A stretch of 34,011 nt of DNA. Origin: a candidate division Zixibacteria bacterium SM23_73_3. GTDB taxonomy: Bacteria; Zixibacteria; MSB-5A5; SM1-73. Made by a program: the position numbers and the translations under genes. The notes beneath the pieces were generated by a model. That model did not search any database. It saw only the letters and a program-made list of their open reading frames with translations, and was not told the DNA's origin. Below are positions 1 through 34,011 of this stretch, piece after piece. Numbering within the stretch: the first letter of the stretch is position 1; the number at the start of each line of letters is the position of its first letter. Where the stretch lies: NCBI GenBank assembly GCA_001304155.1, contig LJUX01000010.1, forward strand, positions 1 to 34,011. Reading direction: 5' to 3'.

Positions 1-5
1 CCATC

Positions 6-59
6 GTCAGGTTCAACATCCTTAATCACCTCCTCTAAAGGAGGCGATTATAACCTGAC
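6..59 (+). terminator. Nested hairpin at left edge, terminator-like
   Basis: An outer stem GTCAGGTT (6-13) pairs with AACCTGAC (52-59). Inside it, AATC plus CCTCCT (30-35) pairs with AGGAGG (40-45) plus GATT around a CTAA loop. The architecture, an outer stem, an inner CT-rich/GA-rich hairpin, then GCGATT and the closing strand, copies that of the terminator at 3724-3777. It may be the 3' end of a third copy of that element, with its core outside the window. The T-run after it is weak (ATTCCTTATTT). Confidence 0.4.
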
Positions 60-181
60 ATTCCTTATTTGCAAACTACTGACATTATTATATTGCGAAG
101 ACAGTGGTGTATAAAAAATTATGTAGAGACCAAATACAAATCATATACCCCATCAATGTCGGAGAGATCGAGCAAAAAGAC

Positions 182-220
182 GCCCAATCTCAAGATCCTG
201 TGGATAAATTGGGCAACTAC
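182..220 (-). repeat. Interspersed palindromic repeat, variant with longer loop
   Basis: GCCCAAT (182-188) is complementary to ATTGGGC (208-214). The 17 bases at 204-220 (ATAAATTGGGCAACTAC) recur exactly, in reverse complement, within the palindrome at 32981-33015. The two copies are about 32.8 kb apart and in opposite orientation, so this is a dispersed element, not a local duplication. Confidence 0.6.
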
Positions 221-230
221 GATTCTTCCT

Positions 231-325
231 GCCATTCTGAGTTCCGATGCATCGGGACAGAGAATCTTATAGATTCTTCGGTCGCGGAGTTTACCCCGCC
301 AAAGGCGGGTCTCTCTCAGAATGCC
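231..325. repeat. Palindromic repeat cluster with CATTCTGAG ends
   Basis: CATTCTGAG (233-241) has its inverted partner CTCAGAATG (315-323). Inside lie the palindrome CCGATGCATCGG (244-255) and a perfect hairpin CCCGCC-AAA-GGCGGG (295-309). A related unit follows: TCATTCTGA (358-366) to AGAATCTTGGTCGCC (386-400). No transposase is present. This looks like a small non-autonomous interspersed repeat. Confidence 0.55.
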
Positions 326-492
326 AAAATGAGTTATCCCACGAGTTTCCTCATCTGTCATTCTGACCTCGCCTTTGTTGGAGGAAGAATCTTGGTCGCC
401 ACGTTCCCTAAGAAGGACAAAAAACACTACCTGTCTCAATTCACTGTTTCCCTTGTTTGTCACGCCAACTAAGTGATAACGGATTCATCCTG

Positions 493-511
493 AACGGACG
501 AGGCGTCCGTT
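493..511. repeat. Short perfect hairpin
   Basis: AACGGACG (493-500) pairs with CGTCCGTT (504-511) across an AGG loop. No T-run follows, so it is more likely another repeat unit than a terminator. Confidence 0.5.
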
Positions 512-571
512 ACCAACGCAGAGTCGTTTAAAGGTAGAGCTTTTTGAGCGAAGCGAAATCCCGTCTTTTTT

Positions 572-594
572 GCGGAGTCTCCACCCGACTCCGC
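572..594. repeat. Short perfect hairpin
   Basis: GCGGAGTC (572-579) pairs with GACTCCGC (587-594) around a seven-base loop. It sits about 25 bp before the promoter of the histidine kinase gene. Function is unknown; on the minus strand it is followed by an A/T-poor tract, so a terminator role is not supported. Confidence 0.5.
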
Positions 595-618
595 TTGGGA
601 AGAACTGATAATTTCTGC

Positions 619-647
619 TTGACAGAGCAAATTGTTAAGGCTATTTT
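619..647 (+). promoter_or_regulatory. Sigma70-type promoter for the histidine kinase operon
   Basis: A perfect -35 box TTGACA (619-624) is followed after 17 bases by TATTTT (642-647), which matches four of six positions of the -10 consensus. It lies about 120 bp upstream of the kinase start and is the only strong promoter-like pair seen in the 1-765 interval. Confidence 0.55.
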
Positions 648-765
648 TGAAAACGATTGAAATACAAAAAGCAAGTAAAAAACCAAGGGGTTTTAACTCA
701 AAATATAAAAAGAGAGTAGGACATTATGAGATGCAAAAACTGGAAACAGGCAAAAAAGGGGGGGA

Positions 766-2874
766 ATGAAATCAAGAAACAAAAATTCGGAAACACCCAT
801 GCAGAATAGAATCCGGAATATGATGAAAAGATGGAGAAGTCAACTCATTGTATCTGGTGTTGTTGTCATCTTGGCTATACTGAGTTTCTTGAACGAGTCA
901 TTAGACCTCCCCCATCTTCTTGTCGGCGCACCATCTACCCCCGTCAACTGGGCGGAGATTGCCCTTTATGTGATAGCTTTGTTTTTAGTTGGCTTCATTT
1001 CCATCTTCCTGCTGAGCCTTGTCGAATCGAGGCGCAAGCAGGCGGAGGAGAAGGTGCGGGAGTCGGAGAGAAAATATAGACTTCTGGTGGAAACTACACA
1101 GGAGGGAATTGCAGGTACTGATTTAGATGAAAACTTAATATTCACAAACCGGGCTTTTGCCGCCCTTCTGGGCTATAAAAAGGAAGAACTTCTCGGTCTT
1201 AGCCTTAGCCTGATTTCTGATAAGGAAGGATTTGCCAAACTCAGAGAAGAGACAAGGAAAAGAAAACGGGGACAATCATCTAAATATGAAGCCAAGCTTT
1301 ATACTAAGGCTGGTGAAGTTAAGTATTTCAGTGTATCTGCCACTCCGCTTTCTGACGCCAAGGGTATTGTCACCGGAACTTTAGGCTTGCTGGACGACAT
1401 CACCGAGCGCAAGCGGACGGAGGAGGCGCTGCGGGAAAGTGAGGAGAGATACAGAGCGCTGTTTACGAGTGCTGCTGAGGGAATACTCTTGGCAGACATT
1501 GGAACAAAGGAATTCAAGTATGCCAATCCGGCAATATGTAGAATGTTGGGCTATACTGAAGAAGAACTCAAACGAATGGGTGTAGTTGACCTTCATCCCA
1601 AAGATGCTTTGGAGCACGTGATTTCCGAATTCGAGGCTCAGGCACGAGGAGAAAAAACGTTAGCCCCAAAAATTCCGTGTTTGCGAAAAGACGGAACAAC
1701 GATATATGCCGATATTAACACCGCCAGGGTCTTGATAGATGGAAGAGAATGCAATGCAGGTTTATTCACAGACATCACCGAACGCAAGCGGGCGGAGGAG
1801 GCGTTACTATCAGAAAAAGATAGGTTGCAAGCTCTTATGGAAGGATTAGCCCAGACAGGAATTGGCATCGATATTGTCGGAATTGATTATAAAGTAAAGT
1901 TTCAAAATCTAACGTTAAGAGAAAGGTTCGGTGATTTGACTGGAAAACTGTGTTATGAAAATTATATGGGATCAAAAGAACCTTACGATTTCTGTCCTAT
2001 GTTGAAGGCAATAAAAAATAACCAGGTAGAAAGCGTTGAATTAAAAGCTACTGATGGAAGAGACTATGAGCTGATTTCAGCTCCATTCCCGAATCCAGAT
2101 GGAACTGTTGATAAGGTAGTTGAGGTTGTTATGGACACCACAGAGCGCAAGCGGGCAGAGGAGTTGCTGCGGGAGAGCGAGAAACTTGCCGCCACGGGCC
2201 GTATGGCCGCCCGCATCGCCCACGAGATCAACAACCCGTTGGGCGGAATTAAAAACTCATTTCTGCTGATAAAGGATGCCATCCCCAAGGATTACACTTA
2301 CTACGAATACGTGGGGCGGATTGAGAAAGAGATTGATCGGATCGCCCACATCGTGCATCAGATGTTCGGTCTGTACCGGCAGGAACAAAAGCCAACAAAG
2401 CGGTTTTCAGTAGATGAAACCATTCGTGACGTGGTTGCCCTGCTTGAGTCAAGCTGTCGTCAGCATCAAATAAAAATAGAGCTCGACACCGCCAGGGTAC
2501 CTGTTATAGACGCCATGCTGGAGGGCTCACTTAGACAGGTATTGTTCAATATTATCCGGAATGCCATCGAAGCATCGCCGCCAGGGGAGAAAGTCAAGGT
2601 GGCTGCTGGGTCATCTAAGGATTTCTTAACCCTCACAGTTTCCGATCAGGGCAAAGGTATCCCCAAGGAAATACGTTCCCGGATCTTCGAGCCGTTTTTT
2701 ACCACCAAAAGTGCTGAGGTCACGGGCGGATTAGGTCTGGGCCTTTCGGTTTCCAGAAGCTTGGTGGAGTCGATAGGGGGTTCACTTGATTTTAAGAGTA
2801 AGGCAGGTGAAGGGACCAAATTTAGAATCTTCCTGCCCATAGAAAGGCTAAAAAAGGAGGAGCAAAATGGCTGA
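766..2874 (+). CDS. Membrane-bound triple-PAS sensor histidine kinase
   Basis: This is a sensor kinase that would autophosphorylate and pass phosphate to a partner regulator, most simply the product of the next gene. The N-terminus has two hydrophobic segments (about residues 27-43 and 62-86) with only a short loop between, so sensing is probably through the three cytoplasmic PAS domains (about 99-215, 223-340 and 348-460). The H-box reads ARIAHEINNPLGG with phospho-acceptor His486. The ATPase domain shows the N-box around Asn599 (NIIRNAIEAS), the G1 box around Asp627 (VSDQGKGIP) and a GLGLGLSVSR G2 box. ERKR(A/T)EE linkers join the PAS units, as usual for hybrid-style sensors, but there is no receiver domain of its own. 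ATG 766 follows a run of seven Gs. The stop overlaps the next start by 8 bp, indicating translational coupling. The ligand is not evident. Confidence 0.95.
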   Translation: MKSRNKNSETPMQNRIRNMMKRWRSQLIVSGVVVILAILSFLNESLDLPHLLVGAPSTPVNWAEIALYVIALFLVGFISIFLLSLVESRRKQAEEKVRESERKYRLLVETTQEGIAGTDLDENLIFTNRAFAALLGYKKEELLGLSLSLISDKEGFAKLREETRKRKRGQSSKYEAKLYTKAGEVKYFSVSATPLSDAKGIVTGTLGLLDDITERKRTEEALRESEERYRALFTSAAEGILLADIGTKEFKYANPAICRMLGYTEEELKRMGVVDLHPKDALEHVISEFEAQARGEKTLAPKIPCLRKDGTTIYADINTARVLIDGRECNAGLFTDITERKRAEEALLSEKDRLQALMEGLAQTGIGIDIVGIDYKVKFQNLTLRERFGDLTGKLCYENYMGSKEPYDFCPMLKAIKNNQVESVELKATDGRDYELISAPFPNPDGTVDKVVEVVMDTTERKRAEELLRESEKLAATGRMAARIAHEINNPLGGIKNSFLLIKDAIPKDYTYYEYVGRIEKEIDRIAHIVHQMFGLYRQEQKPTKRFSVDETIRDVVALLESSCRQHQIKIELDTARVPVIDAMLEGSLRQVLFNIIRNAIEASPPGEKVKVAAGSSKDFLTLTVSDQGKGIPKEIRSRIFEPFFTTKSAEVTGGLGLGLSVSRSLVESIGGSLDFKSKAGEGTKFRIFLPIERLKKEEQNG

Positions 2875-3604
2875 TCTGGGTCAAATCCTGATTGCTGAGG
2901 ACGAGGAGACGTTTTTAAACTCTACGGCTGACCTGCTTCGCCGAAGCGGTTATCGATGCGCTTGTGTGCCGGATGCTGTCACCGCTGCCGAGAAGCTGCG
3001 CAGAGCCGAATACGACCTGTTGATTGCCGACATCAAAATGCCGGGCAACCCGGAACTTGAGTTCATTCAGGACGTGCCGCAAATTGCCGAAGGCATGCCG
3101 GTCATCTTAGTGACCGGTTATCCTTCGCTTACTACCGCCATACAGTCGATTCAACTGCCGGTGGTGGCTTACCTGGTCAAGCCGATTGATTTCGACGAGC
3201 TGTTAGCACTGGCTAAGAGGTCAATTAAGAACTTCCGAGTGTATCGCGCTGTTCGGAGCATAGATCAACGTCTGCAAAACTGGCTTGGGGATCTGGCGGG
3301 AACGGAAGAGGTATTGAAAAGCGCTCCGGGTTACACGTCTTCCGCACCGGTGGATGCCTTTCTCAAACTTACCTACAGAAACGTGGTGGGCGCTCTTTCG
3401 GATATGAAACACTTGACCGAAGCGTTAGCCTTGCAGGCTGGTGAACAGGAAGCCTGCCATCTGCTCAACTGTCCCAAGCTGACTACGCTGACCAATGCCC
3501 TAAAGGAGACCATCGACGTTTTAGAGGAGACCAAAACCGCCTTCAAGTCCAAAAAGCTGGGTGAACTGCGCGGGAAACTGGAGAGCTTGTTAAAGGAGAA
3601 ATGA
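2867..3604 (+). CDS. Response regulator, receiver domain plus helical C-terminal domain (copy 1)
   Basis: Probable phosphate acceptor for the kinase just upstream; the genes overlap by 8 bp and AAAGGAGG lies inside the kinase's end. Residues 1-120 form a standard receiver domain: acidic pair Glu11/Asp12, phospho-acceptor Asp55 (LLIADIKMPG), switch Thr83 and conserved Lys105 (LVKP). The remaining 125 residues are not a recognisable DNA-binding, GGDEF, EAL or HD-GYP output. They look helical and end in a basic, leucine-rich tail (AFKSKKLGELRGKLESLL). The domain also carries HLLNCPKL, a cysteine-containing segment kept in the paralogue at 3817-4605. Overall identity to that paralogue is roughly 60 percent by eye, so the pair arose by duplication. 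Output mode is unknown; protein-protein signalling is inferred from the absence of a helix-turn-helix. Confidence 0.9.
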   Translation: MADLGQILIAEDEETFLNSTADLLRRSGYRCACVPDAVTAAEKLRRAEYDLLIADIKMPGNPELEFIQDVPQIAEGMPVILVTGYPSLTTAIQSIQLPVVAYLVKPIDFDELLALAKRSIKNFRVYRAVRSIDQRLQNWLGDLAGTEEVLKSAPGYTSSAPVDAFLKLTYRNVVGALSDMKHLTEALALQAGEQEACHLLNCPKLTTLTNALKETIDVLEETKTAFKSKKLGELRGKLESLLKEK

Positions 3605-3659
3605 GGTAAGAAACTAACCACAAACTAAAGCTTTGAAAGCTTCTGCTGACAGGAACTTA

Positions 3660-3777
3660 TGAAAAGGCTCACAATGTAGATATGGGTCGCTTTGTCGGAC
3701 AGAAAAAAAACCTGTAAGTCGAAGGCACAATCAGGCCAGTCTCTTTAAAAAGAGGCGATTTCGGTTGTGCCTTTTTT
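3660..3777 (+). ncRNA. Structured RNA element, copy 1, ending in a terminator
   Basis: This gap holds a sequence repeated after the next regulator gene (4621-4735). Shared blocks, in order, are GGCTCACAA, TGGGTCGC, TGTCGGACA (3693-3701) and ACCTGTAAGTCGAAG (3710-3724), then CACAATC and CAGTCTC. GGCTCA (3666-3671) can pair with TGGGTC (3683-3688) using G-U pairs. ACAG and CTGT can close a second hairpin flanked by G-A appositions. A third fold, GGCACAA (3724-3730) with TTGTGCC (3765-3771), encloses CTCTTT/AAAGAG and is followed by six Ts, so it is an intrinsic terminator. It could be a riboswitch leader for the downstream regulator or a conserved 3' untranslated region. I do not recognise the class. 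Confidence 0.55.
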
Positions 3778-3816
3778 GTTTTCTGACAAGCATGACCATC
3801 GGTTCAGAGGTAGAAC

Positions 3817-4605
3817 GTGGATAGTCTGGGTCGTATCCTGATTGCGGATGACGAAGAGACCTTCTTAGTCTCCACTGCTGATCTTTTGCGCAGGGAAGGA
3901 TATGAGTGCGATTGCGTTCCGGATGCTGCAACCGCTTTGGACATGTTGAAACAGGCGAGATACGACCTGTTGATCTCCGACATAAAAATACCTGGCAATC
4001 GGGAACTTAAACTTATCCGCGAGATTCGATCTATTATCGAGGGCATGCCGGTGATCTTAATGACCGGTTATCCTTCGGTTAATACCGCGGTGGAGTCGAT
4101 TCAACTGTCGGTGGATGCCTATCTGGTCAAGCCGGTTGATTTCGATCGTCTTTTGGGGCAGGTTAAGATTTCAATTAAGAACTTTTGGTTTTATCGTGCC
4201 GTCCAGAACGTGGAACGACGATTCCACAGTCTATGCAATGATCTGCAGGGCATTGAGGCGGTATTGAATAGCAGCCCGTATCGGCATACGTCTTCTTTAC
4301 CCCTGGATACCTTCTTGGAGCTCACCTTTCGAAACATCGTAGCCGCCCTGTCGGATGTGAAGCACTTAACCGAGGGGCTCAACCAGAACGCTGTGGAGCA
4401 AGGAGTATGTCATCTGTTCAATTGTCCCAGGCTGTCTGATTTGAGGGATGCTTTGTTGGAGACAATCGATGTCTTAAAAGAGACCAAGAACGCCTTCAAG
4501 TCCAAAGAATTGGGTGAATTATGTCTGAAGCTGGGTGAACTTGTCAATAAAAGAGCTAAAGAAGAAGTTGACGAAAAGATAAAACTGGAAGTTTCAACAG
4601 CATGA
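3817..4605 (+). CDS. Response regulator, receiver domain plus helical C-terminal domain (copy 2)
   Basis: Paralogue of the regulator at 2867-3604, collinear with it through the receiver domain and carrying the same key residues: Asp11/Asp12, phospho-acceptor Asp55 (LLISDIKIPG), Thr83 and Lys105 (LVKP). The C-terminal domain keeps the SDVKHLTE, CHLFNCPRL and AFKSKELGEL segments. It adds a charged tail of about 20 residues rich in Lys and Glu that copy 1 lacks. The start is GTG 3817, with GAGG six bases upstream; no in-frame ATG offers a better site. It is separated from copy 1 by 212 bp containing the structured element and its terminator. It may therefore be expressed conditionally relative to the kinase and copy 1. 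No DNA-binding domain is visible, and the partner kinase could be the same one (inferred). Confidence 0.88.
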   Translation: MDSLGRILIADDEETFLVSTADLLRREGYECDCVPDAATALDMLKQARYDLLISDIKIPGNRELKLIREIRSIIEGMPVILMTGYPSVNTAVESIQLSVDAYLVKPVDFDRLLGQVKISIKNFWFYRAVQNVERRFHSLCNDLQGIEAVLNSSPYRHTSSLPLDTFLELTFRNIVAALSDVKHLTEGLNQNAVEQGVCHLFNCPRLSDLRDALLETIDVLKETKNAFKSKELGELCLKLGELVNKRAKEEVDEKIKLEVSTA

Positions 4606-4620
4606 ACCGTTATCAAGTCA

Positions 4621-4735
4621 TGGGAGGGCTCACAACTTTGGTGTGGGTCGCCCTGTCGGACAAAAGGAGGACCTGTAAGTCGAAGCACAATCGAATCAGT
4701 CTCATGGGATGGAATGATCCCGATTGTGTCTTCTT
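4621..4735 (+). ncRNA. Structured RNA element, copy 2
   Basis: Second copy of the element at 3660-3777. The first stem is stronger here: GGCTCACA (4627-4634) pairs with TGTGGGTC (4642-4649) over eight positions using G-U pairs. TGTCGGACA (4654-4662) and ACCTGTAAGTCGAAG (4671-4685) are identical to copy 1. The terminator-like fold is GCACAATCG (4685-4693) with CGATTGTGT (4721-4729), followed by a pyrimidine-rich CTTCTT. The loop between its arms has changed completely, while the stem is kept through altered bases, which argues for selection on structure. No gene on this strand follows, so here it sits at the end of the operon. Confidence 0.55.
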
Positions 4736-4958
4736 ATTGGAGGGTGATTTTAAGTCTGAGCAAGAGTGGGAACAAAACAATAATAGGCGTTTGATCTAAT
4801 TGGAAGAGTCAATTGATAAAGGGGACGGCCATTGGTTTTTTCGAGAAGATAAAACACCCTTAGTTGCTGGTTCTCACTCTTGTTCAGCAAAGAAACAATC
4901 TGATATTTACATTTCGTCGATTGAACCCGATGGCTGCTTGTGCCGGCGTTTGGACGTA

Positions 4959-4987
4959 TTGAAGGTTACATATGCAATGTGTATAAG
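4959..4987 (+). promoter_or_regulatory. Promoter-like pair with no gene downstream
   Basis: In the otherwise empty interval 4736-5042, TTGAAG (4959-4964) and TATAAG (4982-4987) stand 17 bases apart, matching four and five of six consensus positions. Transcription would run into the 3' end of the minus-strand gene at 5043-5348, giving an antisense transcript. The remainder of the interval shows no gene; a frame at 4800-5120 has no ribosome site and no recognisable product. Confidence 0.25.
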
Positions 4988-5042
4988 TTGCTTGCCGCCG
5001 TTCTGTTTTAGAAAAAGAGGTATTTTTAGTGGGACGTGCAAG

Positions 5043-5348
5043 TTAAATTCTTTTTACAAATTTTTTTGTAACCACCGGATTCTTCTTGACATCGACGATG
5101 GAACAGAATCTTTGAAATAGTTCGTCGATTTTTGGGTCCTTATCCACCCGGGCACCCACCTTTTTGAAGTGACTTTTGTTTTCAAACTTCCCTATCTCCA
5201 GCCATTCCTCGTCTTTTTGAAATTTCTCAAAAACCTCATAGGATAGACATCCGTGCTTCAAATAAATCGCTCTGACTTCTTTTTGTAGATCTAAATACTC
5301 TTTTATTTTGTTCTTGGGCACCTTATAAGAATAGATCACAATGAACAT
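5043..5348 (-). CDS. Small dimeric alpha/beta-barrel (ABM/DUF1428-like) protein
   Basis: A 101-residue protein with the pattern of ferredoxin-like alpha/beta-barrel proteins of the antibiotic-biosynthesis-monooxygenase superfamily. It has a hydrophobic N-terminal strand (FIVIYSYKVP), a helix (IKEYLDLQKEVRAIYLKHG), a second strand with YEVFEKF, then EWLEIGKFENKSHFKKV and a DKDPKIDELFQRF helix. The DKDP segment resembles the MKDP of DUF1428 proteins. Members often act as dimers on small oxidisable substrates or are of unknown role, so no reaction is assigned. ATG is preceded by GGAGG at 5353-5357 (reverse strand), four bases away. It lies 71 bp downstream of the acetyltransferase gene on the same strand and is probably co-transcribed with it. 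Confidence 0.7.
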   Translation of the reverse strand: MFIVIYSYKVPKNKIKEYLDLQKEVRAIYLKHGCLSYEVFEKFQKDEEWLEIGKFENKSHFKKVGARVDKDPKIDELFQRFCSIVDVKKNPVVTKKFVKRI

Positions 5349-5419
5349 CGCGCCTCCGCAGAGTTATGGCTGAAGATATATGATTGGTATCGAGTTCTCA
5401 TCATGTGGCGAAATAAACC

Positions 5420-6337
5420 TTAGAACCAATCAAGTATCCCCATGTAAAAAGATTTTCCGTAAACCTGGTCAATTTTAGCGTCCGTCAAATTCTTTACCAT
5501 TAATACGCCGTACTCTCCCTTTTGAAGGCGATACCCTTTGGATTTGTACACGCCGAGAAGCCATTCGTCCGTGACCACATGGTTGATCACCCCACTCTTG
5601 GCAACCTGTTCGATCTCATCAATAAGTTCAATGAAAGTAATTCGATCCAACGCCACCAGTTCCTGCACCTTGATCACGTTTTGGCTCTCCGCCAGCAAAG
5701 CGTACCCGTTCTGCTTGAAAATCGATTTCTTTTCGTCGAATCTTTTGCGCTTCGCATACATGGTGATAAAGTCCTGTTGCCTAATCACAAACCCCTCTTT
5801 ACCCTCCACGAACCTCTCGTAGAGCCGATAGATCTTTTCAGGATCGATGGTAGGGCTGACATCTTTCCCGCCGGATTCGGGTCTATCCAAGACCTTGTAA
5901 ACACCCGTGAATTGATTTACAGCCTCAACCTCGGTATATCTCAATTTATTGTAAAAAGCATAGGCGATTATGGTGCGGCCGGTGCAGAGGAAGGAGAAGC
6001 GGTAATTCTGCGAGCGAAAATAGTCATGTGCCCTTTCCATAAGAGTTTTACTGATTCCCTGGCAGGCAAAACCCGGATTGGTGGCGACAGCCCAGATGCC
6101 CCCGATGATTTCTACCTTGCCTCGCACTGTTCTGGTCGGAATGTCCATCACCCCAACGAAACCTGCCAGTTGCCCATCCTTCACAGCACAGAAGCCCACC
6201 GGGCTATCTTTTAGCCTTTCATCTGTTCTTATTCTCTCTTCCATTGTTTTTGGTGAGATGGGCCTCCAGAAAGCCAAATCCATCAGCATCATGAGATCAT
6301 CTTTTGGCTCCAATTCTCTGTAAGTTACGACCTTCAT
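5420..6337 (-). CDS. GNAT-family N-acetyltransferase (Eis-like layout)
   Basis: Predicted acetyl-CoA-dependent acyltransferase. The N-terminal half is a GNAT fold. Strands around VGFCAVKDGQLAGFVGVMDIP and IIGGIWAVATNPGFACQGISKTLME contain the acetyl-CoA loop, here CQGIS in place of the usual QxxGxG/A, so the last glycine is Ser. FLCTGRTIIAYAFYNKLRY matches the typical C-terminal GNAT segment. About 150 further residues follow, ending in a second GNAT-like part (VINHVVTDEWLLGVYKSKGYRL), reminiscent of Eis/DUF4111-type tandem acetyltransferases but shorter. The start is taken as ATG 6337 because AGGAG lies six bases upstream; the TTG two codons earlier overlaps that site. It precedes the small barrel protein gene by 71 bp and follows the large regulator by about 170 bp, all on the minus strand. 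Substrate is unknown. Confidence 0.8.
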   Translation of the reverse strand: MKVVTYRELEPKDDLMMLMDLAFWRPISPKTMEERIRTDERLKDSPVGFCAVKDGQLAGFVGVMDIPTRTVRGKVEIIGGIWAVATNPGFACQGISKTLMERAHDYFRSQNYRFSFLCTGRTIIAYAFYNKLRYTEVEAVNQFTGVYKVLDRPESGGKDVSPTIDPEKIYRLYERFVEGKEGFVIRQQDFITMYAKRKRFDEKKSIFKQNGYALLAESQNVIKVQELVALDRITFIELIDEIEQVAKSGVINHVVTDEWLLGVYKSKGYRLQKGEYGVLMVKNLTDAKIDQVYGKSFYMGILDWF

Positions 6338-6385
6338 GACCAACTCCTTATTCCTTGTTGAGAAATTTTATTTTTCCCCGATATT

Positions 6386-6401
6386 GAAAGCTAAAGCTTT
6401 C
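6386..6401. repeat. Short palindrome GAAAGCTAAAGCTTTC
   Basis: GAAAGCT and AGCTTTC flank two As in the gap between the regulator and acetyltransferase genes. A similar palindrome, AAGCTTTGAAAGCTT, stands at 3628-3642. Both are too tightly closed to be good hairpins; they are either protein sites or small repeat units. Confidence 0.35.
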
Positions 6402-6509
6402 CGTCCATTTGAAGAATGAAGGAAGAGCGGATTAAACCAGCGTCAATTATCTCCTTCATCATGTTAAACTCTCCTTTGGTTCAGCGCAGTAAACAGATCA
6501 GGATTTAAG

Positions 6510-9500
6510 CTATCCAACCATACTCAGCAGTTTTCTGTAGTCTTTGGGATTTCCATGCTTGATTTTTTTATGCAAATTCACAGTGTCTGGTTCGGGTTCG
6601 ATCTCAAGATACCTTTTTAGGTTTCCTTCGCACACCTTGAACTGCCGTATGGCAGCGGTACGACTCCCCAGAAGGGCATAGGAGAGCATTATCATGCGGT
6701 GAGCTTCCTCATCCGTGGGATCGGATAAAAGCAGAGACTGGAGGTAACTAATGCAGTTTTCGTAATCAGATTTCTCCCAGGCGGATTGAGCTAACCTTCG
6801 GAACACGGTATTATACTTTTCCCTGTATTCATCCCGGGCTTCCTCTGCCCAGCGTTCGTAGAAATCTTCTAACAGGTTGGAGGAATAAAGCTCTGCCGCC
6901 TTCCGGTATTCCAAGTCCATCAAATGAAACTTCTCCTCCTTCTGAAAGCGGAGGGCGTTGTCCAGACAACTTAGAAATTCACCCACATCAGACCAGATCT
7001 TACCTTCCCAGTTTAATCGATAGACTCCAGCCTGGGAGGAGAGATACTCCCCCTTCTTTTTCTCGATAGCTTTTCTGAGATGAGAAAGGGTCACATGAAA
7101 GGTATTGCCCAGACTTTGAGGATCGATTTCCGGCCAGATGGCATCCAACAGCTTGTCCCGGGTGACCCCGATCCTTTTCGTATCCTTCACCACCAGATAA
7201 GCTAAAATCTGCGTGGCTTTGGCCGACCCCCACTCTTTTGCCGAAATCTCCTCGGACTCATACGGTCGATATACCCTGAGCCTTCCAAAGCAATAGATGC
7301 GGAGATGATCCATGTAGTCGCCACTTATCACTACCGGAGTGGGGGATTCTGGCTGTTTTTCAGCCTCTTTTTTTGTCCTCATGTGCATAATCTTCTGTTC
7401 GATTTTCTCGAGGAGAGGGCTTAATTCAGACCCCAGATGGTTATCCTTTATTTTCTCTTTTAAAAAGATCAGTCTTTTTTCGAAATTGAGTCCGGTAAAT
7501 ATCTTTATAACCTGGTTTAAGGTATCAATACTTCTTTGAAACAGACTTTCTCTCTTTTCTGTTTTTTCCCAGATGGACATCTGTGCCAGACAGAGCCCCA
7601 GACTTTCCAGTGTTTGTGCCAATTGGAAGGGAGAGCCCAATTCTTCAAAAAGGATTTTGCTCTCCCGCAAAAATTTTTCTGCGTTCTCCCATTTCTTAAG
7701 AGAGAGGTAGAACTGCCCCAAAGTTCTTTTAGAGATCCCTATGTTCAGTTTGGAGGACTGTTTGGTGGCCATATCCAGAGCTTCATTAACTAAAGCCAAT
7801 CCTTTCTCATGTTGGTTGAGTTGGAAATGGATAGCTCCCAGATCTGTCTGAATGATGGGTAAAATATTTTTGGCTCCGATTTTTTGGCAGATGTCAAAGC
7901 TCTGGCTCACATAATCCAGTGCCTTGTCTGGCTGTCCCTGGGATAGGAAAGTCACCCCTAAGTTGTCAAGCGCGGATACCATTCCCCGTCGATCCCCATA
8001 CTGTTCCCTTATCCTCAGACTCTTTTCAAGAAAACCGAGCGCCTTCTCCCATTCACCTTTGTCCTTGTATAGCACTCCCAGATTATTATAGATGATGCCT
8101 TTCCAGGACAGATTGCCCATTTCCTGAGCTACATTCAACGCTTTATAGTAGTAATCCTCAGCCTGGTCATACTGTCCCAGATTGAGATGAATCACTCCCA
8201 GATTGATCTTCAAAGCGGAGAGCCTTGATTTATCCTGAATCTTGCGTTGGATTTCTAAAGATCGATTAAAGAATTCGATGGCTTCATCATATTTCCCCTG
8301 ACCGTATGCCACCATCCCCAGATTGCTATAGCTCTGCTCTATCAGGGGGAGATGTTTTCTTTTCCGAGAGAGTTTGATCCCTTTGTTTGACCAGTGGATA
8401 CACTTCTGGTGTTCCCCCTTCATGATATAGGTTAACCCCAGGGAATTACAGATGGTGATGAACTCTGTGCGTTCAGCCTCAGAGGAGATATCTTTCAATT
8501 CTTTTAAGGCACGTTCATAATAAGAGATGGCTTCAGTGTAGTCACTTATAGTATGATACACATAACCGATCCTTCTATACAATTGAGCTTTTTTGAGCTG
8601 GTCTAAAAGTTTTTGAATCTCTCCCAGCTTCAAAGCCGCCTGATAGGAATTTATGGCGGAGTCCGATTTGCCCACTCTGCTCTGAACATCACCCAAAGAT
8701 TCCAGGAGTTTAAGCAATTTCGCATATTTCTCTTTGGAGGCAGGGATATTTTTCAAAAGCTCCTGAGCTTGGAGTAGATACTGCTCTGCTTTACTTTCCG
8801 AGTATTGTTTTTGCATCTTCTGTCCTGCCTGGATCAAATAATTTATGCTTTTCTTTAAAGAGCTTCGATCTTTTTTCCCCCGGCTGAAATGATAAGCTAA
8901 ATCCTCTACCTTTTGAGATAATTTGACTTTCTCTTTTTCCCTCTCCAGAATGGTTGCTATCTTCTGATGGATTTTCTCTTTAAACTCCAGGCTAAGATTC
9001 TGATAGATGTGAAGACGAACGATATGATGGGTAAAACGATAATTTCCCTTTTCTTCTTCCATATCCGAGATTTTCTGAATCAGGTTTTTTACGATCAACT
9101 CACCTACGATCCTTCTTAACTGTCTGGGGGAGATGGTCAAAAGTTTCTGTAAGGTTTCGATGTCGAATCTCTCACCTGTCACCGAAGCAAGCGACAGCAC
9201 CTTTTGGGATAACTTGTCCAGTCCCATAAGTCTCCGTTCGATCACACTCGGCAGGGTGGCAGGTTCCAAGACCCTTTCCTGATATTCCTCTTTGATTTCC
9301 CAGCCAGATTCAACGGGATCGAAAAAGAAGATGTCCTGCTCCACGCCTGATCTTAAGGTCTCATTTATGAATAAAGGATTTCCTGCGGTATAATCCAGAA
9401 GCCATTGAAAGAAATTGTTAGTCAATTGTTGGTTGAAGAAGGTTTCCACCAGAGTTTTCACCTCTTGCTGAGTCAGAGAAGAGAGCTTCAGCCGATTGAC

Positions 9501-10154
9501 TAACCTCTGATCCTCCAGATTGCCAAGCCACCCCTCGGTAAAAGAATCCGCCTGGGCACCCCGGCTGGAGGCGATCACCAGGATAGGAGACTTCCTGAAA
9601 TTTGTGATCAGATATCTCAAAAGTTCCAGCGTGTCCGGCTCCAACCAGTGTAGATCCTCAATGTCCAAGATCAGAGGATATCGATGGGAAAGCTTTAAAA
9701 AGAGGAGCAAAAACATGTCATAAAATCTTTGCTTCTCTTCCTTGGGTGACATAGGAGGTGTGGTGATACGAGAGATATCAAAGGGAATGTATTTCTCAAT
9801 TTCAGGAACTATCTTCTCCAGAAGGGCGATGGTCAAATTGTCCAAAAGAGGTGCCAAGTATCGGGTGTCGTAGTTGACCGAAGAAAAAAAGTCCCGAAGC
9901 ATCTCGGAAAAGAGTCGGTAAGGTGAGATCTCCTTATGATATCCATGTCCCCGGATCACCATGGCTCCCCGGGGTTTTATCCTGTCGAGAAATTGTTCCA
10001 CCAATCTGGTTTTTCCTATCCCGGTCTCCCCCTCAATCAAAACGAACCCCCCCCGATTCTCCAGAATGGAATCGAAGAATCCTTCCAGAATTTTCAACTC
10101 ACTTTCCCTTCCCACGAAGGGAACATTTCTTTCAGTGGAGAACTGTAGATTCAC
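6510..10154 (-). CDS. AAA ATPase-TPR-winged helix-BTAD signal-transduction regulator
   Basis: A large one-component or STAND-type transcription regulator. Residues about 11-190 form an AAA domain with Walker A GETGIGKT (42-49) and Walker B LILDIEDLHW (Asp164, Asp167). A sensor/winged region follows to about 420. Roughly residues 440-930 hold many tetratricopeptide repeats (for example YNNLGVLYKDKGEWEKALGF and NLGVTFLSQGQPDKALDY). From residue 948 comes an OmpR/PhoB-type winged helix (LLDAIWPEIDPQSLGNTFHVTLSHLRKAI has the HTH pattern). The bacterial transcriptional activator domain (BTAD) follows, to the end. SARP/AfsR regulators carry winged helix-BTAD at the N-terminus; here the pair is C-terminal. 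The start is GTG 10154, with AGGAG four bases upstream. It is divergent from the yjbQ-mtnA pair and upstream of the acetyltransferase gene, either of which could be its target (inference). Confidence 0.92.
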   Translation of the reverse strand: MNLQFSTERNVPFVGRESELKILEGFFDSILENRGGFVLIEGETGIGKTRLVEQFLDRIKPRGAMVIRGHGYHKEISPYRLFSEMLRDFFSSVNYDTRYLAPLLDNLTIALLEKIVPEIEKYIPFDISRITTPPMSPKEEKQRFYDMFLLLFLKLSHRYPLILDIEDLHWLEPDTLELLRYLITNFRKSPILVIASSRGAQADSFTEGWLGNLEDQRLVNRLKLSSLTQQEVKTLVETFFNQQLTNNFFQWLLDYTAGNPLFINETLRSGVEQDIFFFDPVESGWEIKEEYQERVLEPATLPSVIERRLMGLDKLSQKVLSLASVTGERFDIETLQKLLTISPRQLRRIVGELIVKNLIQKISDMEEEKGNYRFTHHIVRLHIYQNLSLEFKEKIHQKIATILEREKEKVKLSQKVEDLAYHFSRGKKDRSSLKKSINYLIQAGQKMQKQYSESKAEQYLLQAQELLKNIPASKEKYAKLLKLLESLGDVQSRVGKSDSAINSYQAALKLGEIQKLLDQLKKAQLYRRIGYVYHTISDYTEAISYYERALKELKDISSEAERTEFITICNSLGLTYIMKGEHQKCIHWSNKGIKLSRKRKHLPLIEQSYSNLGMVAYGQGKYDEAIEFFNRSLEIQRKIQDKSRLSALKINLGVIHLNLGQYDQAEDYYYKALNVAQEMGNLSWKGIIYNNLGVLYKDKGEWEKALGFLEKSLRIREQYGDRRGMVSALDNLGVTFLSQGQPDKALDYVSQSFDICQKIGAKNILPIIQTDLGAIHFQLNQHEKGLALVNEALDMATKQSSKLNIGISKRTLGQFYLSLKKWENAEKFLRESKILFEELGSPFQLAQTLESLGLCLAQMSIWEKTEKRESLFQRSIDTLNQVIKIFTGLNFEKRLIFLKEKIKDNHLGSELSPLLEKIEQKIMHMRTKKEAEKQPESPTPVVISGDYMDHLRIYCFGRLRVYRPYESEEISAKEWGSAKATQILAYLVVKDTKRIGVTRDKLLDAIWPEIDPQSLGNTFHVTLSHLRKAIEKKKGEYLSSQAGVYRLNWEGKIWSDVGEFLSCLDNALRFQKEEKFHLMDLEYRKAAELYSSNLLEDFYERWAEEARDEYREKYNTVFRRLAQSAWEKSDYENCISYLQSLLLSDPTDEEAHRMIMLSYALLGSRTAAIRQFKVCEGNLKRYLEIEPEPDTVNLHKKIKHGNPKDYRKLLSMVG

Positions 10155-10514
10155 AACACTCCTTTCCGTCCTGCGAAGATTTTCCTTCTCTAAACGGGTG
10201 CTACCTATAAATAAAAATTAATTTTAGAAAAATCAACAAAATTCTTTTGCCTGCGCCTGCCAGACATGAATCATCCATTTCGTAAAAGTGCGATTGTTTG
10301 GATCAACCTTGCTCTGCAATGTTTCCTTGGATGTTGTATTAACTTAAGTAAGCAGGGAAGACCGTCAAATATAGTTAAAGAGAGAAAGCAAAACTAACCG
10401 AAGGTTTACAGACAATTATGAGATCATTTTGCTTGACTTTTTAGCTCTTTTTGGTTTCTTAACCTAGAAGAAAGCCACTGACTCCAGAAATCATAACTTT
10501 AGGTTGCAGTAAAT
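10155..10514. other. Divergent intergenic region
   Basis: The 360 bp between the large regulator (minus strand) and the YjbQ gene (plus strand) has no open frame of interest. TTGACT (10433-10438) could be a -35 box toward the plus strand, but no convincing -10 box stands at 16-18 bases. Control elements for both divergent units should lie here; none could be fixed from the sequence alone. Confidence 0.4.
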
Positions 10515-10934
10515 ATGAGTGTGATAACTAAATCTTTTTCCTTGAAAACTAAGGGGGATACTGACATTATAGATATAACCGGACAGGTGATTAATGCCTT
10601 GAAAGAAGCACGACTCTCGAATGGAATTGTGACGGTGTTCGTACCGGGCTCAACTGCTGGCATCACCACCACAGAGTATGAGCCGGGAATGCTAAAGGAT
10701 CTGCCCGACCTGTTTGAAAAGCTGATCCCCAAAGATGATAGTTATCATCATAACCTCACTTGGGGAGACGGGAATGGTTACGCTCACGTGAGGGTGGCTT
10801 TAGTTAAATCCTTTTTTACAGTTCCGTTTGTGGATGGAGAGATGATCTTGGGGACATGGCAGCAGATCATTTTGATAGATTTCGACAATCGCAGAAGACA
10901 AAGGCAGATCGTGGTGCAGATGATCGGAGAATAA
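10515..10934 (+). CDS. YjbQ/UPF0047 family, secondary thiamine-phosphate synthase enzyme
   Basis: A complete 139-residue member of the YjbQ (UPF0047) family. Diagnostic segments are VPGSTAGITTTEYEPGML, the histidine-rich YHHNLTWGDGNGYAHVRVAL and the C-terminal LGTWQQIILIDFDNRRRQRQ. The family is known for weak thiamine-phosphate synthase activity in E. coli; its main physiological role is not settled, so the name should be taken as family membership only. ATG 10515 has a weak ribosome site (AGGTTG). mtnA begins 79 bp downstream on the same strand. Length and all conserved blocks are normal. Confidence 0.93.
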   Translation: MSVITKSFSLKTKGDTDIIDITGQVINALKEARLSNGIVTVFVPGSTAGITTTEYEPGMLKDLPDLFEKLIPKDDSYHHNLTWGDGNGYAHVRVALVKSFFTVPFVDGEMILGTWQQIILIDFDNRRRQRQIVVQMIGE

Positions 10935-11013
10935 TCTTCTTCTAAAATAATTTTTAAGTTTGTCCCTTGACACAACCTGAAAGTTACCTCTCAGCGAGGA
11001 GATTTAACGAGAG

Positions 11014-12036
11014 ATGTCCTTATCCGATAAACTCAAATTTAAAACCCTGGAATGGACGGGCGATCATCTGAGAGTTTTAGATCAGACTAAGCTTCCTGAA
11101 GAGACAATATATCTTGATTGTGATACCTTAGATGAGGTTGTCACGGCAATCAAGGATTTGAAAGTCAGAGGGGCACCGGCTATTGGCATTGCTGCCGCCT
11201 TTGGAGTGGTAGTTGGCATGCACAAGCAAAATTTTCAAACTTGGAAAGAATATGAGGAAAGATTAAATCTTGTCATTTCCATCTTGGCTGGCACTCGCCC
11301 CACCGCAGTCAATCTCTTCTGGGCTCTGGATAGAATGAGAAATGTGGCAATGAAAAACAAAAGTGATGACCCGCAAAAAATGAACCGGATTCTCCTGCAG
11401 GAAGCTGTCTTGATTCACCAGGAAGACAAATTGATGTGTGAGAAGATTGGAGAGTTTGGGGCGAGTTTGTTAAAGGATGGTGATACAGTTCTGACCCATT
11501 GTAATGCTGGAGCATTAGCCACCGGAGGAATTGGAACCGCCCTGGGAATCATATACACTGCATCCTGGCAGGGAAAGAGAATAAAAGTCTTTTCCGATGA
11601 AACCCGACCAGTGCTTCAGGGGGCAAGATTAACCGTATGGGAGCTTCAACAGCAGGAGATAGACGTCACCCTTATCTGTGACAACACCTCAGCATTTGTG
11701 ATGAAAAATAAAAAAATAGATTGCATAATAGTGGGTGCTGACCGAGTGGCTTCTAACGGTGACGTGGCAAACAAGATTGGAACATATAATTTGGCAGTTC
11801 TGGCCCACTTCCACAAAATTCCCTTTTACGTAGCCGCCCCCAGCTCCAGCTTTGATTCGGCTATTCCTGATGGTGATAAGATAAAAATTGAAGAAAGATC
11901 TCCTACAGAGGTGACGGATTGTTTTGGCAAAAAAACTGCGCCCTTAGAAACTAAAGTCTACTCTCCGGCTTTTGACGTTACTCCGGTGGAGTTGGTAACT
12001 GCCTTTATAACAGAAAAGGGCATCAAAAGGCATTGA
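11014..12036 (+). CDS. mtnA: S-methyl-5-thioribose-1-phosphate isomerase
   Basis: This cytoplasmic enzyme isomerises methylthioribose-1-phosphate to methylthioribulose-1-phosphate in methionine salvage, recycling the methylthioadenosine left by polyamine synthesis. The 340-residue protein has the full family pattern: KVRGAPAIGIAAAFG, the catalytic cysteine in THCNAGALATGG (Cys163), DETRPVLQGARLT, CDNTSAF, and the catalytic aspartate in IVGADRV (Asp243). GSTAG- or GTATL-like eIF2B features are absent, so confusion with ribose-1,5-bisphosphate isomerase is unlikely but not excluded. ATG 11014 has GAGGAG about 12 bases upstream, a long spacing. No other methionine-salvage gene (mtnB, mtnC, mtnD, mtnK or mtnP) lies in the window. 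Some bacteria use MtnA in a shunt with aldolases instead. Confidence 0.93.
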   Translation: MSLSDKLKFKTLEWTGDHLRVLDQTKLPEETIYLDCDTLDEVVTAIKDLKVRGAPAIGIAAAFGVVVGMHKQNFQTWKEYEERLNLVISILAGTRPTAVNLFWALDRMRNVAMKNKSDDPQKMNRILLQEAVLIHQEDKLMCEKIGEFGASLLKDGDTVLTHCNAGALATGGIGTALGIIYTASWQGKRIKVFSDETRPVLQGARLTVWELQQQEIDVTLICDNTSAFVMKNKKIDCIIVGADRVASNGDVANKIGTYNLAVLAHFHKIPFYVAAPSSSFDSAIPDGDKIKIEERSPTEVTDCFGKKTAPLETKVYSPAFDVTPVELVTAFITEKGIKRH

Positions 12037-12166
12037 GAGTCTATAACTTAAAACCAGCACTTAAAGTTTAACATTAAGGGACTTTTTCGAAGTTGTTGCT
12101 AAGCTGTGAACATAGACATATATATGCGGAAGGACACGAAACTACGTCTGACTTCTACCTCACTCT

Positions 12167-12192
12167 GGTTCGGGATGAGAGCATCCCGAACC
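12167..12192 (+). terminator. Perfect 11-bp hairpin between mtnA and the DUF362 gene
   Basis: GGTTCGGGATG (12167-12177) pairs exactly with CATCCCGAACC (12182-12192) around an AGAG loop; four Ts follow after three bases. It stands 130 bp after the mtnA stop, in a 337-bp gap that has no other gene. It could terminate mtnA transcription, although the T-tract is short. It may equally be one of the window's dispersed hairpin repeats. Confidence 0.4.
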
Positions 12193-12373
12193 GATTTTAA
12201 TGTCTTCTCTAATAAAAAAACCGATAACATCTTTAGAATAGCGGGGGAGTCATAGATGCTTATGTTGAGACTACCCAATAGTCCGAATCGCCAAGTCGTA
12301 TTTTGTATGAAAACATCAAACGACTCATTTGTGTAAGTTTTTAATTTGGGATAATATTCAAATAGAGGAGAAA

Positions 12374-13276
12374 TTGAGCAAGTCAAGGATAGTAGTTATC
12401 AAAAGTCCGAGGGTGATCAGTTCTTCTGGAAAGGTGGATAATGAGCTTTTATCCCGGATGGTCAAACGGGGACTTTGTCAGCTTGCCTCCGAGTCTGAGC
12501 ACCAGGATGCGTTAAACCATTTTTTTTCACCCAAAGATTTTGTGGGCTTAAAAGTGAACTGTCTGGCAGGGCGTATGGCTTCTACCCATCCGGAGTTGGC
12601 TTTAGTCGTTGCCAGTTTGTTGAAAACGATCGATATAAAAAACAGAAATATTGTTATCTGGGACAGATCGTCTTATGAACTCAAGGAGGTGGGATTCTCT
12701 TTGAATGTCGATGGTGGTGATTTTCTTTGTTTCGGCACTGATGCCCAGGGCGTAGGCTATTCCCCAAAGTTGATTGATCACATGAGCATCGGCAGTTTAT
12801 TGAGCCGGGTGATGGAACAGTTCACCAATGTGCAGTTGAACCTTCCGGTGCTGAAGGATCACAATCTTTCCGGTGTGACCTGCTCTCTGAAGAACTTTTT
12901 CGGTGCTATTCACAATCCGAATAAATACCATGATAATGGTTGTGATCCATATATCGCTGATCTGAACACGGTTCCTCAGATAAGAAAACAGCAACGATTG
13001 ATAATCTGTGATGCCTTGCGGGTTCAATATAACGGGGGACCGTCGTATCATCCTCAGTGGGCGGAGAATTTTGGGGGAATAATCGTGGGAGATGATCCAG
13101 TGGCGGTTGACTTCGCAGGATATCAAATAATAGATAAAATCAGGCGCAAAAAAGGGTTGCCCACCCTAAAAAATACAGGCAGGAAACCGGAACATATCTT
13201 CACTGCGGCAGATTCACGACATAAGCTGGGAAAAGCCAGCTCAGAGGAAATAGATCTGGTGGAAATGGTGATCTAA
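12374..13276 (+). CDS. DUF362 domain-containing protein
   Basis: About 300 residues matching the DUF362 family. It has an N-terminal VVIKSPRV strand, FVGLKVNCLAG, HPELALVVASLLK, NVQLNLPVLKDHNLSGVTCSLKNFFGAIHNPNKYH (the hallmark stretch) and IVGDDPVAVDFAGYQII near the end. The biochemical role of the family is not established; some members carry ferredoxin cysteines, but none is visible here. The start is taken as TTG 12374 because GAGG lies five bases upstream and the protein then begins SKSRIVVI, as relatives do. A TTG 45 bp earlier would add residues without family support. The radical SAM gene follows after 63 bp. DUF362 and AmmeMemoRadiSam genes being neighbours suggests a joint redox or maturation task (inference). 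Confidence 0.85.
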   Translation: MSKSRIVVIKSPRVISSSGKVDNELLSRMVKRGLCQLASESEHQDALNHFFSPKDFVGLKVNCLAGRMASTHPELALVVASLLKTIDIKNRNIVIWDRSSYELKEVGFSLNVDGGDFLCFGTDAQGVGYSPKLIDHMSIGSLLSRVMEQFTNVQLNLPVLKDHNLSGVTCSLKNFFGAIHNPNKYHDNGCDPYIADLNTVPQIRKQQRLIICDALRVQYNGGPSYHPQWAENFGGIIVGDDPVAVDFAGYQIIDKIRRKKGLPTLKNTGRKPEHIFTAADSRHKLGKASSEEIDLVEMVI

Positions 13277-13339
13277 AGTCTTGTATTGGGAAGAGAGAAT
13301 TGCGAAAGTGTGATTTTCAGAAGATAGAGGAACAGGAAT

Positions 13340-14491
13340 ATGAGCAAGCTTGATCGAAGACGGTTTTTAAAATGCTCTCTGGCGACGGCTGGTGGTGTGA
13401 TGTTTCCTCAAATTCTACCTGGAGGGCCCCTTCTAAATTTATCCCAGAATGCTTCCGCCTCTCCCACTCAGGCTGGTCTTTCACACGTGGAGGCGAAATA
13501 TTATAAGAAGCTTGAACATAAAGAGATTGAATGTGAGCTCTGTCCCCGGGAGTGTATGGTGGGAGATCGGGAGAGGGGATATTGCGGCTGCAGAGAAAAT
13601 CAGAACGGAACCTACTACACCCTGGTACATTCATACCCCTGTTCAGCTCATGTTGATCCCATTGAGAAAAAACCTTTCTTTCATTTTCTTCCAGGGACCA
13701 AAGCCTTCTCCATCGCCACAGCAGGCTGTAACATAAATTGCAAATTTTGCCAGAACTGGGAGATCTCTCAGGTGAGACCAGAACAGGTGAAAACCTACTA
13801 TCTTCCTCCGGAGGATGTGGTCTCCTATGCTCAAGAGAGCGGAAGCAGATCCATCGCCTATACTTACTCTGAGCCAATAGTGTTTTATGAATACATGCTG
13901 GATTGCGCCATTGCCGGGAGGAAAAGAGGGGTCAAAAGCGTGGTGATCACTGCCGGGTACATAAATCACGACCCCTGGCTGGAGTTGATAAGAGAGGTAG
14001 ATGCTATCAAAGTGGATTTCAAGGCCTTCACTGAAAAATATTACCAGGATATCTGCCAAGGAAAGCTAAAACCAGTAATGGATGCTTTGGTGGATTTAGC
14101 TCAGAGCAACATCTGGTATGAGATCGTCTATCTGGTGGTGCCCACCCTGAACGACGATTTCAACGATATCAGAAGAATGTGCAAATGGATGGTTCAAGAG
14201 CTGGGCAAAGATGTGCCACTTCACTTTACTCGTTTTCATCCTATGTATCTTTTAAAGAACCTTCCTCCCACCCCGGTATCCACCCTAGAGGGAGCCAGAG
14301 AGATTGCCCTGGAGGAGGGGATGAGCTTCGTCTATGTGGGAAATGTTCCCGGTCATAAAGGAGAACACACCTATTGTCCTGATTGCAAACAGGTGTTGAT
14401 AGAAAGAGTGGGCTATCGCATCATCCAGATGAATCTAAAAGGGAACAAATGCAAGTTTTGCGGGAGGGCTATACCTGGAGTCTGGAGTTAG
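13340..14491 (+). CDS. AmmeMemoRadiSam system radical SAM enzyme with Tat-like signal
   Basis: Radical S-adenosylmethionine enzyme of the AmmeMemoRadiSam group. The iron-sulphur motif CNINCKFC places the cluster cysteines at 130, 134 and 137. It is preceded by a cysteine-rich N-domain (CELCPRECMVGDRERGYCGC) and followed by GSRSIAYTYSEP, VKSVVITAGYIN, AIKVDFKAF and LHFTRFHPMY. The C-terminus has a CPDC...CKFC zinc-ribbon-like pair, usual for the group. The N-terminus DRRRFLKCSLATAGGVMFP is a twin-arginine export signal pattern, which would place the enzyme outside the cytoplasm or at the membrane. The reaction is unknown. The AMMECR1 and Memo partners of the named system are not in this window. 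ATG 13340 has AGGA just upstream, and the neighbouring DUF362 gene is 63 bp upstream. Confidence 0.92.
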   Translation: MSKLDRRRFLKCSLATAGGVMFPQILPGGPLLNLSQNASASPTQAGLSHVEAKYYKKLEHKEIECELCPRECMVGDRERGYCGCRENQNGTYYTLVHSYPCSAHVDPIEKKPFFHFLPGTKAFSIATAGCNINCKFCQNWEISQVRPEQVKTYYLPPEDVVSYAQESGSRSIAYTYSEPIVFYEYMLDCAIAGRKRGVKSVVITAGYINHDPWLELIREVDAIKVDFKAFTEKYYQDICQGKLKPVMDALVDLAQSNIWYEIVYLVVPTLNDDFNDIRRMCKWMVQELGKDVPLHFTRFHPMYLLKNLPPTPVSTLEGAREIALEEGMSFVYVGNVPGHKGEHTYCPDCKQVLIERVGYRIIQMNLKGNKCKFCGRAIPGVWS

Positions 14492-14546
14492 GTTTGAAGA
14501 TAACGCCAGAGCCCAGCTTAATAGACTATCAAAAAAACTCCTTTAA

Positions 14547-14639
14547 TGTCATTGCGAGGAGTCCATATGGACGACGTGGCAATCTCGAACTTTTTGATCT
14601 ATTCAGAAACGAGATTGCCTCGCTTCCCTCGCGATGACA
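14547..14639. repeat. 93-bp inverted repeat (dispersed-repeat type)
   Basis: Outer arms TGTCATTGCGAGG (14547-14559) and, inverted, CCTCGCGATGACA (14627-14639) differ at one position. Inner arms GGCAATCTCG (14578-14587) and CGAGATTGCC (14610-14619) match perfectly. The whole folds into one long imperfect hairpin with no coding capacity. Its pattern is that of a small, non-autonomous interspersed repeat. It lies just past the radical SAM gene. Confidence 0.7.
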
Positions 14640-14972
14640 GTCATTCAGGTTTTCGACAGGCTCTCAAGATAAGCTCCGGCTTTTTGCGAAAAGTGAGCAG
14701 TGACCAATAGTTCATTATCTTCTTGGTTGGGTTCTTCTCAATATTTAATGGCTGAAGTTTTTTAATTTTTAAGCATTTCATAAAGATGATATTTTGGAGA
14801 CATCACTTCCTTTATCTCCTTCAGGGTGAATCCTTCAAGATGAACCCATATCAATTTTATGGAGAGGGGGGACGGGGGAAGGGTTGAAAGAGCCCGTGCC
14901 TCAAAGTGCGGAATGGATTAAAGTTTACCTAAACGAAAAAAACTGTTTCCACTTCAAAAGATATCAGTCGAT
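14640..14972. other. Intergenic region before the SpeE-like gene
   Basis: No gene, strong promoter or terminator could be identified in this 333-bp stretch. It is A/T-rich with a purine tract (GGAGAGGGGGGACGGGGGAA) around 14860. Confidence 0.4.
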
Positions 14973-17258
14973 TTGCCGAAGTTCTCCAATAGAACCCAGT
15001 TTCTTTTAGCTTGTATTCTCCTCGGTTTTTTCTCCATGGTAGCTCAGATCGTGCTTTTCCGAGAGATGATGGTCTCCTTCTACGGGAATGAATTGAGTTT
15101 GGGGGTTATGCTTTCGGTATGGCTTTTGTGGGTGGGGGCGGGTTCAGCTTTAGGCAATAAAGTAGCTGGCAGAAAAGGCTACACACCTCGAAAACTCTCC
15201 CTCTGGTATTTTTTAATCTCAGTCGCAACGTTGTTAACCATAATCCTGATAAGATTCTCCAAGCAGATTTTAGGAACTGCTCCAGCAGAGATCGTCGGCT
15301 TTTTCCCTATGCTTCTTTTCGCATTTATAGTGATGAGCTTTTTGTGTCTTTGTTTGGGGATAGCTTTCGTGTTGAACTCCAAGTCCTGGGCATTTGATGA
15401 AAGCCTGATTTTTTCAGTCAATCGGGTTTATCTGTGGGAATCTCTGGGGGCAGGTTTAGGTGGATTGTTGGTCACCTTTGTTCTAATTCCAAAATTCTCC
15501 AATTTTGAGATAGTGGTGATGTTGTTCTCTTTGAATCTTCTTTTCTTTACTTTTCTTTTGACCTATGACTTGAAGAGATTAACAAAGGTTTTAGTGTGGG
15601 TGGTGGTGATTTTTGTAATACTTGGTTTTTCCGCATCAAAACTAGATAATTCGCTTGATCGTTTCTCCGTCAGCAGGATGTGGAAAAGCTTGCCTTTAGT
15701 TTATTCCAAGGATACCAGATATGGCAATATCTCGGTTACCAGACAATATGAACAGGTTACATTTTATGAGAACGGATTGATGCTGTTTTCATATCCAGAT
15801 GATTTCTCCGCAGAGGAGGCGGTTCATTTCACCCTTTTGGAGCATCCCCAGCCAAGAAGCCTTCTTCTGATCGGAGGAGGGGTGGGAGGGGCGTTATCCC
15901 AAGCACTGAAATATGATAGCCTGAAGATAGACTACGTGGAAATGGATCCAGAGTTGATCAAAACAGGAGAAACATATTTACCTGAGAAAGAGACCAAATC
16001 TTTAAAAAATCCGTGGGTTCACATCCACCTTATGGATGGCGGTCTTTTTGTCAAACAGAAATTAAAGGTGAAGCAGGAAAAGAATTATGACGTGATCATA
16101 GTGAATCTACCCGATCCCTACACTGCTCAGTTAAATCGATTCTTCACCTTCGAGTTTTTCGGTATGATAAGATCTATCCTGAATGAAGAAGGAGTCTTTT
16201 CCTTCAGGGTCAGCTCAGCCGAAAACTATATCAGCGGTGAGCTGAGCCAATATCTTTCCTCCATTCACCAAACCCTGAAGTCCGTTTTCGAAGAGGTGAA
16301 GATTCTTCCTGGCTCCAATAATATCTTCCTAGCTTCAAAGAAGAAGGATATGCTCTTCGACGACTGGCAGACCATGGTCGAAAGGCTGGAACAAAGAGGT
16401 GTTTCTACCCGATTTGTGAATGAGAATTTTCTGCCAGATCGCCTTTCTTCCTTTAGAGTTGCTTTCTTAAAAGATGCCTTTCTCCAGACGACAGGAAGAA
16501 TAAACTACGATTTAAAGCCGATCTGCTACTTTTACAACAGCATCCTGTGGAGCAAGCAGTTCAGGTCATTAGAAAAACCGCTTTTGCTCTTCCTCTCCCG
16601 TGTCCACCCCGGATGGTTTATGGCGGCAACCATCTTTGTCTTCTCTTTGATCTTTTTCTTGTGCTTATTGTTCAGATCGAGGTCATCAAACCTGGCTTTG
16701 GCTGCCATCTTCGTGGCAGGTCTCACCAGCATATTGGTGGAGATGGTTGTGGTACTGTCATTTCAGATATTCTATGGATATATCTACTCAATGATGGGGC
16801 TGATATTCACTCTTTTCATGTTGGGGCTTGTGTTCGGAGCTCTTATCATACAGAAGATAGCCAGTCAAAGAAGGATTAGCTTCAAAGGATTGGTTTTAGT
16901 TCAACTCTTTCAGGTGATCTTCATATTTTTTCTTCTGGCTATGATCTGGGCTTTTGCAGAGACCTCCCCTTCGGATGCATGGATAATGGCTTTCTTGCTT
17001 TTACTGATAACCATTTCGGGATTGTTGGGAGGGATGGAGTTCACCTTAGCCAACCATCTTTTCTTGAAGAGGAGAACAACTTTAAAAGCAGGGACTGGTT
17101 ACTCTGTGGATCTATTAGGTGCGAGTTTAAGTTCCATTCTAGCCTCTGCTATTCTGATTCCCCTTTTAGGAATTCCCGCCACCCTTACCATGGTTTTGTT
17201 GATAAACTTCATCTGTCTTGGTTTTCTTTTGATTCCCGCACGGTCATTGTCAGGTTAA
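14973..17258 (+). CDS. Membrane-embedded spermidine-synthase-like protein
   Basis: A 761-residue fusion of membrane segments around a spermidine-synthase-type methyltransferase fold. The first 225 residues hold about six hydrophobic helices. Residues about 235-480 are the SpeE-like domain with the nucleotide loop LLLIGGGVGG (Gly301-306), the acidic VEMDPE (Glu323, Asp325) and IVNLPDPYTAQLNRFFT. The last 220 residues hold about six more helices. In true aminopropyltransferases the motif before DP starts with the catalytic Asp; here it is Asn378, so polyamine synthesis is doubtful. This membrane subfamily has no firmly known reaction. The start is uncertain: TTG 14973 has no clear ribosome site, and an in-frame stop lies 54 bp upstream. 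Its position close to mtnA makes a methylthioadenosine link tempting but unproven. Confidence 0.85.
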   Translation: MPKFSNRTQFLLACILLGFFSMVAQIVLFREMMVSFYGNELSLGVMLSVWLLWVGAGSALGNKVAGRKGYTPRKLSLWYFLISVATLLTIILIRFSKQILGTAPAEIVGFFPMLLFAFIVMSFLCLCLGIAFVLNSKSWAFDESLIFSVNRVYLWESLGAGLGGLLVTFVLIPKFSNFEIVVMLFSLNLLFFTFLLTYDLKRLTKVLVWVVVIFVILGFSASKLDNSLDRFSVSRMWKSLPLVYSKDTRYGNISVTRQYEQVTFYENGLMLFSYPDDFSAEEAVHFTLLEHPQPRSLLLIGGGVGGALSQALKYDSLKIDYVEMDPELIKTGETYLPEKETKSLKNPWVHIHLMDGGLFVKQKLKVKQEKNYDVIIVNLPDPYTAQLNRFFTFEFFGMIRSILNEEGVFSFRVSSAENYISGELSQYLSSIHQTLKSVFEEVKILPGSNNIFLASKKKDMLFDDWQTMVERLEQRGVSTRFVNENFLPDRLSSFRVAFLKDAFLQTTGRINYDLKPICYFYNSILWSKQFRSLEKPLLLFLSRVHPGWFMAATIFVFSLIFFLCLLFRSRSSNLALAAIFVAGLTSILVEMVVVLSFQIFYGYIYSMMGLIFTLFMLGLVFGALIIQKIASQRRISFKGLVLVQLFQVIFIFFLLAMIWAFAETSPSDAWIMAFLLLLITISGLLGGMEFTLANHLFLKRRTTLKAGTGYSVDLLGASLSSILASAILIPLLGIPATLTMVLLINFICLGFLLIPARSLSG

Positions 17259-17996
17259 CATCTGAGAGCTCTGAAGAAGTCAAAAGAGGAAATGTTTTCC
17301 GGAGAGTCAAATCTCAAGATCCCGTGGGCTTTAGCTTGACCAAAGAAACTTGAAGGTTTCGTTTTACGTTTGGTTTGCCTAAAGGCAGATACTCCAAGCT
17401 ACCCGTTGATCTGGAGTGTCAAGACTTAACTTGAGTTGTAACTTCTCGAAAGACAGCAAGGTTTAATATGGTTCACCTAAAGTTGAACACTTCGTGCTCT
17501 CCTCTATGGGTGATTTTTCAGAGTTCTAACCGTCAGATAAGTCAGCCTTATTTGAAACTTTCCTCGTGCCACGGTTGTATAAAATATGTGTACAGTTGGC
17601 GTATACAAAGATAGTGGGATCAACTGATAAGCTAAGTGAGGTGTCATCAAATACACATGCTTTCAACAGAAATCATGTGCCAGAAAGGAGAATCCCTTTT
17701 ACTCAAATCTTGCAAAATGTATGAAAATTATTACACACAGGCTCTGCCAATCCTTGCAAACTTCAAACCTTTCCCCCTCAATTTGGGACATCTTCCTTAT
17801 CTGTACGGATTAATCTCATATCCGATAATGAGTTGATTCGTCCGTCAGTAATGCTCTGTCAGAGAAGGAAGGTCAATCTGGCGGTCTGGTATTTGCTTAA
17901 ACCAGTAAGTGGAAACATTCTGACCCCAGAAGCTGTTGAGGGCGGACATTTAAGAATCCAGTGTTGATGCAAAACTCTCAAAGCAGAGTTTTGACG
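17259..17996. other. 738-bp gene-free region with small hairpins
   Basis: No frame here has a ribosome site or family features; a 66-codon frame at 17636-17836 looks random. The only structures seen are CTGGT/ACCAG (17886-17905) and a perfect hairpin CAAAACTCT (17970-17978) with AGAGTTTTG (17985-17993), immediately before the promoter of the S41 protease gene. The latter could end transcripts arriving from upstream or act on the promoter, but it has no T-tract. Confidence 0.45.
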
Positions 17997-18024
17997 TTGA
18001 CAAAATGAGAATTTATGTTACATT
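17997..18024 (+). promoter_or_regulatory. Sigma70-type promoter for the S41 protease gene
   Basis: TTGACA (17997-18002), a perfect -35 box, is followed after 16 bases by TACATT (18019-18024), four of six -10 positions. The gene starts 50 bp downstream. Confidence 0.5.
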
Positions 18025-18026
18025 AA

Positions 18027-18054
18027 CCTTAGTAAGAAAACCTTAGTAAGAAAA
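18027..18054 (+). repeat. Perfect 14-bp tandem duplication in the 5' leader
   Basis: CCTTAGTAAGAAAA occurs twice head to tail (18027-18040, 18041-18054), between the promoter and the ribosome site GGAGG (18064-18068) of the S41 protease gene. It may be a recent slip duplication or a paired binding site in the leader. Confidence 0.75.
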
Positions 18055-18074
18055 ATCAAATTTGGAGGTTGAAA

Positions 18075-19778
18075 ATGAGAGAACAAAGGAAATTCGGATT
18101 GGTTGCCATAGCGCTGGCTCTGATTTCGGTGGGGATAATCTGGGTGGTGGGTTTAGGAGAGGCAACAGAAGAAGTCAGGGTGATGCCAGAAGATGAAAGG
18201 GCGACCATTTATAGTTACATAAAGCTTTTGGACAAAGTGGCTTTCTACATAAATCAAAGGTACGTGGATTCAGTCGACGTAAAAGACATGACCTATGCTG
18301 GAATAAAGGGAATGATAGAGACGTTGGATCCCTTCTCCAACTTGCAGGATGCCAAAGCTCACGACAGACTTATTGAGATGACGGAGGGCAAGTATGAAGG
18401 GTTAGGGATGACTATTGCGAAAAGAGGCGATTTTATCACCATCATATCACCTATAGAGGGAACTCCTGCATATCGCATGGGACTTCGAGCAGGCGATCGG
18501 GTGGTCAAAATCGATGGCAAATCCACCGCGGAAATGACTGTGGAGGAGGCTTCCAATTTAATGAGGGGCGAACGAGGAACCACTGTGGTTCTGACCATAA
18601 AAAGAGAAGGGGTGGCAGAGCCTTTGGAATATGAAGTTGAGCGGGCGATAATAGAGCTTAAAAACGTCCCATACTACGGGGTGATGAATGAGGGAATCGG
18701 ATACGTCAGATTATCCAAGTTCTCCAAAGATTCAGGAAATGAATTAAGGGAAGCCATAGAGGACTTGAAGAGCAAAGGTATAAAAGGGATGATTTTTGAT
18801 CTGAGAAGCAATGGAGGCGGACTTTTGGATCAAGCTGTGGAAACCTCCAATCTCTTTCTTGATCAGGATAAGCTGATCGTATATACCCAGGGTCGAACCG
18901 AGGCTAAAAGGGATTTCTTTGCCACCGATGAGCCCATCTATTCCGATGGTCCACTAGTGGTCCTGGTTAACGAAGGGACTGCCTCCGCCTCAGAGATAGT
19001 CTCCGGAGCAATCCAGGATTGGGACAGAGGGGTGATCATCGGAAACACCACCTTTGGTAAGGGATTGGTTCAAAAGATATTTGGCATGCCCAATGATACC
19101 TATCTGAAGCTGACCATAGCCAAATATTATATTCCCAGTGGAAGATGTATTCAGAAGCCGGAGAGAGCCAGAAGACACCAGGTGACGGAGGAAGTGGATG
19201 ATAACGAAGAACCGGATAGCCTGGTGACAGTGGAAAAAGAAATTTTTTATACTAAGGGTGGAAGGACGGTCTACGGAGGTGGCGGAATAGTCCCCGACAT
19301 CAAGATCGAGGTGCCCAACATGAAGCCCATCGAATATAACTTAGAGCGACAGTCTATGTTTTTTAACTTCGCCGTATCGTACATAGCTAGACATCCCCAT
19401 ATCCCTCGAGATTTTAAGATAGACGATCAGATATTGAAAGAGTTTAGAAGATTTCTTAAAGAGAAAAACTTCACCTACAAATCTGCCTTGGAACTTGATT
19501 TGGAGCCCCTGAAGGAACAAATCGAAAAGCAAGAAAAATCTGAGACGTTTTCCCAGACTTTATCAGAGTTGGAACGAATGATCGAAGAGGATAAGGAAGA
19601 TGATTTTGAGGAAAGCATAGATTACATCAAAAGGTCTTTGAAGAGGGACATCTTGAATAATCTGTATGGTCAAAAGGCGTTCTATGAGCAAGTTTTATTA
19701 CAAGACGATCCTTACATTCAAAAAGCGTACCAGATCTTGACCAATGAGAATGAATATATGGGAATGTTGAAAGAATAA
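18075..19778 (+). CDS. S41 family C-terminal processing peptidase
   Basis: A periplasmic or membrane-anchored serine protease of the CtpA/Prc type, which trims or degrades exported proteins from the C-terminus. One N-terminal hydrophobic segment (LVAIALALISVGIIWVVGL) anchors or exports it. A PDZ domain (about residues 95-185, GEGLGMTI-like KYEGLGMTI and GLRAGDRVVKIDG) precedes the peptidase core. The catalytic pair is Ser304 in NEGTASASEI and Lys329 in TTFGKGLVQ, 25 residues apart as in the family, with Gln333. The C-terminal 190 residues are charged and helical, longer than in the smallest members. The start is ATG 18075, six bases after GGAGG; the TTG at 18069 abuts that site and is rejected. 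It has its own promoter, a tandem-repeat leader and a strong terminator, so it is a single-gene unit. Confidence 0.95.
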   Translation: MREQRKFGLVAIALALISVGIIWVVGLGEATEEVRVMPEDERATIYSYIKLLDKVAFYINQRYVDSVDVKDMTYAGIKGMIETLDPFSNLQDAKAHDRLIEMTEGKYEGLGMTIAKRGDFITIISPIEGTPAYRMGLRAGDRVVKIDGKSTAEMTVEEASNLMRGERGTTVVLTIKREGVAEPLEYEVERAIIELKNVPYYGVMNEGIGYVRLSKFSKDSGNELREAIEDLKSKGIKGMIFDLRSNGGGLLDQAVETSNLFLDQDKLIVYTQGRTEAKRDFFATDEPIYSDGPLVVLVNEGTASASEIVSGAIQDWDRGVIIGNTTFGKGLVQKIFGMPNDTYLKLTIAKYYIPSGRCIQKPERARRHQVTEEVDDNEEPDSLVTVEKEIFYTKGGRTVYGGGGIVPDIKIEVPNMKPIEYNLERQSMFFNFAVSYIARHPHIPRDFKIDDQILKEFRRFLKEKNFTYKSALELDLEPLKEQIEKQEKSETFSQTLSELERMIEEDKEDDFEESIDYIKRSLKRDILNNLYGQKAFYEQVLLQDDPYIQKAYQILTNENEYMGMLKE

Positions 19779-19815
19779 AAACTCATCGTTTTAAGATTAA
19801 CCTCAAAAAGCCGAA

Positions 19816-19847
19816 AAACAAGCCCTTGGGTTGGGGCTTGTTTTTTT
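19816..19847 (+). terminator. Intrinsic terminator of the S41 protease gene
   Basis: AAACAAGCCC (19816-19825) pairs with GGGCTTGTTT (19834-19843), and the T-run continues to 19847. It lies 37 bp after the stop codon. The A-run before the stem lets it work on the minus strand also, though no minus-strand gene ends here. Confidence 0.85.
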
Positions 19848-19984
19848 GCCATAGGAGTTTTCTCTTTGGAGTCAGGCTCCAACGCCACTCTTTTTATCAC
19901 TGAACCAATTCACTTGGGTCTAACAGCCTCACCATCTGACTTGTCATTCTTTTCATCTTTTTGCAAAGAAGTATCCCTAATCGC

Positions 19985-20018
19985 TTGACAGTGCCAATAA
20001 AAATTGCTTAATTAAGCA
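19985..20018 (+). promoter_or_regulatory. Promoter with palindromic operator candidate before the M16 gene
   Basis: A perfect -35 TTGACA (19985-19990) is followed after 16 bases by CTTAAT (20007-20012). The -10 lies inside a perfect 14-bp palindrome TGCTTAATTAAGCA (20005-20018), suitable for a dimeric regulator that would block polymerase. The gene starts about 30 bp further on. Confidence 0.5.
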
Positions 20019-20048
20019 GGCTGAAACGGCAGGTTTAGGAAAATTGTG

Positions 20049-22733
20049 ATGGTTCTAAATTTTACCAGGTTTTCTATATTGTTATTTTTGATGCTGTGTT
20101 TTTTATCAAGATGTGGAAAGATGAATGCCTCTGATGTAAGTCGAACTTTGCTGGATAACGGAATGATCGTATTGATCAAAGAACGTCACTCCGCCCCGGT
20201 GGTTGCCATAAACACCTGGGTCAACACCGGATATTTCAATGAACCAGACAGCCTGACCGGCATCTCCCACCTTTTAGAGCATATGTTCTTCAAGGGGACC
20301 AAAAAAAGAAAGATAGGGCAACTGAGGGAGGAGACTAAAAGGCTGGGAGGATATCTCAATGCGGGAACCATCTATGAATATACACATTATTACACTGTTC
20401 TCCCCAGCCGGTTCGTTAAACAAGGGTTGGAGCTTCAGTCGGATGCTTTATGGAATTCAGCCATCGATTCGGTAGAACTGAAGAAAGAGAAAAAGGTGGT
20501 TATCCAGGAGATCAAAAGAAAGCTGGATAATCCAAACTCCTTAGCATGGGAGAGGCTGATGGAGCTTGCCTTCGATCATCACCCTATTCGTCGATGGAGA
20601 ATGGGAACACCCCAGCAGGTGGAAAGTTGGAGTAGGGATCAATTGAAAGATTACTTCAAAAGCTTCTATCGCCCGGATAATATCGTTCTGGCGATAGTGG
20701 GAGATGTGGACACAAAGGAAGTATTAGAAGAGGTGAAAAGATATTATGGCAATGTGAAAGTGGAGGAGACTAAAAAACCTTTGGTTCCACAGGAGCCTCT
20801 CCAGAATGAATTGAAATACACTCAGATGAAAGGGGATATCACCCAGGCTTATCTCAAGATGGGATTTCACATCCCGGGACAGCTGGAAAAGGATTTCTTT
20901 GCTCTGGATGTTTTGGCTCATATTTTAGGGCATGGTCGAAGTTCCCGCATGAGCCAGAGCTTGATGGAGAAAGAGAAACTGGTCAGCTCCATAGAATCTG
21001 AGGCTTTTGCTGTAAAAGATTTGGGACTCTTTCTTATCGAAGCAGAACTGGAAGCGAAGAACCTTCAGGAAGCGGAGATGGAGATCTTTCGGGAAATTAA
21101 AAGAGTTAAGACTCAGAAGGTATCTGAGGGTGAGCTTGCCAAAGCCAAAAACATCATCAAATTCTCACATCTTTCCTCGATTGAAAGCGCAAGAGGTCTG
21201 TCAGAAAATTTAGCTTTCTTTGAGGCGTATGGAGATTATCAATTGGGTGAGCAATATCTGAAGAGTGTGGATGAGGTTACGGAGGAGGATATCAAAAGGG
21301 TGGCTTCAAAATATCTGATTATGGAGAATGCCAGCATACTGGAATATAGACCTGAGAGTCAGTTCGATGAGAAGATGACAGCCGCGCGAATAAAAGAAGG
21401 GATCTTAGAAGGATTGAAGGAGGAGTTGGAAGAGGGCAAAAGGATTGAACTGGAGTTGGCAAAATCCCGAGAGAGTAAAGCTTCCCCTAAATTTGTTGAA
21501 CCAAGTGTCCAAAAGGATACTCTTTTTTGTGGAGCCACCTTGATCACTAAGGAAAATCATTCTTTGCCTCTAGTCTCACTGGGGATTTATTTCAAAGGGG
21601 GAAGAGCTTATGAATCTTCGGAAAATTGCGGAATAACCCGGCTTACCCTGAGAGGAAGCTTGAAGGGAACCAAAAATAGAGGGGGGGAGGAGATATTCAA
21701 TTCACTGGAAGCGTTGGGGGCTTCCATCGGAACGGAGGTGGAAGCCGATTACTTCACGTACATGATTAAGCTATTGTCAGTGAACTTAGAAGCGGGTCTG
21801 GACATAATAGCAGACGTGATAAAAAATCCCGTTTTTGATCCACAGGAGCTGGAAAAGGAGAAAATGATTCTTCTGGCAAAGATACAAAAGAACAAAGATA
21901 GTATGAGAAACTATCCAATCCAGCTTTTCTATCAAGCACTCTTTCCTGATCATCCTTACGGTTTGAATAGCTTAGGTAAGAAGGAGGCGGTCGGAAATTT
22001 AAATCAATCCCAAATTAGCTGGTGGCACAATAGGCATTTCTCTGCAAACAATATGACCATCGTGGCGGTGGGTGATTTTGACTCCTCTGATTTAAAACAA
22101 AAACTGGAGAAGTTATTTAAGGATTTCAGACGAGAAGAGATAGAGGAGCCGAAGGTTTCAAAGATTGATTTTAATCTTAAAGAAAATATGCAGGCGGAAA
22201 ATCGTTTAAAGGCACAGACAGCTCAGGCTCTGGGATTTGTCACCTGTCCTTACCAGGAAGATGATCTATATGCACTCAAGGTTTTGCAGGCTATCGCCTC
22301 TGGAACAGGGGGGAGATTTTTCCATCAACTCAGGGAAAAGAGAGGTTTGGCTTACACCGTGTATGGAGTGAATGATTCCTGGGAACAGGCTGGAGTGTTT
22401 TATGCCTACATAGCCACTTCACCTGAGAACGAGAGATTTGCTAAAGAAGAGCTTTTGAGTGAATTCTATAAGTTCAAGGCTGATCCAGTGACAGAGGAGG
22501 AACTTGAGACAGCCAAAAATTATATCAGCGGAATGTATCAGATATATTTAGAGACCAATTCCGCTTTAGTGAAGCAATACGCCAAAGCAGAGCTTCTGGG
22601 AAAGGGAACGGTGGAGGTGGAACGATATCCACAGAAAATTTCTCAGGTGACTAAGGAACAGGTGAAGGAGGTAGCCACAAGATATTTCGATCCCCAACAC
22701 CTTGCCGTGGGAGTGATCAGGGGGAAAAAATAG
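20049..22733 (+). CDS. Fused two-domain M16 zinc peptidase
   Basis: An exported insulinase/PqqL-like metallopeptidase of about 894 residues with two M16 units in one chain. The N-terminus has a hydrophobic signal sequence (FSILLFLMLCFLSRC). Unit one has the inverted zinc motif HLLEH (His74, Glu77, His78) and the distal ligand Glu154 in VIQEIKRKLDNP, 76 residues beyond the motif Glu, so it is active. In unit two the equivalent position reads RLTLRGSLKGT and has lost the motif, but it keeps the substrate-binding FHQLREKRGLAYTVYG. This active-inactive pairing encloses the cleavage chamber in the family. AGGA (20037-20040) serves ATG 20049, eight bases on; a GTG at 20046 is possible. The lipobox is not convincing (Arg before Cys). 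Regulation is probably through the palindrome over its promoter. Confidence 0.93.
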   Translation: MVLNFTRFSILLFLMLCFLSRCGKMNASDVSRTLLDNGMIVLIKERHSAPVVAINTWVNTGYFNEPDSLTGISHLLEHMFFKGTKKRKIGQLREETKRLGGYLNAGTIYEYTHYYTVLPSRFVKQGLELQSDALWNSAIDSVELKKEKKVVIQEIKRKLDNPNSLAWERLMELAFDHHPIRRWRMGTPQQVESWSRDQLKDYFKSFYRPDNIVLAIVGDVDTKEVLEEVKRYYGNVKVEETKKPLVPQEPLQNELKYTQMKGDITQAYLKMGFHIPGQLEKDFFALDVLAHILGHGRSSRMSQSLMEKEKLVSSIESEAFAVKDLGLFLIEAELEAKNLQEAEMEIFREIKRVKTQKVSEGELAKAKNIIKFSHLSSIESARGLSENLAFFEAYGDYQLGEQYLKSVDEVTEEDIKRVASKYLIMENASILEYRPESQFDEKMTAARIKEGILEGLKEELEEGKRIELELAKSRESKASPKFVEPSVQKDTLFCGATLITKENHSLPLVSLGIYFKGGRAYESSENCGITRLTLRGSLKGTKNRGGEEIFNSLEALGASIGTEVEADYFTYMIKLLSVNLEAGLDIIADVIKNPVFDPQELEKEKMILLAKIQKNKDSMRNYPIQLFYQALFPDHPYGLNSLGKKEAVGNLNQSQISWWHNRHFSANNMTIVAVGDFDSSDLKQKLEKLFKDFRREEIEEPKVSKIDFNLKENMQAENRLKAQTAQALGFVTCPYQEDDLYALKVLQAIASGTGGRFFHQLREKRGLAYTVYGVNDSWEQAGVFYAYIATSPENERFAKEELLSEFYKFKADPVTEEELETAKNYISGMYQIYLETNSALVKQYAKAELLGKGTVEVERYPQKISQVTKEQVKEVATRYFDPQHLAVGVIRGKK

Positions 22734-22948
22734 AAGCGGCATCAAAGAAGAGAGTTTCTCATTTTCATCCATTAAATTTGAAAAACCCTCACTTTGGTCA
22801 CATAAAATGTGAGTCCGAAATATTTTCAAATAAGAATTTTTCAGCTAACCTTAAATTGGTGGGATTATCCTTAAGCCATATCTGAGTTGCAAAAGGTTAA
22901 TGAATTCGCTTGAAATTTCGATTAATAGAGTAAGGAAACAGATCAAAA
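22734..22948. other. Intergenic gap with a weak hairpin
   Basis: TCACAT (22798-22803) and ATGTGA (22807-22812) flank three As. No T-run follows. Nothing else is visible in the 215 bp between the M16 and deacetylase-family genes. Confidence 0.3.
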
Positions 22949-23941
22949 ATGAAAGATAAGAAAAACAGAAAAAAAGGTCACAAAAGAGTTGATCCCGTGC
23001 TTCCCACTGGTTTGGTGTTCCATCCGGATTATCTTAAGCACGACTCCGGACAGAATCATCCCGAAAGCGGGGAGAGGCTTTCCTTGCTGATAGCTCACCT
23101 GCAGAAAAAAGGGCTTATACCCGAGCTCAAAGACATTCAGCCCTATCCTGCCTCGGTGGAATGGCTGGAGACGGTTCACGAGTCCCGTTACATCAAGATG
23201 GTGGAAGGGATTTGCAAAAATGGAGGGGGGATGCTGGACCCCGATACCCATGTGGGATCTGAATCTTATCAGGTTGCTCTTTTAGCTGCCGGTGGAGTAA
23301 TGGCAGGGGTGGAGGCGGTGATGAACAAAAAGGTCAAAAATGTTTTTTGCGCCATAAGGCCACCGGGACATCATGCGGAAAGAGACAAAGCCATGGGGTT
23401 TTGCATTTTCAATAATGTAGCGGTGGGAGCCAGATACGTCCAAAAGAGGTTCGGCTTGAAAAAGATTTTAATAGTGGACTGGGACGTGCATCATGGCAAT
23501 GGCACGCAGAATATCTTCTTAGAAGATCCTTCAGTATTTTACTTCAGCATCCATCAGTTTCCTTACTATCCGGGCTCAGGAAGTGAAGGGGAAGTAGGTG
23601 AAGGAAAAGGTGAAGGATATACCTTCAATATGCCCATGTTTGCAGGAAGTGGAGACTTAGAATATATAGAGGCTTTCCAAAACATTCTCTATCCGCTGGC
23701 TTCCAAATTTTCTCCTGAGTTTGTCTTTATCTCTGCCGGCTTTGACGCCCATGAAGAAGACCCTTTAGCCGGAATAAATCTATCAGAAGCCGGATATAAA
23801 AGGATGACCGAGGTAATCACCAGACTGGCTTTTGAGTTTTGTGAGGGACGTCTGGTATCTGTGCTGGAAGGTGGATACAACTTCAGGTCTCTATCTGTCT
23901 CGGTAGAAAAACATATCCGCGCGTTGATGGGCAGGAAATAA
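22949..23941 (+). CDS. Histone deacetylase / acetylpolyamine amidohydrolase family protein
   Basis: A zinc-dependent deacetylase-fold hydrolase. Metal ligands are Asp179 and His181 in DWDVHHGNG and Asp266 in AGFDAHEEDPLAG. The catalytic His pair is His141/142 in RPPGHHAE, and the transition-state Tyr is Tyr310 in LEGGYN. HPESGERL near the start and MGFCIFNNVAVGARY complete the family pattern at a normal 330-residue length. Bacterial members act on acetylated lysine, acetylpolyamines or other amides; the substrate cannot be told from sequence. A lysine-rich N-terminal tail (KDKKNRKKGHKR) precedes the domain. No signal peptide is present, so it is cytoplasmic. ATG 22949 follows AAGGA at a rather long distance of 12 bases. 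Confidence 0.93.
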   Translation: MKDKKNRKKGHKRVDPVLPTGLVFHPDYLKHDSGQNHPESGERLSLLIAHLQKKGLIPELKDIQPYPASVEWLETVHESRYIKMVEGICKNGGGMLDPDTHVGSESYQVALLAAGGVMAGVEAVMNKKVKNVFCAIRPPGHHAERDKAMGFCIFNNVAVGARYVQKRFGLKKILIVDWDVHHGNGTQNIFLEDPSVFYFSIHQFPYYPGSGSEGEVGEGKGEGYTFNMPMFAGSGDLEYIEAFQNILYPLASKFSPEFVFISAGFDAHEEDPLAGINLSEAGYKRMTEVITRLAFEFCEGRLVSVLEGGYNFRSLSVSVEKHIRALMGRK

Positions 23942-24064
23942 AAAAACAAAGATAGCTGAAGGGAATTAAAAGCCCCTCTTTCTTTGGAAAATTTATTTAA
24001 TCCTTATTCATTAGAAAAAGAATTTGCTATTTTCACCTTCTTTAACTCCTTTTAAAATGAGGAC

Positions 24065-25927
24065 ATGCAGGCTTCCTTTTCCAAATTGCTGATTGTTTTT
24101 TTTCTCCTTTATTCCTTCTCATCTTTTAACATTTGTTCATCTGAAGAAGAACACGCCCCCCAAATCGCCAGTTACGAAATAGACGTAAAACTGGACACGC
24201 AGGAAAAAAAGCTTGGGGGAAAAGAAATTTTGACTTTCATAAATACTTCACACAAAAGTATAGATACGCTTTTTCTTCATCTTTACCCTAATGCTTTTCA
24301 GAGCAACACCACCACCTTGATGAAGGAAAGTGACTTTTCGGATAGAATTAAAAGAAGACCAAAATATCGTGGATTTATGAAGATCGAAATGGTGGGCATA
24401 AGCTTAGGTTCGGACTTAACGGATAAAAAGATAATCGATGAGACCATCATGAAATTACCCCTGCCAAATTCTTTACCTCCGCGGGGAAAAATAAAACTCG
24501 AAATTGGGTTTGAGGTTGAACTTCCCCGAATTTTTGTTCGCATGGGATATTATGGAGAGGATTTCATGATCAGCCAGTGGTTTCCCAAGATGGCGGTGTT
24601 AGGAGAAGATGGAAATTGGAATGCCCATCAGTATCACTTCAACGGTGAGTTTTTCGCCAACTTTGGAACGTATGATGTCTCCATCACAGTTCCCTTGGAA
24701 TATGTGATAGGTGCAACCGGTTGTCTGGTGAAGGAGTACAAGAATACTGATTCCACCAAAACCTTGGTTTTTCGCGCAGAGGATGTGCACGATTTTGCCT
24801 GGGCAGCAAGCCCGGATTATCAACTCTCCAAAAGGGTGGTAGATGGGATTGAGGTTAATTTCTTCTATAAGCCAGAACATGAAAAAGCTATGGATAGAAT
24901 CATGGATGATGCTGAGTTTGCCTTAAAGTATTACAATTCGTGCTTCGGGAAATATCATTATAACCATTTCACCATGGTGGACACCAAAATCGGCTTAGGC
25001 GGTGGTGCCATGGAATATCCCACGCTCATAACCATCTTTCCCTCCAGAGTGCCACCGGAGAACATACGGGCGGATGCGTTAATTGTTTTCCATGAGATCG
25101 CACACCAGTGGTGGTATGGCATGGTAGCATCCAATGAGTTCGAGGAAGCTTGGCTGGATGAAGGATTTGCCGTCTATTCTCAAAGAAGAGCTTTAGAGGA
25201 AAGGTTTGGGAAAAGAGCCAATTTGATAGACCTGTGGGGGATAAAGTTAAGTGATTTGGATTTTACCAGGCTGAGTTATTTTTTGGATCTACAAAGTGAT
25301 CCCATAGTTAAGAATTCCTGGGAGTTTCGAAATTATCTAAGTTATCGCGCCAACGTTTATTCCAAAACCTCACTGATCCTGGAAACTTTAAGAAACTACC
25401 TGGGCGAGGAAAGAATGGATGAGTTTTTAAAAGAGTATTTTCGAAGATATAAATTCAAACATCCGAAAACTCAAGATTTCATTCAGGTGGTTGGTGAATT
25501 CACAGGAGATAACCTGATCTTTGTATTAGAACAGTTGCTCTTTGGAACCGGCGTCTGCGACTACGAGGTGGCAAGCATAGAAAGCGTTCCTTTAGAAAAC
25601 GAAGATAAAAGGAGGCGATACAGAACCAGGGTAGAGGTGAGAAGATTGGGTGAGGTGGTCATACCAGTGGATGTGCTAATTGAGCTTGAAGATGGAGGGA
25701 GGATCAAGCACACATGGGATGGTAAAGAGAGATGGCACGAAATAGAGATCGAAACTGATTCAAAAATCAGATCGGCTGTCGTCGATCCAGAGAACAAGCT
25801 GGCTTTGGACATCAACGTTAATAACAACAGCCTGACTGCCAAATCTTGTGATTCGGTTATGATGAAATTATCCACTCAATGTCTTTTCTGGCTGGAAATC
25901 TGGATGCACTGGATAACCTGTTTGTAG
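24065..25927 (+). CDS. Exported M1 family metallopeptidase
   Basis: A gluzincin aminopeptidase-type protein of 620 residues. A signal peptide (LLIVFFLLYSFSSFNIC) leads to a beta-rich N-domain (about residues 30-260). The catalytic domain has GGGAMEYPT, the substrate-binding loop of the family, HEIAHQWWYG (His343, Glu344, His347) and the third ligand Glu366 in EAWLDEGFA, spaced exactly as HExxH-18-E. The C-terminus has a strand-rich part and ends in a short hydrophobic tail (CLFWLEIWMHWITCL) that may touch the membrane. Peptide trimming in the periplasm is the likely job. ATG 24065 has AGGAC just before it. The membrane-protein gene starts within 80 bp downstream and could be co-transcribed. 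Confidence 0.93.
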   Translation: MQASFSKLLIVFFLLYSFSSFNICSSEEEHAPQIASYEIDVKLDTQEKKLGGKEILTFINTSHKSIDTLFLHLYPNAFQSNTTTLMKESDFSDRIKRRPKYRGFMKIEMVGISLGSDLTDKKIIDETIMKLPLPNSLPPRGKIKLEIGFEVELPRIFVRMGYYGEDFMISQWFPKMAVLGEDGNWNAHQYHFNGEFFANFGTYDVSITVPLEYVIGATGCLVKEYKNTDSTKTLVFRAEDVHDFAWAASPDYQLSKRVVDGIEVNFFYKPEHEKAMDRIMDDAEFALKYYNSCFGKYHYNHFTMVDTKIGLGGGAMEYPTLITIFPSRVPPENIRADALIVFHEIAHQWWYGMVASNEFEEAWLDEGFAVYSQRRALEERFGKRANLIDLWGIKLSDLDFTRLSYFLDLQSDPIVKNSWEFRNYLSYRANVYSKTSLILETLRNYLGEERMDEFLKEYFRRYKFKHPKTQDFIQVVGEFTGDNLIFVLEQLLFGTGVCDYEVASIESVPLENEDKRRRYRTRVEVRRLGEVVIPVDVLIELEDGGRIKHTWDGKERWHEIEIETDSKIRSAVVDPENKLALDINVNNNSLTAKSCDSVMMKLSTQCLFWLEIWMHWITCL

Positions 25928-25970
25928 AAACGACTGAAAGGAAAGATGAGGATCCGAAACCCCTCATCGG

Positions 25971-26918
25971 ATGGTTTCGAACAAAAGGTTTCAAAAAAGG
26001 ATTATGAGAATCATCTTAACTTCGTTCGTAGAGGGCATAAGCAATGTCTGGGCAAATAGGTTCTTAATCGGAATGATGTTTCTTTTTAGACTTGTCTTCT
26101 CTTTGATCTTGCTTTCCCCATTATATCTCATGTTCTCAGCAAGTTTTGCCACAAACGTCAAAGCTTCAAATTTTCTCACCTGGTTTGACCTTTCTCTTTT
26201 TATTGATTTCGTTTACCACTGGAGAAAAACTCTATCCGTCTATTTTCTTATGTTTATCCTGGTCTGTGGTCTGGCAATGCTTGTCTTCATTTTTCTTTCC
26301 GGAGGATTCTGGGGAACGTTGCGTGATTTAATCAAAAACAGAGAACAAAATTCAAAGATGGAAATATTCTTCGGCTACTGCGGAAAATACTTCTGGGGAA
26401 TGTTTAAGATATCACTGTTTATGATAGTTCTCTATTTTATTGCTCTTTTTCTTTTTTTGTTTCTTTCCGTTATTCTCAGCTCCATAACAGGAGAAGCCAG
26501 CTGGTGGGAGATAACCTCCTGGCACATGGTGGTAAAGTTTTTGATAGCTATCATTTTGTTTTTTCTGGTGAATATGAGCGGTGACTATCTCAGAATATTT
26601 CTTGTTGAAAATTTTGGCGAGCGCTTCTTCGGTGTTGTGGGCAAAACTTTTAGATTTCTGTTGACAAACCTTCTTAAGACTTTAAGTTTGTATTACCTTT
26701 TGAGTATAGTTTTAGTTGTGATTATTTTCGTCTATTTGCAGATATATGGAATTATGAATGGAATGCCGCAAACAGGTTTTTTCATTTTTCTTATTTTTAT
26801 GGTTCAACAAATTTTTGTCGTGTTTAGGTCTTTTTACCGACTGGTCTTCTATTCTTCTCAGCTGGTCTTGCATGATAAGATTTCCAATAAGGAAGCCTGT
26901 GTTCTTGAGGCGAAGTAG
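25971..26918 (+). CDS. Six-helix integral membrane protein, function unknown
   Basis: I do not recognise this family. The protein has about six hydrophobic stretches, for example LIGMMFLFRLVFSLILLSPLYLMF, FLMFILVCGLAMLVFIFLSGGFW, ISLFMIVLYFIALFLFLFLSVIL, KFLIAIILFFLVNM, LLSIVLVVIIFVYLQ and FIFLIFMVQQIFVVF. GFWGTLRDLI and GDYLRIFLVENFGERFFGVVGKTFRF lie between them. The layout recalls DUF-type permease-like proteins without ATPase partners. The start could be ATG 25971 or ATG 26004 (MRIILTSF), the latter with AAGG three bases upstream and a more natural N-terminus. It lies 43 bp after the M1 peptidase gene and is probably in the same transcript. Confidence 0.75.
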   Translation: MVSNKRFQKRIMRIILTSFVEGISNVWANRFLIGMMFLFRLVFSLILLSPLYLMFSASFATNVKASNFLTWFDLSLFIDFVYHWRKTLSVYFLMFILVCGLAMLVFIFLSGGFWGTLRDLIKNREQNSKMEIFFGYCGKYFWGMFKISLFMIVLYFIALFLFLFLSVILSSITGEASWWEITSWHMVVKFLIAIILFFLVNMSGDYLRIFLVENFGERFFGVVGKTFRFLLTNLLKTLSLYYLLSIVLVVIIFVYLQIYGIMNGMPQTGFFIFLIFMVQQIFVVFRSFYRLVFYSSQLVLHDKISNKEACVLEAK

Positions 26919-26978
26919 TTTTACAATCTTATGGCATTTACTTGTTGGCAGGGCTAAGTGCTCTTTGCTTCGACCCTG

Positions 26979-27024
26979 GCGATAACTTATCGCATCTCTA
27001 TAGGGGCGGGAATTCATCCCGTCC
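26979..27024. repeat. Double palindrome repeat
   Basis: GCGATAA-C-TTATCGC (26979-26993) is followed by GGGCGGGA (27004-27011) with TCCCGTCC (27017-27024). It lies in the 204-bp gap before the MBL-fold gene, and has the same flavour as the other dispersed palindromes in the window. Confidence 0.55.
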
Positions 27025-27122
27025 AAAGCAGTTGTTTTTCACCGAGCTCTTCATGAGTGGTCGAAACAGATCTTTGGATGGGGGAATAAAAAGACGTTAA
27101 CCTAAACAAAAAGGAGTGAAAG

Positions 27123-27821
27123 ATGGCAGGAAAAAATGAAGTAACCATCAAGTGGCTGGGGCATAGTTCTTTTCTTATCTCGCTGGGTGATGCTCTAAAA
27201 ATAGTGGCGGACCCGTTTGATAGCAGTGTAGGTTATCCCATGCCGGATGAGACGGCAGATATATGTATGGTTTCGCATGATCACTTCGATCATAACTGCG
27301 TCTCTGCGATCAAGGGGAATCCGGAGGTGGTCAAAGGAACGGGAGAGAAGGAGGCAAAAGGTATAAAGTTCAAAGGCGTAGCCTCCTTCCATGACGAAAA
27401 GGGAGGTAGTGAAAGAGGGGAAAATACGATCTTCGTCTGGGAATGGGGAGGAATCAGGTTTGCTCATGTGGGAGATCTGGGAATTGATCTTTCAGATTTC
27501 CAGGTTAAGGAAATTGGAGCGGTGGATGTTCTTTTCGTGCCCACCGGTGGATTTTACACCATTGATGCCGCCAGTGCCACAAAGATTGTTGCCAGCTTAA
27601 ACCCAAAGGTGGTCATCCCCATGCACTACAAGATGCCCTTTATGGGAGAGAACTTTCCTATCGCCCCGGTGGATGAGTTTTTGAAAGGAAAAGATAACGT
27701 GGTTAAGGTGGACGGGAATTCTGTAAGGTTTACCAAGGATAGACTGCCGGAAAACACAACCATTTATGTCTTGCAATACAGATTAGATCGAATTAGTAGC
27801 TCAGGGGAGAAGCAAGATTAG
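27123..27821 (+). CDS. MBL-fold metal-dependent hydrolase (UPF0173-like)
   Basis: A metallo-beta-lactamase-fold protein of 232 residues. It has the metal motif SHDHFDH (His52, His54, Asp56, His57), a later histidine in ASFHDEKGG, VGDLG as the bridging aspartate segment and IPMHYK as the final histidine. An early KWLGHSSFLI strand matches the UPF0173/UlaG-like branch. It lacks a signal peptide and would be cytoplasmic. Family members hydrolyse phosphoester or lactone bonds, but the substrate here is unknown. ATG 27123 has AGGAG seven bases upstream. It stands alone between repeat-bearing gaps, with no partner gene that names its role. Confidence 0.9.
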   Translation: MAGKNEVTIKWLGHSSFLISLGDALKIVADPFDSSVGYPMPDETADICMVSHDHFDHNCVSAIKGNPEVVKGTGEKEAKGIKFKGVASFHDEKGGSERGENTIFVWEWGGIRFAHVGDLGIDLSDFQVKEIGAVDVLFVPTGGFYTIDAASATKIVASLNPKVVIPMHYKMPFMGENFPIAPVDEFLKGKDNVVKVDGNSVRFTKDRLPENTTIYVLQYRLDRISSSGEKQD

Positions 27822-27968
27822 TAAACCCATCGAGAAACCAAACCGTAAACTAAACTGAGACCACACTTTTTCTCGTCTGCGTATCTTTGTTTTAGCTATG
27901 AAATCTCAGTCCGTGATCGAGACGGGCGACGTCAATAGTCACTTTTTCACCAGTGCGGTGAGTGTAAC

Positions 27969-27989
27969 GGAGGATAGTTGTTATCCTCC
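27969..27989. terminator. Hairpin in the gap after the MBL-fold gene
   Basis: GGAGGATA (27969-27976) pairs with TATCCTCC (27982-27989) across a five-base loop. It has no T-run, so it is either a weak terminator or another dispersed hairpin. Confidence 0.35.
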
Positions 27990-28042
27990 CTCGCCAAACC
28001 TTGAATTTTAAACCTTAAACCTGATACTCTCAAGGATTGAAT

Positions 28043-28777
28043 ATGCCGCTTAAATTAGAAGAGATGAACTGGATGGAGTTTGGTGAGCTGGTCCCCAAAA
28101 AGATCAACACAGTTTTGCTTCCGGTGGGCACCATCGAGGCTCATGGCGTGACCAATCTGGGAACGGATGTCTTCATCCCTTTGTTCATCTGTGAAAAGAT
28201 TGCCGACGATTTAAAAGCTATCATCGCTCCGCCAATATATTATGGAATTACCAGGACTCTCTATTCTTATCCTGGTTCTCTAACCGTGAGTTCATCAACC
28301 TTTGAGAGCTACGTCACCGAGATAATGCTCTCTTTAGCAGAGAAAGGTTTCTCCCGGGTTCTGGTGATCAATGGACATGGTGGACACTTCACCGAATTGA
28401 AAAACGCCGCTATGAGAATTCACCGAGAGAGGGAGGCGAAGGTGGCGGTGATTCACTGGTGGATTCTGTGTGAGGAACTGACCAGAAAGTTTTTCGGTCA
28501 AACCGGTGGACACGCCGGGCTGGATGAAAATGCGGCGATTCTGGCGGCAAACTCCAAGCTTGTAAAAAAGAGGAGATATAAGAAAGATATGGTTTTCCAG
28601 GTACAAAACGGCATGTATTGTCTTCCCGCCCCCGGTTCTATCATGATCTATAAGGAGGGCGAAGGTTTTCCCGAATTCGATCAGAAAAAAGCAAAATCGT
28701 ACATGAATAAGGTGACCAAGAAAATTAAAGAAGAGATTCTGAATCTATTCGACAGATGGGAGAAGCTTAAAGAGTAA
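28043..28777 (+). CDS. Creatininase-family amidohydrolase
   Basis: A creatininase/MftE-type metal-dependent amidohydrolase of 244 residues. Metal-binding segments are GTIEAHG (Glu32, His34), GTDVFIP (Asp42) and the characteristic NGHGGH (His112, His115). The late ligand loop reads GGHAGLDENAA (His157) where most members have GHAGExET, so the usual first Glu is Leu160 and Asp161 or Glu162 must stand in. Substrates in the family range from creatinine to peptides and pterin-like amides, and none can be chosen here. ATG 28043 has AAGG seven bases before it; an earlier TTG (28037) overlaps that spacing. The next gap contains two repeat hairpins. Confidence 0.9.
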   Translation: MPLKLEEMNWMEFGELVPKKINTVLLPVGTIEAHGVTNLGTDVFIPLFICEKIADDLKAIIAPPIYYGITRTLYSYPGSLTVSSSTFESYVTEIMLSLAEKGFSRVLVINGHGGHFTELKNAAMRIHREREAKVAVIHWWILCEELTRKFFGQTGGHAGLDENAAILAANSKLVKKRRYKKDMVFQVQNGMYCLPAPGSIMIYKEGEGFPEFDQKKAKSYMNKVTKKIKEEILNLFDRWEKLKE

Positions 28778-28790
28778 TTGGATTCACTGT

Positions 28791-28862
28791 GGTCGGGCAA
28801 AGGTGCCCGATCTACGGAAGCTAATTATTCACGATATCGTAGGCAGGGCTCCCAGCCCTGCC
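28791..28862. repeat. Two adjacent repeat hairpins after the creatininase gene
   Basis: GGTCGGGCA (28791-28799) pairs with TGCCCGATC (28804-28812) with one G-U pair, and GGCAGGGCT (28842-28850) pairs perfectly with AGCCCTGCC (28854-28862). An A/T-rich tract follows the second, so it could also terminate transcription. A 74-codon frame spanning 28803-29027 is a read-through of these repeats, not a gene. Confidence 0.6.
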
Positions 28863-29059
28863 AATGATAATTTTTTAAAACTGTTAAAACATGAAGGAAA
28901 AGAATTGTTGAAAAAATCAGGCTTATACGCAGGTGAGAGTTCTTTAATCAGGGCGAGCCTTTTGGTGTACGGTGATGTAACAAACAGTAAGGATTATCTG
29001 TGCATCAAAGAGTCCATCTTGATTTAAAAGGAAACTTTATGATAAAGGAGATGAGCGAT

Positions 29060-29575
29060 ATGAACGTTTTCGATGCAATAAAACTCAGACGAAGTATCAG
29101 AAGTTTTGAAGATAAACCTATCGAGGAGGAAAAACTCTTACGTGTTCTTGAGGCAGGAAGATTGGCCCCCTCTGCCAAAAATCGCCAGGAATGGAGATAT
29201 GTGGTGGTCAAAAACAAAGAACTACGGAGAAAGATTGCAGTGGCGTCAAACAATCAATATTTCATCGCCGAGGCACCGGTGGTCATTGTGGGATGTGCCA
29301 CCATGGTAGACTATGTCCTCTCCGGCGGTCAGCCAGCCTATACCATAGATGTGACCATCTCCATGGATCATATGACCCTTCAGGCAGTGGAAGAGGGATT
29401 GGGAACCTGCTGGATCGGATCATACAAAGAGAATGAGGTAAGAAAGATTCTGAATATCCCCCAGGAGATGAGAGTGGTGGAGATCATGCCGCTAGGGTAT
29501 CCTAAGTTTTTGCCTGATCCAAAGCCCAGAAAAAAACTGGAGGAGATAGCCTTTTACGACACATATAAGGAGTAA
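29060..29575 (+). CDS. Nitroreductase family protein
   Basis: An FMN-dependent oxidoreductase of the nitroreductase fold. It has the N-terminal AIKLRRSIRSFEDKPI (flavin phosphate-binding arginines), RLAPSAKNRQEWRYVVV, IDVTISMDHMTLQAVEEGLGTCWIG and the C-terminal LGYPKFLPDPKPRKKLEEI. About 172 residues is normal for the short subgroup. Substrates and electron donor (NADH or NADPH) are not predictable. Three in-frame ATGs compete: 29039 (AAGGA six bases before), 29051 and 29060 (AAAGGAG nine bases before). The last is chosen because the family begins at MNVFDAIKLRRS. No operon partner is evident. Confidence 0.92.
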   Translation: MNVFDAIKLRRSIRSFEDKPIEEEKLLRVLEAGRLAPSAKNRQEWRYVVVKNKELRRKIAVASNNQYFIAEAPVVIVGCATMVDYVLSGGQPAYTIDVTISMDHMTLQAVEEGLGTCWIGSYKENEVRKILNIPQEMRVVEIMPLGYPKFLPDPKPRKKLEEIAFYDTYKE

Positions 29576-29921
29576 CCTGCACAAAAAATTTAAAGCACCG
29601 AACAATATTTGTGCAAGTAAGAATGTAAAAACCTTGACTTAAGCTTTAACTAAACAGTATATCTTGTTGTAACATTGCCACTTACCGAAAGAGTGGGTGA
29701 CTTTGTTTTTATGGCATAGTCCTTGCTTTTTATATGTCAAGGAATGGTGTAGAATGTTAATGAAAATTAAATGTTGATGTTTTTTTATACAAAACAGTGG
29801 CAATTGTGTTATGAATTATCTTGATAGCTTTCCACCTCTTTTTGATTGACTAATTATTTGGAATTGATTAGATTTGATCAAAATTGTGAAGTATTAAGGT
29901 CATCAAAAAGAGGAGGGAAAG
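29576..29921 (+). promoter_or_regulatory. Intergenic region with a candidate promoter for the barrel-like protein
   Basis: TTGACT (29634-29639) is followed after 18 bases by TATATC (29658-29663). If used, it would give a leader of about 250 bases before ATG 29922. The gene has a strong ribosome site, GAGGAGGG, just upstream. No other feature is supported in this 346-bp gap. Confidence 0.35.
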
Positions 29922-30716
29922 ATGACAAACAGAACAGGAAAATTAATTTTACTTTTATTCGTTATGTTTAATACATCTATATTTGCCCAGCAAGCCCAGA
30001 CGGTCACTAAAGCTTCGCAGGTCACCCCACTTCAGCCCCGCAGGCTGATTGACTGTCCCACAGCCGGTCTTCTGCCGCGAGCAAGCTTTGATTTCGATAT
30101 CAAGATATATCCTGAAGGTGGAGTGATATTTGGCTTGGACATCGGATTGATGAGAAGATTTATGGTGGGCATGTCCTTTGGAGGGGAAAACGTGATTGGT
30201 GAGGGGGATCCGGATTGGAATCCCAGAATAGAATTTGCCGCCAAGTATAGATTGGTCAATGAAAGCTGGTCTCTTCCCGCTTTAGTGATTGGATATGACT
30301 CTCAAGGTGACGGAGCTTATGACGATAGCTTAGACAGATACGTATATAAGTCAAAAGGTTTTTATGCGGTAATGAGCAAAGGCTACGCCATGGGCGAAGT
30401 ACCTATCGGATTTCACGGGGGAGCAAATTATAGTCTGGAAAATGATGATGAGGACAAAGACATCTCCCTCTTTTTTGGAGCAGATCTTAGGTTTGGTGAG
30501 AATCTGGGGGTGGTAGCAGAGTACGACCTGGGCACAAATGATGATAAAGCCAAAGAGCTTTTCGGTAAAGGACACGGATATTTGAATATAGGAATCCAGT
30601 GGATTTTCTCGGAGAGATTGTTTTTGCAGTTCAACCTGAAAAACTTACTACTCAATCGAAAAGATGCGAGCACCTGGGGGAGAGGGTTCAGGATCGTTTA
30701 TTTTGAGTCGTTCTAA
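29922..30716 (+). CDS. Exported probable beta-barrel outer-membrane protein
   Basis: The family is not recognised with confidence. A 264-residue protein with an N-terminal signal sequence (LILLLFVMFNTSIFAQQ, cleavage probably after FAQ). A region RLIDCPTAGLLPRASFDFDIKIYPEGG recalls the start of YjbH-like porin-type domains. After it, alternating hydrophobic/polar strands (MVGMSFGGENV, IEFAAKYRLV, LFFGADLRFGENLGVVAEYDLG, YLNIGIQWIF, LFLQFNLKNLL) suggest a small outer-membrane barrel. The last residues RIVYFESF end in Phe, as barrels do. It has one cysteine in the mature part. Strong Shine-Dalgarno GAGGAGGG. Role unknown. Confidence 0.7.
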   Translation: MTNRTGKLILLLFVMFNTSIFAQQAQTVTKASQVTPLQPRRLIDCPTAGLLPRASFDFDIKIYPEGGVIFGLDIGLMRRFMVGMSFGGENVIGEGDPDWNPRIEFAAKYRLVNESWSLPALVIGYDSQGDGAYDDSLDRYVYKSKGFYAVMSKGYAMGEVPIGFHGGANYSLENDDEDKDISLFFGADLRFGENLGVVAEYDLGTNDDKAKELFGKGHGYLNIGIQWIFSERLFLQFNLKNLLLNRKDASTWGRGFRIVYFESF

Positions 30717-30852
30717 TAGGTGGCAAATAGCTTACTTTCGACTGTCGGAAAAAATAGTTTTGAACTCAAAATCGTCCATTTAGACAGAGGTCGTTAAAAA
30801 GCAACACGAAATTTTTCGCAGGCTACCAATCAAGGTTAAAAAGAGGTAGCTA

Positions 30853-30866
30853 CAACCTTCAGGTTG
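30853..30866. repeat. Short hairpin CAACCT-TC-AGGTTG
   Basis: A tight six-base stem around TC, in the 254-bp gap before the lipoprotein gene; the flanks GTAGCTA and CGTTA extend it imperfectly. It resembles the other dispersed palindromes. Confidence 0.4.
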
Positions 30867-30970
30867 CGTTATTTGTCCGATAACACGTAAGTATTATGAT
30901 GGATGCAAATACACAGGCAGCATGCTTTTCAAAAAGACCATATAGACTATTGATGAGGTGATAGCAAAAG

Positions 30971-31516
30971 ATGAAGAAAAAACTTGTTCTTTTGGGTATA
31001 CTTCTGGTGATTTTAGCAATAATGGGGATCGGATGTTACACCATCCTCACCCACCCTCGAGTTGAAGGGGAGGAGGGAGAGGCAATAGAGCACACTGGGC
31101 GTTACTACCGGGAGCACTGCACCGACTGCCACGGGGATTATCACAGCTACCCGTACGGATTTTATTATGGTTACTATCCAGATTATTATTGGAACTATCC
31201 TCGCTGGGGACGCTATTATGCCTATCCCTGGTGGTGGGATCGGTATTGGTGGGATGACGATTACTATTATTATGATGATGAAGAGTATGAACCTGAGAGT
31301 GCAGAAAAAGCAGAAAGGAGAAGGGGATTGATGCCTCCCTACGTTCGTCCTGAGGCAAGCACTTCAGTGCCCTATGTCAACCCCAATCCCACAAAGGGGA
31401 CAGAATCGCAGGAGATAAAAAACAAGCCCAAACCTATAAAGATAGAGACACAACAGGAACAAAAGAAAGAAGAAAAACCCAAAGAGAAAAAAGCCAAGAG
31501 GCGCAGAACAGAGTAG
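30971..31516 (+). CDS. Tyr/Trp-rich lipoprotein with a CxxCH motif
   Basis: A 181-residue exported protein. The signal sequence VLLGILLVILAIMGIGC ends in a cysteine at position 22, consistent with lipid attachment, although Ile-Gly before it is atypical of a lipobox. A single CTDCH motif (residues 50-54) could bind a c-type heme or a metal. It is followed by some 50 residues packed with Tyr, Trp, Asp and Gly (HSYPYGFYYGYYPDYYWNY, WWWDRYWWDDDYYYY), then a Glu/Lys-rich low-complexity tail ending KAKRRRTE. I do not recognise the family. The PorV-like gene follows at 86 bp, so an envelope role is likely. The composition suggests aromatic stacking or redox relay, which is inference. No other cytochrome gene is visible in the window. 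Confidence 0.75.
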   Translation: MKKKLVLLGILLVILAIMGIGCYTILTHPRVEGEEGEAIEHTGRYYREHCTDCHGDYHSYPYGFYYGYYPDYYWNYPRWGRYYAYPWWWDRYWWDDDYYYYDDEEYEPESAEKAERRRGLMPPYVRPEASTSVPYVNPNPTKGTESQEIKNKPKPIKIETQQEQKKEEKPKEKKAKRRRTE

Positions 31517-31601
31517 ACCAAATTTAACTGATTTCTCTGGCTAATATAATCGAGGATGAAAATTAGGTAGTTCAAATGGATTACGGTTAGAGGTGAGATT
31601 T

Positions 31602-32870
31602 ATGATAAAAAGAGTGTTGGTTCCAATAGCATGTATTGTGCTTTTCACATCTTTGTTCTGCTCCCAGGGGTATGGTCAGGGATTCGGTGTGGTGGATGAA
31701 GCAGCAGCAGGAAATTTCTTTGTGGTGGGTGCGAGGGCGTTAGGGATGGGAGGGGCCCACATAGCGGTGGCCAGCGATGCCACTGCTCTGGTTTATAACC
31801 CAGCGGGTCTCGCCAGGGTCACCAGGATAGAATTCTCCGGAGGTCTCACCCACCAGCGAATGAACAACAAAACGAAGTTTGCCCTGCAGGCTCAGCAGGA
31901 GATGGGTTTCGATGATGGACGGCTGCAGAACAACACCCGCTTCAGCTCGGCCAACGTGGTGCTTCCCGTTCCCACCTATCGGGGAAGCTTGGTGTTGGCC
32001 CTGGGAGTCAACCGGGTGAAGAGCTTTGACCGGACCATGCAGTTCTTCACCGAAGATGACGACACCAGTCGGACTGCCATCGAATCGGAAACCGGCGGTC
32101 TCTACTTGTGGTCTCTTGGTGGGGCGGTCGACATCTCGCCTAACATCTCTGTAGGCGCAGCCATCAACCTGTGGACCGGGAAGGACAGCTATACCTGGTT
32201 CTACGACAGGATTCCCATTGCTTCGTCCGGACCTGGCATAACCATCGACGACGCAATCAAGGACCGGTATTCCGGATTCAATGCCAAGTTTGGCTTCCGA
32301 ATTCAACCTAACAAGTATTTGATACTGGGCGGGACAATTGACTCGCCGGTCACCTATACCGTCGAGGAAGATTGGATTGAAATCACTGACGGGGTTGGGG
32401 GCAGCGAATACGCCGACGGCACTTACGAATATAAAGTCTCCCTGCCTTTTGGCCTGGGAGCAGGATTCGCCCTGCAGTTTGAGAACCTAACCCTGGCCGG
32501 AGACGTCAATTATGCTGATTGGACCCAGATGGAATACAAGCGCTATGAGTACGCTGCCGAGGCCAACCGACTGATAAAGGAGACCTACATCGATGCTCTG
32601 AGATTCAATCTGGGGGCGGAATATCTCATTCCAAGTGTCGGCACCAGCCTGAGAGTCGGTTTCTATCATGATCCGCTTCCGTACAAGTCCCGTTGGGTGG
32701 AGAAAAACCGAAACTTCTTCACTGCCGGGGTCGGATTCTTAATCGACCAGGTGATGATTTTAGACATTGCCTGGGCGCATGGATCCTGGGAGTTGCAAGA
32801 AGTCACTCCGGAGCTCACGGAGAAATACACTACCGATCGAATCTTTGTTTCCGTGGCATATCGGCTTTAG
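31602..32870 (+). CDS. PorV/UPF0164-family outer-membrane protein
   Basis: A beta-barrel of the FadL-related PorV/PorQ (UPF0164) group, 422 residues. A signal peptide (VLVPIACIVLFTSLFCSQGYG) precedes the hallmark N-terminal segment GARALGMGGAHIAVASDATALVYNPAGLA, after which transmembrane strands alternate to a final aromatic-rich strand (IFVSVAYRL). In Bacteroidota, PorV belongs to the type IX secretion system, but other PorV-like proteins occur without it, and no other T9SS gene is in the window. ATG 31602 has GGTGA five bases upstream; a GTG at 31593 overlaps that site. The gene is visibly richer in G+C than its neighbours (37 of 60 bases at 31921-31980), which may mark transfer or high expression. 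Confidence 0.88.
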   Translation: MIKRVLVPIACIVLFTSLFCSQGYGQGFGVVDEAAAGNFFVVGARALGMGGAHIAVASDATALVYNPAGLARVTRIEFSGGLTHQRMNNKTKFALQAQQEMGFDDGRLQNNTRFSSANVVLPVPTYRGSLVLALGVNRVKSFDRTMQFFTEDDDTSRTAIESETGGLYLWSLGGAVDISPNISVGAAINLWTGKDSYTWFYDRIPIASSGPGITIDDAIKDRYSGFNAKFGFRIQPNKYLILGGTIDSPVTYTVEEDWIEITDGVGGSEYADGTYEYKVSLPFGLGAGFALQFENLTLAGDVNYADWTQMEYKRYEYAAEANRLIKETYIDALRFNLGAEYLIPSVGTSLRVGFYHDPLPYKSRWVEKNRNFFTAGVGFLIDQVMILDIAWAHGSWELQEVTPELTEKYTTDRIFVSVAYRL

Positions 32871-32980
32871 ACATCTGCAGCCTACCTCTGTTTTGTGATT
32901 ATTCTCATATTCTCCGGAAAGTTCAAATTCTGAACAGATACCTTTATATGATATCTAATCCATTGGGTTCGATAAATCGA

Positions 32981-33015
32981 GCGACTACAATTGTAGTTGC
33001 CCAATTTATTGGGCA
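32981..33015. repeat. Double palindrome, reference copy of the dispersed element
   Basis: GCGACTACAATTGTAGTTGC (32981-33000) is a near-perfect palindrome that runs into TGCCCAAT-TT-ATTGGGCA (32998-33015). A 17-bp match in inverted orientation is at 204-220. It lies in the 371-bp gap between the PorV-like gene and the sigma factor gene, which holds nothing else that I can support. Confidence 0.65.
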
Positions 33016-33241
33016 CAAATGTGGTGATAGTCATCCCTTAGAGTCCTGAATTTCACGTAAACAAAGCCTTTTGTCTTCGAAGTCAGTCTCATTCTTTGGC
33101 TTCAAAACTTTCCTTTTGTGATACCGTAGTAAGAATAGGGCACAAAGAAAATACTGGTTTTCCAAACCTGATAGACATGAACAAAACCAGGGAACTTTTC
33201 TGCGGCTGGATTGTATACCTCTTGTGAAAAGGAGAAAGAGA

Positions 33242-33794
33242 GTGCCAACTGGAGAGCGGGTACCTAACCGAAAGTGGCGGGTCTCTGATCCTGTGGATCT
33301 GACGGATAAGGATCTTCTGGCAACAGAACCGGGAAGAGGCTGAAGATATCCTGCAGGAGACCTTTTTGAGAGTGTTTAAGGAGAAAGAAAAATATGATCC
33401 AACTTACGCTTTCTCCACCTGGATTTACACCATCGCCTTAAATCTCTGTCGGAATGAGTTGAAACGAAAAAAGAGATTTAAATTCTTTGGGTTGGATCTG
33501 ATAAAAGAAGATCGCCGGTACGCTGTCGAAGAGAAAGGGAATAAAAATTGTTTGAGCTCCACCTTAGAGAAAGCCATTGCCTCTTTGCCGGTCAAGTATC
33601 GCACCGTGTTTTTGTTAAGGGAGGTCAATCAACTTTCCTACGAGGAGATGTCTCAATCTCTGGATATACCGTTGGGCACGGTGAAGTCGAGAGTTAACCG
33701 TGCGCGGTTGATATTACGAAAGAGACTGAAGCCGAAAATTGAGGAGCAATATGAACTGTCGAAGAGTTCGCCAATACCTATTTGGTTATTTTAA
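33242..33794 (+). pseudogene. ECF RNA polymerase sigma factor, apparently broken in region 2
   Basis: The downstream part is clearly an ECF sigma factor. REEAEDILQETFLRVFKEKE, STWIYTIALNLCRNELKRKKR and a full region 4 helix-turn-helix (LPVKYRTVFLLREVNQLSYEEMSQSLDIPLGTVKSRVNRAR) are present. This frame has no good start: the in-frame stop is at 33300-33302 and the first usual start is TTG 33366, inside region 2. A GTG at 33242 has an ideal AAGGAG seven bases before it and opens another frame reading VDLTDKDLLATEPG until TGA 33341-33343; DLTDKDLL is a typical sigma N-terminus. The helix that normally separates DxDLL from NREEAED, about 33 residues, is missing; only 7 bp lie between. A deletion of about 92 bp, not a multiple of three, explains both loss and frameshift. 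An assembly error is the alternative. Shares 44 bp with the anti-sigma gene. Confidence 0.7.
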
Positions 33795-34011
33795 ACAAGA
33801 ACTCCCCCCCGAAGAGACGGAAGAAGTCAGAGTTCACCTGGATAGTTGTCCTGAGTGTGCTAAAGAGGCGAAGGAGATCAAAAAGATAAACTTTATGCTT
33901 AAGGATGATCTGGAGACTTTAGTCCCTTCAACTGACTTCAATGAAAAACTTCTGGCAAAAATCCAGATGCTTCCCTCGGAGACTAAGGAAAAAGACACAA
34001 GAAGGTGGTGG
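33751..34011 (+). CDS. Zinc-finger anti-sigma factor, N-terminal part
   Basis: The reading frame is open to the window edge (87 codons). The start MNCRRVRQYLFGYFKQELPP and the zinc ligands Cys3, His29, Cys33 and Cys36 (HLDSCPEC) are those of a zf-HC2 anti-sigma domain, which holds a sigma factor inactive at the membrane. GAGGAG lies four bases upstream. It overlaps the end of the sigma gene by 44 bp, the usual sigma/anti-sigma arrangement and a sign of translational coupling. The remaining sequence, including any membrane segment, is outside the window. Confidence 0.9.
   Translation, partial: MNCRRVRQYLFGYFKQELPPEETEEVRVHLDSCPECAKEAKEIKKINFMLKDDLETLVPSTDFNEKLLAKIQMLPSETKEKDTRRWW

Follow-up and report, generated by a model that had tools for sequence, protein, structure and literature searches.

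Structured leader RNAs laid out like attenuators beside REC response regulators in Zixibacteria and Armatimonadota

To our knowledge, almost all response regulators described as acting on RNA do so through an ANTAR domain. Riboswitches for c-di-GMP and other second messengers are leaders placed before motility and chemotaxis genes, working through terminator or ribosome-site platforms, and the use of one core with two expression platforms is typical of cis-acting switches. The ANTAR antiterminator RNAs, targets of EutV, NasR and AmiR, consist of two hairpins with hexanucleotide loops whose first base is A and whose fourth is G, and the linker between the hairpins measures 5-12 nt (PMC3369931).

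The locus described here lies in a window (the whole stretch of DNA analysed) of 34,011 nucleotides from candidate division Zixibacteria bacterium SM23_73_3. Two intergenic elements, spanning 3666-3774 and 4627-4733, start ~60 bases past the stop codon of the response regulator gene RR1 and ~20 bases past that of RR2, respectively, and both end in intrinsic terminators. The features of the locus are as follows.

766..2874, plus strand: PAS-containing histidine kinase gene (ORF; Pfam HisKA, HATPase_c, PAS), overlapping the start of RR1
2867..3604, plus strand: RR1, REC with an unrecognised helical C-terminal domain, FKSK family (Pfam Response_reg only; family alignment)
3817..4605, plus strand: RR2, GTG start, the gene 3' of element 1 (ORF; 63% identical to RR1)
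3666..3688, plus strand: element 1, P1 hairpin, arms 3666-3671 (5') and 3683-3688 (3') (fold; P1 pair counts across copies)
3689..3726, plus strand: element 1, irregular hairpin P3-P2 (covariance models R2 and R3; pair counts)
3689-3693/3722-3726, plus strand: element 1, P3 strands
3694-3698/3716-3721, plus strand: element 1, internal loop
3699-3703/3711-3715, plus strand: element 1, P2 strands
3721..3777, plus strand: element 1, intrinsic terminator with the P3 3' strand 3722-3726 as 5' foot (fold energies)
3772-3777, plus strand: element 1, U tract
4627..4649, plus strand: element 2, P1 hairpin, arms 4627-4632/4644-4649 (fold; alignment)
4650..4686, plus strand: element 2, P3-P2 hairpin with damaged P3 and internal-loop bases kept (model match; pair table)
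4682..4738, plus strand: element 2, terminator, whose U-rich tail is weaker (fold; ORFs)

An initial sequence-only reading had reported the two elements, and they were indeed found where it placed them, with GGCTCACAA, TGGGTCGC, TGTCGGACA and ACCTGTAAGTCGAAG in common, in the same order and at near-fixed spacing, and with each copy running into a terminator hairpin by fold prediction. In element 2, at least two of the five P3 pairs are lost (pair table), and the ORF list contains no convincing plus-strand gene 3' of it. All internal-loop bases of this copy (4650-4686) are retained despite the broken P3 stem, a pattern that looks as if selection still kept binding but not switching.

The fold shared by the copies comprises a hairpin P1 followed, after 0-2 nt, by the irregular hairpin P3-P2, in which P3 (consensus GCCUU/AAGGC) and P2 (about RYRGR/YCUGY) are separated by an internal loop. 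Common to this element and the ANTAR RNAs are a REC response regulator nearby, tandem hairpins, several target operons and a second hairpin that excludes an intrinsic terminator, here by fold prediction only. In contrast to the ANTAR RNAs, P1 of the element has inner distances of 11 (11 nt inside the basal five pairs in eight copies) or 6, the P2 loops measure 7-11 nt and show no hexaloop A1/G4 pattern, the linker of 0-2 nt from P1 to P3 replaces one of 5-12 nt, conservation resides in the internal loop rather than in terminal loops, and the partner regulator has no ANTAR domain (Pfam, NCBIfam). Second-messenger riboswitches resemble the element in leader position and platforms, but its core is different and much smaller, without an Rfam match at permissive thresholds. 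Autoregulatory protein-binding leaders, those of ribosomal proteins for example, share with the element a small, irregular helix in which bulged or mismatched bases are invariant and, in some cases, a place ahead of the gene for the presumed binding protein; in the element, this protein would be a response regulator, and no Rfam family matches.

The two window copies agree at 47 of the 60 core positions, which are arranged in blocks. RR1 and RR2 have diverged to 63% protein identity, close to the ~60% given in the sequence-only reading, and to 71.5% DNA identity, with dS ~1.1 and 61% identity at fourfold sites, a rate that the core exceeds (binomial p ~0.004); the best 58-base stretch of their coding DNA is 86% identical. 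Judged from these two copies alone, the excess conservation appears real to a modest degree, and the strong evidence for the selection that had been proposed comes from recurrence in another phylum, beyond the window pair. The first stem, GGCUCA/UGGGUC, is the same in both copies apart from a loop-proximal pair (C-A versus C-G), and its G-U pairs are shared, which contradicts the earlier claim that this stem had stayed paired partly through G-U exchange. The changes on both sides within the window pair are located in a flanking alternative stem.

Rfam 15 (4227 families) gave no match to the window region or the other loci searched, at gathering or permissive thresholds, in agreement with the initial failure to assign the element to a known class, and no description of it was found within the part of the literature covered. 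A scan of GTDB representative contigs, in which an exact 19-base pattern was required so that diverged copies elsewhere were missed, yielded seven matches, three of them real by covariance score: Candidatus Zipacnadia (L016), bacterium CSMAG_1176 (L019) and Armatimonadota CSMAG_2444 (L021), each with a second copy ~1 kb away. The other four were rejected as chance matches (R1 scores of 12-14 bits); that in Dehalococcoidia falls within the coding sequence of an adenylate kinase, and R2 has no match in the genomes from Woeseiaceae, Intestinirhabdus and Flavobacterium. Viral contigs held no pattern match.

In the phylum searches, which scored the top candidates of each genome, the core model R2 run over 291 Armatimonadota genomes added G396 (2 copies), G356 (2) and G385 (1), for a total in this phylum of 11 further copies in six genomes, plus a twelfth, diverged copy beside a regulator gene. 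A deeper search with the final model R3 recovered 13 copies at 49-68 bits, scores that are partly by construction since R3 was trained on these same copies, versus noise of at most 25 bits; R2, trained without G396, G356 and G385, scores the copies there at 31-59 bits. Weak matches in G150, G278, G248 and G028 (~26 bits or less) were taken as noise, and the surrounding folds in the first three lack the element. Model R1 found no further copy in the window's class, nor did R3 find any beyond the window's genome in its class and phylum (the same 133 genomes). The covariance search of related genomes suggested at the outset was productive in Armatimonadota and empty in the window's own phylum. 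A mobile repeat was dismissed, as the element occupies at most three places per genome, mostly beside regulator or chemotaxis genes.

All 14 copies share one invariant C-G and one invariant G-A opposition in the internal loop; as the outer pair, 13 have G-C and one has A-U. P2 shows two-sided changes at pair 1 (A-U/G-C) and pair 5 (G-C/A-U), and its covariation score was reached by none of 500 shuffles, the alignment behind both the counts and the shuffle test being fitted to the model structure, towards which the counts lean. When P1 is included, four pairs change on both sides in an alignment by sequence only. In both counts, related copies are not independent. It is well supported that the element is a selected, structured RNA. 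A stretch shared by L037 and L041, GCTAAAG...GCGGGG..., lies ~50 bases upstream of the elements there; present ahead of several elements, it may belong to the leader as well.

In the terminator-bearing copies, the P3 3' strand doubles, in predicted folds, as the 5' foot of the terminator stem, and P3-P2 and the terminator therefore exclude each other, as in an attenuator. Without this strand, the terminators lose 3-15 kcal/mol of predicted energy, and nascent RNA short of the terminator's second arm is predicted to fold P3-P2 in many copies. By predicted energies, the arrangement is that of attenuators in general, namely two exclusive folds, one of them an intrinsic terminator, before a gene. 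Three FliM leaders have no terminator, and their P3 AAGG lies within an AAGGGAG ribosome-binding site just before the AUG. Given the terminator and ribosome-site versions, one core serves two expression platforms, between which the regulatory sign may differ. Most copies have strong terminators by fold energies (that of L040 has the hairpin and no clear U tract), and these, together with the loss of P3 pairing in element 2, would fit a plain, unregulated terminator whose flanks are conserved. Yet the conserved bases lie ahead of the terminator, in the internal loop, and are also kept in the terminator-less FliM leaders, and we regard a plain terminator as highly improbable. From the anatomy, we infer that termination is regulated. 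The element is a new leader-RNA family, absent from Rfam, with an attenuator layout.

The element was originally said to follow the regulators; that position stands, and the element is better understood as the 5' leader, or the intercistronic attenuator, of whichever gene comes next (RR2, FliM, Hpt-CheA or MCP). In the window, element 1 precedes RR2. At L041, L042 and L021, copy a precedes the regulator gene and copy b a FliM protein (Pfam FliM, FliMN_C); at L037, the element stands before an Hpt-STAS gene followed by CheA; and at L040, it stands before an MCP-CheW pair, divergent from the regulator gene. In L038, L039 and window element 2, the terminator is present with no gene behind it. These three copies, and the several that lie directly 3' of a regulator stop codon, suit a small RNA or 3' UTR element that derives from the regulator transcript, ends at the terminator and acts in trans, for instance as a sponge for the regulator, for which the sequestration of EutV by EutX provides a model. 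Most copies, however, lie directly before a gene, three are built into a ribosome-binding site, and a consensus scan found no clear promoter of their own, which makes action in trans improbable.

L037 contains a 568-base unit, including the element, that is duplicated in tandem at 91% identity (1207-1774 and 2269-2834); it comprises the regulator C-terminus, the element and the Hpt start, and its duplication leaves a regulator fragment. Together with the window pair, this indicates that regulator-element units were duplicated in tandem in both phyla. In L021 (~420-492, minus strand), the element is followed by the FliM start region, GAAGGGAGCCCCGC with its ATG, repeated twice in succession.

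The regulators form a family with a REC domain followed by ~120 residues that carry the motif VLxxTxxxFKSKxLxxLR near their end. Profile searches of Pfam, NCBIfam and PDB returned no credible match for this C-terminal domain, nor did it match plasmids, and no known RNA-binding relative was found; the structure prediction for RR1 has a mean pLDDT of 57, with unreliable C-terminal helices. The regulator of L037 (1785-2537) has Glu at the expected phospho-accepting Asp position (LISEAN) and may be locked or phosphate-independent.

Full-length regulators occur in 5 of the 291 Armatimonadota genomes, and all five carry elements, three of these genomes being close relatives, so that the independent number is small. 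Because of this relatedness and of the linkage of the pairs, the co-occurrence may reflect co-inheritance. All six full-length regulators found in the phylum adjoin an element copy. At genome scale, no model matched next to the sixth gene (G356 C101, L055). This gene and an MCP gene diverge, and inspection of the MCP leader showed, before the start codon, a diverged element that has the P1 hairpin, P2, the AAGUUG strand of the loop and a terminator that begins within the P3 strand. As its score of 14.4 bits (E = 0.002, covariance E-values being rough) is significant for that 1.3-kb stretch only, the claim for this copy rests on its anatomy. Two regulator relatives from the window's phylum (G020, G028) have no element nearby, and their genes are paired with a kinase, like RR1 in the window. 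On the regulator tree, elements are found on several deep branches. The proposal of a new RNA class tied to a two-component system thus gains covarying stems, the absence of an Rfam match and recurrence in Armatimonadota beside homologous REC genes and loses the PAS kinase, the repeated partners being the regulator and chemotaxis-type genes.

The main rival is a riboswitch, in which a small signal molecule, such as a second messenger, would bind in a pocket made by P1 and P3-P2, and the same platforms would control chemotaxis-type genes and regulators. Second-messenger riboswitches control genes resembling the targets found here, and one conserved core with two platforms, the invariant internal-loop bases and the presence of an element in G385 (one of several draft assemblies), where a full-length regulator was not found, all agree with this possibility. 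Against it, the conserved core is very small, a single irregular helix with no junction or pseudoknot seen, no Rfam riboswitch matches, and the same regulator family is present at every Armatimonadota locus with target genes; we consider a riboswitch unlikely. A protein-bound leader is favoured because the regulator is repeatedly present.

The best explanation, to which we give slightly less than an even chance, is a leader-RNA attenuator that gates the next gene, with the adjacent REC/FKSK-type regulator as the most likely factor. During transcription, the RNA would fold P1 and then P3-P2. Without effector, the terminator stem would capture the P3 3' strand, and transcription would stop before the next gene; a factor holding P3-P2 through the invariant internal loop would leave the terminator without its foot, and the polymerase would read through. 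In the FliM leaders, the P3 strand would overlap the ribosome-binding site instead. Element 1 would gate RR2, and element 2, in which P3 is broken and which no gene follows, is probably a remnant of the tandem duplication that serves as a terminator or decoy. The factor would be the adjacent response regulator (REC plus the FKSK-type C-terminal domain), acting in an ANTAR-like manner with an unrelated output domain; by analogy, its role as the binder, taken as a step of its own, is plausible though somewhat doubtful. Counting against this explanation are the two regulator relatives that lack an element, the element of G385, the three copies with no gene behind them, the possible co-inheritance of regulator and element, and the missing RNA-binding relative of the C-terminal domain. 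A second, ANTAR-independent route to RNA, in which REC proteins equipped with a new helical output domain would bind this leader and control chemotaxis-type operons through antitermination or at the ribosome-binding site, is a tentative suggestion. If true, response regulators would have a second way to RNA, with the element accompanying the regulator family in two phyla. Even with a small molecule as the binder, the element would still represent a structured RNA family that no catalogue lists, for which the stems and two expression platforms are defined and a covariance model is at hand.

Elsewhere in the window, 6510-10154 on the minus strand encodes a 1214-aa protein in which an AAA ATPase domain and numerous TPR repeats are combined with a BTAD / Trans_reg_C region at the C terminus, apparently a large transcriptional activator with an unusual domain order.
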